From Thermocrispum agreste DSM 44070 (GTDB taxonomy: Bacteria > Actinomycetota > Actinomycetes > Mycobacteriales > Pseudonocardiaceae), in the NCBI RefSeq assembly GCF_000427905.1, contig NZ_ATYX01000007.1:310001-374000 (forward strand): DNA of 64,000 bases, written 5' to 3'. Under the pieces are notes generated by a model. The model was given only the letters and a program-made list of their open reading frames with translations. It searched no databases and had not been told where the DNA came from. The position numbers and the translations under genes are program-made. Positions 1 to 64,000 of the stretch are shown here, piece after piece. Positions within the stretch are counted from its first letter, which is position 1; the number at the start of each line of letters is the position of its first letter.

Positions 1-181
1 TGCCCGGCCGCACCAACCCGGCCCTGGCGAGCTCGGGCAGCTCGCGATACACCTGGCTGCGGGTGACGCTGAAGAACGCGCCGTACCGTTGCCTGGCGGC
101 CGCGACCAGCTCGCCACCGGTGGCCGGGCCGTCGTGCAACAGCCCGAGCACCGCGGCGGAGGTGGCGTTCAGGTCGGTCAC
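1..181 (-). CDS. PadR/MarR-like winged-helix regulator, N-terminal part only
   Basis: The gene runs off the left edge; only about 60 residues from a GTG start at 181 are present. They read as a winged-helix N-terminus: a first helix around ATSAAVLGLLHDGPATGGEL, then VAAARQRYGAF, then a recognition region SVTRSQVYRELPELARAGLV, which is the usual pattern of PadR-type regulators. No strong ribosome binding site precedes the GTG, so the start is tentative. It lies 132 bp downstream of the SDR gene on the same strand and could be co-transcribed with it. The ligand and the effector domain are outside the window. Confidence 0.6.
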   Translation of the reverse strand, partial: MTDLNATSAAVLGLLHDGPATGGELVAAARQRYGAFFSVTRSQVYRELPELARAGLVRPG

Positions 182-313
182 GAGATCACCGTGCCACCGG
201 TCACCACCGATGTCCACCGGACGGACGTCGCCGACAGCCGTACCCGACGGAAATCCACTGTGGAGGGACGCTTCCGGCACGCCCGCGGTGCCGGAACGGT
301 CACGACGGGTACG

Positions 314-1195
314 TCACCGGTAGTCGGCCACCCACTCCGCTGAGCGCCGCCACAGTTCTTCCGCCAGCTCGGTCGTCGCGTGTTCGCTGGGCTCCTTCGG
401 CGCGCAGTCCGCGTAGTAGCGGCCGGACTCCCCGGCCAGCTCGGGCGCCGTGGCGCAGTGCACCGAGGTGGCCGCACCGGCCTCGGTCGACCGCATGAAC
501 AGCTTCATGATCGGGCGGATCGGCCACGGCACGCCGCGCCAGACGTCGGACGCCACCATGCCGGGGTGCACCGCGTAGGTGGTCACCCCGGTGCCGTCCA
601 GTCGCCTGGCCAGCTCCTGACTGAACACCACGTTGGCCAGCTTCGACACGGTGTACTCCGGCAGGCCGGTGCGGCTGGCCGTCGGGCGGCGCACCGCGGC
701 GAAGTCGATCCCGCGCGCGGCGAAATGCGCGTCGCTGGACACCGTGACGACGCGCGCGGGAGCGCTGTCCTTCAACCGGTCCAGCAGCAGCTCGGTCAGC
801 AGGAAGTGGCCGACGTGGTTGATGCCGAACGCCAGCTCGAACCCGCTGGCCGTGAGGCCCCGTTGGCCACCGACCCCGGCATTGTTCAGCAGCACGTGCA
901 ACGGCTTGTCGTCGCCGAGGAACTCCAGGGCGCACGCCCGCACGGACGTCAGATCGGCCAGGTCCAGCCGCAGGAAGCGCGGCCGCCGTCCGGTGATCGC
1001 GGTGATCTGCTCGACGACCGGGCGTGCGCGTTCCTCGCTGCGGCACGCCAGGTAGAGGTCGGCGCCGCGCCTGGCCAGCTGGACCGCAGTGGCCCTGCCG
1101 ATCCCGGTGTTGGCGCCGGTGATCAGCACGACCCGGCCGGACAGGTCACCGGAGACGTTCTCGTCGGACACACCCACCTCGCTTCCCGACGTCAT
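314..1195 (-). CDS. short-chain dehydrogenase/reductase (retinol dehydrogenase-like)
   Basis: A 293-residue classical SDR. Visible motifs are the cofactor loop TGANTGIG (residues 26-33), NNAG (104-107), the catalytic serine region VTVSSDAH (about 150-157) and the catalytic pair in YTVSK (Tyr181, Lys185). The arginine-rich stretch ACRSEERAR after beta-2 suggests NADP(H) preference. The type resembles the retinol dehydrogenase/WW-domain oxidoreductase group often seen in actinomycetes; the substrate cannot be told. The ATG at 1195 lies inside a perfect inverted repeat (1193-1218), so it is probably repressed by a protein bound over the start codon. It is divergent from the YbaB-like gene. Confidence 0.85.
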   Translation of the reverse strand: MTSGSEVGVSDENVSGDLSGRVVLITGANTGIGRATAVQLARRGADLYLACRSEERARPVVEQITAITGRRPRFLRLDLADLTSVRACALEFLGDDKPLHVLLNNAGVGGQRGLTASGFELAFGINHVGHFLLTELLLDRLKDSAPARVVTVSSDAHFAARGIDFAAVRRPTASRTGLPEYTVSKLANVVFSQELARRLDGTGVTTYAVHPGMVASDVWRGVPWPIRPIMKLFMRSTEAGAATSVHCATAPELAGESGRYYADCAPKEPSEHATTELAEELWRRSAEWVADYR

Positions 1196-1218
1196 AGGCT
1201 GGCCCGCACCAGCCTATG
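1193..1218. promoter_or_regulatory. 10-bp-arm inverted repeat between divergent genes
   Basis: CATAGGCTGG, a 6-base spacer, then CCAGCCTATG: perfect 10-bp arms. The left arm includes the SDR start codon and the repeat fills nearly half of the 57-bp gap to the YbaB-like gene. It looks like a dimeric repressor operator; the PadR-like gene at 1-181 is the obvious but unproven candidate. Confidence 0.55.
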
Positions 1219-1252
1219 GTCATCGCACATCGCCTCGTGGAGGAGAACGGGG

Positions 1253-1693
1253 ATGAGCACGCCCAGCGAACGCAGGCAGGCGATCGACGAGTGGGTGGCA
1301 CGCACCGAGCGACGGGCACAGGCCTATCGCGACCTGGCCGCGGAGATCACCACGATCGCTGCCACCGCGGCGTCGCCACGCGGGGTCGCGCGGGTCACCA
1401 CCGATCAGGCGGGCCTGGTGACCGGCATCCAGATCCTGGACGCACACCGGCAGCTGAGCGGCGACGAGCTGGCCAGGGAGATCATGACGGCGATGCGCAG
1501 CGCACAGTCCCGCGTTCAGCAGCAGGTGCTGGACCGGGTACGCGAGCACCTGGCCGACGATCCCGAGGCCGCGGCTTCCGTCGCCGACCAGTACCGCCGC
1601 CGGTTCGGTGCCGAGGGCGCGCCCAGGCAGCAGAACGGGCCCGCGCGCTCGGACGCCGACGACGAGGGATTCGGCAGCGTGTTCGACGACTGA
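1253..1693 (+). CDS. YbaB/EbfC-like small protein
   Basis: A 146-residue protein with GGAGGAG placed 7 bases before the ATG. It has a long N-terminal helix (SERRQAIDEWVARTERRAQ), a beta-hairpin region (GVARVTTDQAGLVTGIQIL), a second helix (SGDELAREIMTAMRSAQSRV) and an acidic disordered tail ending GFGSVFDD. This order fits the YbaB/EbfC nucleoid-associated fold, whose members in actinomycetes often sit near secretion or housekeeping genes. Here there is no recR or dnaX neighbour, so it is one of the accessory copies. Its function is unknown. Confidence 0.6.
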   Translation: MSTPSERRQAIDEWVARTERRAQAYRDLAAEITTIAATAASPRGVARVTTDQAGLVTGIQILDAHRQLSGDELAREIMTAMRSAQSRVQQQVLDRVREHLADDPEAAASVADQYRRRFGAEGAPRQQNGPARSDADDEGFGSVFDD

Positions 1694-1729
1694 CGAGGCT
1701 GGGCAGGCTCCGGGCGGCGCGCGCCGCGG

Positions 1730-2650
1730 TCACAGCTCCTGCAGGATCGCGTTCAGCAGGTCGCGGGTGCGGCGCGGGTCCAGCGCCTGGACCGACACCC
1801 GGTCCATCACCGCCAGGTAGTTGTCGATGTCCTGGCGCTTGTCCAGGTAGAGCGCGCTGGTGAGCTGCTCCAGGTACACCACGTCCGGCAGCTCCGACTC
1901 CGGGAACCGGAGGATGGTGAACGACCCACCGGACGCCGCGTGGCCGCCCACCGAGTACGGCAGCACCTGAATGGTGACGTTCGGACGCCTGGACATCTCC
2001 ACCAGGTGCTCGATCTGGCGGCGCATGATGGCCCTGCCGCCGATCGTGCGGCGCACGGCGCCCTCGTCGAGAACCGCCCACAGGTTCGCCGGCCCGGCCT
2101 GCCTGGTCAGGATCTCCTGGCGGCGCATGCGCACCGCGAGCCTGTCCTCACCCTTCTCCGGACCGTCCTCGCTGTGCGCGGACTGAATGACCGCGCGGGC
2201 GTACTCCTCCGTCTGCAGCAGGCCGGGAACGAACTGCGCCTCGAAGCAGCGGATGATCTTCGCGGCCTGCTCGAGCCCGACGTACGTCTCGAACCAGTCC
2301 GGAAGCGACTCGTCGTACTTGTGCCACCAACCGCGCTCCTTGGCCCGCCTGGCCAGCGTGACGAACGACTCGACCTGCATCGGGTCGGTGACCCCGTACA
2401 GATACAGCAGGTCGCGGATGTCGCGCTCCTTGAAGCTGACCCGGCCGCATTCCATCCGGCTGATCTTGGAGTGCGACGCACGGATGGCTTCCCCGGCCGT
2501 CTCGCGGGACACGCCCGCGGCCTCCCGCAGCCGACGCAGCTGCGCGCCGAGCGCCATCCGCAGCACGGTAGGCCCACCACCGACAGCGGCCATGGACACC
2601 GGCTCGGTGCCCTTCACCGCGAAGTGATCGTCCGGTTGGGCGAGAACCAT
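1730..2650 (-). CDS. XRE-family regulator with Scr1-type (DUF5753) C-terminal domain
   Basis: A 306-residue protein. Residues 33-85 form a helix-turn-helix of the XRE type (LGAQLRRLREAAGVSRETAG ... SHSKISRMECGRVS). The rest matches the DUF5753 domain common in Streptomyces-type regulators: WFETYVGLEQAAKII, FVPGLLQTEEYARAV, RMRRQEIL and VTIQVLPYSVGGH. The family is typical of actinomycetes and is often paired with a small DUF397 protein; no such partner is seen beside it here. The ATG at 2650 gives an N-terminal extension before the HTH, so a start nearer residue 20 or 31 is possible. Its targets are unknown. Confidence 0.85.
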   Translation of the reverse strand: MVLAQPDDHFAVKGTEPVSMAAVGGGPTVLRMALGAQLRRLREAAGVSRETAGEAIRASHSKISRMECGRVSFKERDIRDLLYLYGVTDPMQVESFVTLARRAKERGWWHKYDESLPDWFETYVGLEQAAKIIRCFEAQFVPGLLQTEEYARAVIQSAHSEDGPEKGEDRLAVRMRRQEILTRQAGPANLWAVLDEGAVRRTIGGRAIMRRQIEHLVEMSRRPNVTIQVLPYSVGGHAASGGSFTILRFPESELPDVVYLEQLTSALYLDKRQDIDNYLAVMDRVSVQALDPRRTRDLLNAILQEL

Positions 2651-3219
2651 GAAGCGACCCTCCGTCGTTGAACGCACACAGTGTGCCATGACCCCCTGCC
2701 AGCACGGCAACCCCACCGAACGGTGCCGAACCAGGGTCACCCGAATAGCGGATTGATCATTGTCAGTCGACGGCCGCGCCGTCGGCCGCCACGGCAAAGA
2801 TCGCCTGCCCGTTCGCGCTCGGGCCACTCCGTCCAGCACATCGTCGAACCCGACATCCTGGTCGTCTGCCGGTTCGCGCGCGAGCCGCTCACTGCTTCGG
2901 CGCACTCGCCACACGCGTGGTTTCTCCCCGCCGCCGCGGTGTGGTTTCGCCCCTCGCCACACGCGTGGTTTCGCCCCCCCGCGACGCCGTCGAGGGCACG
3001 CCTTCCTGCCCTGTTCGCCCGCCGAACGCCGCACGTCACGGGCCACGCGACGGATCGTTGACAGCGCCGTGACTCAATTGCGATTGCCGATGCACTTGCA
3101 CCGAGAGTTGATCTCCGGCCACAGTAAGTGCTGGCAACGAAGCCGTGCGAGAATCACAGCCCGAATCGGACAGCACCACCGCACCGGACGTGCCGACAAG
3201 ACGGGGGGCGCAGCGCACC
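2651..3219. other. gene-free divergent region with a 24-bp repeat
   Basis: About 570 bases lie between the divergent XRE and methyltransferase genes. The stretch holds three 24-bp repeat copies at 2909-2980, listed separately. No gene, RNA or clear promoter was recognised. If the methyltransferase starts at the upstream GTG (3145) the gap is about 75 bases shorter. Confidence 0.5.
2909..2980. repeat. three tandem copies of a 24-bp CCACACGCGTGG-type unit
   Basis: CCACACGCGTGGTTTC occurs at 2909 and exactly 48 bases later at 2957. A degenerate middle copy containing GGTGTGGTTTCGCCCC sits one 24-bp period between them. The core ACGCGT is self-complementary. It lies in the gap between divergent genes. 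Confidence 0.75.
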
Positions 3220-4083
3220 ATGACCACCGGGGACCGCGCCGACGTATCGATTCCGCTCGATCGGCCGACGGCCGCCCGTGCCTACGGCTGGCTCCTCGGC
3301 GGCAAGGACAACTTCGCCATCGACCGGGAGCTGACGTTCCAGATTCTCGAGGGATTCCCCGAGGCACTGGACGTGGCCAGGGAGAACCGGAAGTTCCTGT
3401 ACCGCGCGGTGCGCTTCCTGGTCGAGGAAGTCGGCATCTCCCAGTTCCTGGACCTCGGCTGCGGCCTGCCGACGAACCAGAACGTGCACCAGGTCGCCCA
3501 GAAGTTCAATCCGGACGCGCGCGTGGTGTACGTGGACAACGACCCGATCGTGCTGGCGCACGGCCGCGCCCTGCTGGCCGACAACGACAACACCACGGTG
3601 ATCACCGCCGACTTCCGGGAGCCGGAAGCGGTGCTGGAGCACGAGGAGACGAAGCGGCTGATCGACTTCTCGCAGCCGCTGGCGATCCTGTTCCTGTCCA
3701 TCGGCCACCACTTGAAGGACGTCGACGACGTCGGCAAGGGCGCCAGGTACGCACTGCGCCACATCATCGACGACATCGCCGTCCCCGGCAGCTGCCTGGC
3801 CGTCACCCAGGTGGCCTGTGACGATCCGGCGCTCGGCGCGGTCATGAGCGAGCAGTTCAATGCGGCGGGCATCCCGTGGCAGACCCGCACACCGGCGGAG
3901 TTCGACGAGCTCATGGCAGGGCTGGAGCCGGTGGAGCCCGGCCTGGTCGACATCAAGCACTGGCGGCCGGACCCCAACCAGCCGGAGCTGGACCCGGTGC
4001 CACCGGAGCTGTATCAGTACGTCGGCGCCGCCGAGCGCAACAAGAACATCTACGAGTACGGCGGCGTGCTGCGCAAGCCGTAG
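3220..4083 (+). CDS. S-adenosylmethionine-dependent methyltransferase, PF04672 (DUF574) type
   Basis: A 287-residue protein from the ATG at 3220; an in-frame GTG at 3145 would add 25 residues. The opening DRPTAARAYGWLLGGKDNFA ... ENRKFLYRAVRFL is the signature of the actinomycete-specific PF04672 family. FLDLGCGLPTNQNVH is the cofactor-binding motif I, and VVYVDNDPIVLAHGRALL the acidic loop after beta-2. These proteins occur in many copies in filamentous actinomycetes and their substrates are mostly unknown. I prefer 3220 because the family usually starts shortly before the DxTxPxxARxYxxLLGG block and a GGGGGG run lies about 10 bases upstream. Confidence 0.85.
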   Translation: MTTGDRADVSIPLDRPTAARAYGWLLGGKDNFAIDRELTFQILEGFPEALDVARENRKFLYRAVRFLVEEVGISQFLDLGCGLPTNQNVHQVAQKFNPDARVVYVDNDPIVLAHGRALLADNDNTTVITADFREPEAVLEHEETKRLIDFSQPLAILFLSIGHHLKDVDDVGKGARYALRHIIDDIAVPGSCLAVTQVACDDPALGAVMSEQFNAAGIPWQTRTPAEFDELMAGLEPVEPGLVDIKHWRPDPNQPELDPVPPELYQYVGAAERNKNIYEYGGVLRKP

Positions 4084-4396
4084 CGAGGGACCCCCTGCAC
4101 TGTCCGGACCGCCCGACCCACCGCCGCGCTGATCGCCCCGTCCGGGCACCGGCGGAGGGTTCCGTACGCCGGTGTCGCGGTCGCTGAGCCACCCGCCGAG
4201 GGATGCCATGCCACGGACCGGGCCGACCCATCGGCTCACCGGTACGGGCACCTTGCCCGTTTCGTCCGGCCCTGCCTGACCTGCTGGGCAGTCTTGTCAG
4301 ACAAGCGTGTGACCGCGATTGACCCTTCGCACGCGCAATTCCTAGCGTGCCTCCCACGCCGCGGAAGCGGGTGGATTCGAGGACGAAGGGACACCC
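4084..4396. other. gene-free stretch upstream of the GH3 gene
   Basis: A 313-base gap between two plus-strand genes. The right half contains the operator-like palindrome and promoter listed separately. Nothing is recognised in the left half. Confidence 0.5.
4293..4348 (+). promoter_or_regulatory. palindrome plus sigma-70-like promoter for the GH3 gene
   Basis: CTTGTCAGACAAG (4293-4305) is a perfect 6+1+6 palindrome. Just after it TTGACC (4319-4324) and TAGCGT (4343-4348) are separated by 18 bases, a fair match to a housekeeping promoter. The ATG follows at 4397, preceded by GAAGGGA. The arrangement suggests a regulator bound upstream of the promoter. Confidence 0.45.
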
Positions 4397-6691
4397 ATGC
4401 GCTTTCCCACACGGTCCGGCCGCAGGCGGTGGCGGTCGCCTCTCGCGCTCACCATCGGCGTCGCCGCCACGGTCACGGTGCTCACGGGGCCGACGAGTTC
4501 GGCCAGCGCGCCACCGATCTACACCGACAGCAGCAAGCCGGTCGCCGTCCGGGTCGACGACCTGGTCCGCCGGATGACCACCGAGGAAAAGGCAGGCCAA
4601 CTGCAGCAGATCGCGGTGGCGCGGCTGCAGGGTGACTGCCAGTGGAGCGGCGGCGAGCTGAACCAGCAGTGCATGAAGGAGGTGCTCGCCGACCAGCACG
4701 TCGGATCGATCCTCTCCGGCGGCGGCATGACTCCGGCCGAGAACACGCCGGAGGAATGGGCGAAGATGGTCAACACCATCCAGCGCTACGCGATCAAGCA
4801 CTCGCGCCTCGGCATCCCGATCGTCTACGGCGTCGACGCCGTGCACGGCCACAACAACGTGCTCGGCGCGACCATGTTCCAGCACCAGATCGGCCTCGGC
4901 GCGACGTGGAACCCGAAGCTGGTCGCCGACGTTGCGCGCGCCACGCAGCGCGCGACCGCCGCGACCGGCACGGTGTGGAACTTCTCCCCCGTCGCCGACC
5001 TGGCACGCGACCACCGCTGGGGCCGCTACTACGAGACCTACTCGGAAGACCCGCTGCTGGCCGGTGACCTGGCCGCCAGCGCGGTGAAAGGCACCGAGGA
5101 CGGCAGCAGCGGCCGCAAGGTCGCCGCGACGGTGAAGCACTTCGCCGGCTACTCGCAGCCGCTCAACGGCCACGACCGGGTCCCGGGCGACATGTCGCTG
5201 CGCTACTTGCAGGACACCATCCTGCCCGCGTACAAGGCGGCGATCGACGCGGGCGCGGACACCATCATGGTGAACTCCGGTGCCATCAACGGCGTCCCGG
5301 CGCACGCGTCGAAGTACCTGCTCACCGACGTGCTGCGCAAGCAGTGGGGCTTCGACGGCGTGGTGATCAGCGACTGGGACGACGTGGAGTACCTGGTCAC
5401 CAAGTACCGGGCGGCGGCAAGCTACCCGGAGGCGGTGGCCAAGGTGATCAACGCCGGGGTGGACATGGCGATGGTCCCGCCGGACGACCGGGAGTTCCAC
5501 CAGGCGCTGCTGAAGGCGATCAAGGACGGCCTGATCCCGCGCAAGCGGATCGACGAAGCGGTGCGCCGCGTGCTGACGCTGAAGTTCAAGCTCGGGCTGT
5601 TCGACGACCCGTACGTGGACCCGGCCAAGGCCGACAAGATCGTGCTGGGTGCGGACAAGAAGCTGGCCAGGAAGGCGGCCGCGGAGTCGGCGGTGCTGCT
5701 GCGCAACGAGAACGACGTGCTGCCGCTGACCGCCAAGGCGCGCAAGATCGTGGTCACCGGGCCGAGCGCGGACAACCTGCCCAACCAGCTCGGTGGCTGG
5801 TCCATCGGCTGGCAGGGCGTGCCGGACGGCGTCGAGGTGCCCGGCACGACGGTGGTGGAAGGCCTGAAGAAGGGCGCCCCGGCGGGCACCAAGATCAGCT
5901 ACGTGGCCGACGCCGACAAGGCGGTCGCGCAGGCGAAGAGCGCCGACGCGGTGGTCGTGGTGGTCGGCGAGAAGCCGGGCGCGGAAGGCGAGTCGGACGC
6001 GCCGCGGCCCGCGCTGAGCGCCGAGCAGCAGGACCTGGTGGCGCGGCTGCAGGACACCGGCACCCCGGTGATCGAGGTGGTGCTGGCGGGCCGTCCGCTG
6101 GTGCTCGGCAAGGCGAGCGAACCGGATGCGCTGCTGATGGGCTGGCTGCCGGGCACCGAAGGCGGGCACGCGATCGCCGACGTGCTGTTCGGCAAGGTCA
6201 ACCCGAGCGGCAGGCTGCCGGTGTCGTGGCCGAAGGCGCTGGGCAACGACCCGCTGTTCTACCAGCAGCTGCCCGGCCCGAACTCGGGCCCCGAGTCCAG
6301 CTACCACGTGGCCTACCCGTTCGGCGCCGGCCTGTCCTACACCACGTTCGCCACGGGCACGCCGAAGCTGAACAGCAAGGTGGTCGGCCCGAAGCAGACG
6401 CTGACCGTCACGGTGCCGGTGAGCAACACCGGCAAGCGGGACGGCGTGCTGGTCGTGCCGGTGTACGCCGCTCGCCCGTCCAGTGACGTGCTCTTCCCGG
6501 ACAAGAAGCTGGTCGGCTACACCCGGGTGGAGCTCAAGGCCGGGCAGAGCAAGCAGGTGTCGGTGCAGGTTCCCATCGCCCGCTTGGCGGTGACCTCGGG
6601 CGACATCACCGGCACCGGCCCGAAGAAGGTGCTGCCGGGCGCCTACCAGATCGTGGTCGGTGACGCCAAGGCCGACTTCACGGTGCGGTAG
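4397..6691 (+). CDS. secreted GH3 beta-glucosidase (BglX type)
   Basis: A 764-residue exo-acting glycosidase. It opens with an Arg-rich signal peptide (MRFPTRSGRRRWRSPLAL, hydrophobic core, cleavage probably after SSASA near residue 38). The family 3 N-terminal barrel follows (MTTEEKAGQLQQ, GIPIVYGVDAVHGH, VKHFAGY), then the nucleophile region VVISDWDDVEYL with Asp326, the alpha/beta sandwich (AAESAVLLRNENDVLPL, VVTGPSADNLPNQLGGW) and a C-terminal fibronectin III-like domain. It hydrolyses beta-glucosides outside the cell; the released sugar could feed the importer at 15-18 kb. It is monocistronic with a strong terminator behind it. Confidence 0.92.
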   Translation: MRFPTRSGRRRWRSPLALTIGVAATVTVLTGPTSSASAPPIYTDSSKPVAVRVDDLVRRMTTEEKAGQLQQIAVARLQGDCQWSGGELNQQCMKEVLADQHVGSILSGGGMTPAENTPEEWAKMVNTIQRYAIKHSRLGIPIVYGVDAVHGHNNVLGATMFQHQIGLGATWNPKLVADVARATQRATAATGTVWNFSPVADLARDHRWGRYYETYSEDPLLAGDLAASAVKGTEDGSSGRKVAATVKHFAGYSQPLNGHDRVPGDMSLRYLQDTILPAYKAAIDAGADTIMVNSGAINGVPAHASKYLLTDVLRKQWGFDGVVISDWDDVEYLVTKYRAAASYPEAVAKVINAGVDMAMVPPDDREFHQALLKAIKDGLIPRKRIDEAVRRVLTLKFKLGLFDDPYVDPAKADKIVLGADKKLARKAAAESAVLLRNENDVLPLTAKARKIVVTGPSADNLPNQLGGWSIGWQGVPDGVEVPGTTVVEGLKKGAPAGTKISYVADADKAVAQAKSADAVVVVVGEKPGAEGESDAPRPALSAEQQDLVARLQDTGTPVIEVVLAGRPLVLGKASEPDALLMGWLPGTEGGHAIADVLFGKVNPSGRLPVSWPKALGNDPLFYQQLPGPNSGPESSYHVAYPFGAGLSYTTFATGTPKLNSKVVGPKQTLTVTVPVSNTGKRDGVLVVPVYAARPSSDVLFPDKKLVGYTRVELKAGQSKQVSVQVPIARLAVTSGDITGTGPKKVLPGAYQIVVGDAKADFTVR

Positions 6692-7094
6692 CCCACGCCG
6701 ACCGGAGCACGGGCGCCAAGGGCCCGCCGGGGTGCACAGCGCACCTGGCGGGCCCTTCACCTGTCCGGCATGACGCGCCCGGCACATCCACAGTGGACTC
6801 GCAGCCCTCCAGGGTCACAGTGGACTCGCAGCCTTCAGAGGTGCCGGCGAAAGCGCTGGTCAGACGCCTGCCCGGACGACCAAGGCCGACCGCACGCCGA
6901 GATTGTCCGGCGGCAGCCGGAGACGAACGAACACAAACGAACGACGCGCCGGCTGAACGGCCCCATCACCCGCCGGCCGGATCACGCGACCGGTCCACCG
7001 AACCCTTCACGCCGCAGTGAAGATCCGAACAGTTTTCGTGAAGGTCGTTCGCGGATGCTGACCGTGACAACCGGACGGCATGCGCGGAGGAGCC
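6692..7094. other. gene-free stretch with terminator and short direct repeats
   Basis: A gap of 403 bases. It holds the GH3 terminator (6718-6757) and a 27-bp-period direct repeat of CAGTGGACTCGCAGCC at 6791 and 6818. A GTGAAG-containing leader (7017-7044) resembles the one before the LuxR gene at 23858. Confidence 0.5.
6718..6757 (+). terminator. hairpin terminator after the GH3 gene
   Basis: AAGGGCCCGCC pairs perfectly with GGCGGGCCCTT around a loop that can pair further. It lies 26 bases after the stop codon. It has no long T run, as is common in actinomycetes. Confidence 0.7.
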
Positions 7095-7748
7095 ATGAAA
7101 CGTCTTGCCCTGACGGTGTGCGCGACCGACCCGTGGCGACAGCGCGGCGTCATCCACCTGGTGTCCGGGGAACGGACGGACACCTCCGGCGCGGGCAAGA
7201 CCGTCCCCGAGATCGTCGTCCTGCCGCCGCTGCGGCTGGCCGAGGCCGACGTGGCGGTGGTGGTGGCGGAGCGGGTGGACGCCAAGACGAACGAGATGCT
7301 GGCCAAGATCGCCAAGTTCGGCAGGGCGCGCACCGTGCTGGTGCTCAACGAGCTGGAGGGCCTCGATGTGCCGTCGGCGGTGCGGTACCGGGTGATCACC
7401 GTGCTGCCCGCCGCCGGGCTGACCGGGGAGGAGCTGCGGCAGGCCGTGCGCTCCGCCGCGACCGGACCGTTGCCTCCCGAGGAGGAGACGGTGCGGCTGG
7501 TCGAACAACTCGACCGGATCCAGCGCGGCCTGCTGCAGCCGGGCGGGGAGAACGCGCCGCAGCTGACACCGCGGGAACGTGCCCTGCTGCGTTTGCTCGC
7601 CGAGGGGTGCGACACCGCCGAGATCGCCGCCAAGCTGTGCTATTCCGAGCGTACGGTGAAGAACATCGTGCACGGCCTGCTCGAGCGGCTGAACTTGCGC
7701 AACCGGACACACGCGGTCGCATACGCGATGCGGGCCGGGGTGCTGTAG
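7095..7748 (+). CDS. LuxR-family regulator with a degenerate receiver-like domain
   Basis: A 217-residue protein; GGAGGAG stands 4-5 bases before the ATG at 7095, which decides this start over an ATG 15 bases upstream. The C-terminus is a LuxR/NarL helix-turn-helix (LTPRERALLRLLAEGCDTAE ... YSERTVKNIVHGLLERLNLR, about 155-215). The N-terminal half aligns in layout with a response-regulator receiver (hydrophobic strand, ATDPW, then EADVAVVVAE, then RARTVLVLNE). It has no aspartate at the phosphorylation position after DVAVVV and no conserved lysine. It is paralogous to the gene at 23858 (shared CDTAEIA/LDTAEIA, KLCYS, RTVKN). No kinase lies beside it. Confidence 0.75.
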   Translation: MKRLALTVCATDPWRQRGVIHLVSGERTDTSGAGKTVPEIVVLPPLRLAEADVAVVVAERVDAKTNEMLAKIAKFGRARTVLVLNELEGLDVPSAVRYRVITVLPAAGLTGEELRQAVRSAATGPLPPEEETVRLVEQLDRIQRGLLQPGGENAPQLTPRERALLRLLAEGCDTAEIAAKLCYSERTVKNIVHGLLERLNLRNRTHAVAYAMRAGVL

Positions 7749-7846
7749 GACCACCGGCCCGCATCGCGGCCACATCACGTGGCAGGAGCCGCTGGGTCGC
7801 GGCCCTGCCTGCGCCGGGGAGCGCGTCAGGAAAGACCCGGTTCCGG

Positions 7847-9526
7847 TCAGGATTTCGCCGCCGCCCTGGCGTCCACCGGTGTCGCCGCGGCAAGCACCCG
7901 GTCGGCTCGGCGGCGGCATTCGTCCAACGTGACCTCGGCGAGCGCGGCCCGCACGGCGGGGATGGCCGTCGGCGCCATCGACAGGCTGGTGAAACCGAAC
8001 CCGGCGAGCACCGGGGCGAGCAGCGGATCGGCGGCCGCTTCCCCGCACAGGCTGACCGGCTTGCCGAGCCGGCGCAGCGCGCCTGCCACCCGGGCGATCA
8101 GCTGCAGCAACGCGGGCTGCCACGGGTCGAGCAGGTGCGCGACGTCGCCGAGGGTGCGGTCGGCGGCGAACGTGTACTGCGCCAGGTCGTTGGTGCCGAT
8201 GCTGACGAAGTCCACCACCTCGGCGATCTCGTCGATCCGCAGCGCCGCCGCAGGCACCTCGATCATCACGCCCACGCTGGACAGTCCGTGCTTGCGCGCC
8301 TGCTCGACGAACGCCGCCGCCTCGTCCGGGGTGGAGATCATCGGTGCCATCACCCGCACGTTGGCCTCGGTTTCCCCGGCCGCCGACGCGATGGCCGCGA
8401 GCTGGTCGTCCAGCAGCCGCGGCTGCACCGCGGCGGTGCGGTAGCCCCGAACGCCGAGCGCGGGGTTCGGCTCGTCGCCGAGCTGCACGAACGCCAGCGG
8501 CTTGTCCGAGCCCGCGTCCAGCGTGCGGATCACCACGTCCCGCCCGGGCAGCGCGGCCAGCAGCGTGCGGTAGGCCTCGCGCTGCTCGTCGATGCCCGGC
8601 GCGGAGGCCCGGTCCAGGAACAGCACCTCGGTGCGGAACAGCCCGACACCTTCGGCGTCGGAGTCGCCGGTGAGCGCGCTCAGGTTGTCCACCGAGCCGA
8701 CGTTCGCCAGCAGCTGGACCCGGTGCCCGTCCGCGGTGCTGCCCGGGCCTTTGCTGCCGGCCAGCCGGGCAGCCAGCTCGGTGCGTTCCCGCTCCACCGC
8801 CTGCACCTCGTCGTCGGTGGGGTACCGGATCACCTCGGCGGTCTCCCCGACTTCCACCCGCACGACGACCGTCTCCCCGTCGGCCACGTCGGCCGCGCCC
8901 GGGCAGCTCACCACGGCGGGGATGCCCGCCGCCCGCGCGATGATCGCGCTGTGCCCGGTCGGGCCGCCGCGTTCGGTCACGATGGCCAGCACCTTCTCCA
9001 CCGGCAACGTCGCGGTGTCCGCCGGGGCCAGATCACCCGCGAACAGCACGTAGGCCTCGTCCGGGTCCTCCGGCTGCGGCAAGCCGGGCATGGCCACGCC
9101 GAGCAACTTCGCGATCGTCCGGTTGGCCAGGTCCTCCAGGTCGCTGACCCGCTCGGCGAGGTAGCCGCCGGCGGCGCGCATCATCTCCTGGGCCTCGCCG
9201 ATCGCGGCCCGGACCGCCCACGGCGCGGCGCGGCCGGACTCGACGGCGCGCTGCACCGAGCCACGCAGGCTCACGTCGCGGGCCATCATCGCCTGCGCCG
9301 CCAGCACGCCCGCCGCTTCCCCGGAGGCCCGCCCTGCGGTCTCCTCCAGCTCGTCGGCCACCTCGTCCAGCGCCTCGATCGCCCGGCGCAGCTCGGCGTC
9401 CCGGTCGGTCACGCTCGGCTCGGTCGTCGGCAGTTCCGGCGGCGGCACCATGCGGCGGGCGGGGCCCACGGCGAGGCCGGGGCTGGCGGCCAGGCCGGTC
9501 AACACCCGTGGTTCGGTGGCGGTCAC
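7847..9526 (-). CDS. ptsI: phosphoenolpyruvate-protein phosphotransferase (PTS enzyme I)
   Basis: A 559-residue enzyme I, which passes phosphate from phosphoenolpyruvate to HPr. The phosphohistidine motif GGPTGHSAIIAR contains His192. The N-terminal HPr-binding helices (EALDEVADELEETAGRASGE) and the C-terminal PEP-binding barrel (GVGLFRTEVLFLDR, KPLAFVQLGDEPNPALGVRG, VSIGTNDLAQYTFAADR) are complete, with the catalytic cysteine in KPVSLCGEAAADP. The length matches the family. The GTG start overlaps the HPr stop codon by four bases, so the two are translationally coupled. As last gene of the polyol PTS operon it supplies the general phosphate relay. Confidence 0.95.
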   Translation of the reverse strand: MTATEPRVLTGLAASPGLAVGPARRMVPPPELPTTEPSVTDRDAELRRAIEALDEVADELEETAGRASGEAAGVLAAQAMMARDVSLRGSVQRAVESGRAAPWAVRAAIGEAQEMMRAAGGYLAERVSDLEDLANRTIAKLLGVAMPGLPQPEDPDEAYVLFAGDLAPADTATLPVEKVLAIVTERGGPTGHSAIIARAAGIPAVVSCPGAADVADGETVVVRVEVGETAEVIRYPTDDEVQAVERERTELAARLAGSKGPGSTADGHRVQLLANVGSVDNLSALTGDSDAEGVGLFRTEVLFLDRASAPGIDEQREAYRTLLAALPGRDVVIRTLDAGSDKPLAFVQLGDEPNPALGVRGYRTAAVQPRLLDDQLAAIASAAGETEANVRVMAPMISTPDEAAAFVEQARKHGLSSVGVMIEVPAAALRIDEIAEVVDFVSIGTNDLAQYTFAADRTLGDVAHLLDPWQPALLQLIARVAGALRRLGKPVSLCGEAAADPLLAPVLAGFGFTSLSMAPTAIPAVRAALAEVTLDECRRRADRVLAAATPVDARAAAKS

Positions 9527-9870
9527 GACTGCGCAGGCTCCTTGCTGTCGGCAGCGGACGCCGCGCCGGCGTCCGGGGCGTCCAGGTCGCGCGCGATCAG
9601 CTCGGCGAGCTGCCGCACCTCGCGCTCGGCCTGCTCTGCGTCGGCGGCGTCGGTGGACAGCACGACCTGCTCGCCGTGCTTGGCGCCCAGGCTCATCAGG
9701 GCGAGGATGCTCGCCGCGTCGACCGGGTCGGCGCCCGGACGGCCGATGCGGATCCCGACGCCGCGCTTCGCCGCCTCGGCGGCCGCGCCCGCCACGGCGG
9801 CCGCCGGCCGGGCGTGCAAGCCGACCCGGGAGCCGACCGTGACCTCGAGTTGGAACGTGGTGCCGGCCAT
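9523..9870 (-). CDS. ptsH: HPr phosphocarrier protein
   Basis: A 115-residue HPr. His19 in SRVGLHARPAAAV is the phosphate carrier. ASILALMSLGAKHGEQV matches the helix-2 region, with Ser54 at the place of the regulatory serine of Firmicutes HPr; no HPr kinase is seen here, so regulation by serine phosphorylation is doubtful. It has an unusual Ala/Asp-rich C-terminal tail of about 20 residues (DAPDAGAASAADSKEPAQS) not present in standard 85-90 residue HPr. GAAGGAA precedes the ATG at 9870. It overlaps ptsI by four bases. Confidence 0.93.
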   Translation of the reverse strand: MAGTTFQLEVTVGSRVGLHARPAAAVAGAAAEAAKRGVGIRIGRPGADPVDAASILALMSLGAKHGEQVVLSTDAADAEQAEREVRQLAELIARDLDAPDAGAASAADSKEPAQS

Positions 9871-9970
9871 GGTGATTCCTTCTTCCCTAACTTCTCCGGT
9901 GCTTGTCTGGCTGCCTGTGCTTGTCACGGACCGGTGTGGCAGTTCCTGGTGTGCCACGAGCCACCGAAGG

Positions 9971-11017
9971 TCACCGCGACGACTCGACGGTCACCTTGAT
10001 CGCGCGGCCGTCGGCCACGGTCTCGATCGCCTCCAGCACGCTCTCCAGCGGCAGCCGGTGCGTGATCAGGTCGGCGACCGGGACCTCGCCACTGGCGATC
10101 AGCTCCAGCGCGCGCTTGTTGTGCGCCGGGCTGGACCCGTTCGCACCGACGATGGTCAGCTCGCGGTAGTGCACCAGGTTCGAGTCGCACGCGATGATCG
10201 GGTTGTCCTTGGGCAGACCGCCGAAGAAGCTGATCCGGCCCCGCCTGGCCACCATCCGCAGCGCGTCCTCCTGCGCCTTGCCGGACGCTGCGGCGGTGAT
10301 CACCACGCTGGCGCCGCGGCCGTCGGTCAGCTTCAGCACCTCGTCGACCGGGTCGGTCTCCGCCGAGCAGATCGCCGCGTCCGGCTCGACCAGGTCGGCG
10401 GCCACCTTGAGCCGCTCGGCGTTCAGCTCGACCAGCGTGACGTGCTTGGCCCCGCGCGAGCGGGCCAGCCGCACGTGCAGGCAGCCGATCGGCCCGGCAC
10501 CGACCACGACGACCGTGTCGCCTTCGCCGACACCGGCCAGCTCCTGGCCGTTGAGCACGCAGGCCAGCGGCTCGGCGACGGAGGCCTCCTCGAACGACAG
10601 GCCGTCCGGGATCCGGTTGAGACCGTCGACCGCGAGCACTTTGCGCGGCACGATCATGTACTCGGCGAAACCACCGTCGTAGTGGTAGCCCATCGATTCC
10701 TGGTTCGGGCAGATGGTCGGCCACCCTGCCCGGCATTCGACGCACTCGCCGCACGGGATCGCCGCGATCACCTGCACCCGGTCGCCGACCGACCAGCCCG
10801 TGACGCCGTCACCGAGCTCGACGATCTCACCGGCGATCTCGTGGCCGATCACCCGTGGCGGGACGATGTGGTGGTGGCCGTGCCGGGAGATCTTGACGTC
10901 GGTGCCGCAGGTGGAGCAGTTGCGCACGCGCAGCTTCACCTCGCCCGGGCCCGGGCTGGGCTCGGGTGCGTCCTCGAGCTTGATCTCGCCTGGCGCGTAG
11001 AACCGGGCGACCTTCAT
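9971..11017 (-). CDS. zinc-dependent medium-chain dehydrogenase (polyol or polyol-phosphate dehydrogenase)
   Basis: A 348-residue MDR enzyme. CSTCGTDVKISRHG carries the catalytic zinc cysteine, GHEIAGEIVELG the second ligand, PCGECVECRAGWPTICPN the four structural-zinc cysteines, and VVVGAGPIGCLHVRLARSRGA the NAD-binding fold. It resembles sorbitol/galactitol-1-phosphate/arabitol-phosphate dehydrogenases. It sits between EIIA (ATGA overlap) and ptsH, where a mannitol operon would normally carry the unrelated long-chain mannitol-1-phosphate dehydrogenase. The likely role is oxidation of the imported polyol phosphate to a ketose phosphate. The exact polyol cannot be read from sequence. Confidence 0.85.
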   Translation of the reverse strand: MKVARFYAPGEIKLEDAPEPSPGPGEVKLRVRNCSTCGTDVKISRHGHHHIVPPRVIGHEIAGEIVELGDGVTGWSVGDRVQVIAAIPCGECVECRAGWPTICPNQESMGYHYDGGFAEYMIVPRKVLAVDGLNRIPDGLSFEEASVAEPLACVLNGQELAGVGEGDTVVVVGAGPIGCLHVRLARSRGAKHVTLVELNAERLKVAADLVEPDAAICSAETDPVDEVLKLTDGRGASVVITAAASGKAQEDALRMVARRGRISFFGGLPKDNPIIACDSNLVHYRELTIVGANGSSPAHNKRALELIASGEVPVADLITHRLPLESVLEAIETVADGRAIKVTVESSR

Positions 11018-11463
11018 GCGTGAGCCTCCTGCTGATCGTTGCCCAGCAGCGACAGGACCGTCGCCGCGTCGGTGGCGGACCGCAGCACGGCCGCCTTGTC
11101 CGAGTCCATCAACACTTTCGACAGCGCCGCGAGAACCTCGACGTGTTCGCTGCCCGAGGCCGCGATCGCCACGCACAGGTGCACCGTGCCGGCGCCCCAG
11201 TCGACGCCGTCCGGGAACTGGACGACCGCGAGCTGAGTGCGCCGCACGTACTTGCGTGCCTCGTTGGTGCCGTGCGGGATGGCCACCCCTTCGCCGACGA
11301 AGGTGGAGACGACCTGCTCCCGCTCGTGCATCGCGGCCACGTACGGTTCGTCGACCGCGCCGAGGTCGACCAGCAGACGTCCGCACTGCTCGATCGCCTC
11401 GGCGCGGTCGGCCGCCGTGGCGCCCAACCGGATGGCGTCTGCGGTGAGGGTGTCAGTACTCAA
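11014..11463 (-). CDS. mtlF: PTS EIIA component, mannitol/fructose type
   Basis: A 149-residue stand-alone IIA protein. His64 in VAIPHGTNEARKYV is the phosphate acceptor from HPr. MHEREQVVSTFVGEGVAIPHG is typical of mannitol IIA (MtlF). It overlaps the EIIB gene by 11 bases and the dehydrogenase gene by four, so expression is tightly coupled. Confidence 0.9.
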   Translation of the reverse strand: MSTDTLTADAIRLGATAADRAEAIEQCGRLLVDLGAVDEPYVAAMHEREQVVSTFVGEGVAIPHGTNEARKYVRRTQLAVVQFPDGVDWGAGTVHLCVAIAASGSEHVEVLAALSKVLMDSDKAAVLRSATDAATVLSLLGNDQQEAHA

Positions 11464-11761
11464 GCTGACCGCCGTCCCGAATCGCCTTCTGCAGCTTGTC
11501 GAACACCGGGTCGCCGAGGAACATCGTGAAGCCGAGCACCGGCTTGTCCGGCTTGACCGCCTTGGCCCTGGAGACCAGCCCCTGCTGGCACAGCACCAGG
11601 TCGGCGTCGTCGGGGATCTGATTCACCGGCGAGTGCTGCACCTTCACCGAGTAGGGGGCCAGCGACGACGACAGCTGGCCGGCCAGCATGACGCTGCTGC
11701 CCATGCCCGCGTCGCACGCGACGACGACTTTCTTGATGGTGGATGCGTCCAATGTGCTCAT
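11453..11761 (-). CDS. PTS EIIB component, mannitol type
   Basis: A 102-residue IIB protein. Cys16 in VVVACDAGMGSSVMLAGQL is the phosphocysteine; CDAGMGSS is the mannitol-family form of the loop. In enterobacterial MtlA this domain is fused to IIC; here it is a separate polypeptide starting five bases after the EIIC stop. It receives phosphate from EIIA and phosphorylates the polyol during import. Confidence 0.9.
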   Translation of the reverse strand: MSTLDASTIKKVVVACDAGMGSSVMLAGQLSSSLAPYSVKVQHSPVNQIPDDADLVLCQQGLVSRAKAVKPDKPVLGFTMFLGDPVFDKLQKAIRDGGQLEY

Positions 11762-11766
11762 GACGT

Positions 11767-12912
11767 TCAGCCCTTCTGCTTCGCGTTGCCGTCGACCTGT
11801 CCGCCCGCCGCGACTTGTTCCTGCAGTTCACGAGCCTTCTCCGCGCGGCCGAAGCCCAGCAGCACGGCGGCCACCAGGAACGACACCACGGTCGCGATCG
11901 CCACGCCCGCCAGCACGCCCAGGTGCCCACCCTTCGGGGTGACCGCCATGAGGGCGATGATGCTGCCGGGAGCCGGGGTGGCGGTGGTGCCCGCCTCGAA
12001 GACGACGAAGGTCAGCACGCCTGCCGCACCACCGGCGATGGCGGCCAGGATCAGCCGCGGCCGGGCCAGCACGTACGGGAAGTAGATCTCGTGGATGCCG
12101 CCGAAGAAGTGGATGATCATCGCGCCGGGGGCGGACGCGCGCATCATCCGCGGCCCGAACAGCAGGCAGGCCAGCAGGATGCCCAGGCCGGGCCCGGGGT
12201 TGGTCTCCATCAGGAACTGGATGGCCTTGCCGGACTCGGCCGCCTCGGCCGCGCCGAGCGGGCCGAGCACGCCGTGGTTGATGGCGTTGTTCAGGAACAG
12301 CACCTTGGCCGGCTCGATGATCAGCGAGGCCAGCGGCAACAGGCCGCTGTCCACCAGGAACTGCACGCCGCTGCCCAGCCACTCGGTGAGCGTGCGGACC
12401 ACCGGCCCGATGCCCAGCATGCCGAGCACCGCCAGCGCGCCACCGATGATGCCCGCGCTGAAGTTGTCCACCAGCATCTTGAACGACGAGCTGGTGCGGT
12501 GGCCGATCTTGGTGTCGAACAGCTTGATCAGCCAGCCGCCGAGCGGTCCGACGATCATCGCGCCGAGGAACATCGGCACGTCGCTGCCGACCGCGACACC
12601 CACGGTGGCCACCGCGCCGACCACGCCACCGCGCTGGTCGTGCACCAGCCTGCCGCCGGTGTAGCCGATCAGCACCGGCAACAGGAACGTGATCATCGGG
12701 CCGACCAGCTTGGCCAGGGTCTCGTTCGGCCACCAGCCGGACGGGATGAACAGCGCGGTGATCAGGCCCCACGCAATGAACGCACCGATGTTGGGCATGA
12801 CCATCGCGGCCAAGTTGCCGCCGAAACGCTGCACCTTGGTCTTGAGCCGGGACAGCGTGCTCTCGGTCGGGCCGGACGAAGTAGGCGACGGTGCCTCGTC
12901 TGCTCGAGTCAT
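11767..12912 (-). CDS. mtlA: PTS EIIC component, mannitol-type polyol permease
   Basis: A 381-residue integral membrane protein of the mannitol IIC family. Key blocks are MVMPNIGAFIAWGLITALF, SGWWPNETLA, FLNNAINHGVLGPLG and the substrate-binding GGIHEIYFPYVL. It has roughly eight to ten hydrophobic segments and a charged C-terminal tail without a IIB domain. AGGAGAG precedes the ATG. It translocates and phosphorylates a hexitol or pentitol with EIIB. Mannitol is the most likely substrate by family, but the neighbouring dehydrogenase and kinase leave other polyols open. Confidence 0.9.
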   Translation of the reverse strand: MTRADEAPSPTSSGPTESTLSRLKTKVQRFGGNLAAMVMPNIGAFIAWGLITALFIPSGWWPNETLAKLVGPMITFLLPVLIGYTGGRLVHDQRGGVVGAVATVGVAVGSDVPMFLGAMIVGPLGGWLIKLFDTKIGHRTSSSFKMLVDNFSAGIIGGALAVLGMLGIGPVVRTLTEWLGSGVQFLVDSGLLPLASLIIEPAKVLFLNNAINHGVLGPLGAAEAAESGKAIQFLMETNPGPGLGILLACLLFGPRMMRASAPGAMIIHFFGGIHEIYFPYVLARPRLILAAIAGGAAGVLTFVVFEAGTTATPAPGSIIALMAVTPKGGHLGVLAGVAIATVVSFLVAAVLLGFGRAEKARELQEQVAAGGQVDGNAKQKG

Positions 12913-12937
12913 GGTCTCTCCTGCCGTCGGTGAGCAG

Positions 12938-13933
12938 TTAGTTGTGGTCGACCAGGAGCCGGTCGGCCGCGATCGTGGGGTGGATGGTCACCACGTCGGT
13001 GGTGACGTCCTCGGGTGTCGGCATGCGGGTGCCGGGCAGCGACACCGCGGCGGCCGCCCAGGCGAGTGCGGCGGTCAGCGCCCGCGGGCCGCTGGCCCCG
13101 CCTGCCAGGAAGCCGGCCAGCATGGCGTCGCCCGCGCCGACCGAACTGCGTGGCTGGGCGACGGCTTCGCCGTGCCAGGCCGCACCGCCCGGCTCGACAA
13201 GCACGGCGCCGTCGGGGCCCAGGCTGGCCAGCACCGAGCGGGCACCGGCCTGCTGCAGCATGCGGGCGGCCGCCACGGCGTCGCCGACGGTGAGCACTTC
13301 CCGGCCGGTGGCTTCCTGCAGCTCGGCTCGGTTCGGTTTCACCAGGTCGGGCCCTTCGGCGATGGCGGCGGACAGCGCAGGCCCGCTGGTGTCGACCGCG
13401 ACCTTGACGTCGTGCGCGCGCAGCTCGCGGACCAGTGAGCCGTAGTAGGAGTCCGGGACACCGTCCGGGACGCTCCCGGCCACCACGACCCAAGCGGCCG
13501 TCGGCAGCTGGCTGATGACGCCGTCGCGGATCTGGGCGAGCTCCTCCTCGGTGAGCGCGGCGCCGCGTTCGTTGATCTTGGTGAGGGTGCCGTCCGGCTC
13601 CACCACGCTGATGTTCGACCGGGTGGGCTCGGCGACCGAGATGAGCACCGAGTGGATGTCGTCGGCCTCCAGCATCGCGGCCAGGTGCCTGCCTTCCGCA
13701 CCGCCGACGGCCACCACGGCGCACGACGGGATGCGATGCGCCGCCAGCGCCCTGGTGACATTGATGCCTTTGCCGCCCGCCTCGACGTGCCCGCCGATCG
13801 CACGGACCAGGCCGCCCCGCTTCAGGCTGGGCACCTCGACCGTGCGGTCCACGCTCGGGTTCAGGGTGACGGTGAGGATCGTCCGCCCCGACGTGTCCCG
13901 GTCGCCGTACGACTCAGGAACCGCTCCTCCCAC
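12938..13933 (-). CDS. PfkB-family sugar-phosphate kinase (1-phosphofructokinase/tagatose-6-phosphate kinase type)
   Basis: A 331-residue ribokinase-fold kinase. ILTVTLNPSVDRTVEV at the start is the hallmark of the FruK/LacC/Pfk-2 branch, GGHVEAGGKGINVTRAL is the substrate-binding motif and SSVGAGDAMLAGFLAG holds the catalytic aspartate and anion hole. It phosphorylates fructose-1-phosphate, tagatose-6-phosphate or fructose-6-phosphate; sequence alone does not decide which. As first gene of the PTS operon it probably acts on the ketose phosphate from the zinc dehydrogenase. The GTG start at 13933 is supported by GGAGG seven to nine bases upstream. Confidence 0.88.
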   Translation of the reverse strand: MGGAVPESYGDRDTSGRTILTVTLNPSVDRTVEVPSLKRGGLVRAIGGHVEAGGKGINVTRALAAHRIPSCAVVAVGGAEGRHLAAMLEADDIHSVLISVAEPTRSNISVVEPDGTLTKINERGAALTEEELAQIRDGVISQLPTAAWVVVAGSVPDGVPDSYYGSLVRELRAHDVKVAVDTSGPALSAAIAEGPDLVKPNRAELQEATGREVLTVGDAVAAARMLQQAGARSVLASLGPDGAVLVEPGGAAWHGEAVAQPRSSVGAGDAMLAGFLAGGASGPRALTAALAWAAAAVSLPGTRMPTPEDVTTDVVTIHPTIAADRLLVDHN

Positions 13934-14170
13934 GCTGCCTCCTCCGGTCCTCGCCCTCGTGGGTGGACCGACCGTAGCACCGCAGATCTGTGTTTACAAG
14001 GGTTTCGCATAGTTTTTTGTTGCATCGGATTGATTTAGTTTGTATTGCCTGGTAGACGCGTACATTGCGGGTTGCCCGTTCGGCCAAGCGGCGGGTCCGT
14101 TGCGGTGGTACGGTGCAGTAACACCACGTAAACTCACAGAACCTCACCGCGAATCACACACGGAGCTGCG
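13934..14170. promoter_or_regulatory. AT-rich divergent control region of the PTS operon and deoR gene
   Basis: About 240 bases. The part from 13990 to 14060 is strikingly AT-rich for this genome, with TGTTTACAAGG, GTTTCGCATAG, TTTTTTGTTGC and TTTGTATTGCC. It must hold both divergent promoters and the DeoR operator. I see related TTTGTNTTGC-like pieces but no clear palindrome. Confidence 0.5.
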
Positions 14171-14932
14171 ATGTATGCCGAGGAGCGCCAACAGCTGATC
14201 CTGGAGCGAGCTCGCAGCCACGGCAGGGTCGACGTGACCGCGCTGGCGCAGGAGTTCAACGTCACCACCGAGACGGTGCGGCGCGACCTGACCGCGCTGG
14301 AGCGGCATGGCGTGGTCCGGCGGGTGCACGGCGGGGCGATCCCGGTCGAGCGGCTGGGTTTCGAACCGGCCGTGTCCGCCAAGGACACCGTGATGACCGA
14401 GGAGAAGGAGCGAATCGCCAAGGCGGCGGTGGCGGAGATCCCGCCGGGCGGCGCGATCCTGCTGGACGCGGGCACCACCACGGCCCGACTGGCGAACATC
14501 CTGCCGACCGACCGTGAGCTCACGGTGGTGACCCACTCGCTGATCATCGCCTCGACGCTGAGCACCCGCCGGAACCTGACGCTGATGATGGTCGGCGGCA
14601 GGCTGCGTGGCCGGACGATGGCGATGGTGGACGGCTGGGCGCTGCACGCGCTGCACGAGACGTACGTGGACGTGGCCTTCATCGCCACCAACGGCCTGTC
14701 CGTGGAACGCGGCCTGACCACGCCCGATCCCGCCGAGGCGATGGTGAAGCGGGCGGCCATCGCGGCCGCGCGGCGGGTGGTGCTGCTGGCCGACCACACC
14801 AAGGTGGGCAACGACCACTTCGCACGCTTCGGCGAGCTGTCGCAGGTGGACACGTTCATCACCGACAGCGGCATCGACGACGAGGTGGCGGCCGAGATCG
14901 AAGCGGCGGGGCCGAAGGTCGTCCAGGCCTGA
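14171..14932 (+). CDS. DeoR-family transcriptional repressor of the PTS operon
   Basis: A 253-residue DeoR/GlpR regulator. The N-terminal helix-turn-helix is YAEERQQLILERARSHGRVD ... FNVTTETVRRDLTALERHGVVRRVHGGA. The sugar-phosphate sensing domain follows, with the typical AKAAVAEIPPGGAILLDAGTTTARL, LTVVTHSLIIASTL, GGRLRGRTMAMVDGWALHAL and VVLLADHTKVGNDHFARF. Family members respond to phosphorylated sugars, so the inducer is probably the ketose or polyol phosphate made by the divergent operon. GGAG lies seven bases before the ATG. Confidence 0.92.
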   Translation: MYAEERQQLILERARSHGRVDVTALAQEFNVTTETVRRDLTALERHGVVRRVHGGAIPVERLGFEPAVSAKDTVMTEEKERIAKAAVAEIPPGGAILLDAGTTTARLANILPTDRELTVVTHSLIIASTLSTRRNLTLMMVGGRLRGRTMAMVDGWALHALHETYVDVAFIATNGLSVERGLTTPDPAEAMVKRAAIAAARRVVLLADHTKVGNDHFARFGELSQVDTFITDSGIDDEVAAEIEAAGPKVVQA

Positions 14933-14968
14933 CCCCTCCGCCCAGCCCGGCGTGCGGCCACACGTGGC

Positions 14969-15247
14969 TCACCTGGCCATGAAGGGACCGGTCAGGCCGT
15001 CCAGCTGGGCCCGTTCCAGCAGCTCGAGCGACGCCCGCAGATGGTCGAGGCAGGCGGGCAGGTCGTTGCGATCCAGCGCCCGCAACGCTTCCTCTCCCCG
15101 GCTGAGCCCGGCCAGCACGTCCAGGTAGCGCTCACCGGCCTGCGCGTCCCGTTGCTGGTCCACCGACAGCTGCAGCAGCTCGATCTGCCTGGCCAGCCGG
15201 TCGGCCAGGAGGCGGTGCGGACTGAGCCCTCGTGGCGACGCGCTCAT
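14969..15247 (-). CDS. small helical protein of unknown function
   Basis: A 92-residue protein with a strong ribosome binding site (AAGGAGGGGG) before the ATG at 15247. It is predicted to be almost all helix: RLLADRLARQIELLQLSVDQ, then GERYLDVLAGLSRGEEAL, then ACLDHLRASLELLERAQLDG. There are no cysteines, membrane segments or signal peptide. It is divergent from the ABC importer operon. I do not recognise the family. Confidence 0.6.
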   Translation of the reverse strand: MSASPRGLSPHRLLADRLARQIELLQLSVDQQRDAQAGERYLDVLAGLSRGEEALRALDRNDLPACLDHLRASLELLERAQLDGLTGPFMAR

Positions 15248-15385
15248 CGCCCCCTCCTTCCGCCGGCCGGGAGCGGCCCGAGACGACCTGAGACGACCAC
15301 TATGCCCCGGGCACCACCGTGGGGGCCGCCCGGCGCGGCGAGTGAAAATCGACGGTACCGCGGATGTGCCCGAAAGGGCCGACCT

Positions 15386-15405
15386 TGCGCGCGCGCACGC
15401 GCGCG
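15386..15405. other. 20-bp alternating pyrimidine-purine tract
   Basis: TGCGCGCGCGCACGCGCGCG is perfectly alternating. It lies about 65 bases upstream of the solute-binding protein ATG, probably in the promoter region. Such tracts can adopt Z-DNA under negative supercoiling. Confidence 0.6.
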
Positions 15406-15471
15406 AACACCGCCGCAGACCGGGTGTCCGTGGCAGAATCGCTCGGCACGCCGCGGGAGAGAGGCTCGTCG

Positions 15472-16737
15472 ATGAGTGCACCGCTGCGCATCAGCCGCCT
15501 GGCCGCCGCGCTGCTCCTCGTGCTGGTGCTGTCCTGCGGCTGCTCCGGCGAGTCCGGCACCATCCGCCTCACCCTGGCCACGTTCGGCGAGTTCGGCTAC
15601 CGGGAGCTGGTCGAGACGTTCGAGCGGGAGAATCCCGGCATCACCGTCGTCACCCGGGTCACCGACTTCGACAGCCATCACAAGGCGCTGGCCACCGCGT
15701 TGGGTACCGGCCGGGGAGCGCCGGACGTGGTGGCCATCGAGGAGCAATACCTGCCCAGCATGCGGCAGGCCGCGGACAAGTTCGTCGACCTGAGCACGTT
15801 CGGGGCGGACAAGCTGCGCAGCCGCTGGGCGGAGTGGAAGTGGGCAGGCGGGCTGGCCGGCGACAGGGTCATCGGTCTCGGCACCGACATGGGCGGGCTG
15901 GCCATGTGCTACCGGCGGGACCTGTTCGCCGCCGCGGGCCTGCCGACCGATCGGGAGGCCGTCGCACGGCTGTGGCCGACCTGGCGCGCGTTCGCCGGGG
16001 TGGCCGAGCAGTTCGCGGCATCGGCACCGGACGGCGTGCACTTCACCGACTCCGCGGCCAACGTGTTCCAGTCGATGGTCAGCCAGCTGGACCACAACTA
16101 CTTCGCCACCGACGGCTCCTACGTCGCCGGGAGGAACGAGCGGCTGAAGCAGGCGTTCACCCTCGCGGGCCTGCTGGGCGCCCGCGGCCACACCGCGAAG
16201 GTGCAGCCGTTCACCCAGGAGTGGAGCACGGCGATCCGCTCCGGGAAGGTGGCCACGGTGTCCTGCCCGTCGTGGATGCTCGCGTTGATCCGCAACGCGG
16301 CAGGCCCGCACGGGGAAGGCAGATGGGACATCGCGACGGTCCCGGGGGGCACGGGCAACCGCGGCGGCTCCTACCTGGCGATCCCGGCGCAGACCAAGCA
16401 CGCCCGCCAGGCGTACCGACTCGCCGAATGGCTGACCGCGCCGGAACAACAGCGCCGCTCGTTCCTCACCACCGGGCTGTTGCCCAGCTGCCCCGAGGTG
16501 TACCGCGACCCGGCCATCCGGTCCCGCCGGGACGAGTACTTCTCCAACGCCCCGGTCGGCAAGATCTACGCCGCGGCGGCGGACAAGCTGCGGCCCACGT
16601 TCCGCGGTGTCGACGACGCCAAGGTGCGGCCGCGCTTCGACGCCGCGCTCGGCCGGATCGAGGAAGGAGCGCTCGGCGTGCCGGAGGCCTTCCGGGAAGC
16701 GGTCGAGCAGGGCCGCGAGGCGCTGGAAGGAGGCTGA
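15472..16737 (+). CDS. extracellular sugar-binding lipoprotein of an ABC importer
   Basis: A 421-residue family 1 solute-binding protein. The leader MSAPLRISRLAAALLLVLVL ends in a lipobox at about VLSC, so Cys22 should be lipidated. The mature part has the usual TIRLTLATFGEFGYRELVET, FERENPGITV, GAPDVVAIEEQYLPSM and SYLAIPAQTKHARQAYRLAEWL segments. It delivers an oligosaccharide to the two permeases that follow; the GH1 glucosidase at the operon end suggests cellobiose or another beta-glucoside. I chose the ATG at 15472 because it directly precedes the signal peptide and GGGAGAGAGG stands upstream. Confidence 0.88.
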   Translation: MSAPLRISRLAAALLLVLVLSCGCSGESGTIRLTLATFGEFGYRELVETFERENPGITVVTRVTDFDSHHKALATALGTGRGAPDVVAIEEQYLPSMRQAADKFVDLSTFGADKLRSRWAEWKWAGGLAGDRVIGLGTDMGGLAMCYRRDLFAAAGLPTDREAVARLWPTWRAFAGVAEQFAASAPDGVHFTDSAANVFQSMVSQLDHNYFATDGSYVAGRNERLKQAFTLAGLLGARGHTAKVQPFTQEWSTAIRSGKVATVSCPSWMLALIRNAAGPHGEGRWDIATVPGGTGNRGGSYLAIPAQTKHARQAYRLAEWLTAPEQQRRSFLTTGLLPSCPEVYRDPAIRSRRDEYFSNAPVGKIYAAAADKLRPTFRGVDDAKVRPRFDAALGRIEEGALGVPEAFREAVEQGREALEGG

Positions 16738-16768
16738 CCTGACCGGACCTGCGGCGAAGCACGCGCCC

Positions 16769-17653
16769 ATGGGCGGGCGCGCCGCCGGCTACCTGCTGCT
16801 GGCGCCGTTCCTCGTCGTGTTCGCGGTGTTCGGCCTGTTGCCGATGCTGTTCACCGCGTGGGTCTCGCTGCACGACTGGCATCTGCTGGACGGCCCGCGA
16901 TCGTTCACCGGGACGGGCAACTACCTCCGGCTGCTGTCCGACTGGCGCTTCTACAACGCGCTGGGCAACACGGTGAGCATCTTCCTGCTGTCCACCGTGG
17001 TGCAGCTGCTGGCCGCGCTGGGACTTGCCGCGCTGCTCAACCGTCCGCTGCGGGCTGCCACCTGGTGGCGGGCGGGCGTGCTGCTGCCCAACGTCGTCTC
17101 CGTGGTGGCGGTCGCGCTGGTGTTCGGGCAGCTGTTCGGGGACACCAGCGGCACCGTGAACGCGGTGCTGCAGTCGCTCGGGCTCGATCCGGTCGACTGG
17201 CACGGCGACCGGTTGGCGGCCCACCTGGCCGTCTCCGTGATGGTCATCTGGCGCTGGACCGGGTACAACGCCCTGCTGTACCTGGCCGCCATGCAGTCGA
17301 TCCCGCAGGAGCGCTACGACGCCGCCGCGCTGGACGGGGCGTCCCGCTGGCGCGCGTTCTGGTCGATCACCGTCCCCGGCATCCGGCCCACCATCCTGTT
17401 CACGGTGGTCATCTCCACCATCGGTGGCCTGCAGCTGTTCACCGAGCCGCAGCTGTTCGACCCGCTGGGCACCGCGGGCACCGGGGGCACCGACCGGCAG
17501 TTCCAGACTCTGGTGATGTACCTGTACGAGCGCGGGTTCACCGACTACGACGCGGGGTACGCGGCCGCGGTGGCCTGGGCCGTGGTGGCCGTCTCGGGCA
17601 TCGTGGTGCTGGTCAACTTCGGCCTGGTCCGGCGCATGGTGGCAAGGAGCTGA
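16769..17653 (+). CDS. sugar ABC importer permease 1 (MalF type)
   Basis: A 294-residue permease from the ATG at 16769 with about six membrane helices. The EAA loop is MQSIPQERYDAAALDGASRW RAFWSITVPGI, the contact site for the ATPase. This ATG has no good ribosome binding site. A perfect GGAAGGAGG at 16725-16733 instead points at an in-frame CTG at 16739, which would add ten residues (LTGPAAKHAP). That CTG may be the true start. It follows the binding-protein gene closely and is co-transcribed with it. Confidence 0.88.
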   Translation: MGGRAAGYLLLAPFLVVFAVFGLLPMLFTAWVSLHDWHLLDGPRSFTGTGNYLRLLSDWRFYNALGNTVSIFLLSTVVQLLAALGLAALLNRPLRAATWWRAGVLLPNVVSVVAVALVFGQLFGDTSGTVNAVLQSLGLDPVDWHGDRLAAHLAVSVMVIWRWTGYNALLYLAAMQSIPQERYDAAALDGASRWRAFWSITVPGIRPTILFTVVISTIGGLQLFTEPQLFDPLGTAGTGGTDRQFQTLVMYLYERGFTDYDAGYAAAVAWAVVAVSGIVVLVNFGLVRRMVARS

Positions 17654-17655
17654 CC

Positions 17656-18552
17656 ATGACCGCGACGGTGACCAGGCAGGTCAGGGACCGGCAGAGCACG
17701 CGCCGGACCCGGGACGCGTCCGGCTCCACCCGCAGCCCGGTGCGCTGGTGGGCCTACGCCGTCCTGGTCGCCGTCGGCACCGCGTCGATCTTCCCGCTGT
17801 ACTGGTCGTTCGTCGTCGCCAGCAGCGAGGGAGCTGCCGCGTCCGGACTCCCTTCCCTGGTGCCGGGGCCCCACTTCCCGGACAACCTGGCCAGGGTGGT
17901 CACCACGGTCGACTTCGCCTTCGCCATGCAGAACTCGTTGATCGTGGCGAGCACGGTGGCAGCGGCCAACGTGGCCATCTCGACACTGGCCGGGTTCGCG
18001 TTCGCGCACCTGCGCTTCCCCGGCCGCAACACGCTGTTCCTGCTGGTGCTGGGCACCGCGATGATCCCGGCCCAGCTCGGCGTCGTCCCGCTGTACCTGG
18101 TGGTGTCGGATCTCGGCTGGTACGGCAGGCTGGAAGCGGTGATCGTGCCCGCGCTGGCCGGCGCGTTCGGCGTGTTCTGGATGCGCCAGGCATGCGAGGA
18201 GGCGGTGGACCGGGACGTGGTGGACGCCGCCAGGCTGGACGGCTGCTCGCTGCTGCGGGTGATCTGGCACGTGGTGCTGCCCGCGGTCCGGCCGCAAGCG
18301 GTGGTGCTGGCCATGCTGACGTTCATGTCCGCGTGGAACGACTTCTTCTGGCCGCTGATCGTGCTGGACCCGGTGGACAGTCCGACCGTGCAGGTCGTGG
18401 TGTCCGAATTGGCCAGCGGCTACTTCACCGACTACGCGCTGATGCTCACCGGTGCCACACTGGGCGTGCTTCCGGTACTGGCGGTCTTCGTGCTGCTGGC
18501 ACGGCGGATCGTCACCGGGATCATGCACGGCGCGGGACGAGGCGTGAGGTGA
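17656..18552 (+). CDS. sugar ABC importer permease 2 (MalG type)
   Basis: A 298-residue permease with six membrane helices after a basic, disordered N-terminus of about 28 residues. The EAA loop is EEAVDRDVVDAARLDGCSLL, followed by WNDFFWPLIVL, typical of MalG-type proteins. It begins three bases after the first permease. No ATP-binding gene is present in the operon, so a shared ATPase of the MsiK kind elsewhere in the genome must energise it. Confidence 0.9.
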   Translation: MTATVTRQVRDRQSTRRTRDASGSTRSPVRWWAYAVLVAVGTASIFPLYWSFVVASSEGAAASGLPSLVPGPHFPDNLARVVTTVDFAFAMQNSLIVASTVAAANVAISTLAGFAFAHLRFPGRNTLFLLVLGTAMIPAQLGVVPLYLVVSDLGWYGRLEAVIVPALAGAFGVFWMRQACEEAVDRDVVDAARLDGCSLLRVIWHVVLPAVRPQAVVLAMLTFMSAWNDFFWPLIVLDPVDSPTVQVVVSELASGYFTDYALMLTGATLGVLPVLAVFVLLARRIVTGIMHGAGRGVR

Positions 18553-18558
18553 GGCGGG

Positions 18559-20049
18559 ATGACTGCGGTGACCCGGCCGAGCGGCGCGAGCACGTCACCA
18601 CACGGCCTGACGTTCCCCGCGGGTTTCCGGTGGGGCGCGGCCACCGCCGCGTACCAGATCGAGGGCAGCACCACGGTGGACGGCCGCGGCCCGTCGATCT
18701 GGGACACGTTCGCCGCCAAGCCGGGGGCGATCCTCAACGGCGACACCGGCGAGCAGGCCTGCGACCATTTCCGCCGCTACGCCGACGACGTGCGGCTGAT
18801 GGCCGAGCTCGGGTTGCCCTGCTACCGCTTCTCGGTCGCCTGGCCACGGGTGCAGCCGGACGGCCGCACCACCAGCGCCGCGGGCCTCGGCTTCTACGAC
18901 CGGCTGGTCGACCAGCTGCTCGAGCACGGCATCGAGCCGATCGCCACCCTGTACCACTGGGACCTGCCGCAGGCGCTGCAGGACGAGGGCGGGTGGCCTG
19001 CCAGGGACACCGCGCTGCGCTTCGCCGACTACGCCGAGGCGGTCTACCGGGTGCTCGGCGACCGGGTGACCGACTGGACGACGATCAACGAGCCGTTCTG
19101 CTCGGCCTACTTCGGCTACGGCACCGGGATCCACGCGCCGGGCATCCGGGACGAGGCCGCCGCGCTGCGGGCCGCGCATCACCTGTTGCTGGCGCACGGG
19201 CTGGGCACCCGGTCGCTGCGCGCGGCTGCCACCGGCCCGCTGCGGGTGAGCATCGTGTTCAACCTCGGCTCGATCCTCATCGCCAGGGACGACCCGGAAC
19301 ACCGGGAGGCCGCGCGCAAGGTCGACGGCATGCAGAACCGGCTGTTCCTCGACCCGGTGCTGGGCGCCGGATACCCACCGGACGTGCTGGCCGACATCGC
19401 GTTCCTCGACGCGCTGGAACCGGCGATCCAGGACGGCGACCTGGACGTCATCGCCACCCCGATCGACCACCTCGGCGTCAACTACTACGGCCCGACCCGG
19501 TATGCGCCGTCCGGTGACCCCACCGCCCGCGGCACGTGCGACTTGCCGGGTGTGCGCGGGGTCGACACGCTGCCACCGCGCGGCAGGCTCACCGGGTTCG
19601 GCTGGGAGCAGGACCCGGATGCGCTGACCGATCTGCTGCTGTCGGTGTCCGAGCGCTGCGACGTCCCACTGATCGTCGCCGAGAACGGCGCTTCGTTCGC
19701 CGACGAGGTGATCGGCGACCGGGTGCACGACGCCGAGCGCACGCGCTATCTGGCCGAGCACATCCGCGCGGTGCACCGGGCGCTGCAGCTCGGCGCGGAC
19801 GTGCGGGGTTACCTGGTGTGGTCGCTGCTGGACAACTTCGAGTGGGCGATGGGCTTCAGCCAGCGGTTCGGCATCGTGCACGTCGACTTCGCGACGCAGC
19901 GGCGGCGGGTGAAGGACAGCGGGTGGATGTTCTCCGAGGTGGCCAGGTCCAACATGCTGCCCGCCTCGGTGGCCGACCCGGACCCGGGCACCTACCGCCG
20001 CCGTCCGGTGGTGGACCGGGAACGCTGGGGGCTGGTCGCGCTCGGCTGA
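18559..20049 (+). CDS. GH1 beta-glucosidase, intracellular
   Basis: A 496-residue retaining glycosidase without a signal peptide. FPAGFRWGAATAAYQIEGS is the family start, TTINEP holds the acid/base Glu178 and VAENGAS the nucleophile Glu375; NNFEW-type LLDNFEWAMGFSQRFGIVHVDF lies near the C-terminus. It hydrolyses the imported beta-glucoside in the cytoplasm. It is the last gene of the ABC operon, starting seven bases after the second permease. Its 3' end overlaps the convergent SARP regulator gene by 58 bases. Confidence 0.95.
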   Translation: MTAVTRPSGASTSPHGLTFPAGFRWGAATAAYQIEGSTTVDGRGPSIWDTFAAKPGAILNGDTGEQACDHFRRYADDVRLMAELGLPCYRFSVAWPRVQPDGRTTSAAGLGFYDRLVDQLLEHGIEPIATLYHWDLPQALQDEGGWPARDTALRFADYAEAVYRVLGDRVTDWTTINEPFCSAYFGYGTGIHAPGIRDEAAALRAAHHLLLAHGLGTRSLRAAATGPLRVSIVFNLGSILIARDDPEHREAARKVDGMQNRLFLDPVLGAGYPPDVLADIAFLDALEPAIQDGDLDVIATPIDHLGVNYYGPTRYAPSGDPTARGTCDLPGVRGVDTLPPRGRLTGFGWEQDPDALTDLLLSVSERCDVPLIVAENGASFADEVIGDRVHDAERTRYLAEHIRAVHRALQLGADVRGYLVWSLLDNFEWAMGFSQRFGIVHVDFATQRRRVKDSGWMFSEVARSNMLPASVADPDPGTYRRRPVVDRERWGLVALG

Positions 20050-23000
20050 GCCGCCCGGTGCGCGGCGACGGCCGCGCGGGTGATGCCCAGCCGGGTGGTC
20101 ACTCCGAGCACCCGCTGGATGCGCTCGACGTGCTTGCGCACCGCCTGCCGGGACAGCGACAACCGGTGCGCGACGTCGTCGTCCGGCCAGCCGTCGGCGA
20201 CCAGTTCGGCCACGGTGACCTCCAGCGGGGACAACGAGTCGGCCGCATCGGGCCTGCGCAGCACTTCCGCCCTGCGCAGGCCGTAGGGGCGGAGGCGTTC
20301 CTCGGCCCGCGCCACGCACCACGCGGCGCCGAGATCCGTGGCGACCAGCAGGCTGTCGCGGAGTGCGCTGCGGGCTTCGGCTTCCCGGCCGGTCCTGGCG
20401 AACAGCTCGGCGGCGTCGGCCAGCACCATCGCGTACTCGTACCGCCGCCCGGCCTGCTGGAACCCGCTGGCCAATGCCGCCAGCTCGTCCGGTTCCGTGG
20501 CGAGCAGCCCATGGCACCACGTCGCTGCCGCCGTGGCCCGTCCCGGGGCGTCCTCCTGCCGCTGCCCCGCCTCAGCCACCTCGCACACGTCCTGCGCCAG
20601 ATCGGTGCGCCCGGCTCGCAGCGCCAACCGGACCACGGCGGGCAGCCACTGATGGCGCGCCGCCCACGGCCGATCGAGCTCCAGCATCGGCTGCAGCGCC
20701 GCCAGCGCCTCCTCCAGCTCGCCGCGCCGTTCGGCGGCGAGCGCACGAGCGGCCATCAGGAACTCGGCGTGGTCCTTCTCGGCCCCGACGGAGAACGGGA
20801 GGTCGGCGGCGGCCCGCAGGTGATTCTCCAGCTGACGCTCGTCGTCACGCAGGCCGGCGATCAGGGCGGTCATGCCGTGCCGCAGCACGATCGCTCCCCT
20901 GCGGCGCAGCCCGTACAGGGTCACCTCGGACGCCGCCTGCGGCACGGCGTCCAGCTCGACGATCGCCTGGTCCCACCGGCCGAGCCAGAACGCGTGCACC
21001 GCGGCGGGCACCGGCAGCCCGGCCGAGCCGCGGCCGTCCCGGCGCACGATCAGCTGCCGGGCTTCCGCCATGCACCGGTCCGCTTCGTCGAAGCGATCGA
21101 GCGCATGCAGGGTGGCGACGCGATCGTCGAGCAGACTCACGTGCACATCGACCAGGTCCGGATGATCACGCACGGCGGCGAGGGCGGCGTCGACGTGGTG
21201 CAGTGCTTGCCGATGCCTGCCGCGGGCCGACTCCACCTGCCACAGCCGCCGCAGCGCGTGCACGGTGTCCAGCGGATCCGCCCCGGCATGCTGCAACATC
21301 GCGCGCGCATCGTTCTCGGCGTCCGCCAGGTCTTCGCACCCTGGGCGCTCGATCGAGGCGAGCAGCATCCGTTGTTGCGCTCGCCATCGCGGCGGCACGT
21401 CCGCGTCGTCGGCGGCCGAACGCAGCGTCAGGCAGGCTTGCCCCGGCACCCCGCGCACCGCGTCCAGATAGGCCAAGAGCAGGCGCATCTCCGCAGCGGT
21501 ACCGGCATCCGTGGTCATCGCCAGCACCGCCCGCGCCTCCGCGTCGGCCCGTCTTCCCAGCCAGAACCGGAGCCGGGCGAGCCGTGCGGTCAGCACTTCC
21601 CGGGTACGCTCGTCGGCCACGACCACCCGCACCGCACGTTCCAGCAGGTCGGCCGCCAGTTCCGGGGACCGGCGGGCGACGGTGTCGCTGTGCTGGAGCA
21701 GCCAGTCGATCGTCCATGCGTCGGGCTCCACCGGGGCGGCAAGCAACTGCTGCGCCACCCGGTCCGGATCGCTGCCGGCGGCAGCCAAGGTGCGGGCGGC
21801 TTGCCGATGCAGCGCCACGCGCACCGCTTTCGGCATGGCCTCGTGCAGGGCCTGCCGCACCAGCGGGTGACGGAACGCGAACCGGTCGCCCGCGTCCCGC
21901 AGCACCCCGGCCGCGACCGCCTCCTCGACCGGGCCGATCAGGTCGGACACCGGACGGGCCGTCGCGGCGGCGACCTCACCGAGGTCGAACTCCTGCCCGA
22001 ACAGCGACGCCCAGCGCAGCACGTCGCGTGCGGGTTCGCCCAGAAAGCCGAGCAGGCCGGTCAACTCGGCCGACACCCAGCCCAGCGCCCGGGGGACCGC
22101 ATCACGGTCCACCTCGGCCAGGCCGTCGTCGACGCGCAGCCCGCCTGCGCGCCGCAGCCCGTCGATCATCAGGTGGATCAGCCGCGGATTGCCCACCGCC
22201 CCGGCCACCACGTCGAGCAGCGTCACCGACGGCTCGGCACCGGCCAGCGCGCACACCAGTTCGGCGACTTCGTCCTGATCCAACGGCGGTATCCGCACCG
22301 GACCGCCGAACGCCGCGCGCACCCGGTCGACCGCGTCGCGGCGAGGCACCGGCCGGGCCGCCGCCAGCACCAGCAACGGGGCCCGCCGCGTCATGCGCAC
22401 CAGACGGTGGCAGGCCAACAACGACGCTTCGTCCGCCCATTGCACGTCGTCCAGCACCACGACCAGCGGCCGGTGCGCACACAGCTGGTCCACGATGGCA
22501 AGCAGCCGCTCGATGGCGATGCGCTCGGCGTCCCCGGTCCGTCGCGCCCCGTCCCGCTGACGCAGCTCGCGAGCCAGCTCCCGGCGCTGCGGATCCGGCG
22601 ACCTGGCGTCCACGCCGAAGGCTTCCAGCAGCATGCCGAGCGGGAACCGGCCGCTCAGCTCGTCCCCCGCGGCCCACACGACCGGGCAGGCGTGGCCGGC
22701 GTGGTCCAGCACGGCGGCCAGCAGCGCGGTCTTCCCGCACCCCGGCTCGCCCTCGACCCACACCGCTCCGCCCCGTCCCTCGGCGAGCCGGACGAGGTGG
22801 TCCCGTAATGCCGCCATCGCCTGCGCACGGCCGACGAACGGCGCCGGAGCCGACGGCCGCAAGCCGGCGTCCTGCCACGGCGAGAGCGACCGCATGTCTT
22901 GCTGGATCGCCTCACGCACCGAGCGCAGTGCCGGACCCGGTTCGATGCCCAGTTCGCCGGCCAGCACCCGCTCCGCGTCCGCGTAGACCGCAAGCGCCTC

Positions 23001-23660
23001 CTCGCTGCGGCCGCCGGCGTGCAGCGCCGACATCAGCAGGCCGCGGGTCCGTTCCCGGGTCGGATGCTCGGCGACCAGCCTGCGCAGCTCGTCGACCACC
23101 TCCTCGGCCCGCCCGGCGGCCAGCGCGGCCTCCGCCCGGCTTTCCACCGTCGCCAGCCGGATCTCCGCCAGCCGAGCTCGGTGCCGGGCGGCGAACGGCC
23201 CGCCGACGTCCGCCAGCGCTTCGCCCCGCCACAACGCCAATGCGTCGGACAGCAGCCGGTAGGCCTCCTGCCAGCGATCCTCGGCCGCACACTGGGCGGC
23301 GCGCTCGCGCATGTGCTCCAGCCGCACCACGTCGATGCGCGCCGGATCGACCCGGAGCTCGTAACCGCCGCCCGCCGAGACCAGCACTTCCCCGCTGGAC
23401 CACCGTGACCGGCGCGGCTCCAGCACGCGGCGCAAGTCCGAGACGTAGGTGTAGAGGCTGCCTTCCACGGTGGCGGGCGGATCGTCACCCCACACCGCCT
23501 CGATCAGCTCCGCCCGGCTGACCGTCTGCCCGGCGCGCATCGCGAGCACGGCGAAGACCGCACGACGGCGGCCCGAGCCGAGGTCGAGCACCTGCTCGCC
23601 ACGGCGGACGCGCAACGGACCGAGCAGCTCGATGTCCAGTCCGCGCTGTTCCTCCGGCAT
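19992..23660 (-). CDS. giant SARP-AAA-TPR-LuxR hybrid regulator
   Basis: A 1222-residue protein. Residues 8-105 are an OmpR-like winged helix (VFAVLAMRAGQTVSRAELIE, GSLYTYVSDLRRVLEP), 108-255 the bacterial transcriptional activation domain typical of SARPs. Then comes a STAND-type ATPase with Walker A GEPGCGKT (304-311) and Walker B PLVVVLDDVQWAD (about 398-410), then a long helical TPR-like region. A LuxR helix-turn-helix ends the protein (LSPLEVTVAELVADGWPDDD ... LSRQAVRKHVERIQRVLG). It thus carries DNA-binding domains at both ends. GGAGGGGG precedes the ATG at 23660. It is divergent from the LuxR gene at 23858. No biosynthetic gene cluster is adjacent. Confidence 0.9.
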   Translation of the reverse strand: MPEEQRGLDIELLGPLRVRRGEQVLDLGSGRRRAVFAVLAMRAGQTVSRAELIEAVWGDDPPATVEGSLYTYVSDLRRVLEPRRSRWSSGEVLVSAGGGYELRVDPARIDVVRLEHMRERAAQCAAEDRWQEAYRLLSDALALWRGEALADVGGPFAARHRARLAEIRLATVESRAEAALAAGRAEEVVDELRRLVAEHPTRERTRGLLMSALHAGGRSEEALAVYADAERVLAGELGIEPGPALRSVREAIQQDMRSLSPWQDAGLRPSAPAPFVGRAQAMAALRDHLVRLAEGRGGAVWVEGEPGCGKTALLAAVLDHAGHACPVVWAAGDELSGRFPLGMLLEAFGVDARSPDPQRRELARELRQRDGARRTGDAERIAIERLLAIVDQLCAHRPLVVVLDDVQWADEASLLACHRLVRMTRRAPLLVLAAARPVPRRDAVDRVRAAFGGPVRIPPLDQDEVAELVCALAGAEPSVTLLDVVAGAVGNPRLIHLMIDGLRRAGGLRVDDGLAEVDRDAVPRALGWVSAELTGLLGFLGEPARDVLRWASLFGQEFDLGEVAAATARPVSDLIGPVEEAVAAGVLRDAGDRFAFRHPLVRQALHEAMPKAVRVALHRQAARTLAAAGSDPDRVAQQLLAAPVEPDAWTIDWLLQHSDTVARRSPELAADLLERAVRVVVADERTREVLTARLARLRFWLGRRADAEARAVLAMTTDAGTAAEMRLLLAYLDAVRGVPGQACLTLRSAADDADVPPRWRAQQRMLLASIERPGCEDLADAENDARAMLQHAGADPLDTVHALRRLWQVESARGRHRQALHHVDAALAAVRDHPDLVDVHVSLLDDRVATLHALDRFDEADRCMAEARQLIVRRDGRGSAGLPVPAAVHAFWLGRWDQAIVELDAVPQAASEVTLYGLRRRGAIVLRHGMTALIAGLRDDERQLENHLRAAADLPFSVGAEKDHAEFLMAARALAAERRGELEEALAALQPMLELDRPWAARHQWLPAVVRLALRAGRTDLAQDVCEVAEAGQRQEDAPGRATAAATWCHGLLATEPDELAALASGFQQAGRRYEYAMVLADAAELFARTGREAEARSALRDSLLVATDLGAAWCVARAEERLRPYGLRRAEVLRRPDAADSLSPLEVTVAELVADGWPDDDVAHRLSLSRQAVRKHVERIQRVLGVTTRLGITRAAVAAHRAAQPSATSPQRSRSTTGRRR

Positions 23661-23857
23661 CTCGTCCCCCTCCGCGGCCGGTTCAGTATGGCCCAGCCCA
23701 CAGCGGCCGGGAAGGCGCCGAGCAGAACCTCCGCCAAATTGTGAAGAAATTTCATGAAGGTGTCGTGAAGACTTCGCGGAGGACACTGCGGGCAGACTGC
23801 GGGCACCGCAGGACACCGGACGCGAGATGTCGTATGGCGACCCGTGGAGGGACGGCA
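23661..23857. promoter_or_regulatory. divergent promoter region with SARP-like direct repeats
   Basis: A gap of about 200 bases. ATGAAGGTGTC (from 23754) is followed in phase by GTGAAGACTTC (from 23765), an 11-bp spaced direct repeat, with a further GTGAAG at 23741. On the other strand these read TTCAC/TTCAT, like published AfsR boxes. SARPs bind such helical-turn spaced repeats, so autoregulation is plausible. Confidence 0.45.
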
Positions 23858-24481
23858 ATGGCGCACGTACGGGTGGCGATTTTCGCCTCGGACCCGCTCA
23901 CCGAGGCCGGTCTGCGCGGCTGTCTGCGCGAACGCGGCGAGCTGAGCGTGCTGGACGACCCGCCGCCCGGGGACGCCGACGTGATCGTGGCAGCCATCGA
24001 CGAGCTGAACGCGCCGATGCTGACCATGCTGCGCAGGTGGGCCGACACCGCGGGCCGCCCGGTCGTGCTGCTGGTCAGGGAGCTGTCCGAAACCGACCTG
24101 CTGCACGTCATCGAGCGGAAGGTCGTCGCGGTCGTCCCGCGGACCGCGGCACCGGACGAGCGCGTGGTCCAGGCGGTGCTGACCGCCGCCAACGGCGGCG
24201 GCCTCCTCCCACCGCGCCTGCTGGGCAGCCTGCTGCGGCACTTCGAGAAGCTGCACCGGGAAGTGCTGGCGCCACGCGGGCTCAGCTCGTCCGGCATCAC
24301 CCCCCGCGAAGCCGACGTGCTGCGCCTGATGGCCGAGGGCCTGGACACCGCCGAGATCGCGGAGAAGCTGTGCTACTCCCAGCGCACGGTGAAGAACGTG
24401 CTGCACGGCCTGACCAACCGGTTGCACCTGCGCAACCGGGCGCATGCGGTGGCACACGCACTGCGAGCCGACGTGATCTGA
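23858..24481 (+). CDS. LuxR-family regulator with pseudo-receiver domain
   Basis: A 207-residue protein; GGAGG lies eight bases before the ATG at 23858. The N-terminus has response-regulator layout (VRVAIFASDPLTEAGLRGCL, then DADVIVAAIDELNAP, then RPVVLLVRE), but the residue after DVIVA is alanine instead of the phosphorylated aspartate, and the late lysine is replaced in AVVPRTA. The C-terminal helix-turn-helix is ITPREADVLRLMAEGLDTAE ... YSQRTVKNVLHGLTNRLHLR. It is a close paralogue of the gene at 7095. Its place between two SARP-LuxR giants suggests a shared regulatory circuit. Confidence 0.85.
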   Translation: MAHVRVAIFASDPLTEAGLRGCLRERGELSVLDDPPPGDADVIVAAIDELNAPMLTMLRRWADTAGRPVVLLVRELSETDLLHVIERKVVAVVPRTAAPDERVVQAVLTAANGGGLLPPRLLGSLLRHFEKLHREVLAPRGLSSSGITPREADVLRLMAEGLDTAEIAEKLCYSQRTVKNVLHGLTNRLHLRNRAHAVAHALRADVI

Positions 24482-24545
24482 CCACGGCGTCCCGAGTCCC
24501 GGCGCGGCGGAAGAAGAACGCGGCAGGCACGTCCCGCGCAGCCGG

Positions 24546-27500
24546 TCAGCGGATCGACTCGGCGGGGCTGCGCGGCTTCGGCTCCCGCTCGGCGAGCACC
24601 AGCTGCGGGAGCTGCTCGGCCAGCGCGGCACGCGACTCCAGCCGGAGCGCACGCAGGATCCGCACCACGTGGGCCTGCACGGTACGTCGCGGCAGCAACA
24701 GCTCGGTGGCGATCTCCGGATTGGACTTGCCACGCGAAACCAGTTCGGCGATCCGCCGCTCCACCGGCGACAGCGACTCCCAGCCCGCGCGCGGCCGCGG
24801 CACGCTGTCCACCTGGCCGACGTGCACGTCGTAGGCGGCCAGGCGATCCGCCGCCCGGCGCTGGTCCCACCTGGCGGCCAGCCCGCGGTAGATCTCGACC
24901 GCCTCCCGCAGGCACTCCCTTGCCCGCTCCGGCCTGCCCGCTTCCGCGTGCAACTCGGCCAGGTCCTCCAAGGCCCAGGCCAGCTCGACGACCCGGCCCG
25001 CGGCGCGATGGTGCGTCACCACCGCGCTGCCCGCCTCGGCGTCCCGGTCGATGAGCGCTCGGCACCACTGCAGGGCGGCCGCGGCCCTGGCGGGCACCTT
25101 CTCCCGATCCGCTTCGTACTCGCACGCCGCCAGCGCAGCGCGCGCCGCTTCCTCGTCACCGAGCTGCCGGGCGAGCCGCGCGATGCCCGGCAACCACTGA
25201 TGCCGCAGCATCATCTGCGCGTAGTCGACGTTGAGGATCGGCGAGAGGATGGCCAGCGCCCGCCGCGGCTCGCCTGCCTGTTCGGCCGCCAACGCCTGCG
25301 CCACCAGCAAAAAGTCGACGCTCTCCCGCTCGGAGCGGGTCGTGGGGTCGTGCACCGCGGCGGCGTCCAGGTGGTTGGCCGCGCGCCGCCGGTCGTCCCG
25401 GTGCCCGGCGATCAGCGCCGCCACGCCGTGCAGCAGCAGCGCAGCGGGTCCCGGCTCCCGCAGACCGTAGAACGAGATCTCCGGCCCGTCCTCGATGACC
25501 GTGTCCAGCTCGGCCATCGCCTCGTCCCAGCGGCCTTCCCAGTAGTAGTGCACCGCCGCCGACACCTGCAGTCCGCTGGGCAGCGAGTGCTGCACGGAGA
25601 TCTCGCGCGCCGACCGCAGCGCCTCGCGTGCCTCGGGCAGCCGGTCGAGGTTCTGCAGCGTGAACATCCGGTTGTCCAGCAGATCGAAGTGGATGTCGGC
25701 CAGGTCGGACCGGTCGCGCACCACCTCAAGCGCCCGGTCGACGTGGCGCAGCGCCGCTTCGTGGTCGCGTCGCAGCGAGCAGATCTGCCACAGCGTCTGG
25801 TGCGCGTGTGCCAACAGGTAGGCGTCCCCGGTGCGCTCCGCCGTCGCGCACGCCGCTCGCGCGTCGGCCTCTGCGGCGTCCAAGTCGGACAGATCGCCGC
25901 GCCGGAAGTTCACCAGCAGCGCCAGGTGCCGCGAACGCCAGATGTCCGGCAGCTCCGGGTCGGCCATGGACTCGGCGATGACCTCCTGCGCCAGCGCGGT
26001 CCGCCCGCTGCGATGCAGCATCGCCGCGTACAGCTGGCGCAGCTCGGCGGTCCGCTCCGGTTCGGTGGACAGCTCGATGGCCTGCCGTACCCGTTGCAGC
26101 GTCGTCTCGGGATCGCGCGCCAGGCGGAAGAGCACCTTGGCCAGCGCCTCGCTGAGCAGTTCCCGGTGCCGGGCGTGCAGCGTCGGGATGTCGACCACCC
26201 GCTGCAGCAGGTCGACTGCGATGTGCGGGGTGCTGTGCGCCAGCTCGGCGCTGTTCGCGACCAGCCACTCCCCGACCCAGGCGTCGATCGCGTTCGGGGC
26301 GGCGATCAGCTGCTCGGCCACCCGGCGCACCGGTGCCCCGCCCGCGGCCAGCGCTTCGGCCGCCTGCCGGTGCAACGCCGACCGCATCGCCGCCGGGATG
26401 TCGGCGTAGAGCGCCTGACGCAGCAGCGGGTGCCGGAACCGCAGCTGCAGGCCCGCGTCGACGACGATGTCGGCGGCAACCGCCTCCTCGAAGACCGCGA
26501 CCAGGTCGGCAGGAGTGCGACGGGTCACCGCCGCGACGTCGTCCACGGTGAACTCCGGCCCCAGCAGGGCGGCCATGCGCAACGTGTCGCGGGTGGCTTC
26601 GCTGACGCCGTCCAACGTCCTGCCCATCGCGGCGATCAGCGAGGTCGGCGGCTCGTAGGCCCGCTCGTCCACCTCCGCCACGCCGTCGACCACCTCGATG
26701 GCGCCGCTGCGCAGCAGGCCGTCGACCATCTCCCGCAAGTACAGCGGGTTGCCTTCCGCCCGGGCCGCCAGATCGAGCAGCCCGCGCCCCGGCCGGGCGC
26801 GCACCCGTGCCGCGACCAGCTCCCGGCTCGCCGCCGGGTCGAGCGGCGCCAGCGTCAGCGTGGTGTGGCCGCGGGCGCTGACCCGCTGCCGGAGCTGAAC
26901 CAGATCCGGCCGGTTCGGTGCGGGCCGGGCCGCCCCGACGAGCAGCAGCGGCAGCTGGCGGCTGGCCGCCGACAACCGGTGCCACACCAGTACCGAGGCC
27001 TCGTCGGCCCACTGCATGTCGTCCAGCACCAGCACCTGCGGGGCTTCCGCGCACAGCGTGTCGACCAGGGAGAGCAGGCTGTCCACCGCCGCCAGCATGG
27101 GATCGGCAGCGCCGGTCAGGTCGGTGTGCTGGGTGCCCTGCAACTGCTTGGCCAGCGCCGCACGGCGCGGATCGGGCGAATGCACGTCGATGTCCAGGCA
27201 CTCCAGGACGACCTGCAACGGGAAGCGCTGGGCCAGTTCGTCGGCGACCGCCCAGGACAGCGCGCAGCCGCGTGCTTCGACGTCGGCCAGCGCGGTGCCG
27301 AGCAGTTCCGACTTGCCGATGCCCGCCGCGCCCTCCACCCAGACGGAATGGCCGCGCCCTGCCACCAGCGCGTCGACCTTGGCCCGCAGCAACCTCAGCT
27401 CCTCGTCCCGTCCGAACAACGGAGCGGGCTCACCGGCCGGCTCCGGCGCATCTGCGGCTTCCGTTCGCGGGGAAACCTTCGCGGGCTCGCGGCGGGGCCC

Positions 27501-28271
27501 GGCCAGCTCCGGGTCGCCTGCCAGCATCCTGTCGTTGAGCTCCTGCAAGGCGGGTCCCGGCCGGACACCCAGCTCCTGCTGGAGCACCCGGCGTGCGTCG
27601 TGGAACACCTCCAGCGCCTCGGCCTGCCTGCCGTCGCGATACAGCGCCAGCATCAACAGCGCCCGCAGTGACTCGCGCAGCGGATGGTCGGCCACCAGTG
27701 CGGCCAGCTCGGCGGCCACGTCGGCGTGCTCGCCGACCTCGAGCAGCGCGGCGGCCCGTCGTTCGTGCACGTCGATGCGCCGCTCGAGCAGCCGCTGCCG
27801 CTCCTGCTCGGCGAACGGGCCAGGAACGCCTCCGAACGGCTCCCCGCGCCACAGGCCCAGCGCGGCGGTGTAGGTGTCGGCGGCTTCGCGGTGCGACCCG
27901 GATGCCGCGGCCTGGTCGGCGGCCTGGCGCAGCCGGTCGAACTCGGCCAGGTCCAGCGCACCGGGCGGCAGCCGCAACCGATAGCCGCCCTGGCCCTTCT
28001 CCAACGGTTCACCGGCTGGCGCCAGGCACCGGCGCAGGCCGGACACGTAGGTGTAGACGCTGCCGTCCGCGCTGGCCGGCGCCGCATCGCCCCACACCGC
28101 GTCGATCAGCTCCCGGCGGCTGACCTCCGCACCGGCTCGCGCGGCCAGCGTGGCGAACACCGCCCGCTGTCGGGCGGGCCCCAGCGACAGCTCCACGTCC
28201 CCGGCACGGGCACGAACCGGACCGAGCAAGTCCACCCTCAGCTGGCCGCCCCGTCCGTCACCGCGTGCCAT
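24546..28271 (-). CDS. second giant SARP-AAA-TPR-LuxR hybrid regulator
   Basis: A 1241-residue protein with the same domain order as the gene at 19992: winged helix (residues 10-105), activation domain (107-252), a Pro/Ala linker, ATPase with Walker A GAAGIGKS (314-321) and Walker B QVLVLDDMQWADE, TPR-like repeats and a terminal LuxR helix (LSPVERRIAELVSRGKSNPE ... LPRRTVQAHVVRILRALRLE). The two giants are clear paralogues. The start is the ATG at 28271; a start further upstream has no domain support. It ends 64 bases from the stop of the small LuxR gene, in convergent orientation. Confidence 0.9.
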   Translation of the reverse strand: MARGDGRGGQLRVDLLGPVRARAGDVELSLGPARQRAVFATLAARAGAEVSRRELIDAVWGDAAPASADGSVYTYVSGLRRCLAPAGEPLEKGQGGYRLRLPPGALDLAEFDRLRQAADQAAASGSHREAADTYTAALGLWRGEPFGGVPGPFAEQERQRLLERRIDVHERRAAALLEVGEHADVAAELAALVADHPLRESLRALLMLALYRDGRQAEALEVFHDARRVLQQELGVRPGPALQELNDRMLAGDPELAGPRREPAKVSPRTEAADAPEPAGEPAPLFGRDEELRLLRAKVDALVAGRGHSVWVEGAAGIGKSELLGTALADVEARGCALSWAVADELAQRFPLQVVLECLDIDVHSPDPRRAALAKQLQGTQHTDLTGAADPMLAAVDSLLSLVDTLCAEAPQVLVLDDMQWADEASVLVWHRLSAASRQLPLLLVGAARPAPNRPDLVQLRQRVSARGHTTLTLAPLDPAASRELVAARVRARPGRGLLDLAARAEGNPLYLREMVDGLLRSGAIEVVDGVAEVDERAYEPPTSLIAAMGRTLDGVSEATRDTLRMAALLGPEFTVDDVAAVTRRTPADLVAVFEEAVAADIVVDAGLQLRFRHPLLRQALYADIPAAMRSALHRQAAEALAAGGAPVRRVAEQLIAAPNAIDAWVGEWLVANSAELAHSTPHIAVDLLQRVVDIPTLHARHRELLSEALAKVLFRLARDPETTLQRVRQAIELSTEPERTAELRQLYAAMLHRSGRTALAQEVIAESMADPELPDIWRSRHLALLVNFRRGDLSDLDAAEADARAACATAERTGDAYLLAHAHQTLWQICSLRRDHEAALRHVDRALEVVRDRSDLADIHFDLLDNRMFTLQNLDRLPEAREALRSAREISVQHSLPSGLQVSAAVHYYWEGRWDEAMAELDTVIEDGPEISFYGLREPGPAALLLHGVAALIAGHRDDRRRAANHLDAAAVHDPTTRSERESVDFLLVAQALAAEQAGEPRRALAILSPILNVDYAQMMLRHQWLPGIARLARQLGDEEAARAALAACEYEADREKVPARAAAALQWCRALIDRDAEAGSAVVTHHRAAGRVVELAWALEDLAELHAEAGRPERARECLREAVEIYRGLAARWDQRRAADRLAAYDVHVGQVDSVPRPRAGWESLSPVERRIAELVSRGKSNPEIATELLLPRRTVQAHVVRILRALRLESRAALAEQLPQLVLAEREPKPRSPAESIR

Positions 28272-28493
28272 GCCAGCCCTCCGACAGCCCGCACTTGTCA
28301 ACCCGTCACCGGCACACCATCCGGTGAACATTGGTCCCGGCGTGCCGGAGTGTAGCGGGTGATCACCTCGACGTGACCCGACGAAAGGGTGCAAGAAAGT
28401 GCAAGCTCGATTCGATTCAGTACGGCGCGCCGGGCACCCCGGCCGTCCGGTCCGGCGGCCCGGCGGGAAGCCTGCCTGCTGGCTCGCGGCGGC

Positions 28494-28889
28494 TCAGCCG
28501 ACGGCTCGCCAGCGCATTCGGCAGGAGCCGTCCAGCAGCACCACGTTGCCGTCGTCGGTGACCAGCAGCCACTCCACCGGCTGGCCTGCGGTGCCGCTGG
28601 ACCACACCGGCCAGTCGCCTGCGTCGTAGAGCACCAGGTCCCCGTCCAGCATCAGGGTCAGGCCGCCCGCCGGAATGCCCGCGCTGCCGACCGACCACAC
28701 CGGCTTGCCGGTGCTGTCGGCCAGGAGCAGCTCGCCGTCGTCCCGATGGGTCAGGGTGAACCGGCCCGCCGGGCTGGACAGCGACGACCGGCACAGCCAG
28801 TCGCCCCGCTGCAGGCAGCCCGCGCCGGAGAGCACCTGCTCGCGCCACATCGTCGCGCGGCTTGGCCGCGTCTTCGTCGACGCCGTCAC
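28494..28889 (-). CDS. bulb-type (B-lectin-like) beta-prism domain protein
   Basis: A 131-residue protein starting at a GTG that overlaps the glucanase stop codon by four bases. Residues about 20-125 contain repeated W-S-G/D-G-x-L-V-L-Y elements (GRFTLTHRDDGELLLADSTG, GLTLMLDGDLVLYDAGDWPV, EWLLVTDDGNVVLLDGS) typical of mannose-binding bulb lectins. It has no signal peptide, which is odd for a lectin beside a secreted glucanase. It may be the carbohydrate-binding part of a once-fused enzyme, or be made by frameshifting from the glucanase frame. Confidence 0.65.
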   Translation of the reverse strand: MTASTKTRPSRATMWREQVLSGAGCLQRGDWLCRSSLSSPAGRFTLTHRDDGELLLADSTGKPVWSVGSAGIPAGGLTLMLDGDLVLYDAGDWPVWSSGTAGQPVEWLLVTDDGNVVLLDGSCRMRWRAVG

Positions 28890-29731
28890 GCCGTGACCCG
28901 CACGTAGTCGACCAGCATCCGCTGCGGGAACTGGGTGCTGCCGTCGGGATCGCCCGGCCAGTGCCCGCCGACCGCCACGTTGAGGATGAGGAAGAAGTCG
29001 TGGTCGAACACCCAGCGCCGACCGCCGAGGTCGGCGGGCGTGCGCACCTGGTACACGTGCCCGTCGACGGACCATGCGATGCGGTTCGGTGACCACTCGA
29101 CGGCGAAGACGTGGAAGTCGTCGGCGAACTGCTGACCGTTCGGCAGCGTGTAGGCCGCGCCGATCCCGCCGCCACCGGAGTAGCCGGGTCCGTGGATGGT
29201 GCCGTGCACCGTGGACGGCTCCCTGCCGATGTTCTCCATGATGTCGATCTCGCCGCAGTCCGGCCAGCCGACCTGGCCGAAGTTGTCGCCCAGCAGCCAG
29301 AACGCGGGCCAGATGCCCTGGCCGCGGGGGATCTTGATGCGGGCTTCGAACCGCCCGTAGGTGGTGCGGAACTTGCCCGCGGTGGTCAGCCGGGCCGAGG
29401 TGTATTCGCACCGGCCGTACCAGCACCGGTAGTCCGCCGGGTTTTCCTTGCGCGCGGTGATGACCAAGTTGCCGTTGCCGTCGTGCACGGCGTTGCGGGT
29501 GCTGTCGGTGTAGTACTGCCGTTCCGCGTTGCTGGGGTTGTCGCCGGTGTCGAAGTACCACTTCGACGTGTCCACCGGGGTGCCGGCAGGGGCGTCGAAC
29601 TCGTCGGAGAACACCACGTCGGCGGCCAAGGCGCGCGGCGTCCCGGACGTCACGGTGACCGGCGCGGACACCGTGGCGGTCATGACCAACGAGCTCATCA
29701 CCGCGAGCGCGGAGCGGCCGATCGATTGCAT
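28886..29731 (-). CDS. secreted GH16 endo-beta-glucanase (laminarinase type)
   Basis: A 281-residue enzyme. A signal peptide (MQSIGRSALAVMSSLVMTAT ..., cleavage near LAADV at 37-38) precedes a complete GH16 jelly roll. The catalytic motif EIDIMEN spans 161-167 (Glu161 nucleophile, Asp163, Glu166 acid/base); IWPAFWLLGDN and FLILNVAVGGHWPGDPDGST match bacterial beta-1,3-glucanases. It degrades laminarin-like or fungal cell-wall glucan outside the cell. GGAAGGTGA precedes the ATG. It ends immediately after the jelly roll and overlaps the lectin-like gene. Confidence 0.92.
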   Translation of the reverse strand: MQSIGRSALAVMSSLVMTATVSAPVTVTSGTPRALAADVVFSDEFDAPAGTPVDTSKWYFDTGDNPSNAERQYYTDSTRNAVHDGNGNLVITARKENPADYRCWYGRCEYTSARLTTAGKFRTTYGRFEARIKIPRGQGIWPAFWLLGDNFGQVGWPDCGEIDIMENIGREPSTVHGTIHGPGYSGGGGIGAAYTLPNGQQFADDFHVFAVEWSPNRIAWSVDGHVYQVRTPADLGGRRWVFDHDFFLILNVAVGGHWPGDPDGSTQFPQRMLVDYVRVTA

Positions 29732-29980
29732 GGCGGCGGGTCACCTTCCCGAGGTCGACAGCGCGCAGCGTGATTGTCCAGCCGACGGGTGATCGTCGGC
29801 GCTGGCAGCCTAGCGGTTTGCCTCGAAGGCCCGGCAGGTTTGCCCTCGGTTGCCCCGCGGCATGACCGTGGGCGAGCGCCAGGCCGGAAGCGACTTCGCC
29901 AACGGCCGCCCGCTCCAGCCCGGCCGGAAATGCGGCCACGCGGTCGCATACCCCGCGTTCCACACCCCCCGATCCGGTGG

Positions 29981-30697
29981 TCAGCCGCGGTCGTCACCTT
30001 CCTGCGGATCCCACGCCAGCAGCCGCACTTTGGCCACCGTCCGGACGTGTGTGCGCATGGCCTCGGCCGCCCTGTCCGGGTCGCCCGCCCGGATCGCCTC
30101 CAGGATCGCCCGGTGCTGCGCCATGGACTGGTGCGGCCGCTCCGGCTGGCGCAGCGACTCGTTCCTGCTCTCGGCGATCTGCACCGAGATCGAGCGCATG
30201 AACTCGGCCAGCAGCCCGCTGCGCGCGGCCGCGGTGATCGCCTCGTGGAACCGCCGGTCGCCCTCGATGCCGTAGCCGCCGTCCTCGATCTCGGCCGCCA
30301 TGTGCTCCAGCGCGGCGTCCATCGCGGCCAGGTCCTCGTCGGTGCGCCGCATGGCGGCCAGCTCGGCCAGCTTCGTCTCCAGCGCCTCGCGCGCCTCCAG
30401 CACCTCGGGCAGCCTGCGGCGGCGTGCCATCATCTCGTCCACCGTCTCGACGGCCAGCCGGTCGGCGCGCAGGTAGGTGCCGCCGCCGTGCCGGGACTCG
30501 ACCAGTCCCTGCACCTCCAGCACCACGATGGCCTGCTTGACCGATGCACGGCTGACCCCGAGCCGCTCGGCCAGCTCCCGCTCACCGGGCAGCTTGTCGC
30601 CCGCGCGCAGGCCCGCCTCCTCGACATGCGCCTTGATGCGCTCGATGACCTGCTCGTACAGCCGCAGCCGGTTCACCCGGCTCAGGGCCCCAGACAC
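29981..30697 (-). CDS. GntR-family regulator with FCD domain
   Basis: A 238-residue FadR-type regulator. The winged helix is LYEQVIERIKAHVEEAGLRAG ... KLPGERELAERLGVSRASVKQAIVVLEVQGLVESRHGGGTYL; the C-terminal helical FCD domain (EAREALETKLAELAAMRR, DRRFHEAITAAARS, QHRAILEAIRAGDPDRAAEAM) binds metal and small carboxylates in known members. It is divergent from the malonate carrier and ligase genes, so malonate or malonyl-CoA is a natural effector guess. The GTG at 30697 is supported by AAGGG upstream and by where the helix-turn-helix begins. Confidence 0.88.
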   Translation of the reverse strand: MSGALSRVNRLRLYEQVIERIKAHVEEAGLRAGDKLPGERELAERLGVSRASVKQAIVVLEVQGLVESRHGGGTYLRADRLAVETVDEMMARRRRLPEVLEAREALETKLAELAAMRRTDEDLAAMDAALEHMAAEIEDGGYGIEGDRRFHEAITAAARSGLLAEFMRSISVQIAESRNESLRQPERPHQSMAQHRAILEAIRAGDPDRAAEAMRTHVRTVAKVRLLAWDPQEGDDRG

Positions 30698-30785
30698 CGG
30701 AACTACCCTTCGCTCGTCGATCGGCGCAGCGCGTACCGACGCTCGACCACGGACAAACTGGATAAGCCACTCTACCAATGAGACC

Positions 30786-30842
30786 TTGACAGTGACGCCG
30801 CTCACGAGACAAAGTGGCTCATCCACTAATCCACTCAGCCAC
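30786..30842. promoter_or_regulatory. matC promoter with GntR-type operator
   Basis: TTGACA at 30786-30791 is a consensus -35 box for the plus strand. GTGGCT (30814-30819) and AGCCAC (30837-30842) form an inverted repeat enclosing ATCCACTAATCCACTC. Another AGCCACT half-site lies near 30765. The repeat sits where the -10 box and transcript start would be, as expected for a repressor site. Confidence 0.5.
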
Positions 30843-30873
30843 CAGTCCGTTGGCGACGCCAAGGAGGACGGTC

Positions 30874-32184
30874 GTGTCCGCGGAAATGATCTCGATCCTC
30901 GTCCTCGCCGTGATCTTCGTGCTGGCCACGACGCTGTCGATCAACATGGGCGCGCTCGCCTTCGCGGGCGCCTTCCTGGTCGGCACGCTGGCCGGTGGCC
31001 TGGATTCCGACGGCATCTTCGCCGGCTTCCCCGGCGACATCTTCGTCGTGTTGGTCGGCGTCACGTACCTGTTCGCCATCGCCCGCGCCAATGGCACGAC
31101 CGACTGGCTGGTCGGCGCCGCGGTGCGCCTGGTCGGTGGCCGTATCGCGCTCATCCCGTGGGTGATGTACGTGATCACCGCGGTCCTGACCGCCATCGGC
31201 GCGCTCAGCCCGGCCGCGTGCGCGATCGTCGCCCCGATCGCCCTCGGGTTCGCCGCCCGGTACGACATCAGCCCGCTGCTGATGGGTGCCATGGTGGTGC
31301 ACGGCGCGCAGGGCGGCGGCTTCTCCCCGATCAGCGTCTACGGCTCGATCGTCAACGGCATCGTCGAGCGCAACGACCTGCCCGGCAGCCCGACGGTGCT
31401 GTTCCTGGCGTCGCTGATCATGAACACCGCCATCGCGGCCGTGCTGTACGTGGTGCTCGGTGGCACCAGGCTGCCGCGGCGGGAGCTGGCCAAGGTCGGC
31501 GCCGGTTCGGACGTGCCGTCCGGCGGGTCGGCCGGTTCCGGCGGTGACGGGCAGGACGACCCGCTGCCGCACGAGCGCCGCATCCCGCTGGACGCGCCGA
31601 AGATCGCCACGCTGCTCGGCCTGGTGGCACTGGTGGTCAGCACCCTGGTGTTCGAGCTGGACGCCGGCCTGACCGCGATCACGATCGCCGTGGTGTTGAG
31701 CGTGCTGTGGCCGAACAGCACCAGGAAGGCGGTCAGCGAGATCACCTGGCCGACCGTGCTGCTGATCTGCGGTGTGCTCACCTACGTCGGCGTGCTGCAG
31801 GAGATCGGCACGATCGAGTACGTCGGCAACGCGGTCAGCAACGTCGGCATCCCGCTGCTGGCGGCCGTGCTGTTGTGCTACATCGGCGGCATCGTCTCGG
31901 CGTTCGCCTCGTCGGTCGGGCTGATGGGCGCGCTGATCCCGCTCGCCCTGCCGTTCCTGGCGCAAGGCACCATCGGCCCCATCGGCATGGTGGCCGCGAT
32001 CGCCGTCGCGTCGACCATGGTGGACGTCAGCCCGTTCTCCACCAACGGCGCGCTGGTGCTCGCCAACGCCAAGAACGTCGACCGTGACCGCTTCTTCAAA
32101 CAGTTGATGGGCTACGGCGCGATCGTCGTCGCGGTGGCGCCGCTGGCCGCTTGGCTGGTTCTCGTCGTCCCCGGCTGGGGCTAG
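30874..32184 (+). CDS. matC: dicarboxylate (malonate) carrier, MatC-like
   Basis: A 436-residue membrane protein with about twelve hydrophobic segments. It belongs to the ion-transporter superfamily branch containing MatC/CitMHS/SLC13-type carriers: GIFAGFPGDIFVVLVGVTYL, ALSPAACAIVAPIALGFA, VHGAQGGGFSPISVYGSIV and STMVDVSPFSTNGALVLANA. The last two are the paired hairpin motifs of this fold. A hydrophilic loop (PSGGSAGSGGDGQDDPLPHE) separates the halves. The GTG start at 30874 has GGAGG eight bases before it. The malonyl-CoA ligase immediately downstream makes malonate the likely substrate. Confidence 0.8.
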   Translation: MSAEMISILVLAVIFVLATTLSINMGALAFAGAFLVGTLAGGLDSDGIFAGFPGDIFVVLVGVTYLFAIARANGTTDWLVGAAVRLVGGRIALIPWVMYVITAVLTAIGALSPAACAIVAPIALGFAARYDISPLLMGAMVVHGAQGGGFSPISVYGSIVNGIVERNDLPGSPTVLFLASLIMNTAIAAVLYVVLGGTRLPRRELAKVGAGSDVPSGGSAGSGGDGQDDPLPHERRIPLDAPKIATLLGLVALVVSTLVFELDAGLTAITIAVVLSVLWPNSTRKAVSEITWPTVLLICGVLTYVGVLQEIGTIEYVGNAVSNVGIPLLAAVLLCYIGGIVSAFASSVGLMGALIPLALPFLAQGTIGPIGMVAAIAVASTMVDVSPFSTNGALVLANAKNVDRDRFFKQLMGYGAIVVAVAPLAAWLVLVVPGWG

Positions 32185-32195
32185 GAGGAATGTGC

Positions 32196-33644
32196 ATGAC
32201 CACGCACCTGCTACCCGATTTGGCCGACGTCTCCCGTCGCGGTGACCGCGTTGCCCTGCGGTTCGGCGACACGGCGTTGACCTACCGGGAGCTCGCCGCC
32301 GTCGCCGCCGGCACGGCGAGCCGGCTGGCCGGACTGCGCCGTGTGGCGGTCTGGGCCACTCCCACGGCCGAGACGTGCGCCGCGGTGGTCGCCGCGCTCG
32401 CCGCGGGCGTGGCGGTGGTGCCGATCAACCCCAAGATCGGCAAGCGGGAAATGTCGCACATCGTCGGCGACGCCGAGCCGGACCGGGTGCTGGCCGCTCC
32501 CGGTGCCGAGCTCCCGGGCGAGCTGGCCGGCCTGCCGCGCATCGACGTGACGCTGACCCCGCCCGCGCAGCCGGGTCCGTGGCCTGCCGAGCCGCCTGCC
32601 TCCACTCCCGCGTTCATCGTCTACACCTCGGGGACGACCGGCCCGCCGAAGGGTGTGGTGCTGCCCCGGCGCGCCCTCACCTCGAACCTGGACGCGCTGG
32701 CCGAGGTGTGGGAGTGGACGGCGGACGACGTGCTGGTGCACGGGTTGCCGCTGTTCCACGTGCACGGGCTGATCCTCGGCGTGGTCGGCCCGCTGCGGCG
32801 TGGCTGCACCCTGCACCACGTCGGGAAATTCTCCACCGAGGCGGTCGCGGCCGAGCTGGCCGGTGACGCCACCATGCTGTTCGGCGTCCCGACCATGTAC
32901 CACCGGCTGGCCGAGGACTGCGCCGCCGACCGGGAGATGGCCGAGGCGATCGGGCGGGCCCGGCTGCTGGTGTCCGGCTCGGCCGCCCTGCCCGCCACCG
33001 AGCACCAGCGCATCGAGCAACTCACCGGACAGCGGGTCATCGAGCGCTACGGGATGACCGAGACGCTGATGAACTGCAGCGTCCGGTTCTCCGGCGACCG
33101 CCGTCCCGGCACGGTCGGGCTGCCGTTGCCGGGTGTCGACCTCCGCCTGGTCGACGACGACGGCAACCCCATCCCGGAGCAGGACACCGACGCCGTCGGC
33201 GAGATCGAGGTGCGGGGCCCGAACCTGTTCCTCGGCTACCTCAACCGGCCGGACGCCACGGCGGAGGCCATGCACGACGGGTGGTTCCGCACCGGGGACA
33301 TGGCCAGGCGCGACCCGGACGGCTACGTCCGCATCGTCGGCAGGCGTGCCACCGACCTGATCAAGAGCGGCGGGTACAAGATCGGCGCGGGCGAGATCGA
33401 GAACGTGCTGCTCGACCACCCGCAGGTCGCCGAGGTCGCGGTGACCGGGGAGCCGGATCCCGACCTGGGCGAGCGCATCGTCGCCTGGGTGGTGGCCAGG
33501 GACGAGCGGCCGAGCGCCGACGAGCTCATCGCCCACGTGGCCGAGCAGCTCGCCGCCCACAAGCGCCCGCGCGAGGTGCGCTTCCTGTCCGCGCTCCCCC
33601 GCAACGACATGGGCAAGGTGATGAAGCGTGCGCTCCGTGCTTGA
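32196..33644 (+). CDS. matB: malonyl-CoA synthetase, MatB-like
   Basis: A 482-residue AMP-forming ligase. The phosphate loop is VYTSGTTGPPKGVVL; the adenylate motifs YGMTE and WFRTGDMA are intact and the acyl-transfer lysine lies in RNDMGKVMKR near the C-terminus. The length is short for the superfamily but normal for MatB, and HGLPLFHVHGL and ERYGMTETLMN resemble it closely. It converts malonate, CoA and ATP to malonyl-CoA. GGAGGAA precedes the ATG; it follows matC by 11 bases and overlaps the next gene. Confidence 0.85.
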   Translation: MTTHLLPDLADVSRRGDRVALRFGDTALTYRELAAVAAGTASRLAGLRRVAVWATPTAETCAAVVAALAAGVAVVPINPKIGKREMSHIVGDAEPDRVLAAPGAELPGELAGLPRIDVTLTPPAQPGPWPAEPPASTPAFIVYTSGTTGPPKGVVLPRRALTSNLDALAEVWEWTADDVLVHGLPLFHVHGLILGVVGPLRRGCTLHHVGKFSTEAVAAELAGDATMLFGVPTMYHRLAEDCAADREMAEAIGRARLLVSGSAALPATEHQRIEQLTGQRVIERYGMTETLMNCSVRFSGDRRPGTVGLPLPGVDLRLVDDDGNPIPEQDTDAVGEIEVRGPNLFLGYLNRPDATAEAMHDGWFRTGDMARRDPDGYVRIVGRRATDLIKSGGYKIGAGEIENVLLDHPQVAEVAVTGEPDPDLGERIVAWVVARDERPSADELIAHVAEQLAAHKRPREVRFLSALPRNDMGKVMKRALRA

Positions 33645-34989
33645 CCACGTCGTCAGTGACTTCACCCCCCTCCCCGCCCCCGGTGACGACCACGGCCGCG
33701 ACGGCCCGCTCGGCTGGCCCGGATACGGCGACCAGCGCGACCGCGCCGAGCAGCAGACGGGCGCGAGCGAAGCGGTCGTCTGCGGCCGTGGTCGTCTTGC
33801 CAGCCGGGAGGCGATCGTGATCCACTTCGAGTTCGGCTACCTGGGCGGCTCGCTCGGCGCCGGAGCCGGTGCCCGGATCGCCGACGCTTTCGACCGGGCA
33901 GTGGCGGAACGGCTCCCCGTGGTCACGTTCATCGCCTCGGGTGGCACCCGGATGCAGGAGGGCATGGTCGCCCTGCGGCAGCTGCAGACGCTGGCCCACC
34001 ACTGCGTGCGCCTGCGCGACCACGGGCTGCCGCACGTGGCGGTGCTGAACGATCCGACGACCGGCGGCGTGTGGGCCACCCTCGGATCGTCGGCGGACGT
34101 CGTCGTGGCCCTGCCAGGAGCTCAGGTCGCCTTCGCCGGGCGGCGGGTCCGCTCGGGCCCGGACGCCGACGACCCGGTCTACACCGCCGAGTCGCACTGG
34201 CACGCCGGGCAGGTCGACGAGGTGGTCGGCGCGGACGAGCTCGGTGCCTGCGTGGCCGAGTGGCTGGAGCTGCTGACCGGCGGCTCGCCGGAACCGGCGG
34301 AGGTACCGCGGGCGCTGGGCGGCGCCGACGAGGCCGCGGACGGCTGGCAGGCGGTGCAACGAACCCGGGACGCGCGGCGGCCACGCGCCCAGGCTTACCT
34401 CGACGACTACTTCGACCGCCGCCGCTACATCTCCGGCGACCGGGCGGGTGGCGTCGACAGCGGGATGCTCTGCGGCGTCGGCCGTCGCGGCGGGCGGTCC
34501 ATCGCCTTCGCCGCGCAAACCGGCACCCGGACCACTCCCGCGGGTTTCCGCACCGCGACGCGGCTCGTGCGGCTGGCCGACCGGCTCGGCCTGCCCGTGC
34601 TGACCCTCGTGGACACCCCGGGCGCGGCCGCCGACCCGGAGGCGGAGCGGGCGGGCGTCGGACCGGCGATCGCGGAACTGTTCACCACCATCGCGGCCGC
34701 GCGCGTCCCGGTCACCACGCTGGTGATCGGGGAAGGCGGGTCCGGTGGTGCGCTGGCCGCGTGCTCCCCCGACCGGCTGTGGATCACCCCGGACGCCTAC
34801 TTCTCGGTGATCGCTCCCGAGCTGGCGGCCGCCATCCTCAAGCGGCCGGAGGCCGAGGTCCCCGACCTGGCCAGGACGCTGCGGCTCCGGCCGAGCGACC
34901 TGCTGGAACTGGGCGTGGTCGACGGCATCGCCGAGGCGCGGCCCCGGCCGGCCACCCCGGTGCACGCGGTCCGCGCCACATCTAGTTGA
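33628..34989 (+). CDS. fused carboxyltransferase (AccD-like plus AccA-like halves)
   Basis: A 453-residue crotonase-fold protein with two carboxyltransferase halves in one chain. The N-half has LGGSLGAGAGARIADAFDRA, FIASGGTRMQEGMVALRQLQ and NDPTTGGVWATLG; the C-half has LPVLTLVDTPGAAADPEAER and GEGGSGGALAACSPDRLWI. There is no four-cysteine zinc finger at the N-terminus and no biotin carboxylase or biotin carrier gene nearby. In the malonate locus it may act as a biotin-independent decarboxylase of malonyl groups, like MdcD/MdcE, taking the place of MatA; this is inference. It overlaps matB by 17 bases. Confidence 0.75.
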   Translation: MRSVLDHVVSDFTPLPAPGDDHGRDGPLGWPGYGDQRDRAEQQTGASEAVVCGRGRLASREAIVIHFEFGYLGGSLGAGAGARIADAFDRAVAERLPVVTFIASGGTRMQEGMVALRQLQTLAHHCVRLRDHGLPHVAVLNDPTTGGVWATLGSSADVVVALPGAQVAFAGRRVRSGPDADDPVYTAESHWHAGQVDEVVGADELGACVAEWLELLTGGSPEPAEVPRALGGADEAADGWQAVQRTRDARRPRAQAYLDDYFDRRRYISGDRAGGVDSGMLCGVGRRGGRSIAFAAQTGTRTTPAGFRTATRLVRLADRLGLPVLTLVDTPGAAADPEAERAGVGPAIAELFTTIAAARVPVTTLVIGEGGSGGALAACSPDRLWITPDAYFSVIAPELAAAILKRPEAEVPDLARTLRLRPSDLLELGVVDGIAEARPRPATPVHAVRATSS

Positions 34990-34998
34990 TACATCAAC
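34985..34998. promoter_or_regulatory. GTTGAT-AC-ATCAAC palindrome
   Basis: A 14-bp inverted repeat with perfect 6-bp arms in an AT-rich stretch directly after the carboxyltransferase stop and 55 bases before the next ATG. The form TTGATACATCAA is typical of MarR-type operators. No MarR gene lies beside it. Confidence 0.5.
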
Positions 34999-35052
34999 CA
35001 AATCGCCATAGCATGGTCGACGCAGCATCGGCCGCAACAGAGCGGAGCGGAC

Positions 35053-37215
35053 ATGAGGCCACGGACCGCGTTGATCAGGCTTGGCGTCGACATCGGCGAG
35101 TTCACCGATCCCGCCGGCGCGGTGGAGCGCGCCGTCGAGGCGGAGCGGCTCGGTTACGACTACGTACTGGCCGCGAGCACCGAAGGCGGCCTGGACGCCT
35201 GGGCGTTGCTCAGCTGGACGGCCGCTCGCACGGAACGGATCGGCCTGGTCGCCGCGGGCCTGGACGTGGCGGAGATCCGTCCGGCGGTGCTCGCCAGGGC
35301 GGCAGGCAGCCTCGACGTGCTCGGCAAGGGCCGGGTGACACTGGAGCTTCGGCCGGGCCCGGCGGCCGCCGAGGCAGTGACGGTGCTCCGCCGGATGTGG
35401 GACACCTCGCAGCGTCGTGTCCACCACGACGGAGCGTTCCGGCTGGCCGGGGCCGAGCCCGGCCCGCTCCCAGCGCACGACGTGCGCATTTGGATCGGCG
35501 GGGACGACCCGAACGCTGTCAAGGTAGCCGCGGACGCAGCGGACGGGTGGCGTGCAGGCGTTCCCGGACAAGACAGTCGGCAGCTGGCCCGGACCATGCA
35601 GCTGCTGGCGAAAGCCCTCGCCGAAGCCGGCCGCGACGAGCGCGAACTGGATCGCGTGGTCACACTGCCGGACACGGTCGGCGCGCAGGACGTCGAGACC
35701 TTGGCTTCACTGGTCACCGAACACGGAGTCACGACGTTCGTGCTGCGGGTCGACGAGCGGTCCCCGGCGGATGCGCTCGAGCGGTTCGCGCGCGAGGTTG
35801 CGCCGCGGCTGAACGAGGCCGCTCAGCACGCGATGACGGAAGGACGCTTCTCACCCGTCCCGATGCGGCGTGCCGAGGTGCGCGCCCAGCGGGTGCCGGG
35901 CATCGACTACGACGGGCTGCCCGCCAACCTCGCGGCGACCGCCGTCGAGCCGGGTGACCTGCTCTACCCCACCACTCGCTCGACCTATCTGCGCGGCGGC
36001 GCGCCCGGGTTGGTGCTCCGCCCGCAAACGGTGGACGACGTGGTCGATGCGGTGGCGTTCGCCCACCGGCACCGGCACGTCCCGCTCGGGATTCGCAGCG
36101 GCGGGCACGGCATCAGCGGCCGATCCACCAATGACGGCGGCTTGGTGATCGATCTCGGCGCACTGAACGCCATCGAAGTGCTCGACGAGGATCGGCGGCT
36201 GGTCCGCATCGGGCCGGGCGCCCGATGGCGTGACGTCGCCAGGGCGCTGCAGCCGTACGGGTGGGCGCTCGGCTCGGGCGACTACGGCGGCGTCGGCGTC
36301 GGCGGCCTGGCGACCTCGGGCGGGATCGGGTACCTGAGCCGCAAGCACGGACTCACCATCGACCACCTGCAGGCGGTGGACATGGTCCTCGCCGACGGCT
36401 CCACGGTGCGGGCCAGCCACGCGGAGAACCCCGAGTTGTTCTGGGCGGTGCGCGGGGCGGGCGCCGGCTTCGGCATCGTGACCGGGTTCGAATTCACCGT
36501 GGACGAGGTGAGCGACGTTGGCTGGGCACAGCTGGCGTTCTGGGTGGCCGATCCGGCCGACTTCCTGCTGAAGTTCGGCGCAGCGGTCACCGCGGCGCCG
36601 CGTGAGACGACACCGTTCCTCATCATGAACAGCAGCTCCGCGCAGGTGATGGCGATGGTGGCGACGGACGACCCGGACGAGATCCTGGCGCAGCTTCGCC
36701 CGATCGCCCAGATCGCGCCCCTGGTGCAGCAGCAAGTGGTGGTCGCCCCCTACGCGGCGGTGATGAACATGTTCCCCGACGCTCCGCACCAGGGCCGCGG
36801 CGAACCGGTCTCGCGGTCCGGCCTGGTCACGTCCATCACTCCGGAGTTCGCCGAGGACAGCGCTCGGCTGCTCGCCAGCGGCGCGGTGCACTGGTTCCAG
36901 CTGCGCAGCATGGGTGGCGCGATCGCCGACGTGGCACCGGAGGAGACCGCGTTCGCCCACCGCGACGCGGCTTTCCAGATCACCGCCATGGGCAGCCATC
37001 CCCAGCGGGTGGACCGCTGGTGGAACGAGCTGCGCAAGCATTTCAGCGGCATCTACCTCAACTTCGAAAGCGACACCAGCCCGCAGCGGGTGGCCGAGGC
37101 GTTCCCGCCCCCAGTGCTGTCGCGGCTGCGCAAGCTCAAGGCCGAGCTCGACCCGACCGGCTTGTTCCGGGACAACTTCACCCTTGCCGAGAACCCCGTG
37201 GGGAGAACAGCATGA
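35053..37215 (+). CDS. fusion protein: luciferase-like monooxygenase domain plus berberine-bridge-type FAD oxidase
   Basis: A 720-residue protein. Residues 1-260 form a luciferase-like (LLM) barrel as in F420- or FMN-dependent enzymes: IRLGVDIGEFTDPAGAVERA, LSWTAARTERIGLV, LARAAGSLDVLGKGRVTLEL, DVRIWIGGDDPNAVK. After a linker, 290-715 is an FAD_binding_4 plus BBE oxidase: GLVLRPQTVDDVVDAVAFA, IRSGGHGISGRSTNDGGLVI (His that usually carries FAD), GGLATSGGIGYLSRKHGL and a C-terminal NFESDTS ... DPTGLFRDNFT. The reading frame is continuous. The LLM half is shorter than usual. The gene overlaps the following LLM gene by four bases. Confidence 0.85.
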   Translation: MRPRTALIRLGVDIGEFTDPAGAVERAVEAERLGYDYVLAASTEGGLDAWALLSWTAARTERIGLVAAGLDVAEIRPAVLARAAGSLDVLGKGRVTLELRPGPAAAEAVTVLRRMWDTSQRRVHHDGAFRLAGAEPGPLPAHDVRIWIGGDDPNAVKVAADAADGWRAGVPGQDSRQLARTMQLLAKALAEAGRDERELDRVVTLPDTVGAQDVETLASLVTEHGVTTFVLRVDERSPADALERFAREVAPRLNEAAQHAMTEGRFSPVPMRRAEVRAQRVPGIDYDGLPANLAATAVEPGDLLYPTTRSTYLRGGAPGLVLRPQTVDDVVDAVAFAHRHRHVPLGIRSGGHGISGRSTNDGGLVIDLGALNAIEVLDEDRRLVRIGPGARWRDVARALQPYGWALGSGDYGGVGVGGLATSGGIGYLSRKHGLTIDHLQAVDMVLADGSTVRASHAENPELFWAVRGAGAGFGIVTGFEFTVDEVSDVGWAQLAFWVADPADFLLKFGAAVTAAPRETTPFLIMNSSSAQVMAMVATDDPDEILAQLRPIAQIAPLVQQQVVVAPYAAVMNMFPDAPHQGRGEPVSRSGLVTSITPEFAEDSARLLASGAVHWFQLRSMGGAIADVAPEETAFAHRDAAFQITAMGSHPQRVDRWWNELRKHFSGIYLNFESDTSPQRVAEAFPPPVLSRLRKLKAELDPTGLFRDNFTLAENPVGRTA

Positions 37216-38123
37216 CCGACTACGGACACGAGTTGTTGTTTGGCACCTTCGTCACCCCCACGGCGCAGCCGGTGCGGCATGCGGTCGAGCAAGCCGTCGT
37301 GGCCGATCGTGCGGGCCTCGACCTGGTCACGTTCCAGGACCACCCCTACGTCGCCCGGTTCCACGACACGTGGACGCTCATCGCTTACGCCGCGGCACGC
37401 ACCGAACGCGTGCGCCTGACCGCGAACGTGACGAACCTGCCGTTGCGCCCGCCGGCCCAGCTCGCACGCAGTGTGGCGACGCTCGACCGGCTGTCCGGTG
37501 GCCGCATCGAGCTCGGTCTCGGCGCCGGAGGCCACTGGGACGCCATCGCGTCGATGGGCGGCAGGCGGCTCCGGCCGGGCGAGTCGATCGAGGCGCTCGA
37601 GGAAGCCGTGCAGATCATTCGCGGGGTGTGGGACACCGACACGCGAGGCGGCTTGACCCTGGAAGGCAAGTACTACTCCGTGCGCGGCATGAAGCGGGGC
37701 CCTGCTCCGGCGCATCGGCCGGGCATCTGGATCGGCGCCTACAAGCCGCGCATCCTGCGCACCATCGGCCGGATCGGTGACGGCTGGTTGCCGTCCTACC
37801 AGTACCTGCCGAACGGACCCGACCACCTGGCCTCCGGCAGCGCGATCATCGACGAAGCCGCGGAATCCGTCGGCCGGGATCCACGGGACATCCGGCGGCT
37901 GCTGAACATCACCGGCGAGTTCGCCGAGACCAGCCGGGGGTTCCTGCAAGGACCACCGGACCAGTGGGTGGAAGAACTGACCGACCTCGCGCTGACCTAC
38001 GGCACCAGCGTGTTCGTGCTGGTCTCCGACGACACCACGACGACCGAGGTGTTCGCCAAGGAAGTCGCCCCCGCAGTACGCGAGGAGGTGCAACGGGAGC
38101 GCGCCGCCCAGCCGACCGGGTGA
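37212..38123 (+). CDS. luciferase-like (LLM class) flavin- or F420-dependent oxidoreductase
   Basis: A 303-residue LLM-fold enzyme. HELLFGTFVTPTAQPVRHAV, RAGLDLVTFQDHPYVARFHD, RLTANVTNLPLRPPAQLARS, RIELGLGAGGHWDAIASMGG and PGIWIGAYKPRILRTIGRIG are standard blocks; GAGG and the DHPY loop fit the F420-dependent subgroup. The substrate is unknown. It is coupled by an ATGA overlap to the fused LLM-FAD gene; the two probably act in the same pathway, one as hydride donor or oxygenase, the other as oxidase. Confidence 0.88.
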   Translation: MTDYGHELLFGTFVTPTAQPVRHAVEQAVVADRAGLDLVTFQDHPYVARFHDTWTLIAYAAARTERVRLTANVTNLPLRPPAQLARSVATLDRLSGGRIELGLGAGGHWDAIASMGGRRLRPGESIEALEEAVQIIRGVWDTDTRGGLTLEGKYYSVRGMKRGPAPAHRPGIWIGAYKPRILRTIGRIGDGWLPSYQYLPNGPDHLASGSAIIDEAAESVGRDPRDIRRLLNITGEFAETSRGFLQGPPDQWVEELTDLALTYGTSVFVLVSDDTTTTEVFAKEVAPAVREEVQRERAAQPTG

Positions 38124-38279
38124 CCCCTGACCGGCCGGGGTGCGTCAGCCGCACAGCGCCGTCGACGGGCACCGCCCTCTGCGACCACTCGCCGTGATCT
38201 CCGGCTGCTCGATGGTTGGCACGGATTTCTTGGCCGCGTCGTCGGGTGCGGTCGCGCATTCCAAGCTGCGACTCGCGCA

Positions 38280-38887
38280 TCACATCACCTGGCCCAGGGG
38301 GACCGTTGCAACCATCCGTAGCAGCCCTGTCCGCAACAGCACCCGCAGCAGCCATACCGCGGCGGCGCACAGCTTCCTCTGCGGAAGAACTGCACCGGCC
38401 TCATCGTCTCCGTCATCGCCGGAGTCGTGGTCGTCGCTGTCGCCTTGCCCCCGGTTCGTCCTCAGCGACGACAAGAGCGATGACAAGAGCGACGACAAGG
38501 ACGACAAGGACACCGCTGCGGCGAGCTCGTCAGCCGCCGCAAGCGCTCCCAGCCCGGTCCCGGCCAAGCGTGGCGTCGCGCTCGATCCGGCGACGACATG
38601 CCGCAGGAATACGTCCAGCAAGCCACAGCAGTCGCCCACCAGGTGGTGGACGCTCTCAACAAGCACGACGCCGAGCTCGGCGGACAGCTCACCTGCGAGG
38701 GCTCGGTCGTGCCCGCGCTGAATTCATGCCGGAGGACCAGCAGGCTCGTTTCGTCGGCGCAGGCCCGACCGCATCGATCAAGTTGAGCGCCGGCATCCGG
38801 CTCAACTACGACGGCAAGCCAGGCGCCACCCGCACGACGCTCATCGTGCGGCGTGATGGCGTGTGGTGCGTGGACATGATGATCTGA
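38280..38887 (+). pseudogene. decayed gene for a membrane-anchored NTF2/DUF4878-like protein
   Basis: Pieces of one recognisable protein lie in three frames. A QQHPQQPYRGGAQ-type proline-glutamine start and a membrane helix TGLIVSVIAGVVVVAVAL (about 38390-38445) are in one frame. The Asp/Lys and Ala/Ser linker SDDKSDDKSDDKDDKDTAAA is in the next. MPQEYVQQATAVAHQVVDAL from 38598 is back in the first. The end MPEDQQARFVGAG ... TLIVRRDGVWCVDMMI up to 38887 is in the third. At least three frameshifts are needed to join them. No start codon in good context is seen. Sequencing error could mimic this. Confidence 0.6.
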
Positions 38888-38938
38888 CGGCGGTCACCGA
38901 ACGACGGATCACAACCGGCCCGGTGGACGCCGAAGCGG

Positions 38939-39559
38939 TCACCGTGAAGCCATGTCGCCGGTGCCCGGCACCCCTTCGGCCAGCCCGTAGCGCAGGTGCA
39001 CGATGCCCGCCGGGCCGGCCGTGGGCGGCTCCAGCAACTTCAGGTTCGACGGCACCGCGCCACCGTCGAAGACCTGCTTGCCGGTGCCGAGCACGATCGG
39101 GTGCACCCACAGGCCGAGCTCGTCGAAGAGCTTCTCGGCCAGCAGGGTCTGCACCAGGTTCAGGCTGCCGACCACTTTCACGTGCTCGTGGCGGGCCCGG
39201 ATGTCGCGCACCTCGCTGACCAGGTCCGCGCCGATCTGTTGCGACCCGGCCCAGGACAAGTCGGGCTTACCGCGCGAAGCCACGTACTTGGGGATGCGGT
39301 TGAACAATTCCGCGAACGCGGCGTCCTCGCCGTCCTGCTGATACGGCCAGTAGGCGGCGAAGATCTCGTACGTGCGACGGCCGAGCAGCAGGGCGTCGGT
39401 GTGTTCGTACGCGGCGGCGATCTTCTCGCCCGTGGCCTCGTCCAGCAGTGGTGCCTGCCAGCCGCCGTAGGCGAAGTTCAGCGGATCCTCGTCCGGGCTG
39501 CCCGGCGCTTGGCCGACCAGGTCCAGTGTCGTGAACAGCTCGATCTCGATGAAACCCAT
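38939..39559 (-). CDS. RibD/dihydrofolate-reductase-fold reductase
   Basis: A 206-residue stand-alone RibD C-terminal-type reductase. IEIELFTTLDLVGQAPGSPD, DALLLGRRTYEIFAAYWPYQ, HVKVVGSLNLVQTLLAEKLF and DELGLWVHPIVLGTGKQVFD are the usual blocks with the NADPH-binding VVGS and the VLGTGK turn. Such proteins are common in actinomycetes and their substrates are mostly unknown; a folate role is not implied. GGGAGA precedes the ATG. Confidence 0.85.
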   Translation of the reverse strand: MGFIEIELFTTLDLVGQAPGSPDEDPLNFAYGGWQAPLLDEATGEKIAAAYEHTDALLLGRRTYEIFAAYWPYQQDGEDAAFAELFNRIPKYVASRGKPDLSWAGSQQIGADLVSEVRDIRARHEHVKVVGSLNLVQTLLAEKLFDELGLWVHPIVLGTGKQVFDGGAVPSNLKLLEPPTAGPAGIVHLRYGLAEGVPGTGDMASR

Positions 39560-39856
39560 GGAGTCTCCCGGTGATGAGAAAACGTCGTCGTGACGGGTAG
39601 ACCCAGCGCCCGGCAGAACTCATCGGTCGCGATACACCCGCCCACGCGATGCCGCGCTGGCAGGCGGACACGAGCCGCCGTCCACCTCTTGTCGGCATCG
39701 GGCCCCTGTCCGCTACCCGGCTGCGCGCCTTCGTCGGGCCGGTCGCGGCTTTCCGCCGCGCCAAAGCCAACGCTTCGATGAACTTTGTCCAAAATGACCA
39801 CAGCCCGGGCCCCGTTGTGCAAAGCTCACGGCACCAACGAACGGGGGTCAGCAAGC

Positions 39857-40429
39857 ATGGCCGAAGTGTCCGACCCGCGCGGGGTCTTCCAGGTCCGGGC
39901 TAGCGACGACGTGATCGAAGGCGTGACCGTCTCGCCGCTGTGGGAGCGCTACTACCCGGACCCACAGGAGTTCTGCAAGGTGCTCAGCGAAACCATCCGC
40001 GCCGCGTTGCCGGCTCCGGACGAAGCCGATCAGCGAGAGGACTTGCCCGATCGGCGGCATCAGGCCGACGAGCTCAGGCCGATGGAGCTGGAGCGGTCCA
40101 GGAGCTTCTGGAACAACTTCCACCTGCTGCAACGCAAGCTGGAGCAGCGGCGCGAGCGAGCACTCGCCGGAGAGCTGCCGGAATGGGAGCCACCCGAGCC
40201 GGTCGAGGACGAGCACAAACGCTGGGGCGTCGATTTCGACGCCGACGGGCGCTTCGCGATGATCGGGATCGCGCCGGAGGTGTTCGAGAACGCCAGCGCG
40301 GCCATGCTGTCGAACCTGATCAGCGAGGCCCTGCGCGACCTGCACCTGAACCAGGGCCGTCCCGCCGATCCGGAGTGGGAGGAAATCACCGAGCTGCAGG
40401 CCAACTGCGAGAAGTTCCTGGCCGGATGA
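39857..40429 (+). CDS. protein of unknown function, possible YbaB-like C-terminal fold
   Basis: A 190-residue acidic protein. The N-half has several Trp/Tyr-containing helices (PLWERYYPDPQEFCKVLSET, RSRSFWNNFHLLQRKLEQRR). The C-terminal strand-helix pattern WGVDFDADGRFAMIGIAPEV ... AAMLSNLISEALRDLHLN resembles the hairpin and helix of YbaB/EbfC proteins. It precedes the 423-residue helical gene by 36 bases and is surely co-transcribed. Such YbaB-like plus helical-protein pairs occur near type VII secretion loci, but no ESX component is present here. Function unknown. Confidence 0.6.
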   Translation: MAEVSDPRGVFQVRASDDVIEGVTVSPLWERYYPDPQEFCKVLSETIRAALPAPDEADQREDLPDRRHQADELRPMELERSRSFWNNFHLLQRKLEQRRERALAGELPEWEPPEPVEDEHKRWGVDFDADGRFAMIGIAPEVFENASAAMLSNLISEALRDLHLNQGRPADPEWEEITELQANCEKFLAG

Positions 40430-40465
40430 CGCCTGCCGGACACGTCTGAGGAACGGAAGGATTCG

Positions 40466-41737
40466 ATGTCGGTCGAAGACACCATCAAGAAGATCAGGCA
40501 GGCGTGCACCGACATGGAGAAGGCGTACGCCGACCTCGCCAAGATGGCCAAGCCGGCCATGGACCAGCTGCAAACCGCCATCGGCAACCTGTACCAGTGG
40601 AAGTACACGCTCTACCCGCGCGGCAGCACCAAGCCGGTGGTGGAGTACCGGGACACCCGCTACAACTGGTTCGAGCGGTACGTCCTGCTCAGCATGGGCG
40701 GGGGATGGACCGAGGAACACGTCCCCCACCCGCGGGCGGAGGAAGCCAGGCAGCGGGTCAGGGAGCTGCTCGGCAAGGCCAACGCCAACGACGAGGTGTT
40801 CGAGGCCAGGGTCTCCAGCATCGCGGAGACGCCGCGGAAGGTCGCCGACACGCTGGAGGTGTGGCTCCGCGTCCGGGATTCGCTGAGCAAGAAGGTCGGC
40901 GCGGCGATCCCCAGCGACCCCGCCTACATCCCGACGACGGCGGAGGAAGGCTGGGAGAGCCCGCTGGCCAGCAGCGCCTACGGGGCGATCGTGTCGTCGC
41001 AGAACCGGGCGGCGGACGGCGCGCGGCAGGTGATCAGCGGGCTGATCGACAACAGCGCGAAGTTCCTGGCCAGCATCGAGCAGACGCTGGCGGCCTACGC
41101 CAATCAGACGGTCGAGCTCAACAAGTACTACACCAACATCATCAGCGGCGCCGGCGGCTTGTTGAAGAAGCCCGACTTCTCCACCATCACGGGCCTGATC
41201 GACGAGGGCTTCAAGGTGGTGAACGGGCTCGCCGAGAAGGAACTGCGCGAGGCCAAGGACTTCGCCAGCATGCTCAACAGGTCGATCGAAGCCATGCTGG
41301 CCATCGAGAAGCTCAACGGTGACATCGACGCGTTGAGCGAACGGGAGACCGACCAGGGGTGGCCGGCCCCGATCGCGATCAAGGCGGCGCCGCCGGACGG
41401 CACCCCGGACCGCGGCGAGCTGGTGATGGACGCCAGGTACTTCACCGACCATGCGAAGTTCTGGGACGACATTTCGGGGGATCTGAAGGATCTGAGCAGT
41501 CAGGCCAAGACCGTGCCGGACATCCCGACGATGTTCACCAAGGTGCCGACGTTCTCGGCGGACCAGTCGACGGCGTTGAACAAGCTGGCCGACCGGATCA
41601 CCGACGACGTGCTGAGCCAGGGCAGCAGGGCGACCGCCGAGCTGGCCGACAAGTTGCGCGCGGCCAGGCACGACTACCTGATGCGGGAACTGCAGAACGA
41701 GCAAGAGGTCCGCGCGATCGAGCAGGAGCTGGACTGA
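40466..41737 (+). CDS. long helical protein of unknown function
   Basis: A 423-residue protein with GGAAGGA before the ATG. It is nearly all helix: an opening MSVEDTIKKIRQACTDMEKA segment of WXG100-like length, an aromatic-rich stretch (NLYQWKYTLYP, YRDTRYNWFERYVLLSMGGG), then long amphipathic helices (SQNRAADGARQVISGLIDNS, LAAYANQTVELNKYYTNII, ITGLIDEGFKVVNGLAEKEL). It ends in a charged coiled-coil-like helix. There is no signal peptide, membrane segment or recognised enzyme motif. It could be a secreted helical effector or a structural protein; I cannot decide. Confidence 0.65.
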   Translation: MSVEDTIKKIRQACTDMEKAYADLAKMAKPAMDQLQTAIGNLYQWKYTLYPRGSTKPVVEYRDTRYNWFERYVLLSMGGGWTEEHVPHPRAEEARQRVRELLGKANANDEVFEARVSSIAETPRKVADTLEVWLRVRDSLSKKVGAAIPSDPAYIPTTAEEGWESPLASSAYGAIVSSQNRAADGARQVISGLIDNSAKFLASIEQTLAAYANQTVELNKYYTNIISGAGGLLKKPDFSTITGLIDEGFKVVNGLAEKELREAKDFASMLNRSIEAMLAIEKLNGDIDALSERETDQGWPAPIAIKAAPPDGTPDRGELVMDARYFTDHAKFWDDISGDLKDLSSQAKTVPDIPTMFTKVPTFSADQSTALNKLADRITDDVLSQGSRATAELADKLRAARHDYLMRELQNEQEVRAIEQELD

Positions 41738-42108
41738 CGGCCGAGCCGCACCTGGGGCGCGGCTTCGCAGTATCCGGACCGACAGGCGGCCGGGGACGCG
41801 GCAAGCGACCCCGGCCGCCTGTCGTGTGCCCGTTGTTGTGTGGTCGTCTTCTCCGTCGCTTTTCCGTCCCCCCACGCCCTCCCCCACGGGCTCCTGGGCC
41901 TGGACGCCTGGCTGCCCCGCCACCGGCAACCAAGCACACATCACACCGGCCCGGACCGGGCAATTCCCCCGTGCGGTAGCTCAGCGGGCCGCCACAATCG
42001 ACCACGTCCGGGACGATGTCCGTCCCGTCGTCTGCGCCACCGTCCCTGAGCGCCCCGCACCTCGACTCGCCTGCCGCGCGGGCACACCTGCGGGTCCGGG
42101 CTGCGCGA
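41738..42108. other. gene-free convergent region
   Basis: A gap of 371 bases between the helical-protein gene and the convergent SGNH hydrolase. It contains the strong terminator at 41781-41823. Nothing else is recognised. Confidence 0.5.
41781..41823 (+). terminator. 15-bp-stem terminator hairpin
   Basis: GACAGGCGGCCGGGG (41781-41795) pairs perfectly with CCCCGGCCGCCTGTC (41809-41823) around a 13-base loop, 43 bases after the upstream stop. A T/G-rich stretch (GTTGTTGTGTGG) follows shortly. Confidence 0.75.
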
Positions 42109-43359
42109 TCACCGACTACCGCCGGTGATCAGCCGGATGGAGATGAAGTCTGCGATCGCTTTCTGGCCGGCGATGTTGGCGTGAATACCGTCGGAGTCGT
42201 AGGCGGGATTGAGCTGGTTGGGTTGCACCGGGTCCTTGAGCACCTGGTCGAAGTCGAGCACACCGTCGCAGGTGTCCGTGCAGTTGTTCCAGCGCTTGAC
42301 GAAGGTGCCCACCTCATGGCGGTACCTGTTCTGCTGCTCGGTGTACGAGGCGCGCGGCGTGATCGGGGTGACGTAGACCTTGACGCCCGCGGCACGCAGG
42401 CGCCGGAACACCTCGCGGTAGCTGTCCAGGATCTGCTCGTCCGTGCAGCCGAACGCGAGGTCGTTGGTTCCGTAGTAGTAGATCACCGCCGACACGCCGT
42501 GCAGCTCGAGGACGTCGCGTTCGAGCCGGGCGAGCGCATCGAGCCCGCGGGCACCGCCCGGGATGGACGGGCAGGCGGCCGAGCTGGTCGTGCCGGCAAC
42601 GCCCGCGTTGGCCACCGCGTACTGTCGGGTCGCGGGCGCCTCACGGACGATGCGCCGCGCCAGCTCGTCGGTCCACCGCCGGTTCGTCCCCAGCTCGGTG
42701 CAGCCGGGACCGCAGTCGGTGCTGCCCGTGCCGTCGACCACGGAGCTACCGAAGGGCACGATCGTGCCGCGCAGCTTCGGATTCTGCACGTCCACCGCGC
42801 TGACGAAATACGTCGACGTCGTCTTCTCGGTGTACGAGGAACCGGAACGTTCGGACGTGACATCGCCGGACCCGGCGGGTGACAAGTAATTCTCGCGGAA
42901 TGCGGAATTGTGCTGTCCCGGGACGGCCGTGCCGGACACGTGGAGGCTGATGGCGATGTCGGAATCGGGCCGGGTGGTCAGCCGGACCGGGTCACTCCAG
43001 ACGTCGCCACCCGGTGGGATGGTGACGGCGCTGTTCCCGGCAAAGGTCGCCGGACGCGGATCGACGACCTCGGCCCCGCCAGCGCTGACGCCTACCGTCG
43101 CGCGGTCGATCCGCAACGGCTCGGTGCCGAAGGTGTTCTGCACCCGGAATCGCACGGCGTGGCCGCCTTGGCTCAGGTGCGCGATCATGCGGACCGACTG
43201 GTTGGCGAGCTGCCTGCCGGCCAGGCGTTCCTGCGACTGCGCCCACACCGTCACCCACGCCGTGCCGCGCTCGCCCGCATGCGAAGGTGCCGCCAGGAAC
43301 GCGGCGCTCGCCAGGACCACTGCGGATGCCGCCACGGCCGCCCAACGTCGACGCCTCAT
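42109..43359 (-). CDS. secreted SGNH/GDSL-type hydrolase
   Basis: A 416-residue exported esterase-like protein. The signal peptide MRRRRWAAVAASAVVLASAA is cleaved near SHAG (residue 28). Residues 34-195 form a beta-rich domain common before such catalytic domains. The SGNH fold follows with FGSSVVDG (catalytic Ser about 205-206), GTNDL (Asn299) and DSDGIHAN (Asp390/His393). Four cysteines in the catalytic part (DCGPGC, NNCTDTC) suggest disulfides. The likely role is deacylation or de-esterification of an extracellular substrate such as a polysaccharide. GGGGGAG precedes the ATG. Confidence 0.88.
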   Translation of the reverse strand: MRRRRWAAVAASAVVLASAAFLAAPSHAGERGTAWVTVWAQSQERLAGRQLANQSVRMIAHLSQGGHAVRFRVQNTFGTEPLRIDRATVGVSAGGAEVVDPRPATFAGNSAVTIPPGGDVWSDPVRLTTRPDSDIAISLHVSGTAVPGQHNSAFRENYLSPAGSGDVTSERSGSSYTEKTTSTYFVSAVDVQNPKLRGTIVPFGSSVVDGTGSTDCGPGCTELGTNRRWTDELARRIVREAPATRQYAVANAGVAGTTSSAACPSIPGGARGLDALARLERDVLELHGVSAVIYYYGTNDLAFGCTDEQILDSYREVFRRLRAAGVKVYVTPITPRASYTEQQNRYRHEVGTFVKRWNNCTDTCDGVLDFDQVLKDPVQPNQLNPAYDSDGIHANIAGQKAIADFISIRLITGGSR

Positions 43360-43490
43360 GAACTCCCCCGGGAAAGGTGCAACGGCACGACGAAGATCGT
43401 CGAGTTTGTGAAGAAAGCTACTCTTGCCCGTAAGCGAACGCGATCATTCTGAAACCTACGGGCAGCAGCGCCCGTCGGCCGGGGCAGAAT

Positions 43491-43506
43491 TCATCACAAG
43501 TGATGA
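43491..43506. promoter_or_regulatory. TCATCAC-AA-GTGATGA inverted repeat
   Basis: Perfect 7-bp arms with a 2-base spacer, about 130 bases upstream of the SGNH hydrolase start and four bases from the larger hairpin. It looks like an operator of a dimeric regulator of the SGNH gene. Confidence 0.45.
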
Positions 43507-43510
43507 CAAT

Positions 43511-43546
43511 GCGCTGCGCCGGAATCACGTGAATCCGGCGCAGCGC
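43511..43546 (-). terminator. 36-bp near-perfect palindrome, likely Liv operon terminator
   Basis: Arms GCGCTGCGCCGGA (43511-43523) and TCCGGCGCAGCGC (43534-43546) are perfectly complementary, and the central TCACGTGA is itself a palindrome. One A-A mismatch separates arms and centre. It lies about 185 bases past the livF stop on the minus strand. No T run follows. Confidence 0.55.
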
Positions 43547-43730
43547 TTGCCGCAGATGGAACGCATGCGCGCCCGAACCTTGCGCATGGTCCGGTGGTAC
43601 CGACCGGCCGGGGTGAAGGCCGTACGGGCAGAGTCGCCGAACCCGGTCACCATGGCCGCCGTGCGCACGGACCGGGAAGCGCAGAGCTGCCCCACGCGTG
43701 CTGCTGGCTCACAAACGGTCGGCCGCCACG

Positions 43731-44441
43731 TCAGAAGATGTCTGCCAGATCCCGATCGGCGACATCCTCGGGCGCAAGGTCATGCTCGGCCATGCCGCCT
43801 GCGCGCATGACACTGACCGAGTCGGCCACCGCCAGCGCCTGGTGCACGTTCTGCTCGACGAGGATGATGGTCCGATCGCCCCGGCGGAGCGTCGCCACGG
43901 TGGCCAACACCGCGTCGGCCAGCTTCGGGGAAAGGCCGACCGAAGGCTCGTCCAGCAGCAACACCCGTGGATTGGCCAGGAAAGCGCGGGCGATGGCCAC
44001 CTGCTGCTGTTGCCCCCCGGAAAGCGACCCGGCCAACGAGTGCCACGCCTCGTCCAGCACCGGGAACAGCTCCCGGGCGCTGGCCAGCCTCTCCTCGACC
44101 TCACCGCCGGTCGCCCGGCCGAGGCGGCAGGTGTTCCACATAGCGAGCCGGATGTTCTCCGCCACCGTCAGATCCGCGAACACCCCTCGCCCCTGAGGTA
44201 CCAGGACGACACCGGCGCGGGCGACGTCGCCCGCAGCCCGCCGGGTCAGGTCCGTGTCGCCGAAGGTGATCCGCCCGCTCGCCGGGCGCACGAGTCCGGC
44301 CAGCGTGCGCAACAGCGTCGACTTCCCCGCGCCGTTGTGGCCGAGCACCAAGCTGATCTCCCCCGGCCGGAACGATGCGCTCAACGCGTCCACCACGGTG
44401 CGATGGCCCAGCCGGACGGTCAGTGACTCGATGGTGAGCAC
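43731..44441 (-). CDS. livF: branched-chain amino acid-type ABC transporter ATP-binding protein
   Basis: A 236-residue ATPase of the LivF type. Walker A is GHNGAGKS, the signature LSGGQQQQ, Walker B VLLLDEPSVGLSP and the switch His is replaced in LVEQNV, which is normal for LivF. The GTG start has GAGGAG upstream. It is the last gene of the five-gene importer operon. Liv-type importers carry many amino acid-like, amide or aromatic compounds, so leucine is not assured as substrate. Confidence 0.92.
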   Translation of the reverse strand: MLTIESLTVRLGHRTVVDALSASFRPGEISLVLGHNGAGKSTLLRTLAGLVRPASGRITFGDTDLTRRAAGDVARAGVVLVPQGRGVFADLTVAENIRLAMWNTCRLGRATGGEVEERLASARELFPVLDEAWHSLAGSLSGGQQQQVAIARAFLANPRVLLLDEPSVGLSPKLADAVLATVATLRRGDRTIILVEQNVHQALAVADSVSVMRAGGMAEHDLAPEDVADRDLADIF

Positions 44442-44459
44442 GAATGTCTCCTCGTCGTC

Positions 44460-45176
44460 CTAGTCTCGCCGCCCGAAGTAGAGCGCGCGCACCACGTCGT
44501 TGCCGAACACCTCTTGCACCGTGCCGGTGGCCAGCGCCCGGCCCCGGTCCAGGAACACCACCTTGTCGGCCAGCTCCCTGACCAGCTGCAGGTTATGTTC
44601 GATCAGCACGATGACCAGGCCGCGCCGGCGCGCTTCGTCGACCACCTCGCAGAACAAGTCGTACTCGCGTGGCGCCAGGCCGGCGGCTTGCTCGTCGAGC
44701 AGCCACACGCGCCCCTCCATGGCGAGCATGCGCGCGATGGACACCGCCTTCTGCTGGCCGTAGCTGAGATTCACGGCAAGGTCTCGCCGGACATCGGACA
44801 GCCCGAGTCGGGCCAGAATCCGGTCGACCTTTCCGCGTACCTTGCGCGATCGGGTCGCGACGCGTCGCTCCGCCGCGAACAGCGTCTGGTCGTACACCGA
44901 GACGCCGCCGAACAGCCGGAGCTCCTGGAACGATCGGATCACGCCGAGCTTGGCGATGTGCCGTGCCGGTTTGCCGACCAGTTCCACGTCGCCGAGCCGG
45001 ATGCTGCCCCGGTCCGGGGTGATCAGCCCGGAGATGGCGTTGAACAGCGTCGTCTTGCCTGCGCCGTTCGGTCCGATCAGTGCGGTCACCGCACCGGGTT
45101 CCGCGGTCAGCGACACGTCGTCCAGCGCCACCAGGCCGCCGAAGGCGGCTCGCACCGTGTCGATCTGCAAGCTCAT
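44460..45176 (-). CDS. livG: branched-chain amino acid-type ABC transporter ATP-binding protein
   Basis: A 238-residue LivG-type ATPase. Walker A GPNGAGKT, signature LSYGQQKAVSIARML, Walker B VWLLDEQAAGLAP and the switch His in LIEHNLQLV are present. Walker B has DEQ where most family members have DEP; the catalytic Glu is kept. It lacks the extended C-terminus of many LivG proteins. The ATG overlaps the livM stop by four bases. Confidence 0.92.
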   Translation of the reverse strand: MSLQIDTVRAAFGGLVALDDVSLTAEPGAVTALIGPNGAGKTTLFNAISGLITPDRGSIRLGDVELVGKPARHIAKLGVIRSFQELRLFGGVSVYDQTLFAAERRVATRSRKVRGKVDRILARLGLSDVRRDLAVNLSYGQQKAVSIARMLAMEGRVWLLDEQAAGLAPREYDLFCEVVDEARRRGLVIVLIEHNLQLVRELADKVVFLDRGRALATGTVQEVFGNDVVRALYFGRRD

Positions 45177-46111
45177 GTCGGCACCCGTTCCGTGTCGATG
45201 CGGCTCGCCGAGGACGGCAGCGTCGACCGGTGGCGGCGACGCAGGGCGCGAAGCCCGCCACCGGTGAGGTAGCCACGAAGCACGACGACCGCGATGATCA
45301 ACAGTCCGTACACCAGTTGCTGCAGCGGCCCGACCGCGGTCGACGGCAGGTCGAGCAGGCTGATCAGCGGGATGACCGCGATGATCACGGCACTGCCGAC
45401 GACCGGGCCGATCGCCAGGCCGATGCCGCCGACGACCACGATGGCGACCAGCTTGATCGACATCGCGTAGTCGAATGTCGCCGAATTGACGAACCCGGTG
45501 TAGAAGGCGTACAGCACGCCGCCGAGCGCCGACACCGCCGCGCCCAGCATGATGGCCGCGTACTTGCCGGCGATCGGGCTGCGCCCCAGCGTCTGGGTGG
45601 CTATCGGGTCCTCCCGGATGGCGTAGAACAGCCTGCCGACCGATCCGCGGCGCAGGACCGCGGTCAAGCCGACCATCACCGCCACCACCGCCCAGATCAG
45701 CACGGTTTGGCCTGCCTGATCGGACAGCTCGGCACCCATGATGGTGGGAATGGGGATGCCGGGGATCCCGTCGGTTCCCTTGGTCACCGAGTACCAGCTG
45801 ATCAGCACCGTCGACACGATGATCTGGAAAGCCAGCGACGCCACCATGAAGTACTCTTCGCTGACCCGCAGGGCGGCGGAAGCAAGCACGAACGCCACGA
45901 CGACCGCCAGCGCGACGCCGGCCAGGGCGCAGACGACGAGCGAGCCGCCCACCTCGGGGGCGAGCAACGCCGTGACGTATGCGCCAATGCCCATGAACAC
46001 CGCCTGCGCGGCGGAGAAGACCCCCGCGAAGCCGGTGGTGATGTTCAACCCGATCGCGGCGATTGCGAAGATGCCGGTCAGCGCACCGACCGTGGTCAGG
46101 TAGTCGATCAT
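45173..46111 (-). CDS. livM: branched-chain amino acid-type ABC transporter permease
   Basis: A 312-residue LivM-type permease with about nine to ten membrane helices. Recognisable blocks: AAIGLNITTGFAGVFSAAQA, FMGIGAYVTALLAPEVGGS, SVGRLFYAIREDPIATQTLG and IVVVGGIGLAIGPVVGSAVI. It starts within the livH stop codon (ATGA). Confidence 0.92.
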   Translation of the reverse strand: MIDYLTTVGALTGIFAIAAIGLNITTGFAGVFSAAQAVFMGIGAYVTALLAPEVGGSLVVCALAGVALAVVVAFVLASAALRVSEEYFMVASLAFQIIVSTVLISWYSVTKGTDGIPGIPIPTIMGAELSDQAGQTVLIWAVVAVMVGLTAVLRRGSVGRLFYAIREDPIATQTLGRSPIAGKYAAIMLGAAVSALGGVLYAFYTGFVNSATFDYAMSIKLVAIVVVGGIGLAIGPVVGSAVIIAVIPLISLLDLPSTAVGPLQQLVYGLLIIAVVVLRGYLTGGGLRALRRRHRSTLPSSASRIDTERVPT

Positions 46112-47031
46112 CGCACCAGCTCCACCGGGGGCTCGGAACTCGTCTGCGGTGTCGGTTTCGCCCGCTTCGGCCGGCCTTTGCCGAACATCGCCAGCCCTCG
46201 CGGTGCGATCAGGATGATCAGCAGGAACACGGTGAACACCACGCCTTCTTGCCATGCCGGCGGCAGCTGCCAGAGCGCGACGCCCTGGATGACACCGAAG
46301 ATCAGCGCGCCCGCGGCGGCCCCGGTGATGCTGCCGACCCCGCCGATGATCACCGTGGCGAAGGCGATCAACAGCGGAACGTCACCCATGGTCGGGTACG
46401 CACCGAAGATGTAGGCGGCGAAAATCCCCGCGGGCACGGACAGCAGGGCGGCGATGACGAACGCGACCCGCTCGGCGCGCCGCCGCGGCATGCCCCAGAC
46501 GTCGGCCATCTCCCCGTTGCACGCCGCGGCTCGCATCAACGAGCCGGTCATGGTCCGCCGGAGGAACGTCCGGGTCAGCAGGTAACACACGATCGCGGCC
46601 CCGAACGCCATCAGGTTGATCTTCACCAGGTGCAAGCCGGCGACGTCGATCGTGGAGTCCAACGACGTCGGCGGATGCGTCGCGTTCGCCGAGAACACCA
46701 AGGTCAACGCCGAGCTGCCGACGATCCACAGCCCGAACGAGGCCAAAAACAGCGGGAAGAGATCGGCTTGCCGCTTGGCCACCGGGCGATACAGCAGGTC
46801 GTACGCGGCCATCGTGAAGGCCAGCGACACGACCAGCGTTGCTGCCACCGCGAGCACGAACCCGTGGGGCTCGACCGCGGTGAACGTCAAAGCGCACAAG
46901 CTGATGTTCGCGCCGTGCGCGATGTGCAGGATGCCGGTGACGTCGAGGATGAGCGACATCCCGATGGCGATCATGACGTAGATGCCTCCGACGAGCAGCC
47001 CGCCGATGGCCAGCTGAACGAACTCGTGCAT
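46108..47031 (-). CDS. livH: branched-chain amino acid-type ABC transporter permease
   Basis: A 307-residue LivH-type permease. LAIGGLLVGGIYVMIAIGMS, GILHIAHGANISLCALTFTA, RAAACNGEMADVWGMPRRRA and ATVIIGGVGSITGAAAGALI are family blocks; it has about eight membrane helices and a basic C-terminal tail. It follows the binding-protein gene by 20 bases. Confidence 0.92.
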   Translation of the reverse strand: MHEFVQLAIGGLLVGGIYVMIAIGMSLILDVTGILHIAHGANISLCALTFTAVEPHGFVLAVAATLVVSLAFTMAAYDLLYRPVAKRQADLFPLFLASFGLWIVGSSALTLVFSANATHPPTSLDSTIDVAGLHLVKINLMAFGAAIVCYLLTRTFLRRTMTGSLMRAAACNGEMADVWGMPRRRAERVAFVIAALLSVPAGIFAAYIFGAYPTMGDVPLLIAFATVIIGGVGSITGAAAGALIFGVIQGVALWQLPPAWQEGVVFTVFLLIILIAPRGLAMFGKGRPKRAKPTPQTSSEPPVELVR

Positions 47032-47051
47032 GCCCGTACCCCCGTCCGCGC

Positions 47052-48212
47052 TCAGCCGGTCACCTCGACGGTGGTCACGGGTGTGAAGGCACCGTCTTTG
47101 ATCTTGTAGATGGAGATGGGCGCCTGCAGGGTGTGGTCGGGCAGCAGTTGCAGCTTCCCACCGACCGCGTCGATGCTGCCTTGACGGGCGAACTTCTCGT
47201 TGAGGTTGGGCCCGTCGACCTCCTTGCCTTCGGTGACGAGCTGCTTGGCCGCGTTGGCCCACATCAGCACGCCGTTGCAGTAGTTGGCCGCTCCGACGAT
47301 GACCCCCTCGCCCGGTTTCAGTCCGGTGGTGCGCAAGAAGCCCTTCGTCATGGGGTCCTGCGACGCGAAGTCCATCGCCTGCAGCGTGAACAGGGACCCG
47401 TTGGCTTCCTTCAGGTCGAGCACCGCAGGCACCGGGAACGACGACGAGGCGATGATCTGCGTGGTCACACCCGCACTGCGCAGCTGCCGGACGAGCACCG
47501 CCTGCGGGTCGCCGGAGAACACCATGAAGATGACGTCGGGGTCGAACGCCTTGATCTTGTCGACTTGTGCGGAGAACGACGTCGCCGACAGCGTCAACGG
47601 CAATGTGGCGAGTGTGCGGCCGTTTCCTCGCCACGCCTTGCGGACGACGTCGACCGCGCCTTTGCCGACGATGTCGTCCTGGTAGACCAGCATCGCCTTC
47701 TTCGCATCGGGCATCTGCTCCTTCGCGTACGGCAAGCTGGCGCCGAGTTCGGTGCTGAGGAACGGCAGGGTGTTCCACACCCACTCCTTGTTGGCCAGCG
47801 TCGGGCTGAGCGCCCCGCCGTTGATCAACGGGACCCGGTGGCGCTCGGCGAGCGGGATGAGCGCCGTGGTGACGGAGCTGTAGGCGCTGAACACCGCCGT
47901 TGCGTGGTCGACTCTGGCCAGCTGCGTGAAGCCGGCGATCCCCTTCGCCGTCTCCGCGCCGGTGTCGACGTACTTCACCGTGACCGGATGGGGCAGATCC
48001 TTGCTTTCGTTGACTAGCTCGACGCAGCCGTCGATGCCCTTGCGGTATGCCATGCCGAACGAAGCCGCAGGCCCGCTGAGTGGCAACGCCGCGCCGATGA
48101 CGTACTCGTCCCCGCCGGCACCGGATCCGCCCCCGCCGCAAGCCGCTGCCGGCCAGGTCAGACCGAGCGCAACCAGCGGAGCCAACAGCAGGCTCAACCG
48201 CTTCTTCCTCAT
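47052..48212 (-). CDS. livK: Liv-type periplasmic-binding lipoprotein of the ABC importer
   Basis: A 386-residue family 4 substrate-binding protein. The leader MRKKRLSLLLAPLVALGLTW ends in lipobox AAAC, followed by a Gly-rich linker. The mature fold shows YVIGAALPLSGPAASFGMAY, ATAVFSAYSSVTTALIPLAE, INGGALSPTLAN and MLVYQDDIVGKGAVDVVRKA. The binding pocket cannot be assigned; this family ranges from amino acids to amides and aromatic acids. AAAGGGTGGG precedes the ATG. It is the first gene of the operon; two operator-like sites (48311, 48378) lie just upstream. Confidence 0.9.
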   Translation of the reverse strand: MRKKRLSLLLAPLVALGLTWPAAACGGGGSGAGGDEYVIGAALPLSGPAASFGMAYRKGIDGCVELVNESKDLPHPVTVKYVDTGAETAKGIAGFTQLARVDHATAVFSAYSSVTTALIPLAERHRVPLINGGALSPTLANKEWVWNTLPFLSTELGASLPYAKEQMPDAKKAMLVYQDDIVGKGAVDVVRKAWRGNGRTLATLPLTLSATSFSAQVDKIKAFDPDVIFMVFSGDPQAVLVRQLRSAGVTTQIIASSSFPVPAVLDLKEANGSLFTLQAMDFASQDPMTKGFLRTTGLKPGEGVIVGAANYCNGVLMWANAAKQLVTEGKEVDGPNLNEKFARQGSIDAVGGKLQLLPDHTLQAPISIYKIKDGAFTPVTTVEVTG

Positions 48213-48310
48213 CCGACCCACCCTTTCGTCGATGTCCGGAGACTGCGGGAGGTGAGGGGCACCCGTGGGCGCAGGCCGTGGCTCCGGCCCGCTCCCCCGC
48301 AGTCGTAGCA

Positions 48311-48328
48311 TAGCGATCGAACGCTTTG
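48311..48328. promoter_or_regulatory. operator site A of the TetR regulon
   Basis: TAGCGATCGAACGCTTTG, in the gap between the livK and cyclase genes, about 100 bases before livK. It shares the TAGYGA start and CGCTTTG end with the sites at 52536 and 56819, but its centre is the most divergent of the five. Confidence 0.55.
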
Positions 48329-48377
48329 TTTGAGTGTGTGCGATCACACCGGCCGCGTCAATGGTCGACGCGAAACT

Positions 48378-48395
48378 GAGCGATCGCTTGCTAAT
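48378..48395. promoter_or_regulatory. operator site B of the TetR regulon
   Basis: GAGCGATCGCTTGCTAAT, 62 bases before the cyclase ATG. GCGATCGCTTGCT is identical to the reverse complement of site E, and differs from site C at one base. Confidence 0.7.
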
Positions 48396-48456
48396 TTTGT
48401 TCGACGCGGCTACCGTCTCACCGTTGTCTGAAGCGGCCGCCGGGGAGGGACCGGAG

Positions 48457-49464
48457 ATGCACGACGACAAGGACTTTCCGACCTATGCGGAGCTTCGCGC
48501 CCGCACCGACGCCCCTGCCGGCTCGGCGTGGGGAGTGTTCGGGGCGGACGACGAACTCGGCACCTTGAACCACCTCACCCCGGAGCGCGTGCGCGCAGCC
48601 GCGGCTGCCGTGCGCACCGGCGAGGTCATCAACCTGAACCTTCCACTGGAAACGTTCGATCCGCCGGTGAGCCCATACCGCAAGCGGCTGCGGCACCGCG
48701 TCTACGCCAACTACGCGTACCACCGAGACGAGTACCTGGACAGCTTCTATCCGCAGGCCAGCACACAGATCGACGGGTTCAGGCACATCGGGCACCCGGT
48801 GTTCGGGTTCTACAACGGAGCGGATCCCGACCGGTTCCTGCCCGGAGACCCCTACCTGGGTATCAACCGATTCACCGAGCACGGCATCGTCGGCCGTGGT
48901 GTGCTGGTCGACGTCGACCGATACCGCAGACAGCAGGGCAGGCCGATCAACCACGGCGCGGCGGAGGCCATCCCGATCACCGACATCGCAGCCGCGGCCG
49001 AAGCCCAGCACGTCGACTTCCGGCCGGGCGACATCCTGCTGGTCAGAACCGGATGGCTGCATCGTCACCTGCACGAACTGACCCCGGCGGAACGCAGGAT
49101 CGAGAAGGAGACCCTGCGCATCTCCGGGTTGCTGGCCAGCGAGGAGACGGTGAGCTGGCTCTGGGACCACCGGTTCGCCATGGTGGCGGCCGACAACTTC
49201 AGTGTGGAGGCCTTCCCCGCGCCGGACGATTCTCCGTTCGTCTCCGAGGCGGAACGCAACGGCCGGGTTCCGCGCACTTACGCGGGCCTGATGCACAACG
49301 TCCTCCTCCCGCTGCTGGGCCTCCCCCTCGGCGAGCTGTGGGATCTGGACCGGTTGGCCGAACGATGCGCCGCGGACGGCCGCTGGGAGTGCCTCGTCGT
49401 GGCTTGCCCGCTGAATCTGACCGGCGGATCGGGGTCCCCGGCCAATGCCGTCGCGATCCGGTGA
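48457..49464 (+). CDS. cyclase-family (PF04199) metal-dependent hydrolase
   Basis: A 335-residue protein of the kynurenine formamidase-like cyclase family. The substrate/metal region QASTQIDGFRHIGHPVFGFYNG matches the QxSTQWDxxxH branch of the family instead of the HxGTHxD form. GVLVDVDRYR, FRPGDILLVRTGWLHRH, VAADNFSVEAFPAPD and MHNVLLPLLGLPLGELWDLD are further family blocks. Such enzymes hydrolyse formamides, cyclic amides or lactone-like bonds. GGGAGGGA precedes the ATG at 48457. It is divergent from the Liv importer and seven bases upstream of the M20 hydrolase. Confidence 0.85.
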   Translation: MHDDKDFPTYAELRARTDAPAGSAWGVFGADDELGTLNHLTPERVRAAAAAVRTGEVINLNLPLETFDPPVSPYRKRLRHRVYANYAYHRDEYLDSFYPQASTQIDGFRHIGHPVFGFYNGADPDRFLPGDPYLGINRFTEHGIVGRGVLVDVDRYRRQQGRPINHGAAEAIPITDIAAAAEAQHVDFRPGDILLVRTGWLHRHLHELTPAERRIEKETLRISGLLASEETVSWLWDHRFAMVAADNFSVEAFPAPDDSPFVSEAERNGRVPRTYAGLMHNVLLPLLGLPLGELWDLDRLAERCAADGRWECLVVACPLNLTGGSGSPANAVAIR

Positions 49465-49470
49465 GGTGCC

Positions 49471-50679
49471 ATGACCATCTACGACGACGCCCGGCAACTC
49501 GAGGACGAGCTGGCAGCGTTTCGTGCGGAGTTGCACGCCGATCCCGAAATCGGCCTGCAGCTGCCGCGCACCCAGGCTCGGGTGCTGCGCGAACTCGAGC
49601 CGCTGGGACTGGAGATCTCCGTCGGCCGAGCCACCACGTCGGTCGTGGCGGTCCTGCGTGGTGGCGCGCGCGACGAACGGCAGCCTCGCGCCGTGCTCCT
49701 GCGGGCCGACATGGACGCCCTACCCGTCCGGGAACGCACCGGCCTCGACTTCGCGTCCGAGAACGGGGCCATGCACGCGTGCGGCCATGATCTGCACACC
49801 GCGTCGCTGATCGGGGCGGCACGTCTGTTGCACCACCACCGAGATCGCCTGGCCGGCGACGTGGTGTTCATGTTCCAGCCCGGCGAGGAGGGCTACGATG
49901 GCGCGGGCGTGATGGTGAACGAGGGTGTCCTGGACGCTGCGGGGTACCGGGTATGCGCGGCTTTTGCCATCCACGTGCTTTCGGCCGGGCTGCCCAACGG
50001 CGTCGTCAGCACGCGATCGGGCCCCGTGATGTCGTCCTCGCAACGGCTGCTGGTGCGGGTCGATGGCCAAGGTGGGCACGGGTCGATGCCGCATCGCGCG
50101 AAGGATCCGATCACGGCAGCCGCGGAAATGGTCACCTCGCTGCAGAGCACGGTGACCCGAAGCTTCGACGTCTTCGATCCCGTGGTGGTGACGGTCGGGC
50201 AGTTCCAAGCAGGCACCAGACACAACGTGATCCCCGATCACGCCGAGTTCGCAGCGACGCTGCGCACGTTCTCCACGGAGAACTCGGCGAAGATCCGCGC
50301 CGACTTGGAGCGGACCCTTCGTGGTGTCGCCGACGCGCACGACGTCGGGGTGGACGTTCGCTTCGAAGAGGAGACGTTGCTGACGGTCAACGACGAATTC
50401 GAAGCCGGATTCGCCGCCGACGTCGCGCGATCGGTGCTGGGTGAGCACAGCTATCGCCCGATGCCTCACCCGCTGGCGGCATCGGAGGATTTCTCCCGCG
50501 TGCTCACCCACGTGCCCGGGGCCTTCCTCACGCTGGGCGCCACGCCACCCGGAATGGACCCTGCGACGGCACCCAACAACCACAGCGCCTACGCCGTCTT
50601 CGATCCCGCGGTGCTCCCCAAGGCGGCCGCACTGTACGCGGAACTGGCGCTGAGGCGGCTCGAGCACGAGTCGGCCTGA
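49471..50679 (+). CDS. M20-family N-acyl-amino-acid amidohydrolase (hippuricase/ILR1-like)
   Basis: A 402-residue zinc amidohydrolase. Metal ligands are visible in HACGHDLHTA (Cys104, His106), GEEGYDGAG (Glu139/140), AIHVLS (His168) and the C-terminal NNHSAYAVFD. The dimerisation insert (VDGQGGHGSMPHRAKDPITA) is complete. The family cleaves N-acyl amino acids, such as hippurate or auxin conjugates, into a carboxylic acid and an amino acid. In context it would release the acid that the CoA ligase at 51001 activates. Confidence 0.9.
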   Translation: MTIYDDARQLEDELAAFRAELHADPEIGLQLPRTQARVLRELEPLGLEISVGRATTSVVAVLRGGARDERQPRAVLLRADMDALPVRERTGLDFASENGAMHACGHDLHTASLIGAARLLHHHRDRLAGDVVFMFQPGEEGYDGAGVMVNEGVLDAAGYRVCAAFAIHVLSAGLPNGVVSTRSGPVMSSSQRLLVRVDGQGGHGSMPHRAKDPITAAAEMVTSLQSTVTRSFDVFDPVVVTVGQFQAGTRHNVIPDHAEFAATLRTFSTENSAKIRADLERTLRGVADAHDVGVDVRFEEETLLTVNDEFEAGFAADVARSVLGEHSYRPMPHPLAASEDFSRVLTHVPGAFLTLGATPPGMDPATAPNNHSAYAVFDPAVLPKAAALYAELALRRLEHESA

Positions 50680-50776
50680 CCTCCGGGCCGTCGGCCTGAC
50701 CTCCGGGCCCGCTGGCCGCACTTCGGCGGCATTAATCGTCCGGCCGCTCGAGCCGGGAAGCGCAGCCTGCCAGGCT

Positions 50777-50815
50777 GCGGCCACGGCCGCGACTTGTCGG
50801 CCCGGCCGTGGCCGC
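50777..50815 (+). terminator. 13-bp-stem hairpin after the amidohydrolase gene
   Basis: GCGGCCACGGCCG (50777-50789) pairs perfectly with CGGCCGTGGCCGC (50803-50815) around a 13-base loop. Confidence 0.65.
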
Positions 50816-50890
50816 TCGGGCCTTCATTGCTGGCCTGCCACCGGCGCTTCGCGCCTGCTCACCATCGCCGGCGACGGCTTCCCGGAAACA

Positions 50891-50936
50891 GCAGAACCTC
50901 CGGTCGCCGGCCCGAGGACAACGCCGGAGGTTCTGC
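50891..50936 (-). terminator. 13-bp-stem hairpin after the CoA ligase gene
   Basis: GCAGAACCTCCGG (50891-50903) pairs perfectly with CCGGAGGTTCTGC (50924-50936). It lies 65 bases past the ligase stop on the minus strand. Confidence 0.65.
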
Positions 50937-51000
50937 CGGGTGGAAGTCCGCCCGCACGGGCCGGTCGATCGACGATCGCCGAGGGCCGGCCCGGCGATCG

Positions 51001-52524
51001 TCACTGCGATGCGGTCCCCGTCCGCTCGGCCAGCAGAGCCGACCGGCGCAGCTTCCCGGCCTCGTCGCGCGGAACGCGGTCGACCAGCTCGTAGGTCTTC
51101 GGCAGCTTGTAGGACGCGAGCTGATCGCGCATGAAGGTGCGCAGCTGGTCCTCCGTGACGGACGCCCCGGTGCGGAGCTGGACGATCGCGTGCACCGCCT
51201 GGCCCCAGTCCGGGTGGGGCAGCCCGATGACCGCCGCGTCGACGACCACGGGATGCTGCAGCAGCGCCCCCTCCACTTCGGCCGGATAGATGTTCGCGCC
51301 CCCGGAGAGGATCAGGTCGACGCGCCGGTCGGCAAGGTAGAGATAGCCGTCCTCGTCGACCCGTCCGTAGTCCCCCACCGTGACGAACCCGTCCTCGGTC
51401 GACGGGGCGGCCGGGCTGCCGCGGTACTCGTAGGTCGGCTCGGCGCAGTGCGGTCGCATGTAGATCATGCCGACCTCGCCGACCGGCACTTCGCGCTGCT
51501 CGTCGTCCAGGATCCGCAGATCGCAGTTGAGCGGCCGCCCGACACTGCCCTCGTGCCGCAGCCAGTCGGTGCCGGTGATCGCGGTCGCGCCGACGGCCTC
51601 GGTGGCTCCGTACAACTCGTTGATGTGTTCCGGGCCGAGCAGATCGATCCACTGCTTCTTCAGCCACGGCGGGCACGGCGCGGCACCGTGGAACAGGGAC
51701 TCCATGCTCGACCAGTTGCGCTCGGCGATGCCATCCAGCCGGATCATCCTGGTCATCATGGTGGGCACCACGAACATCAGGTTGACGCGGTAGCGCTCGA
51801 CGCAGTCGACCGCCAGCTCCGGCCGGAAACGCTCCAGCAGCACCACGTGGTGCCCGAAGAACAAGCCCCAGTATCCCCAGCCGAACGGGGCGTTGTGGTA
51901 GAGCGGCCCGCACACCAACTGCGTCTGGTCCGGGCGGAACCCGATGGTCACGGCGACACCGTGCAGCGGATGGCCGGGAACTGTCCCGCCGACCGCACCC
52001 GGATTCCCCCACGGCAACGGGTCCACGATCAACTTCGGCACCCCGGTCGAGCCGCCGGAGCACACCGCCTTGCCCGGCTGCGGGTCGGCCAGCTGCCAGT
52101 GCCGGGCCCGCTCGGCCACGACCTCGCCCGGACTGACACAGCGGTGGTCGCGCACCGCCTCCAGGGACACCACCACGTCCGGATCAGCTAACCGGAGAAT
52201 CTGATCCCGCTCTCGCGCGGGCATGTCGGCGCGCACGGGGACCACGCACGCCCCCAGCTTCCATGCCCCGATCGTGGACAGTACGTGCTCGACCGAGTTC
52301 CGCAGCATGACAACGACCAGGCTGCGCGGTCCGATGCCGCGAGCGGCAAGACCCGCGGCGAAGTCGTCGCTGCGCCTGTCCAGTTCCGACCAGGTGAGCT
52401 GCACCGCCGGCCCGGTCTGCGGCACGAAGGTCAACGCGGGGGCGTCCGGCCGGGACGCTCCCAACTGCTTGATCTGTTCGCCGTACGACACGTAATCGTC
52501 GAACGTGAGCGCTGGTCGCCCCAT
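51001..52524 (-). CDS. AMP-forming acyl-CoA ligase (bile acid/cyclic carboxylate-CoA ligase type)
   Basis: A 507-residue ligase. The phosphate loop is CSGGSTGVPK (155-164), the adenylate motif ELYGATEAVG, and the catalytic lysine lies in DEAGKLRRSALL at the end. The SGGSTGxPK form and GPLYHNAPFGWGYWGLFFGH resemble ligases acting on bile acids and other cyclic carboxylates, such as BaiB. It would convert the acid released by the amidohydrolase, or a side-chain acid, to a CoA thioester. It is divergent from the TetR gene with operator C between them. Confidence 0.87.
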   Translation of the reverse strand: MGRPALTFDDYVSYGEQIKQLGASRPDAPALTFVPQTGPAVQLTWSELDRRSDDFAAGLAARGIGPRSLVVVMLRNSVEHVLSTIGAWKLGACVVPVRADMPARERDQILRLADPDVVVSLEAVRDHRCVSPGEVVAERARHWQLADPQPGKAVCSGGSTGVPKLIVDPLPWGNPGAVGGTVPGHPLHGVAVTIGFRPDQTQLVCGPLYHNAPFGWGYWGLFFGHHVVLLERFRPELAVDCVERYRVNLMFVVPTMMTRMIRLDGIAERNWSSMESLFHGAAPCPPWLKKQWIDLLGPEHINELYGATEAVGATAITGTDWLRHEGSVGRPLNCDLRILDDEQREVPVGEVGMIYMRPHCAEPTYEYRGSPAAPSTEDGFVTVGDYGRVDEDGYLYLADRRVDLILSGGANIYPAEVEGALLQHPVVVDAAVIGLPHPDWGQAVHAIVQLRTGASVTEDQLRTFMRDQLASYKLPKTYELVDRVPRDEAGKLRRSALLAERTGTASQ

Positions 52525-52535
52525 GACGCCTCCCT

Positions 52536-52553
52536 TAGCGAGCGCTTGCTATT
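52536..52553. promoter_or_regulatory. operator site C of the TetR regulon
   Basis: TAGCGAGCGCTTGCTATT lies in the 49-bp gap between the ligase and TetR starts, so a bound repressor would cover both promoters. The core AGCGAG-CG-CTTGCT is nearly palindromic and fits the published KstR2 consensus AnCAAGnnCTTGnT with one mismatch. Confidence 0.75.
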
Positions 52554-52573
52554 GAACCTGATATCATTACGAA

Positions 52574-53158
52574 ATGCCTCGACCTAGCCGTGTTCACGAG
52601 ATCGTGGCCGCAGCCACCAAGCTGTTCAGCGAACGGGGTTTTCTGGGCACGTCGGTACGCGCCATCGCCGAGGCAGCGGGAATGCACTCCGGCGGGCTGT
52701 ATTCCCATTTCCCCTCCAAAGAGGCGTTGCTGTACCACATCGTCAGCGAGACGCTGCAGCGCCAGCTGGATGCGGTCGCGGAAGTCTGCAGGAGCGACCT
52801 CGACCCGGCCGCCAAGTTCCGCGCCGCCTTTCTCACCCACGTATCGACCAACTTCGAGATCGGTGGCGCATCGACCGCTCGGCTGTTCCTGCTCGACTGG
52901 CGATATCTGACCGGCAAGGAACTCGAGCACGTGCTCCAGTTGCGGCGCGCATACGAAAAGCTGTGGGACGATTTGCTGGAGGAAGGCGTCGCGGCCGGTG
53001 TTTTCCGGAAAGACATGGACACGCACATGACCCGCCTGGTGCCGATCTCGGTGGCGAACTGGGCGATCATGTGGTTCGACCCGAACGGTCCGCGCTCGGT
53101 GGAAGAAGTCTTCGGCAAAGTGGCGGACGAAATGTTGCAAGGATTTCTCGCCCGCTGA
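52574..53158 (+). CDS. TetR-family repressor, KstR2-like
   Basis: A 194-residue TetR protein. The helix-turn-helix is IVAAATKLFSERGFLGTSVR AIAEAAGMHSGGLYSHFPSK (residues 10-50). The C-terminal half (KLWDDLLEEGVAAGVFRKDM, WAIMWFDPNGPRSVEEVFGK) resembles mycobacterial KstR2, which senses a steroid-ring CoA ester. Its ligand here is probably the CoA thioester made by the divergent ligase. Five KstR2-like operators in the surrounding promoters, including its own, suggest it controls the whole 43.7-58.3 kb island. The ribosome binding site is weak (ATTACGAA before the ATG), and the transcript may be leaderless or nearly so. Confidence 0.87.
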   Translation: MPRPSRVHEIVAAATKLFSERGFLGTSVRAIAEAAGMHSGGLYSHFPSKEALLYHIVSETLQRQLDAVAEVCRSDLDPAAKFRAAFLTHVSTNFEIGGASTARLFLLDWRYLTGKELEHVLQLRRAYEKLWDDLLEEGVAAGVFRKDMDTHMTRLVPISVANWAIMWFDPNGPRSVEEVFGKVADEMLQGFLAR

Positions 53159-53180
53159 TTGTCGTCCATCGCCGAGCACC

Positions 53181-54353
53181 TCAGAAATGGTCGAACATCC
53201 ATGGGGTGCCGCAGGCGAACACAGTGCCGATCCGGTCGAGGGTGCCTGCTCGCTCGGTGTGCAGCTCGCCGAGGACTTGCGCCTCGGCAGCGCCCAGCCT
53301 GCCGGTGTACAGCGCAGCGAAGCCCCGCTCCGTGACGGCTGCTTCGGGGGCTTCCGTGGTCCACTCGGCACGGCATCGGCCGTCGCTGACAGTGAGCCGT
53401 AACGCCCGTCCCGGCGCCGTCCGGCGGACGGCCAGGACGAGCTCCACGGTCACGTCCGGGGGATACCCGCGTGCTGTCAGCGCGGCCGGGTAATCGATGA
53501 TGCGCAGCATCCACGGGTACGCCCAGTCGACGGTGGGCGGCACGTCGAAGAACATGGACAGGCCGTCGCAGGGCGAGCCGAACCAGGTCAGGTCCTCGCC
53601 CGGCGACCCGGCCCGTGCCAGCGCTCGGAGCAAGGCGTTCGCCGACGAACGAGACGTCCAGACGATCTCCCGGGCCCGCACACGATGGCGGAAGGTGAGT
53701 TCTCCCCGGGGCGCACTCGGCTGGTCCCACATGGCGTAGCCGGTGACCGCACCGTCTCTGACGGCCACCACGGCGAACGCGTCGCCCGAGCGGACCGACG
53801 GCAGGATGTGCCCCTGCCACCAGCCCGCGGAGCGCACGATGAGGCCGTTGCTCCGACGGGCGAACTCCTCGTACACCTCGGCGAGCGCGTCGACGTCCGC
53901 GGTCTCGAACCAGCGGACGGAATCGATCTCCGAGCCTGTCCGCAAGGCGGCAGGCGGGGCCACGAAACGGTAGCGATGACCCCCGACCTCGAACCCGGCG
54001 CGCCGGTAGGGCGCCAGTGCCGTCGGGACGAGCGTGGCGACGGCTGCGCCGGATCGGGCGTGGTCCGCCAGCACCGACTCCAGCAAATAGCCCATCACTC
54101 CGGCGCTGCGATGGGCCAGATCGACCATGACCGACGAGATCGCGACACCGGGAACCGGGCGGCCGCCGAACCACTGCCCCGCCGGGCGAGCCAGCATCGC
54201 TGCGACCGGCTGCCCGGCACGTTCGAGCACGTGACCGTGCGCCAGCCAGAGATCGAAGTTGATCGACGCGGAGAAACACTGGCGCCGCAGCCCGGCGACG
54301 AATCCTTCGTCCTCGGCGCGGAAACGCCGCACCACTCGCTCCTCGCTACCCAT
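53181..54353 (-). CDS. Eis-family GNAT N-acetyltransferase
   Basis: A 390-residue protein with two GNAT-like domains and an SCP2-like C-terminal domain, as in mycobacterial Eis. VAISSVMVDLAHRSAGVMGY LLESVLADHARSG holds the acetyl-CoA-binding turn, LVPTALAPYRRAGFEVGG and YRRAGFE are family blocks. The chain ends in TPWMFDHF, keeping the C-terminal Phe whose carboxylate is catalytic in Eis. Known members acetylate amines on aminoglycosides or peptides. Its place as last gene of a catabolic operon, overlapping the SDR by eight bases, is unusual and suggests an amine-bearing substrate or intermediate. Confidence 0.82.
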   Translation of the reverse strand: MGSEERVVRRFRAEDEGFVAGLRRQCFSASINFDLWLAHGHVLERAGQPVAAMLARPAGQWFGGRPVPGVAISSVMVDLAHRSAGVMGYLLESVLADHARSGAAVATLVPTALAPYRRAGFEVGGHRYRFVAPPAALRTGSEIDSVRWFETADVDALAEVYEEFARRSNGLIVRSAGWWQGHILPSVRSGDAFAVVAVRDGAVTGYAMWDQPSAPRGELTFRHRVRAREIVWTSRSSANALLRALARAGSPGEDLTWFGSPCDGLSMFFDVPPTVDWAYPWMLRIIDYPAALTARGYPPDVTVELVLAVRRTAPGRALRLTVSDGRCRAEWTTEAPEAAVTERGFAALYTGRLGAAEAQVLGELHTERAGTLDRIGTVFACGTPWMFDHF

Positions 54354-55275
54354 CGGCCATCGCCGCCTCGTCGACGGATTCCAGGAACTCGATTGCCGTC
54401 GGCCACCGTGGCAGGTCCGCACCGACCCGGCGTTCCAGATCCGCCACCGTCCACCGGCCACTCGCGGTGAAGCGCCGCAGGACGCTCGGTGGCGCGAACA
54501 ATTGCACGGTGTTGCCCGCCACGTAGAAGACCTGCCCGGTCGCGCGGCAAGAAGGCGTCGCCAGCCAGCCGACCACCGGGGACACGTTCTCCGGCGCCCA
54601 GAAATCGAAGCCGTCGGTCGACGACGACTGGTTGACATGGACGGCGGCGGGCATGGCCGCCACCGCCAACTCGGTGCGCGCCGACGGAGCGATGGCGTTC
54701 GACCGGACGCCGATCTTGCTGCCCTCCAGCGCCAGCACCGAGGACAGCGCCACGATGCCCAGTTTGGCCGCCGTGTAGTTGCCTTGGCCGAAATTGGGCA
54801 TCAGGCCACCGATGGAGCTGGTGTGCACGATCGACGCCCGCACAGGTTCGCCGTTCTCCTTGGCGCGCTGTCGCCAATACGCCATGGCGTGTGCGGACGG
54901 CGCCGCATGTCCCTTCAGGTTCACTCGGACGACGTCGTCCCACTCCCGTTCCGACATGCGCGCCATGGTGCGGTCGCGCACGATCCCGGCGTTGTTGACC
55001 AGAACGTCCAAGCGGCCGAACCGTTCCACGCACGTCGCGATCAGGTCCCGTGCGTCGGACCAGTCGGAGATGTCACCGTGATGGCTGGCCGCCGGATACC
55101 CTTCCGCCGCGATCTCATCGGCCACTTGGTCCGCCAACCACGTGCCGTCGTCAGTGCGCCCCGTGTCGTTGACCAGCACGGCGGCGCCAAGGCTTGCGAG
55201 GTGGCGCGCATGGCATCGCCCGAGTCCCCCACCTCCGCCGGTCACGATCGCAGCAAGCCCGTCGAGAGGTTTCAT
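54346..55275 (-). CDS. SDR oxidoreductase, 3-hydroxyacyl-CoA dehydrogenase type
   Basis: A 309-residue SDR. The cofactor loop is TGGGGGLGRCHARHL, NNAG is in VLVNNAGIVRD, and the catalytic set is HTSSIGG ... YTAAK. The layout (NDTGRTDDG after beta-2, GHAAPSAHAMAYWR, a C-terminal extension of about 60 residues) matches the dehydrogenase part of MFE-2/steroid 17-beta-type enzymes that oxidise 3-hydroxyacyl-CoA. The residues after beta-2 suggest NAD. It overlaps the DUF35 gene (ATGA) and the Eis-like gene. Confidence 0.87.
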   Translation of the reverse strand: MKPLDGLAAIVTGGGGGLGRCHARHLASLGAAVLVNDTGRTDDGTWLADQVADEIAAEGYPAASHHGDISDWSDARDLIATCVERFGRLDVLVNNAGIVRDRTMARMSEREWDDVVRVNLKGHAAPSAHAMAYWRQRAKENGEPVRASIVHTSSIGGLMPNFGQGNYTAAKLGIVALSSVLALEGSKIGVRSNAIAPSARTELAVAAMPAAVHVNQSSSTDGFDFWAPENVSPVVGWLATPSCRATGQVFYVAGNTVQLFAPPSVLRRFTASGRWTVADLERRVGADLPRWPTAIEFLESVDEAAMADG

Positions 55276-55655
55276 GGCGCCTCCCGCCGGAACACCAGCA
55301 GCGGCCGCTCCCCCTCCTGCCGAGGGGGCGACCAGCTCGCGACAAGCCGCTCGCCGATCGCCGCGTCCTGCGGCACATGAGCCAGCACCCGTGGTCCTTC
55401 GTCCAGGTCGACCAAGCCGACGCCGTACGGCGGTGGTATGTCCGGACGGACCGGGAGGTGGACGGTGACGCACGAATACACGGTGCCCTGACCGGAGGCC
55501 TCGATCCAGGAGAGATCCCCGGAATCGCACCCCAGACAGAACGGCCGGGGATACAGCTGGTGATAGCCACAGCGTGCGCACCGCTGGACCACCAGCAGGC
55601 CGGCCGCAGCGGCGGCCCAGAACTCGCGCGTCGTGGGGTCGAGAACGTCAGTCAT
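55272..55655 (-). CDS. DUF35 OB-fold protein with rubredoxin-like zinc ribbon
   Basis: A 127-residue protein. The N-terminal zinc ribbon is CARCGYHQLYPRPFCLGC; the OB-fold follows (DLSWIEASGQGTVYSCVTVH, YGVGLVDLDEGPRVLAHV). DUF35 proteins bind CoA thioesters and partner thiolase-like proteins; with Ltp2-type partners they make a retro-aldolase in steroid side-chain degradation. Its start overlaps the thiolase-like gene by eight bases, which supports a stoichiometric complex. Confidence 0.88.
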   Translation of the reverse strand: MTDVLDPTTREFWAAAAAGLLVVQRCARCGYHQLYPRPFCLGCDSGDLSWIEASGQGTVYSCVTVHLPVRPDIPPPYGVGLVDLDEGPRVLAHVPQDAAIGERLVASWSPPRQEGERPLLVFRREAP

Positions 55656-56799
55656 TGGTCAGCACCACCGTCGAGCTGTAGGAGGACAGACCGCCCAGGC
55701 CGTTGACCAGAGCACGCCGCGGCACCGGGGTGACCTGACGGTCCCCCGCCTCGCCGCGTAGCTGGCGCACCGCCTCGATCACCAGGAAGATCCCGAACGC
55801 GCCGGGGTGGGCGTACGACAACCCGCCGCCCGACGTCATCGCGGGCAGCTTGCCGCCTGGCTTGAAGTGGCCGCGCGCGAACATTTCGCCGCCCTCGCCC
55901 TTCGCGCAGAACCCAAGGTCCTCCATCTGCAGGATGGGAGTGATGGTGAAGGCGTCGTACGGCTGGAACAGGTCGATGTCCTCCGGCCCGACACCTGCCA
56001 TCTCGTAGGCACGCTTGCCGGATTCCACGGCGGGTGTGCTCGTCAGATCTCGTCGCTGGTGGGCATGCCAGGTCGCGTGGCTCTCGCCCCAGCCCAGGAT
56101 GGTCACGGGCGGCCGCTTGGCGTTCCGGACCCGATCGCGCGTCGTGACGATCACCACGCCACCGCCGTCGGTGATCAAGCAGCAGTCCAGCTTCTTGATC
56201 GGCCCGCAGATGCGTTCGGAGACCATCACGTCGGCCACGGTCAACGGGTCGCGCCGCCATGCCTTGGGGTTCAGCCGCGCCCATTCCCGCGCGGTGACCG
56301 CGACCGACGCCAGCTGTTCTTCCGTGGTGCCGTGTTCGTGCATGTGCCGGGCGGTGACCAGTGCATAGTGACCGATAGGGACCGGCAGCCCGGCGGGTTG
56401 ATCGAACTGCGCGGTAAGGGACTCCGGCGGCCACGGCGCGATCACGTGCGTACGCGATCGCTTACGCAGGCTGCGTTGCCTGGAGGCGTATGCGAGCAGC
56501 GCCACGGTGCAGTGACCGGCCGCGATCGCCGCCATGGCGTGCCCGACGAACCCTTCCCACGATCCGCCGCCGAGGTCGGAGGAGTCCGCATAGCTGGGCT
56601 CGATCCCCAGGTATTCGCCCAACAGGACCGACCCTTCCTCGCCGAGATAGTTCACGAACAGCCCGTCGACGTCAGCCCTGGTCAAACCCGCTTCGTCGAG
56701 CGCAGCCATGGCGGCGAGCGCGATCATGGACGGCTCGGACTGGTCGGTGACCTTGCCGAGCGGTGTCTCGGCCACGCCCGCGATGCAGAACTCGCGCAT
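55648..56799 (-). CDS. thiolase-fold lipid-transfer (Ltp2-like) protein lacking the nucleophilic cysteine
   Basis: A 383-residue thiolase-superfamily protein. In the region where thiolases carry the nucleophilic Cys it reads DLGGGSWEGFVGHAMAAI, so Ser80 or Gly occupies the place. The His motif is kept in GGGLSYAHPGAFG, while the C-terminal Cys-Gly-Gly motif is replaced by NGLGGLSSYSSTVVL. The length fits the SCP-x/Ltp group. Without the Cys it probably does not do thiolysis; with DUF35 it may cleave a beta-hydroxy-CoA by retro-aldol reaction. It is the first gene of its operon, behind operator D. Confidence 0.85.
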   Translation of the reverse strand: MREFCIAGVAETPLGKVTDQSEPSMIALAAMAALDEAGLTRADVDGLFVNYLGEEGSVLLGEYLGIEPSYADSSDLGGGSWEGFVGHAMAAIAAGHCTVALLAYASRQRSLRKRSRTHVIAPWPPESLTAQFDQPAGLPVPIGHYALVTARHMHEHGTTEEQLASVAVTAREWARLNPKAWRRDPLTVADVMVSERICGPIKKLDCCLITDGGGVVIVTTRDRVRNAKRPPVTILGWGESHATWHAHQRRDLTSTPAVESGKRAYEMAGVGPEDIDLFQPYDAFTITPILQMEDLGFCAKGEGGEMFARGHFKPGGKLPAMTSGGGLSYAHPGAFGIFLVIEAVRQLRGEAGDRQVTPVPRRALVNGLGGLSSYSSTVVLTND

Positions 56800-56818
56800 G
56801 ACGTCCTTCCATCTTTCT

Positions 56819-56836
56819 TAGTGAACGCTCGCTTTG
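56819..56836. promoter_or_regulatory. operator site D of the TetR regulon
   Basis: TAGTGAACGCTCGCTTTG lies in the 53-bp gap upstream of the thiolase-like gene and after the permease stop. It matches the other sites as TAGYGANCGCTYGCT and indicates that this operon has its own regulated promoter. Confidence 0.65.
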
Positions 56837-56852
56837 TAATATTCCACGACGA

Positions 56853-58262
56853 TCATGCACTGTCAACGCGACGACGACGGGCCAACGAGAGGAACACGTA
56901 GACGACCGACACCACGACCAGCGCAAGGAGGCTCAATGCCACCTGGACGCGGGTCTCGTACTCGATGAACATCACAACGTCGATGCCCAGCAGCGCGACG
57001 CCACACAGGATCGCCAGCCACGGGTGTCCCCACATGCGGACCGGCAGTTGCGCGATCTGCTCGGCAGGCGTTCGCATCCGCATGCCGACCTGGGAAGCAC
57101 AGACGAAGCCGTAGACGATCAGCGCCAGCGCCCCAACCGAGTTCAGGACGAACGCGAACGCCTCGTCCGGAGCGAACCAGTTCACCGCCGCGCCGAGAAG
57201 CCCACCCGAACCGCTCAGCAGCACTCCTATCCACGGGACGCCGCGCGCGTTCCTGCGGTCGATCCCCGCCGGCGCGTAGCCATTGCGCGCCAACCGGAAC
57301 AACGTCTGCGAGCAGGCGTAGATGGACGCGTTGACGATCGACAGCACCGCGACGAGCAGGACAGCGTCCATGATTTGCACCGAGTACGGGATGCCGAAAC
57401 GGTCGAAGGCCGCCGCGAACGGTGACGAATCGACCGGAATCTCCGCGAACGGCAGGACGAGAAGCAGCGCGACGACGGAGCCCACGAAGAACAAGACGAT
57501 CCGGATGACCGCAAGCCGCGTGGTACGCACCACCGCGCGACCGGGGTCCTCCGACTCACGAGAAGCGATCACGGCGATCTCCGTGCCGACGAACGACAGC
57601 ACCGCGATCGCCATGCCCTGGACAACGGGGGCGATCCCGTTCGGCAACAGCGGAGCGTTCAGCAGGTTCGTCAGCCCCACCCCGGTCGACCCCGGCAACA
57701 GCCCGAGCACGTAGCCGACGGCCCCGACACCGAGCACGAGGATGGTGGCGATCTTGATGCCGGCCAGCAGAAACTCGGCCTCCCCGAATCCGCGTGCCGA
57801 ATACAGGTTCAGCCCGACGAACACCGCCATCACGCCGAGCGAGCACAGCCAGTTCGGGACACCGAGCCATCCGCCGATCACCTGGCCGGCGACGACCGCC
57901 TCGAACGCGATGATCGCAACGAACAGGTACCAGTACAGCCATCCGACGGCGAAGGCCGCCCAGCCGCCCACCCCGACGCGGGCGTAGTCGACAAACGTCC
58001 CCAGCTCAGGCCGCGCGGTGGTCATCTCACCGAGCATCAGCATGACGAAGTAGACGATGACCCCGCCGAGGAAGAAGGACAGCACGGCTCCCGCGCCCGC
58101 CGATCGCACGACTTCGCCGACCCCCACGAACAGCGAGGCGCCGATACATCCGCCGATGGCGAGCAAGGTGACGTGACGGCTCTTGAGTCGACCCTTGCGT
58201 GGAACCTCCGCCTGCAACTCCCCCCGATTCGGCACCGCAGGTTCTGACACCGCTGCTGACAT
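56853..58262 (-). CDS. APC-superfamily amino acid/amine permease (GABA permease type)
   Basis: A 469-residue permease with about twelve membrane helices. KSRHVTLLAIGGCIGASLFV GVGEVV is the conserved substrate-binding start of the AAT family, and GEMTTARPELGTFVDYARV and SFVGTEIAVIASRESEDPGR are further signatures (the last contains the TEIxxIxxxEsxDP motif). The start at 58262 has GGAGG eight bases upstream; the in-frame codon at 58292 is less likely. It imports an amino acid, amine or related compound by proton symport. Operator E lies 64 bases upstream. Confidence 0.9.
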   Translation of the reverse strand: MSAAVSEPAVPNRGELQAEVPRKGRLKSRHVTLLAIGGCIGASLFVGVGEVVRSAGAGAVLSFFLGGVIVYFVMLMLGEMTTARPELGTFVDYARVGVGGWAAFAVGWLYWYLFVAIIAFEAVVAGQVIGGWLGVPNWLCSLGVMAVFVGLNLYSARGFGEAEFLLAGIKIATILVLGVGAVGYVLGLLPGSTGVGLTNLLNAPLLPNGIAPVVQGMAIAVLSFVGTEIAVIASRESEDPGRAVVRTTRLAVIRIVLFFVGSVVALLLVLPFAEIPVDSSPFAAAFDRFGIPYSVQIMDAVLLVAVLSIVNASIYACSQTLFRLARNGYAPAGIDRRNARGVPWIGVLLSGSGGLLGAAVNWFAPDEAFAFVLNSVGALALIVYGFVCASQVGMRMRTPAEQIAQLPVRMWGHPWLAILCGVALLGIDVVMFIEYETRVQVALSLLALVVVSVVYVFLSLARRRRVDSA

Positions 58263-58325
58263 CGCAAACCTCCGAATCGTGTCGGGGATCACCCCGATGC
58301 CAGCACGCTAACGTCAGACACGAAG

Positions 58326-58343
58326 AAAAGCAAGCGATCGCAC
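58326..58343. promoter_or_regulatory. operator site E of the TetR regulon
   Basis: AAAAGCAAGCGATCGCAC; the reverse complement GTGCGATCGCTTGCTTTT aligns with sites B and C. It lies upstream of the APC permease gene. Confidence 0.7.
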
Positions 58344-58451
58344 AGTTTCACGCCCGAGGCATGTGGCGGGCCGTAGACGCTCACCGAGGTGGCGGCAGCC
58401 GACGGCCTCGTAGTGCTCATCCGAGAAGGTGCCGCAGCGTGTTCGTCACGC

Positions 58452-58580
58452 TCATCGCACGACGCTCAACATGACCCCATCGTGTCCATCACACCGAGCT
58501 CAACATGGCCTCGCCACGCCCACCGCGCGGAGGTCACATGACCCCGTCATGTTCATCGCACGACGCTCACCTCGTTGACC
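58452..58580. repeat. about four degenerate copies of a 34-bp tandem repeat
   Basis: Units begin at 58452, 58486, 58520 and 58553. The first and last share TCATCGCACGACGCTCA exactly; CATGACCCC recurs in copies one and three. The copies are contiguous without spacers. Confidence 0.7.
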
Positions 58581-58696
58581 CGCTCGTCTCGAACACGACG
58601 TCCACGCCGTGTCATCAACAAGGCGCGGGAAGCACGGCCTTGTCCGCGAATCGTCCGCCGCACATGTCTTGACGGGCTCCGCACAGACGTGTGTTG

Positions 58697-58757
58697 CCCG
58701 AAGGCACCCGTCGGCCTCTTGGATCGCCCCGAAGGCACCCGTCGGCCTCTTGGATCG
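58697..58757. repeat. perfect 30-bp direct repeat, two copies, period 31
   Basis: Copies at 58697-58726 and 58728-58757 are identical; the unit begins CCCGAAGGCACCCG and ends CTCTTGGATCG. The exact identity points to a recent duplication. Confidence 0.85.
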
Positions 58758-58937
58758 TGTCGCAGCACTTTGTCATCCTGCCGAACCGGCATCGGCCAGC
58801 TCCCTGCCGCACGGCACCGGCCTGCCCCTGGCGACAGCCGACGTGGGGCGGCACCCCATTGATTTGATTTCGGAGCACGCTGCACTTCGGCTGCCCCGGA
58901 TACCGTGACCGCCGCCGCTACACTGCTCCTCGACATG

Positions 58938-58976
58938 CGAAACGCCCCCGGAGCACTTGTCTCCGAGGGCGTTTCG
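58938..58976 (-). terminator. hairpin terminator of the initiator tRNA
   Basis: CGAAACGCCCCCGGAG and CTCCGAGGGCGTTTCG form a 16-bp stem with one mismatch and a 7-base loop. It begins five bases past the 3' end of the tRNA on the minus strand. Confidence 0.75.
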
Positions 58977-58980
58977 CCTC

Positions 58981-59055
58981 GTAGCGGGGACAGGATTCGA
59001 ACCTGCGACCTCTGGGTTATGAGCCCAGCGAGCTACCGAACTGCTCCACCCCGCG
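58981..59055 (-). tRNA. initiator tRNA-fMet (CAT anticodon)
   Basis: Read on the minus strand the gene starts CGCGGGGTGGAGCAGTTCGG, has anticodon loop CTCATAA flanked by the three G-C pairs GGG/CCC typical of initiators, T-loop GGTTCGAATCC and acceptor end CCCCGCTAC. The first base C is unpaired with T72, another initiator feature. The terminal CCA is not fully encoded. Confidence 0.95.
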
Positions 59056-59429
59056 TCGGTGATTCCCAGTGTACACAACCGTTTTGACGGCCTTCAGGGG
59101 GGTGGGTACTTCGCCGGCTGAGGCGGACGGGCGATCCTGCCGATCGATCGGCAGCCGGATGTCGCGTGCAGCGACCCGCCCCGTGAGCAGGCACGACCAC
59201 CCGCACTATGCGCTGGCGCTGAGCCACACGCACACCGCACTGGGCCACGACGCCGCCACGCTCACCCGATCGCCCACCGCTCCACGCGAGTCACTCGCGA
59301 TCGCGCCCGCGCCACCCCACTACGACATAGCCACCCCCACTAAGACATACTTCGGACGCCAACCACGGCGCCTCGGCGAAGCACTTTGTGGCAGCCTGTC
59401 CCGGGCCCAGGCACCCCTCTGCACCCGAA

Positions 59430-59689
59430 GCGCAGTGCCGGTGCGCCCACGCACCCCACCGATCCAAACACACATCCCGTGGCCGACCACAACGGCACAC
59501 ACCAGCGAACTCGCCTACAGCACCCCACCCCTCACGCAAACACCCCCTCCGCATCCAACACACAAAATCAGTGCGTCCACGCACAGCCCCCAGCCCGAAC
59601 GCACACCCCGTGGCCGACCACAACGGCACACGCAGCAAGCTCGCCTACAGCAGGCGCCCCTCGCACAGACACCAACTCCCAATCCAAAG
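59430..59689. repeat. two diverged tandem copies of a 130-131 bp unit
   Basis: GTGGCCGACCACAACGGCAC occurs at 59479 and 59610, AACTCGCCTACAGCA/AGCTCGCCTACAGCA about 35 bases after each, and GTGCGYCCACGCAC about 38 bases before each. The copies abut at about 59559/59560. Confidence 0.8.
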
Positions 59690-59849
59690 CACCCGCGATG
59701 CACCGGTAGAGGTGCACGGGCGGCCCAATTCCCCCTGGCCCGTGCGGCGGCTTGAGCCAGGTGCGGCCAGTTCCCACACCCACGTGCGGCGTCCTGCACA
59801 GCCCCACGGTCAGCGGTGCGGCCATGAATCAGTCGGGCACGCATGTGCA

Positions 59850-59939
59850 CCCGAATTCGCAGGGCTCCCACGCGTGTGCTCCGGTCCGCGAGACTCCCAC
59901 GCGTGCGCGCCCGAATCCGCGCGGCTTCTGCACACATGT
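59850..59939. repeat. about three copies of a 30-bp tandem repeat
   Basis: GGCTCCCACGCGTGTGCTCC is followed 30 bases later by GACTCCCACGCGTGCGCGCC and then by a degenerate third unit. The core CCACGCGTG resembles the CCACACGCGTGG repeats at 2909. Confidence 0.7.
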
Positions 59940-60017
59940 GCACCGATCCGGTGCCGACGGTTCGAGTACCTCGTCCACCCGGTAGCCGTACCGCAGCCTT
60001 GAGGATGCCCGGACACG

Positions 60018-60067
60018 ACAAAGCCGTCCGCCCAGCAGCGCGCTGACCGCCGGGCAGACGGCTTTGT
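60018..60067 (-). terminator. hairpin terminator of the UPF0182 gene
   Basis: ACAAAGCCGTCCGCCC and GGGCAGACGGCTTTGT form a 16-bp stem with one mismatch around an 18-base loop, ten bases past the stop codon on the minus strand. Confidence 0.75.
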
Positions 60068-60076
60068 GTGTCGAGG

Positions 60077-63076
60077 TCAGTTCCCTCCGGAGCCCGCGCC
60101 ACCGGACGACGAGCCGGAGCGGCCGCTCCCTTCACCGTTCTTCAGCTGGTTGTACTTCTTGCGGGCCGCTTCCAGGTCCTCCAACGCCTCAGCTTCGGCT
60201 TGGAAGTCGCCCTTCGCGCGCGCCGAGAAGTAGGCGTCCGCAGCTCGAGCCATCTCGTCGGCGACCTCCTGCAACGCCGCGTTGCCGGTACTGGGTCGCT
60301 GCGTCGGCGGCCGTTGTTGCTGCTGCTGGTCCGGCTTCTGCTGGTCCGGCTGCTGCGCCGGCTTCTCGGGCTCCTCGGCACCGTCTTCGGAGGCCCGTGG
60401 CGTCGTCGCGTACTTGCCCGCGCCGGGCAGTGCCTGGTCGAGCGCTTCGGTCAATGTCTTGCCGAAGCCGACGCGGTTTCCGAACGACACCAGCACACGC
60501 GCCAGCTGCGGATAACCACGCTCGGTGCGCTGGCGAATGTAGACCGGCTCCACGTACAGGAAGCCCCCGGCGACCGGCAGCGTCAGCAGGTTGCCGTTGA
60601 TGATCTCGACGTTCTGGTTGCCGAACAGGGTGCGCTGCTCGGTGTAGTCACCGTTGTTCTCGAACGAGTTCTGCACCTGCGCCGGACCACGGCTCTGCGG
60701 CGCGTCGTCGCCGATCGGCAACCGCAGCACCTTCATCTTCCCGTAGGTCTCCGGGTCCGACGACACCGTCATCCACGCCGCCAGATAGTCCCGGTTCAAC
60801 GGCGTCAACGGGCTGGTCAGCTGGAAGGTCGGCTTCTCGTCGCCCGGCGCCTTCATCAGCAGGTAGTACGGCGGCTGGTTCGCCGACCTTTCGCCCTCGG
60901 TCGGGTTGGACGGGACACTCCACCAAGCGGTGTTGGAGAAGTACTGCTGCGGAGTCTTGACGTGGTACTTCGTCAGCAGGTCCCGCTGAACCTTGAACAT
61001 GTCCTCCGGGTAGCGGAAGTGCTTGCGCAGGCTGTCCGGGATCTTCGACTCCGGCTCCACCGTGCCCGGGAAGACACTGCGCCAGGCCTTCAGCACCGGA
61101 TCCTGCTCGTCGATCGCGTAAAGCGTCGTCGTGCCGTCGTAGGCGTCGACCGTGGCCTTCACCGAGTTGCGGATGTAGCTGATCGGCTGGTTCTCGTGCC
61201 TGGCCACGCCGGTGAGAGTGTCCTCGGTCGCGTCACCCAGCTGCGTCTTCTGCGCGTACGGGAAGTTCGCCGTCGTGGTGTAGCCGTCGACGATCCACTT
61301 GATGCGGCCGTCGATCACCGCCGGGTACGGGTCACCGTCGACGGTCAGCCACGGCGCCTTCTTCTCCACCCGCAGGCGCGGGTCGCGGTTGTAGATGATC
61401 TTGGACGACTCGCCGATCGCCCCGGAGAACAGGATGTTGCGCTCGCCGTGCGCGATGGCGAACACCAGGCGGTGGAACAGGCCGTCGATCGGCACACCGC
61501 CCTTGCCTTGATAGCGGTGGGTGGTCTCGGCGGTGTCGAACTCGCCCTGCGCCGACTCCTCGGGGTTGTTGACGATCGCGTAGTCGTCCTCGCCGAACAG
61601 CTCGCCGTAGTAGATGCGGGGCTGCTTGACCTCGATCCCGATCGCCTTCGGGTTGATCGTGTCGCTGCGCTTGGTCAGCGGGTAGCCGCCTTCGGTGCCG
61701 CCCTCGCCGCTGTTGTCGCCGACGGCGCGGTCGATCGTGTTGGCGGGCGCCAGGACGAAGCCGTTGCCGTGCGTGTACACCAACCGCTGGTTGATCCAGC
61801 TTCGCTGGTTCTCGGCCAGGCCCTCGGACTTCAGCTCACGCGCCGCGACGATGTAGTCCTGCACCTCGCCGTTGATCTCGTACCGGTCGACATCCAGCTT
61901 CTTCGGGAAGCCGTAGAAGTTCTCCCGCGCCACCTGCTGGGTGAACGTCGGCTCCAGCACGCTCGGGTCGAGCAGGCGGATCCGCTCGATGGTCTCCCTG
62001 GCTTCGGCGATGTCCTCCTCGGTCGCGGAGGTCTTCGGCCGGTAGTCGACGAACTCGATGTTGTCCAGCTTGTAGGCGAACTTGGTCGCCTCCATGTTGC
62101 GCCGGATCGCTTCGGCTTCCTTCTCGATCTCGTTCGGCTTGACCGAGAACTGCCACAGCAGCGCCGGCCAGGCCTGCCCGACCAGGATGCTGGACACCAG
62201 CAGCAACGCCAGCGCGATCGCGGGAAGCACGAGGTTACGCAGGAAGGCACCGACGAACAGGGCGCCCGCACAGAACACCGCGATGCTCATCAGGATGAGC
62301 TTGGCCGGCATCACCGCTTGCAGGTCCGTGTAGCTGGCGCCGGTGAACAGCTCGTTGCGGCCGTTGAGCAGCAGGTTGTACCGGTCCATGTAGTAGTCGA
62401 GCGCCAGGACCAGCACGAAGATGCCCGCGGTGACCGCCAGCTGGATGCGCGCGGCGTTGGTCAGCTGGGCGCCGCGGCCGGCCAGCCGGACGCCGCCGAA
62501 GATGTACTGCACCACCACCGCGGCGACGAACGCGACCACGAGCGCGACGAAGACCCATGTGATCGCCCAGTTGTAGAAGGGCAGGTCGAACACGTAGAAG
62601 CCGATGTCGTGCCCGAACTCGGGGTCCTTCCTGCCGAAATCGCCGCCATGCAGGAAGAGCTGGACGGTCTCCCAGCCGCTTTGCGCGGACAGTCCGGCGA
62701 CGGCACCGACCACGATCGGGATGCCGATCCCGAACAGCCGCACGCGGGCGACGATGGTCGACCGGTACCGCGCCAACGGGTCGTCCTGGCTGACCACGGG
62801 GACGAAGACGGGCCGGTTGCGGTAGGCGAGGAACAGTGACAGGAATGCCGCCCCGCCGACCACGACGCCGACCACGAGGAACAGCACCACGCGGGTCAAC
62901 AGGACGGTGGTGAAGACGTTCCGCGCGCCGACTTCTCCGTACCACAACCAGTCGATGTAGGCGCCGATCAGCCTGCTGCCCAGAACCAGGGCGGCAACCA
63001 GCACCGCACCGATGATCAACAGGACTCGACTACGCCTGGTCAGCCTTGGCACGCTGACGGGAGGCCGATTGGCCAC
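60077..63076 (-). CDS. UPF0182-family large membrane protein
   Basis: A 999-residue member of the UPF0182 family conserved in actinomycetes (Rv0064-like). The N-terminal third carries about seven membrane helices (VLLIIGAVLVAALVLGSRLI, VVLFLVVGVVVGGAAFLSLF, IPIVVGAVAGL and others). The rest is a large extracytoplasmic region with blocks PEFGHDIGFYVFDLPFYNW, WINQRLVYTHGNGFVLAPAN and RIYYGELFGEDDYAIVN. It is followed by a Gln/Pro linker (QQPDQQKPDQQQQQRPP), a helix and a Gly/Ser tail. The function is unknown. The GTG at 63076 has AGGAG eight bases upstream. Confidence 0.92.
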   Translation of the reverse strand: MANRPPVSVPRLTRRSRVLLIIGAVLVAALVLGSRLIGAYIDWLWYGEVGARNVFTTVLLTRVVLFLVVGVVVGGAAFLSLFLAYRNRPVFVPVVSQDDPLARYRSTIVARVRLFGIGIPIVVGAVAGLSAQSGWETVQLFLHGGDFGRKDPEFGHDIGFYVFDLPFYNWAITWVFVALVVAFVAAVVVQYIFGGVRLAGRGAQLTNAARIQLAVTAGIFVLVLALDYYMDRYNLLLNGRNELFTGASYTDLQAVMPAKLILMSIAVFCAGALFVGAFLRNLVLPAIALALLLVSSILVGQAWPALLWQFSVKPNEIEKEAEAIRRNMEATKFAYKLDNIEFVDYRPKTSATEEDIAEARETIERIRLLDPSVLEPTFTQQVARENFYGFPKKLDVDRYEINGEVQDYIVAARELKSEGLAENQRSWINQRLVYTHGNGFVLAPANTIDRAVGDNSGEGGTEGGYPLTKRSDTINPKAIGIEVKQPRIYYGELFGEDDYAIVNNPEESAQGEFDTAETTHRYQGKGGVPIDGLFHRLVFAIAHGERNILFSGAIGESSKIIYNRDPRLRVEKKAPWLTVDGDPYPAVIDGRIKWIVDGYTTTANFPYAQKTQLGDATEDTLTGVARHENQPISYIRNSVKATVDAYDGTTTLYAIDEQDPVLKAWRSVFPGTVEPESKIPDSLRKHFRYPEDMFKVQRDLLTKYHVKTPQQYFSNTAWWSVPSNPTEGERSANQPPYYLLMKAPGDEKPTFQLTSPLTPLNRDYLAAWMTVSSDPETYGKMKVLRLPIGDDAPQSRGPAQVQNSFENNGDYTEQRTLFGNQNVEIINGNLLTLPVAGGFLYVEPVYIRQRTERGYPQLARVLVSFGNRVGFGKTLTEALDQALPGAGKYATTPRASEDGAEEPEKPAQQPDQQKPDQQQQQRPPTQRPSTGNAALQEVADEMARAADAYFSARAKGDFQAEAEALEDLEAARKKYNQLKNGEGSGRSGSSSGGAGSGGN

Positions 63077-63216
63077 AGCACACACTCCTGGGTCGGTGAC
63101 ATCCGCCCGTGGGCGCCATCGGCTTGTGATGGCCCCCACCCAATGTCTACTTAACTCTACGGACCACGGGGAAAGTTCCCCGGCCGGGTCCGCCCCGCTC
63201 CTGGCAGGATAGGCCC

Positions 63217-63750
63217 ATGAGCAATGTCAGCGACGTGGCGATGGCCGCGCGGGAAGTGGAAGAGTTCGTCGCGGCCGCCGGCTGGGACCAGCCGCCGCAG
63301 CTGTTCGCCCTGGTCCCGACCGCCGACATCCTGGCAGAGCAGCCGGAACTCGCCGCGCAGCTGAATGCCGAGGCAGCGTTGACCCCGGTCGCCCAGGACG
63401 CCCTGCCGGAAGCGGAGGATCTCGGCGAGGCACTGGCCAGGATCACGTGGCCGGAAGCGGTGCGCGGATGCGCGATCTGCCAGGAGATCGTGGTGCTGTC
63501 ACCGGACGCCGAGGAGTCCCTGCCCGACGACGGTGACGTCGCCAGGCTGCAGCAGGCAGCGGCCCAGCATCCCGAACGCACCGAGGGGCGCCTTGTCGCT
63601 GCCGTGTCACGCGACGGTACCCGGGCGTGCGTGCTGCGGCTGCGCGGAGTCGCCGTCGACGAGGACGGCGAACCCGTGGACGAGCTGGTCGAGCATCCAG
63701 ACCTCGCCCCCGGCTTGCTCGACGCGCTGGCGGCCACATTCGAACCGTAA
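63217..63750 (+). CDS. PPA1309-family conserved actinobacterial protein
   Basis: A 177-residue acidic cytoplasmic protein. VEEFVAAAGWDQPPQLFALV PTADIL, LARITWPEAVRGCAICQEIV and TRACVLRLRG match the PPA1309-type family, commonly found divergent from UPF0182 genes as here. Its function is unknown. The ATG at 63217 is chosen because the conserved region starts soon after; AGGATAGG lies upstream. Confidence 0.85.
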   Translation: MSNVSDVAMAAREVEEFVAAAGWDQPPQLFALVPTADILAEQPELAAQLNAEAALTPVAQDALPEAEDLGEALARITWPEAVRGCAICQEIVVLSPDAEESLPDDGDVARLQQAAAQHPERTEGRLVAAVSRDGTRACVLRLRGVAVDEDGEPVDELVEHPDLAPGLLDALAATFEP

Positions 63751-63754
63751 GCAC

Positions 63755-63875
63755 GTTCGGAACGGTCATCCCTGCGTGCGGACCGTCATCCGTGTGTTCG
63801 GACCGTCACCCGTGCGCGCGGACGGTCATCCATGCGTTCGGAACGGTCATCCATGCGTTCGGAACGGTGAGCTGC
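63755..63875. repeat. five to six tandem copies of a 20-21 bp unit
   Basis: Copies begin at 63755, 63776, 63796, 63816, 63836 and 63857 (last one partial). The consensus is GTTCGGAACGGTCATCCATGC with variable bases at the GTTCG and CATGC ends. The array starts five bases after the stop of the PPA1309-type gene. Confidence 0.85.
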
Positions 63876-63910
63876 GCGTTCTGACGTACCCACGTCGGAG
63901 CCGCCGACAT

Positions 63911-63936
63911 GGTCGTGGCATGGTCTCGCCACGACC
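63911..63936. terminator. short hairpin, possible terminator
   Basis: GGTCGTGGC and GCCACGACC pair perfectly around an 8-base loop, about 160 bases after the PPA1309-type gene. Nothing else is seen up to the right edge. Confidence 0.4.
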
Positions 63937-64000
63937 TGGCATCAGTGACCGTGGGGTCGGGCACCAGTAGCTGTGCTCGCCCCGACGGCCATGGTCGGCT

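Follow-up and report, generated by a model that had tools for sequence, protein, structure and literature searches.

A gene fusion of a degenerate luciferase-like domain and an EncM-type FAD oxidase, encoded beside an intact luciferase-like protein in Thermocrispum agreste

Introduction

EncM is the described enzyme to which the FAD oxidase reported here is most readily compared. Its FAD is linked at His78, and a T139V substitution gave oxidase activity (PMC7662398). Mono-covalent members of the berberine-bridge-enzyme-like (BBE-like) group are also known (PMC11375781).

In the luciferase-like (LLM) family a non-prolyl cis-peptide bulge backs the (deaza)flavin ring (PMC5352752). The family includes the F420-dependent hydride transferases (LLHTs) Mer, FGD1, and Adf, of which FGD1 forms dimers with an extensive interface. 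LuxA and LuxB are LLM duplicates, only one of which has an active site, and helices alpha-2 and alpha-3 form the dimer interface of LuxAB.

Both enzyme families are well known. A literature search found no description of an LLM-FAD oxidase fusion, and neither a review of F420 nor a review of BBE-like enzymes mentions a fusion of the two families. Here we describe a conserved cassette that joins an EncM-like oxidase to an N-terminal LLM domain. It was found in a 64,000-nucleotide stretch of the T. agreste DSM 44070 genome (assembly size 4.19 Mb), referred to below as the window.

Results

The fusion gene at window positions 35053-37215 (plus strand) is a single ATG-to-TGA frame without interruption, with 720 codons specifying 720 amino acids. 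An LLM half occupies approximately residues 8-260, and an FAD oxidase of the EncM/6-hydroxynicotine-oxidase type occupies approximately residues 300-712. Pfam matched Bac_luciferase in two stretches of the first half (1.1e-29, best at residues 11-106) and, near the C terminus, the BBE motif at 2.2e-4, above the cut-off. The start of a second luciferase-like gene, here called LLM2, overlaps the end of the fusion in the sequence ATGA (37212-37215), which belongs to both genes. The initial annotation had described a natural fusion of two different flavin folds in one frame, with a luciferase-like gene overlapping its end by four bases. The shared ATGA confirms the overlap; the two folds are borne out by the Pfam matches and the superposition of the LLM half (below), and the fusion by the single frame and its orthologues. 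Feature coordinates are given in Table 1.

Table 1. Coordinates of the cassette features in the window
Feature	Position	Strand	Basis
Fusion gene, degenerate LLM (luciferase-like) domain plus BBE/EncM-type FAD oxidase	35053..37215	+	Single frame, Pfam, full-length orthologues
LLM half, residues 1-270; barrel present, cofactor loops gone	35053..35862	+	pLDDT, Z 28 to Mer, motif table
Site of lost FQDHPY motif (residues 40-43, AAST)	35170..35181	+	Alignment with adjoining LLM2
Helix alpha-2 of LLM half (residues 47-62), partly retained	35191..35238	+	49% match to LLM2 consensus
Helix alpha-3 of LLM half (residues 76-94), best-retained segment, proposed docking helix	35278..35334	+	80% match to LLM2 consensus
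Site of lost GAGGHWDAIASMGGRR loop and helix, ~20 residues deleted	35350..35364	+	Alignments
FAD_binding_4 (PCMH) domain of oxidase half, residues 319-454	36007..36414	+	Pfam 1.9e-32; EncM 9.6e-49
His352, predicted covalent FAD attachment (= EncM His78)	36106..36108	+	Invariant 62/62; EncM alignment
BBE C-terminal motif, residues 668-708	37054..37176	+	Pfam PF08031, 21.6 bits vs cut-off 20.6
LLM2, intact 303-residue luciferase-like hydride-transferase-type protein	37212..38123	+	Pfam 1.8e-49; all motifs present; Foldseek

A search for other fusions, as the initial annotation had proposed, found them in about 60 further genomes. These orthologues, from Pseudonocardiaceae, Actinomadura, Ornithinimicrobium, Nocardioides, and other actinobacteria, are 45-73% identical over both halves. 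The closest relative carrying the fusion is the congener Thermocrispum municipale (72-73% identity, full length). The cassette is present in 42 of the 199 genomes of the family labelled f9 and in 5/39 of family f19. A plasmid search returned one full-length relative, unannotated, in Nonomuraea gerenzanensis, and a PHROGs search gave no match.

Gene calls across the loci distinguish five architectures: (a) a fusion alone, its LLM half intact and no LLM gene next to it; (b) an intact fusion half accompanied by a separate LLM2; (c) LLM2 next to a fusion whose half is eroded, the type found in the window; (d) LLM2 next to a half that has shrunk to ~100-150 residues; and (e) LLM2 and the oxidase as separate, overlapping genes. 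Two further loci are unusual. The cassette at L039:1669-4808 lies on a contig of an Acidobacteria-labelled metagenome-assembled genome, and because its genes are sister to those of Ornithinimicrobium (L042) this contig may be misbinned. L030:864-2760 (genome G004) holds LLM2-like gene fragments together with part of an oxidase half whose match is interrupted by a stop and, judged by these remains, is probably a decayed cassette copy.

Flanking genes are common only within a genus, except for an HxlR regulator, directly divergent at ~20 loci, and a MarR regulator at ~10 loci. Upstream of the cassette, in T. agreste and T. municipale alike, lies a malonate-use operon with the same gene order, at a distance of 63 bp in the window and ~300 bp in T. 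municipale. In the window this operon (29981-34989) comprises a divergent GntR/FCD regulator, a MatC carrier, a malonyl-CoA synthetase-like enzyme, and a carboxyltransferase of 453 residues that combines AccD-like and AccA-like parts in a single chain. It is absent beside the cassette in other genomes and was not taken as functional evidence for a substrate. Downstream of the cassette, the window contains a short DDKS/DDKD codon repeat in a possible small protein (38460-38520) and, on the minus strand, a gene for a RibD_C-domain protein (38939-39559) that also lies beside the cassette in T. municipale.

The oxidase half matches EncM in sequence (9.6e-49). EncM was also its Foldseek match, obtained with a fusion model built from an 8-sequence alignment (mean pLDDT 66) in which the oxidase half is poorly modelled. 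FAD_binding_4 and the C-terminal BBE motif, the hallmarks of BBE-like (VAO/PCMH) enzymes, are both present, as is the histidine for covalent FAD attachment, which aligns with EncM His78 and occurs in 62/62 proteins. For a second, cysteinyl attachment, no cysteine was found in the S408-L419 motif of any of the 62 members; this does not exclude BBE-like membership, because mono-covalent members are known (PMC11375781). The half thus shares with the EncM/6-hydroxy-D-nicotine oxidase type its sequence, the 8-alpha-histidyl FAD histidine, the C-terminal BBE motif, and the lack of a second-site cysteine, but differs in being fused to an LLM barrel and at two positions. EncM Thr139, which marks the O2 pocket of N5-oxide enzymes, is replaced by Val414 (invariant, 62/62), and EncM Val135 is replaced by an invariant aspartate, Asp410. 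EncM-like flavin-N5-oxide chemistry was considered, and Val414 argues against it. Since the threonine has become an invariant valine and the T139V variant of EncM gave oxidase activity, the alignment makes an ordinary oxidase more likely than an N5-oxide oxygenase.

LLM2 contains only a luciferase-like domain according to Pfam. Foldseek matched it to SfnG (top row), FGD1, Mer, and Adf. The barrel with the non-prolyl bulge and Gly-rich loop motifs typical of F420-dependent LLHTs is found in LLM2, and the bulge and GAGGFWD-type motifs are present in 30/30 LLM2 proteins. LLM2 and the intact fusion halves are close to Mer, FGD1, and Adf in sequence and fold and share their barrel and bulge motif; the differences are that the fused half in the window lacks the motifs and that the cassette pairs its LLM protein with an oxidase. 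LLM2 is predicted to bind and use F420, a prediction favored by Mer and FGD1 as its closest solved relatives and indirectly by the co-occurrence of the cassette with the F420 ligase.

The distribution of F420 genes agrees with an F420-dependent partner; F420-dependent hydride transfer had been part of the initial annotation. The F420 ligase CofE is encoded in 42/42 cassette genomes of family f9 vs 69/157 others (Fisher 4.5e-13) and, by genus, in 27/27 with the cassette vs 23/58 without (1e-8), where 42/42 counts genomes rather than independent events and both p values are inflated by shared ancestry. All of CofG/CofH, CofD, and CofE are encoded in the T. agreste genome. No CofH match was found in 17/50 cassette genomes. 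CofG was absent and CofE present in all nine of these that were tested, near-complete genomes (G521, G698, G780, G819, G694, G839, G869, G773, and G358) of which most have CofD; it is absent in G694, G839, G869, and G773. We had taken missing F420 synthesis as an argument for FMN, but dropped it when all nine proved to keep CofE and the family-wide association reversed the inference. Cassette genomes without CofG/CofH may take up FO from outside.

The LLM partner might instead be an FMN-dependent enzyme of the luciferase/monooxygenase type, fed by a flavin reductase and associated with F420 only indirectly. SfnG, the top Foldseek row for LLM2, is an FMN enzyme, and CofG/CofH are missing from many cassette genomes, with CofD missing as well from four, so that FMN, or F420 from outside, may be used there. 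We nonetheless regard dependence on FMN as unlikely, given the ligase in every cassette genome of family f9, the presence of Mer and FGD1 among the closest relatives by sequence (and as the closest of the LLM half), and the absence of any other enzyme gene conserved adjoining the cassette.

The LLM half of the fusion retains its barrel. The model has pLDDT values mostly of 85-92 between residues 10 and 260 and shows eight barrel strands. Superposition on Mer (methylene-tetrahydromethanopterin reductase, 8qpm) gives a Z-score of 28.2, with a root mean square deviation of 1.8 across 240 residues; for bacterial luciferase (1luc_A) the Z-score is 25. The half is ~45 residues shorter than LLM2, and the missing parts are cofactor-side loops. 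The initial annotation was therefore right about the size of the deficit (about 50 residues) but not about its nature, since it had placed the loss in the barrel itself. Absent from the window's half are the Asp-His pair (QDHPY), the non-prolyl cis-peptide bulge motif (NVxNLP), and the Gly-rich loop (GAGGFWDA), all of which LLM2 has; the half thus lacks the cofactor-binding motifs of an F420-dependent LLHT, so that only the separate LLM2 can supply F420 chemistry.

Loss of the Asp-His pair tracks the presence of LLM2. The pair is intact in 32/32 single fusions without LLM2, in only 3 of the 29 fusions with LLM2 (26/29 lack it), and in 30/30 LLM2 genes, giving a Fisher value of 3e-14 for counts of genomes, not of independent events. 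In the 32 single fusions the NVxN bulge and the GAGGFWD-type loop are present with minor substitutions only. In the eroded halves the three cofactor loops match the LLM2 consensus at 12-22%. Helix alpha-3 matches it at 80%, vs 88% in intact halves, and helix alpha-2 at 49%, vs 18% for the adjoining loop.

The LLM2 proteins group in a single supported clade (97*) that branches from among the intact fusion halves, consistent with a single duplication of the fused half as the origin of LLM2; long branches in this tree leave the placement of the eroded halves unsure. The oxidase tree requires at least ~4 changes to explain the erosion, of which the starred (well-supported) branches force ~2. Independent erosion events are few, and independent pairs on this tree are too few for testing.

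In genomes with eroded halves, the LLM half averages 43% pairwise identity; over the same genome pairs LLM2 averages 67% and the oxidase 64%. The half-to-oxidase divergence ratio is 1.64 in eroded fusions vs 0.92 in single fusions. Estimates of dN/dS for the eroded halves are 0.19-0.51 in 9/10 pairs, which, as judged from substitution rates, places the eroded half under weaker but real constraint; LLM2 and the oxidase give roughly 0.11-0.28.

These rates bear on whether the fused half is a vestige, dispensable after the duplication, decaying without a role, and kept merely as an in-frame part. Its dN/dS is ~2x that of LLM2 and the oxidase and reaches 0.92 in one low-divergence pair, and at L054 and L056 it has collapsed to ~100-150 residues, with the beta-1 to alpha-3 stretch still present in both. 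Simple decay nevertheless seems rather improbable in view of the constraint in the other nine pairs, a predicted barrel that appears intact, the retention of helix alpha-3, and the eroded halves remaining in frame in 23 genomes from several families.

The initial annotation also proposed a two-flavin enzyme that could couple F420-dependent hydride transfer to FAD-dependent oxidation. On this reading both halves would bind and use their own cofactor, and LLM2 would be a paralogue with a different role. Both folds are present, and the proposal fits the 32 single-gene orthologues, whose intact motifs make such a bifunctional enzyme the likely ancestral state. For the fusion in the window it is very improbable, since its LLM half lacks all three motifs and ~20 residues of loop and helix and the faster divergence is confined to this half. 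Finally, a sequencing frameshift or misassembly that joined two genes, which the initial annotation had named as grounds for rejecting the fusion, can be dismissed, as nothing was found in its favor and T. municipale and ~60 other genomes carry the same full-length fusion.

Discussion

We consider it somewhat probable (about 0.58) that the fused LLM half in the window has become a pseudo-enzyme and, paired with LLM2, serves as a docking domain that ties an F420-dependent enzyme to the His352-linked FAD oxidase, in keeping with the earlier suggestion that the short half acts as a partner. The fused LLM copy would have lost its active site and turned into a docking subunit, forming a heterodimer with LLM2 in the manner of LuxAB, across the alpha-2/alpha-3 face that it has retained. 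This heterodimer would fasten the F420-dependent hydride transferase to the oxidase. LLM2 would transfer hydride between F420 and a substrate, the oxidase half would pass hydride from the substrate or product to the His352-linked FAD, and O2, the final acceptor, would reoxidize the FAD.

As in LuxA/LuxB, one LLM copy of catalytic type and one degenerate copy are encoded together. The cassette differs from LuxAB in that the copy without an active site is joined to an FAD oxidase of unrelated origin, and nothing about the cassette points to bioluminescence. The putative heterodimer, with its alpha-2/alpha-3 bundle, is proposed by analogy with the LLM family and fits the retention of helix alpha-3. 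Against docking, three fusions retain the Asp-His pair despite having LLM2. Helix alpha-3 is conserved throughout the LLM family and may have been retained for folding alone.

A fuller version of the docking proposal, which we hold only tentatively, is a heteromeric F420/FAD machine in which the degenerate barrel recruits its intact sister, and a very low-potential deazaflavin step is followed by a high-potential FAD step on one substrate. Related genomes would then preserve the passage from separate genes through a bifunctional fusion to a pseudo-enzyme scaffold. We think it probable that the cassette is self-contained and carries out redox chemistry on a small organic molecule, usually under HxlR or MarR regulation; it might serve in stress or detoxification.

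The cassette series forms a natural progression in which a catalytic domain was duplicated, lost its active site only beside a complementing copy, and persists, probably as a scaffold, so that the origin of a LuxB-like pseudo-subunit can be tested directly. For the actinobacteria, the cassette points to a widespread F420-linked oxidation module.

Follow-up and report, generated by a model that had tools for sequence, protein, structure and literature searches.

Two enzymes that adopt the thiolase fold without its nucleophilic Cys, and that are bound to a DUF35 protein, have been characterised as aldolases: the steroid aldolase Ltp2 with ChsH2 (TcLtp2, 6ok1) and the bile acid aldolase Sal with Shy (CtSal, 9myr). 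Their catalytic bases are Tyr294 and Tyr302 and their acids Tyr344 and Cys304, for TcLtp2 and CtSal respectively, the base being backed by mutation in CtSal and reported in TcLtp2 (PMC12329534). IpfD, encoded with IpfE on plasmid pIBU218, is needed for growth on ibuprofen and has been assigned the propionyl-CoA-releasing step. In the HBC operon of Mycolicibacterium neoaurum, the aldolase Atf1 is encoded together with the stand-alone DUF35 protein ChsH4, a reductase that comes after the aldolase in the pathway, and a TetR-type regulator (PMC10398937).

The locus described here lies in a window of 64,000 nt (the whole stretch of DNA that was analysed) from Thermocrispum agreste DSM 44070, a soil-type actinobacterium, and codes for a Cys-less thiolase-like protein (TLP) and a DUF35 protein (Table 1). 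We estimate at about 60% the probability that the two proteins act together as a C-C lyase of the thiolase fold, splitting a 3-hydroxyacyl-CoA in a retro-aldol reaction, within a TetR-controlled catabolic island.

Table 1. Island genes, operator-like sites and TLP active-site codons, with their positions in the window.
Feature	Position	Strand	Basis
ABC ATPase, left edge of conserved island	43731..44441	(-)	
ABC ATPase	44460..45176	(-)	
ABC permease, LivM-like	45173..46255	(-)	
ABC solute-binding protein (SBP), Peripla_BP_6, start codon inferred	47052..48212	(-)	
Operator-like site, SBP/cyclase divergent gap	48312..48328	(+)	
Second operator-like site, SBP/cyclase divergent gap	48379-48392		
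PF04199 'cyclase'-family hydrolase, start codon inferred	48457..49464	(+)	
M20 amidohydrolase	49471..50679	(+)	
Acyl-CoA ligase (FadD)	51001..52524	(-)	
Palindrome AGCGAGCGYTYRCT, exact, FadD/TetR divergent gap	52537..52550	(+)	
TetR, predicted regulator of island	52574..53158	(+)	
Eis-like GNAT acetyltransferase with SCP2_2 domain	53181..54353	(-)	
SDR, (3R)-hydroxyacyl-CoA dehydrogenase / HSD17B4-like	54346..55275	(-)	
Stand-alone DUF35, 127 aa: C4 zinc ribbon and OB fold, no MaoC domain	55272..55655	(-)	
TLP, PRK06158-like, 383 aa	55648..56799	(-)	
His331 codon (AHP), column of TcLtp2 Tyr344 / CtSal Gln352 / thiolase GHP His	55807..55809	(-)	alignment
Tyr281 codon (YDAF), column of TcLtp2 Tyr294 / CtSal Tyr302 catalytic base	55957..55959	(-)	alignment
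Gly78 codon, thiolase nucleophile (Cys) column	56566..56568	(-)	alignment
Palindrome AGCGAGCGYTYRCT, exact, upstream of TLP	56820..56833	(-)	
Amino-acid/GABA-permease-like transporter, right edge of island	56853..58292	(-)	
Operator-like site, 2 mismatches, upstream of permease	58326..58342	(-)	

Active site, partner and family of TLP

TLP is matched by the Pfam model Thiolase_C_1 (4e-59), and the top among all models is PRK06158 (NF004811), at 419.8 bits for a cutoff of 421. Foldseek ranked the matches to its AlphaFold2 model (pLDDT 89, pTM 0.91) in the order 4u4e, 9myr and 6ok1, and the functionally characterised structures nearest to TLP are the two DUF35-bound aldolases, CtSal and TcLtp2.

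TLP was aligned with TcLtp2, CtSal, 4u4e, 7yvy and three Cys-bearing thiolases of its own genome. A first-pass annotation had singled out a nucleophile region, GGGSWEG, and a catalytic His region, GGGLSYAHPGAFG; both are present as quoted, and the alignment places Gly78 in the column of the Cys and His331 at the GHP-type His. Column 78 is Cys in all four Cys-bearing thiolases compared and Gly in TLP, which thus lacks the nucleophile by which thiolases are recognised, and column 281, His in the same four (HDxF), is Tyr in TLP (Y281-D-A-F). Column 331 holds the GHP His in Cys-bearing enzymes, His331 in TLP, Tyr in TcLtp2 and Gln in CtSal, in agreement with the published equivalence of Tyr344 and Gln352 (PMC12329534). 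The YDxF motif, which is decisive, had gone unmentioned in the first-pass annotation, and the His that it took as thiolase-like is the residue lost in both characterised aldolases. None of the six Cys of TLP (5, 97, 198, 206, 207 and 298) falls in any of the three catalytic columns compared, nor is there one in the C-terminal loop. The loss of a C-terminal Cys motif is not diagnostic, because 7yvy, an archaeal thiolase that does bear the nucleophilic Cys, likewise lacks the C-terminal CxG Cys. Since the position of the base is kept and both known acid solutions are missing, His331 is the obvious remaining candidate for the catalytic acid of TLP.

The DUF35 protein is matched by zf-ChsH2 and OB_ChsH2_C (Pfam) and its zinc ribbon is canonical (C26-x2-C29-x10-C40-x2-C43). 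The overlap of the two genes was correctly noted from the start, with exact coordinates: it extends over 8 nt, from the TLP stop at 55648 to the DUF35 start at 55655. A DUF35 gene lies on the same strand within 300 nt in 78 of the 80 TLP-family loci sampled, and we infer that TLP and DUF35 form a complex.

The family is widespread, and a genome scan recovered at least 592 confirmed relatives. Gly78, Tyr281 and His331 are invariant in all 96 family sequences examined, Tyr281 being partly selected for by scan patterns that held YD[SA]F or DCC, and Gly78 and His331 lying outside these patterns; pattern-free relatives obtained by whole-genome protein searches again carry the three residues. The active-site glycines are also invariant throughout the family. 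Of the 96 members, 59 have Ala, 34 Ser and 3 His at the third position of YDxF. In a tree whose long branches make the deep joins uncertain, the Cys-less proteins all stand apart from the Cys-bearing thiolases (99% SH-aLRT) and the TLP family is split from Ltp2, CtSal and IpfD (97% SH-aLRT); TLP clusters with proteins of G186 (a genome of the same family but another genus), Cryobacterium and Actinomadura (100%), and 4u4e and other close relatives fall in its clade. The invariant residues and the neighbouring DUF35 gene suggest that the TLP clade may represent a third acid/base set, Tyr/His, on a shared Cys-less scaffold. No published or tested function for this clade was found in the open literature, outside which most subscription papers lie. 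Three proteins inside the His331 clade (L056, L067 and L096) combine YDHF, the motif of Ltp2, with the HP His and are possible intermediates.

The catabolic island and its putative regulation

The island covers 14.5 kb (43731-58292) and includes two importers, a second ABC permease domain being found in the adjoining frame of the open reading frame at 46108-48141. The solved structures nearest to the M20 protein are YxeP, an IAA-amino acid hydrolase and an N-acyl-glutamine aminoacylase, and the nearest to FadD is the bile acid-CoA ligase 4lgc. The SDR gene overlaps the DUF35 gene by 4 nt and is itself overlapped by the Eis-like gene. The presence of an Eis-like GNAT within a catabolic operon is a side observation; the putative enzyme could N-acetylate the substrate, M20 later removing the acetyl group.

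G186 is collinear with the window over 43.7 to 58.3 kb, including the ABC importer genes, with identities of 82% (cyclase), 73% (M20), 74% (FadD), 73% (TetR), 57% (Eis), 70% (SDR), 71% (DUF35), 84% (TLP) and 67% (permease), and no collinear genes were found in it past either edge of the island, which looks horizontally mobile or selectively kept. The identity of 84% between TLP orthologues of different genera and a dN/dS of about 0.12, the minimum among the seven island genes measured, rule out a pseudogene or decayed gene. No close TLP homologue (E <= 1e-60) was found in the same-genus genome sampled (G001). Cryobacterium Y57 retains TLP-DUF35 and homologues of FadD (42%) and M20 (56%), together with an additional M20 gene and an ABC importer of the amino-acid type. 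The family neighbourhoods were also considered for a fatty-acid beta-oxidation context: among 50 loci with full flanks, counted by reference-sequence search only and without a control set, a CoA-activating enzyme was found in 37, an acyl-CoA dehydrogenase in 30, a hydratase in 25, an SDR within 7 kb in 24 and a 3-hydroxyacyl-CoA dehydrogenase in 3.

Five operator-like palindromic sites lie at the island's four promoter regions, and elsewhere in the window there is one other, weak match (21089). For AGCGAGCGYTYRCT, 0.35 matches with at most one mismatch are expected by chance. Related sites are present at the corresponding gaps in G186, and the simple reading is a single TetR regulon with AGCGAGCGYTYRCT as candidate operator.

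Proposed reaction and competing explanations

The absence of the nucleophile, the DUF35 partner and the proximity to DUF35-bound aldolases among characterised structures make retro-aldol cleavage the best reading of the sequence, as the first-pass annotation had proposed; its assignment of TLP to the Ltp2-ChsH2 type, on the other hand, is rejected. TLP scores 241 bits with the Ltp2 model PRK07855, below the cutoff of 469, it carries YDAF and His331, its DUF35 partner has no MaoC domain, and it belongs to another clade. What favours retro-aldolysis is the missing nucleophile together with the replacement of the HDxF His by Tyr, a change common to Ltp2, Sal and IpfD. In the proposed mechanism, Tyr281 would deprotonate the beta-hydroxyl of a 3-hydroxyacyl-CoA, the C(alpha)-C(beta) bond would be cleaved, releasing an aldehyde or a ketone and leaving the enolate of an acyl-CoA, and the enolate would be protonated by His331, the former thiolase GHP His, in a substrate pocket that DUF35 would complete. 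No covalent acyl-enzyme would be formed, because Gly sits in place of the nucleophilic Cys. The cleavage would come after import, amide hydrolysis (by M20 and/or the cyclase) and CoA activation by FadD; we infer the reaction, this order of steps and the roles of Tyr and His from the comparisons above. The island shows no recognisable hydratase or acyl-CoA dehydrogenase, so the beta-hydroxyl would have to be present in the substrate already or be made outside the island.

Besides this gap, there are other findings that speak against a retro-aldol reaction: the His at column 331 differs from the residues of both characterised aldolases, and, as the main caveat, the operon SDR resembles (3R)-hydroxyacyl-CoA dehydrogenases, which would yield a 3-keto substrate. 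Both fit a retro-Claisen reaction, in which the SDR makes a 3-ketoacyl-CoA that TLP-DUF35 cleaves through non-covalent attack by CoA or water, assisted by the retained thiolase His, and the recurrence of an SDR at 24 of the 50 family loci points the same way. We nevertheless hold this reaction to be unlikely, given that TLP lacks the nucleophilic Cys and that the HDxF His of Cys-bearing thiolases is replaced by Tyr in 96 of 96 members, as in aldolases. Moreover, the SDR could equally act on an aldehyde, a ketone or another hydroxyl, and the Atf1 pathway does have a post-aldolase reductase.

Other chemistries are still less probable. Like Cys-less ketosynthase-type domains, TLP might decarboxylate a malonyl-type CoA ester or carry out other enolate chemistry, in which the enolate would be stabilised by His331 and Tyr281. 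Such a reaction would accord with TbSLP, a close fold match to TLP that is also Cys-less and that slowly decarboxylates malonyl-CoA (kcat 0.005 s-1, as cited in PMC12329534). It is improbable here, as CtSal has no such activity (PMC12329534) and the island contains no recognisable malonyl-CoA or carboxylase gene. With its transporters, hydrolases, CoA ligase and TetR, the island has a catabolic look, which places a shade lower the chances of a forward aldol or Claisen-type carboligation, or of a C-acylation, in a biosynthetic pathway. An acetyltransferase is present in the island and DUF35/thiolase-fold complexes such as PhlABC do work synthetically, but PhlC uses a catalytic Cys that TLP does not have. 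Loss of the nucleophile could also mean that TLP is a catalytically inert scaffold or regulatory subunit; this is the most improbable explanation of all, in view of the invariance of Tyr281, His331 and the active-site glycines across the family and the lowest dN/dS among the genes measured, and TLP was the only thiolase-like protein seen to be encoded in the island.

For the preferred retro-aldol pathway, the importers, the two amide/cyclic-amide-type hydrolases (by family), the CoA ligase and TLP-DUF35 suggest uptake of a conjugate from which an acid is freed, activated and cut, and the island is probably dedicated to the degradation of an amide-containing compound. The match of M20 to N-acyl-glutamine aminoacylase offers a lead only, namely a beta-hydroxy acid freed from a glutamine conjugate, for which a literature search found nothing useful. 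A steroid substrate is unlikely because no Ltp2- or Sal-type paralogue was found in the genome of the window, in which the TLP paralogues are Cys/HDCF thiolases (L002-L004) and one weak partial match (L005).

More tentatively, the large, cross-phylum family annotated as 'acetyl-CoA acetyltransferase/thiolase' may form a third class of thiolase-fold, DUF35-dependent aldolases (Tyr/His), in which TLP would cut an imported, hydrolysed and CoA-activated amide without involvement of steroids. If so, hundreds of genes now called thiolases (at least 592 hits in the scan) would code for C-C lyases that use another acid/base set, pathway annotation would be corrected in four phyla (Pseudomonadota, Actinomycetota, Bacillota and Chloroflexota), and new non-steroid aldolase biocatalysts would become available. 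The switch of the fold from thiolysis to retro-aldol cleavage would also be open to study, with Tyr/Tyr, Tyr/Cys and Tyr/His sets on a Cys-less background.

Comparison with known thiolase-fold systems

The archaeal DUF35-type thiolases 7yvy (Pyrococcus) and 6esq (Methanothermococcus) share with TLP the fold and the GHP His but possess the nucleophilic Cys, and 7yvy has HDAF where TLP has YDAF. The top match in both sequence and fold is 4u4e, a putative thiolase of Sphaerobacter thermophilus from structural genomics (363 bits; 46% identity in the structural alignment), which belongs to the same clade and has Gly at column 78, YDSF and THP, and differs by Ser in YDxF where TLP has Ala; no function or paper for it was found in the open literature.

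Ltp2-ChsH2 resembles TLP-DUF35 by its Cys-less thiolase fold, DUF35 and base Tyr, but combines YDHF with a second catalytic Tyr, Tyr344, and ChsH2 is a MaoC-DUF35 fusion. In Sal-Shy, too, a DUF35 subunit accompanies a Cys-less thiolase fold, and the nucleophile-column Gly and the base Tyr of YDxx are shared, whereas the acid Cys304 (YDCY) and Gln352 of Sal correspond to Ala283 and His331 in TLP. Shy differs from the DUF35 partner of TLP, which has a C4 ribbon and lacks MaoC, by the Cys3His1 type of its zinc site and by its MaoC domain. Membership of TLP in the Sal group is therefore rejected on motifs, zinc ribbon and tree, as is membership in the Ltp2 group on motifs, model score and tree.

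Two plasmids provided side observations. Separately from ipfDE, pIBU218 carries a clear Ltp2-type protein (L022:939-2503; YDHF; PRK07855 583 bits, above cutoff) accompanied by DUF35, enoyl-CoA hydratase and CaiB genes. Plasmid pDK3 of Rhodococcus sp. DK17 (L019:3435-11146) bears two thiolase-like genes in a setting reminiscent of an ipf-like cluster, with Rieske dioxygenase, OB-fold, two acyl-CoA dehydrogenase and AMP-ligase genes as neighbours.

IpfD-IpfE shares with the TLP system YDAF, the nucleophile-column Gly, a stand-alone DUF35 and a neighbouring CoA ligase; IpfD differs by Tyr at column 331, a separate clade and a ring dioxygenase in its cluster. Since IpfD combines Gly with YDAF, an Ala in third place of YDxF need not prevent a lyase from working. 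Atf1-ChsH4, likened to TLP by description and not by sequence, is a genetic precedent in which a stand-alone DUF35 occurs beside an aldolase and a TetR-type gene, although its substrate is a steroid and it is described as close to sal1. In its organisation, the TLP system is thus nearest to IpfD-IpfE and Atf1-ChsH4.
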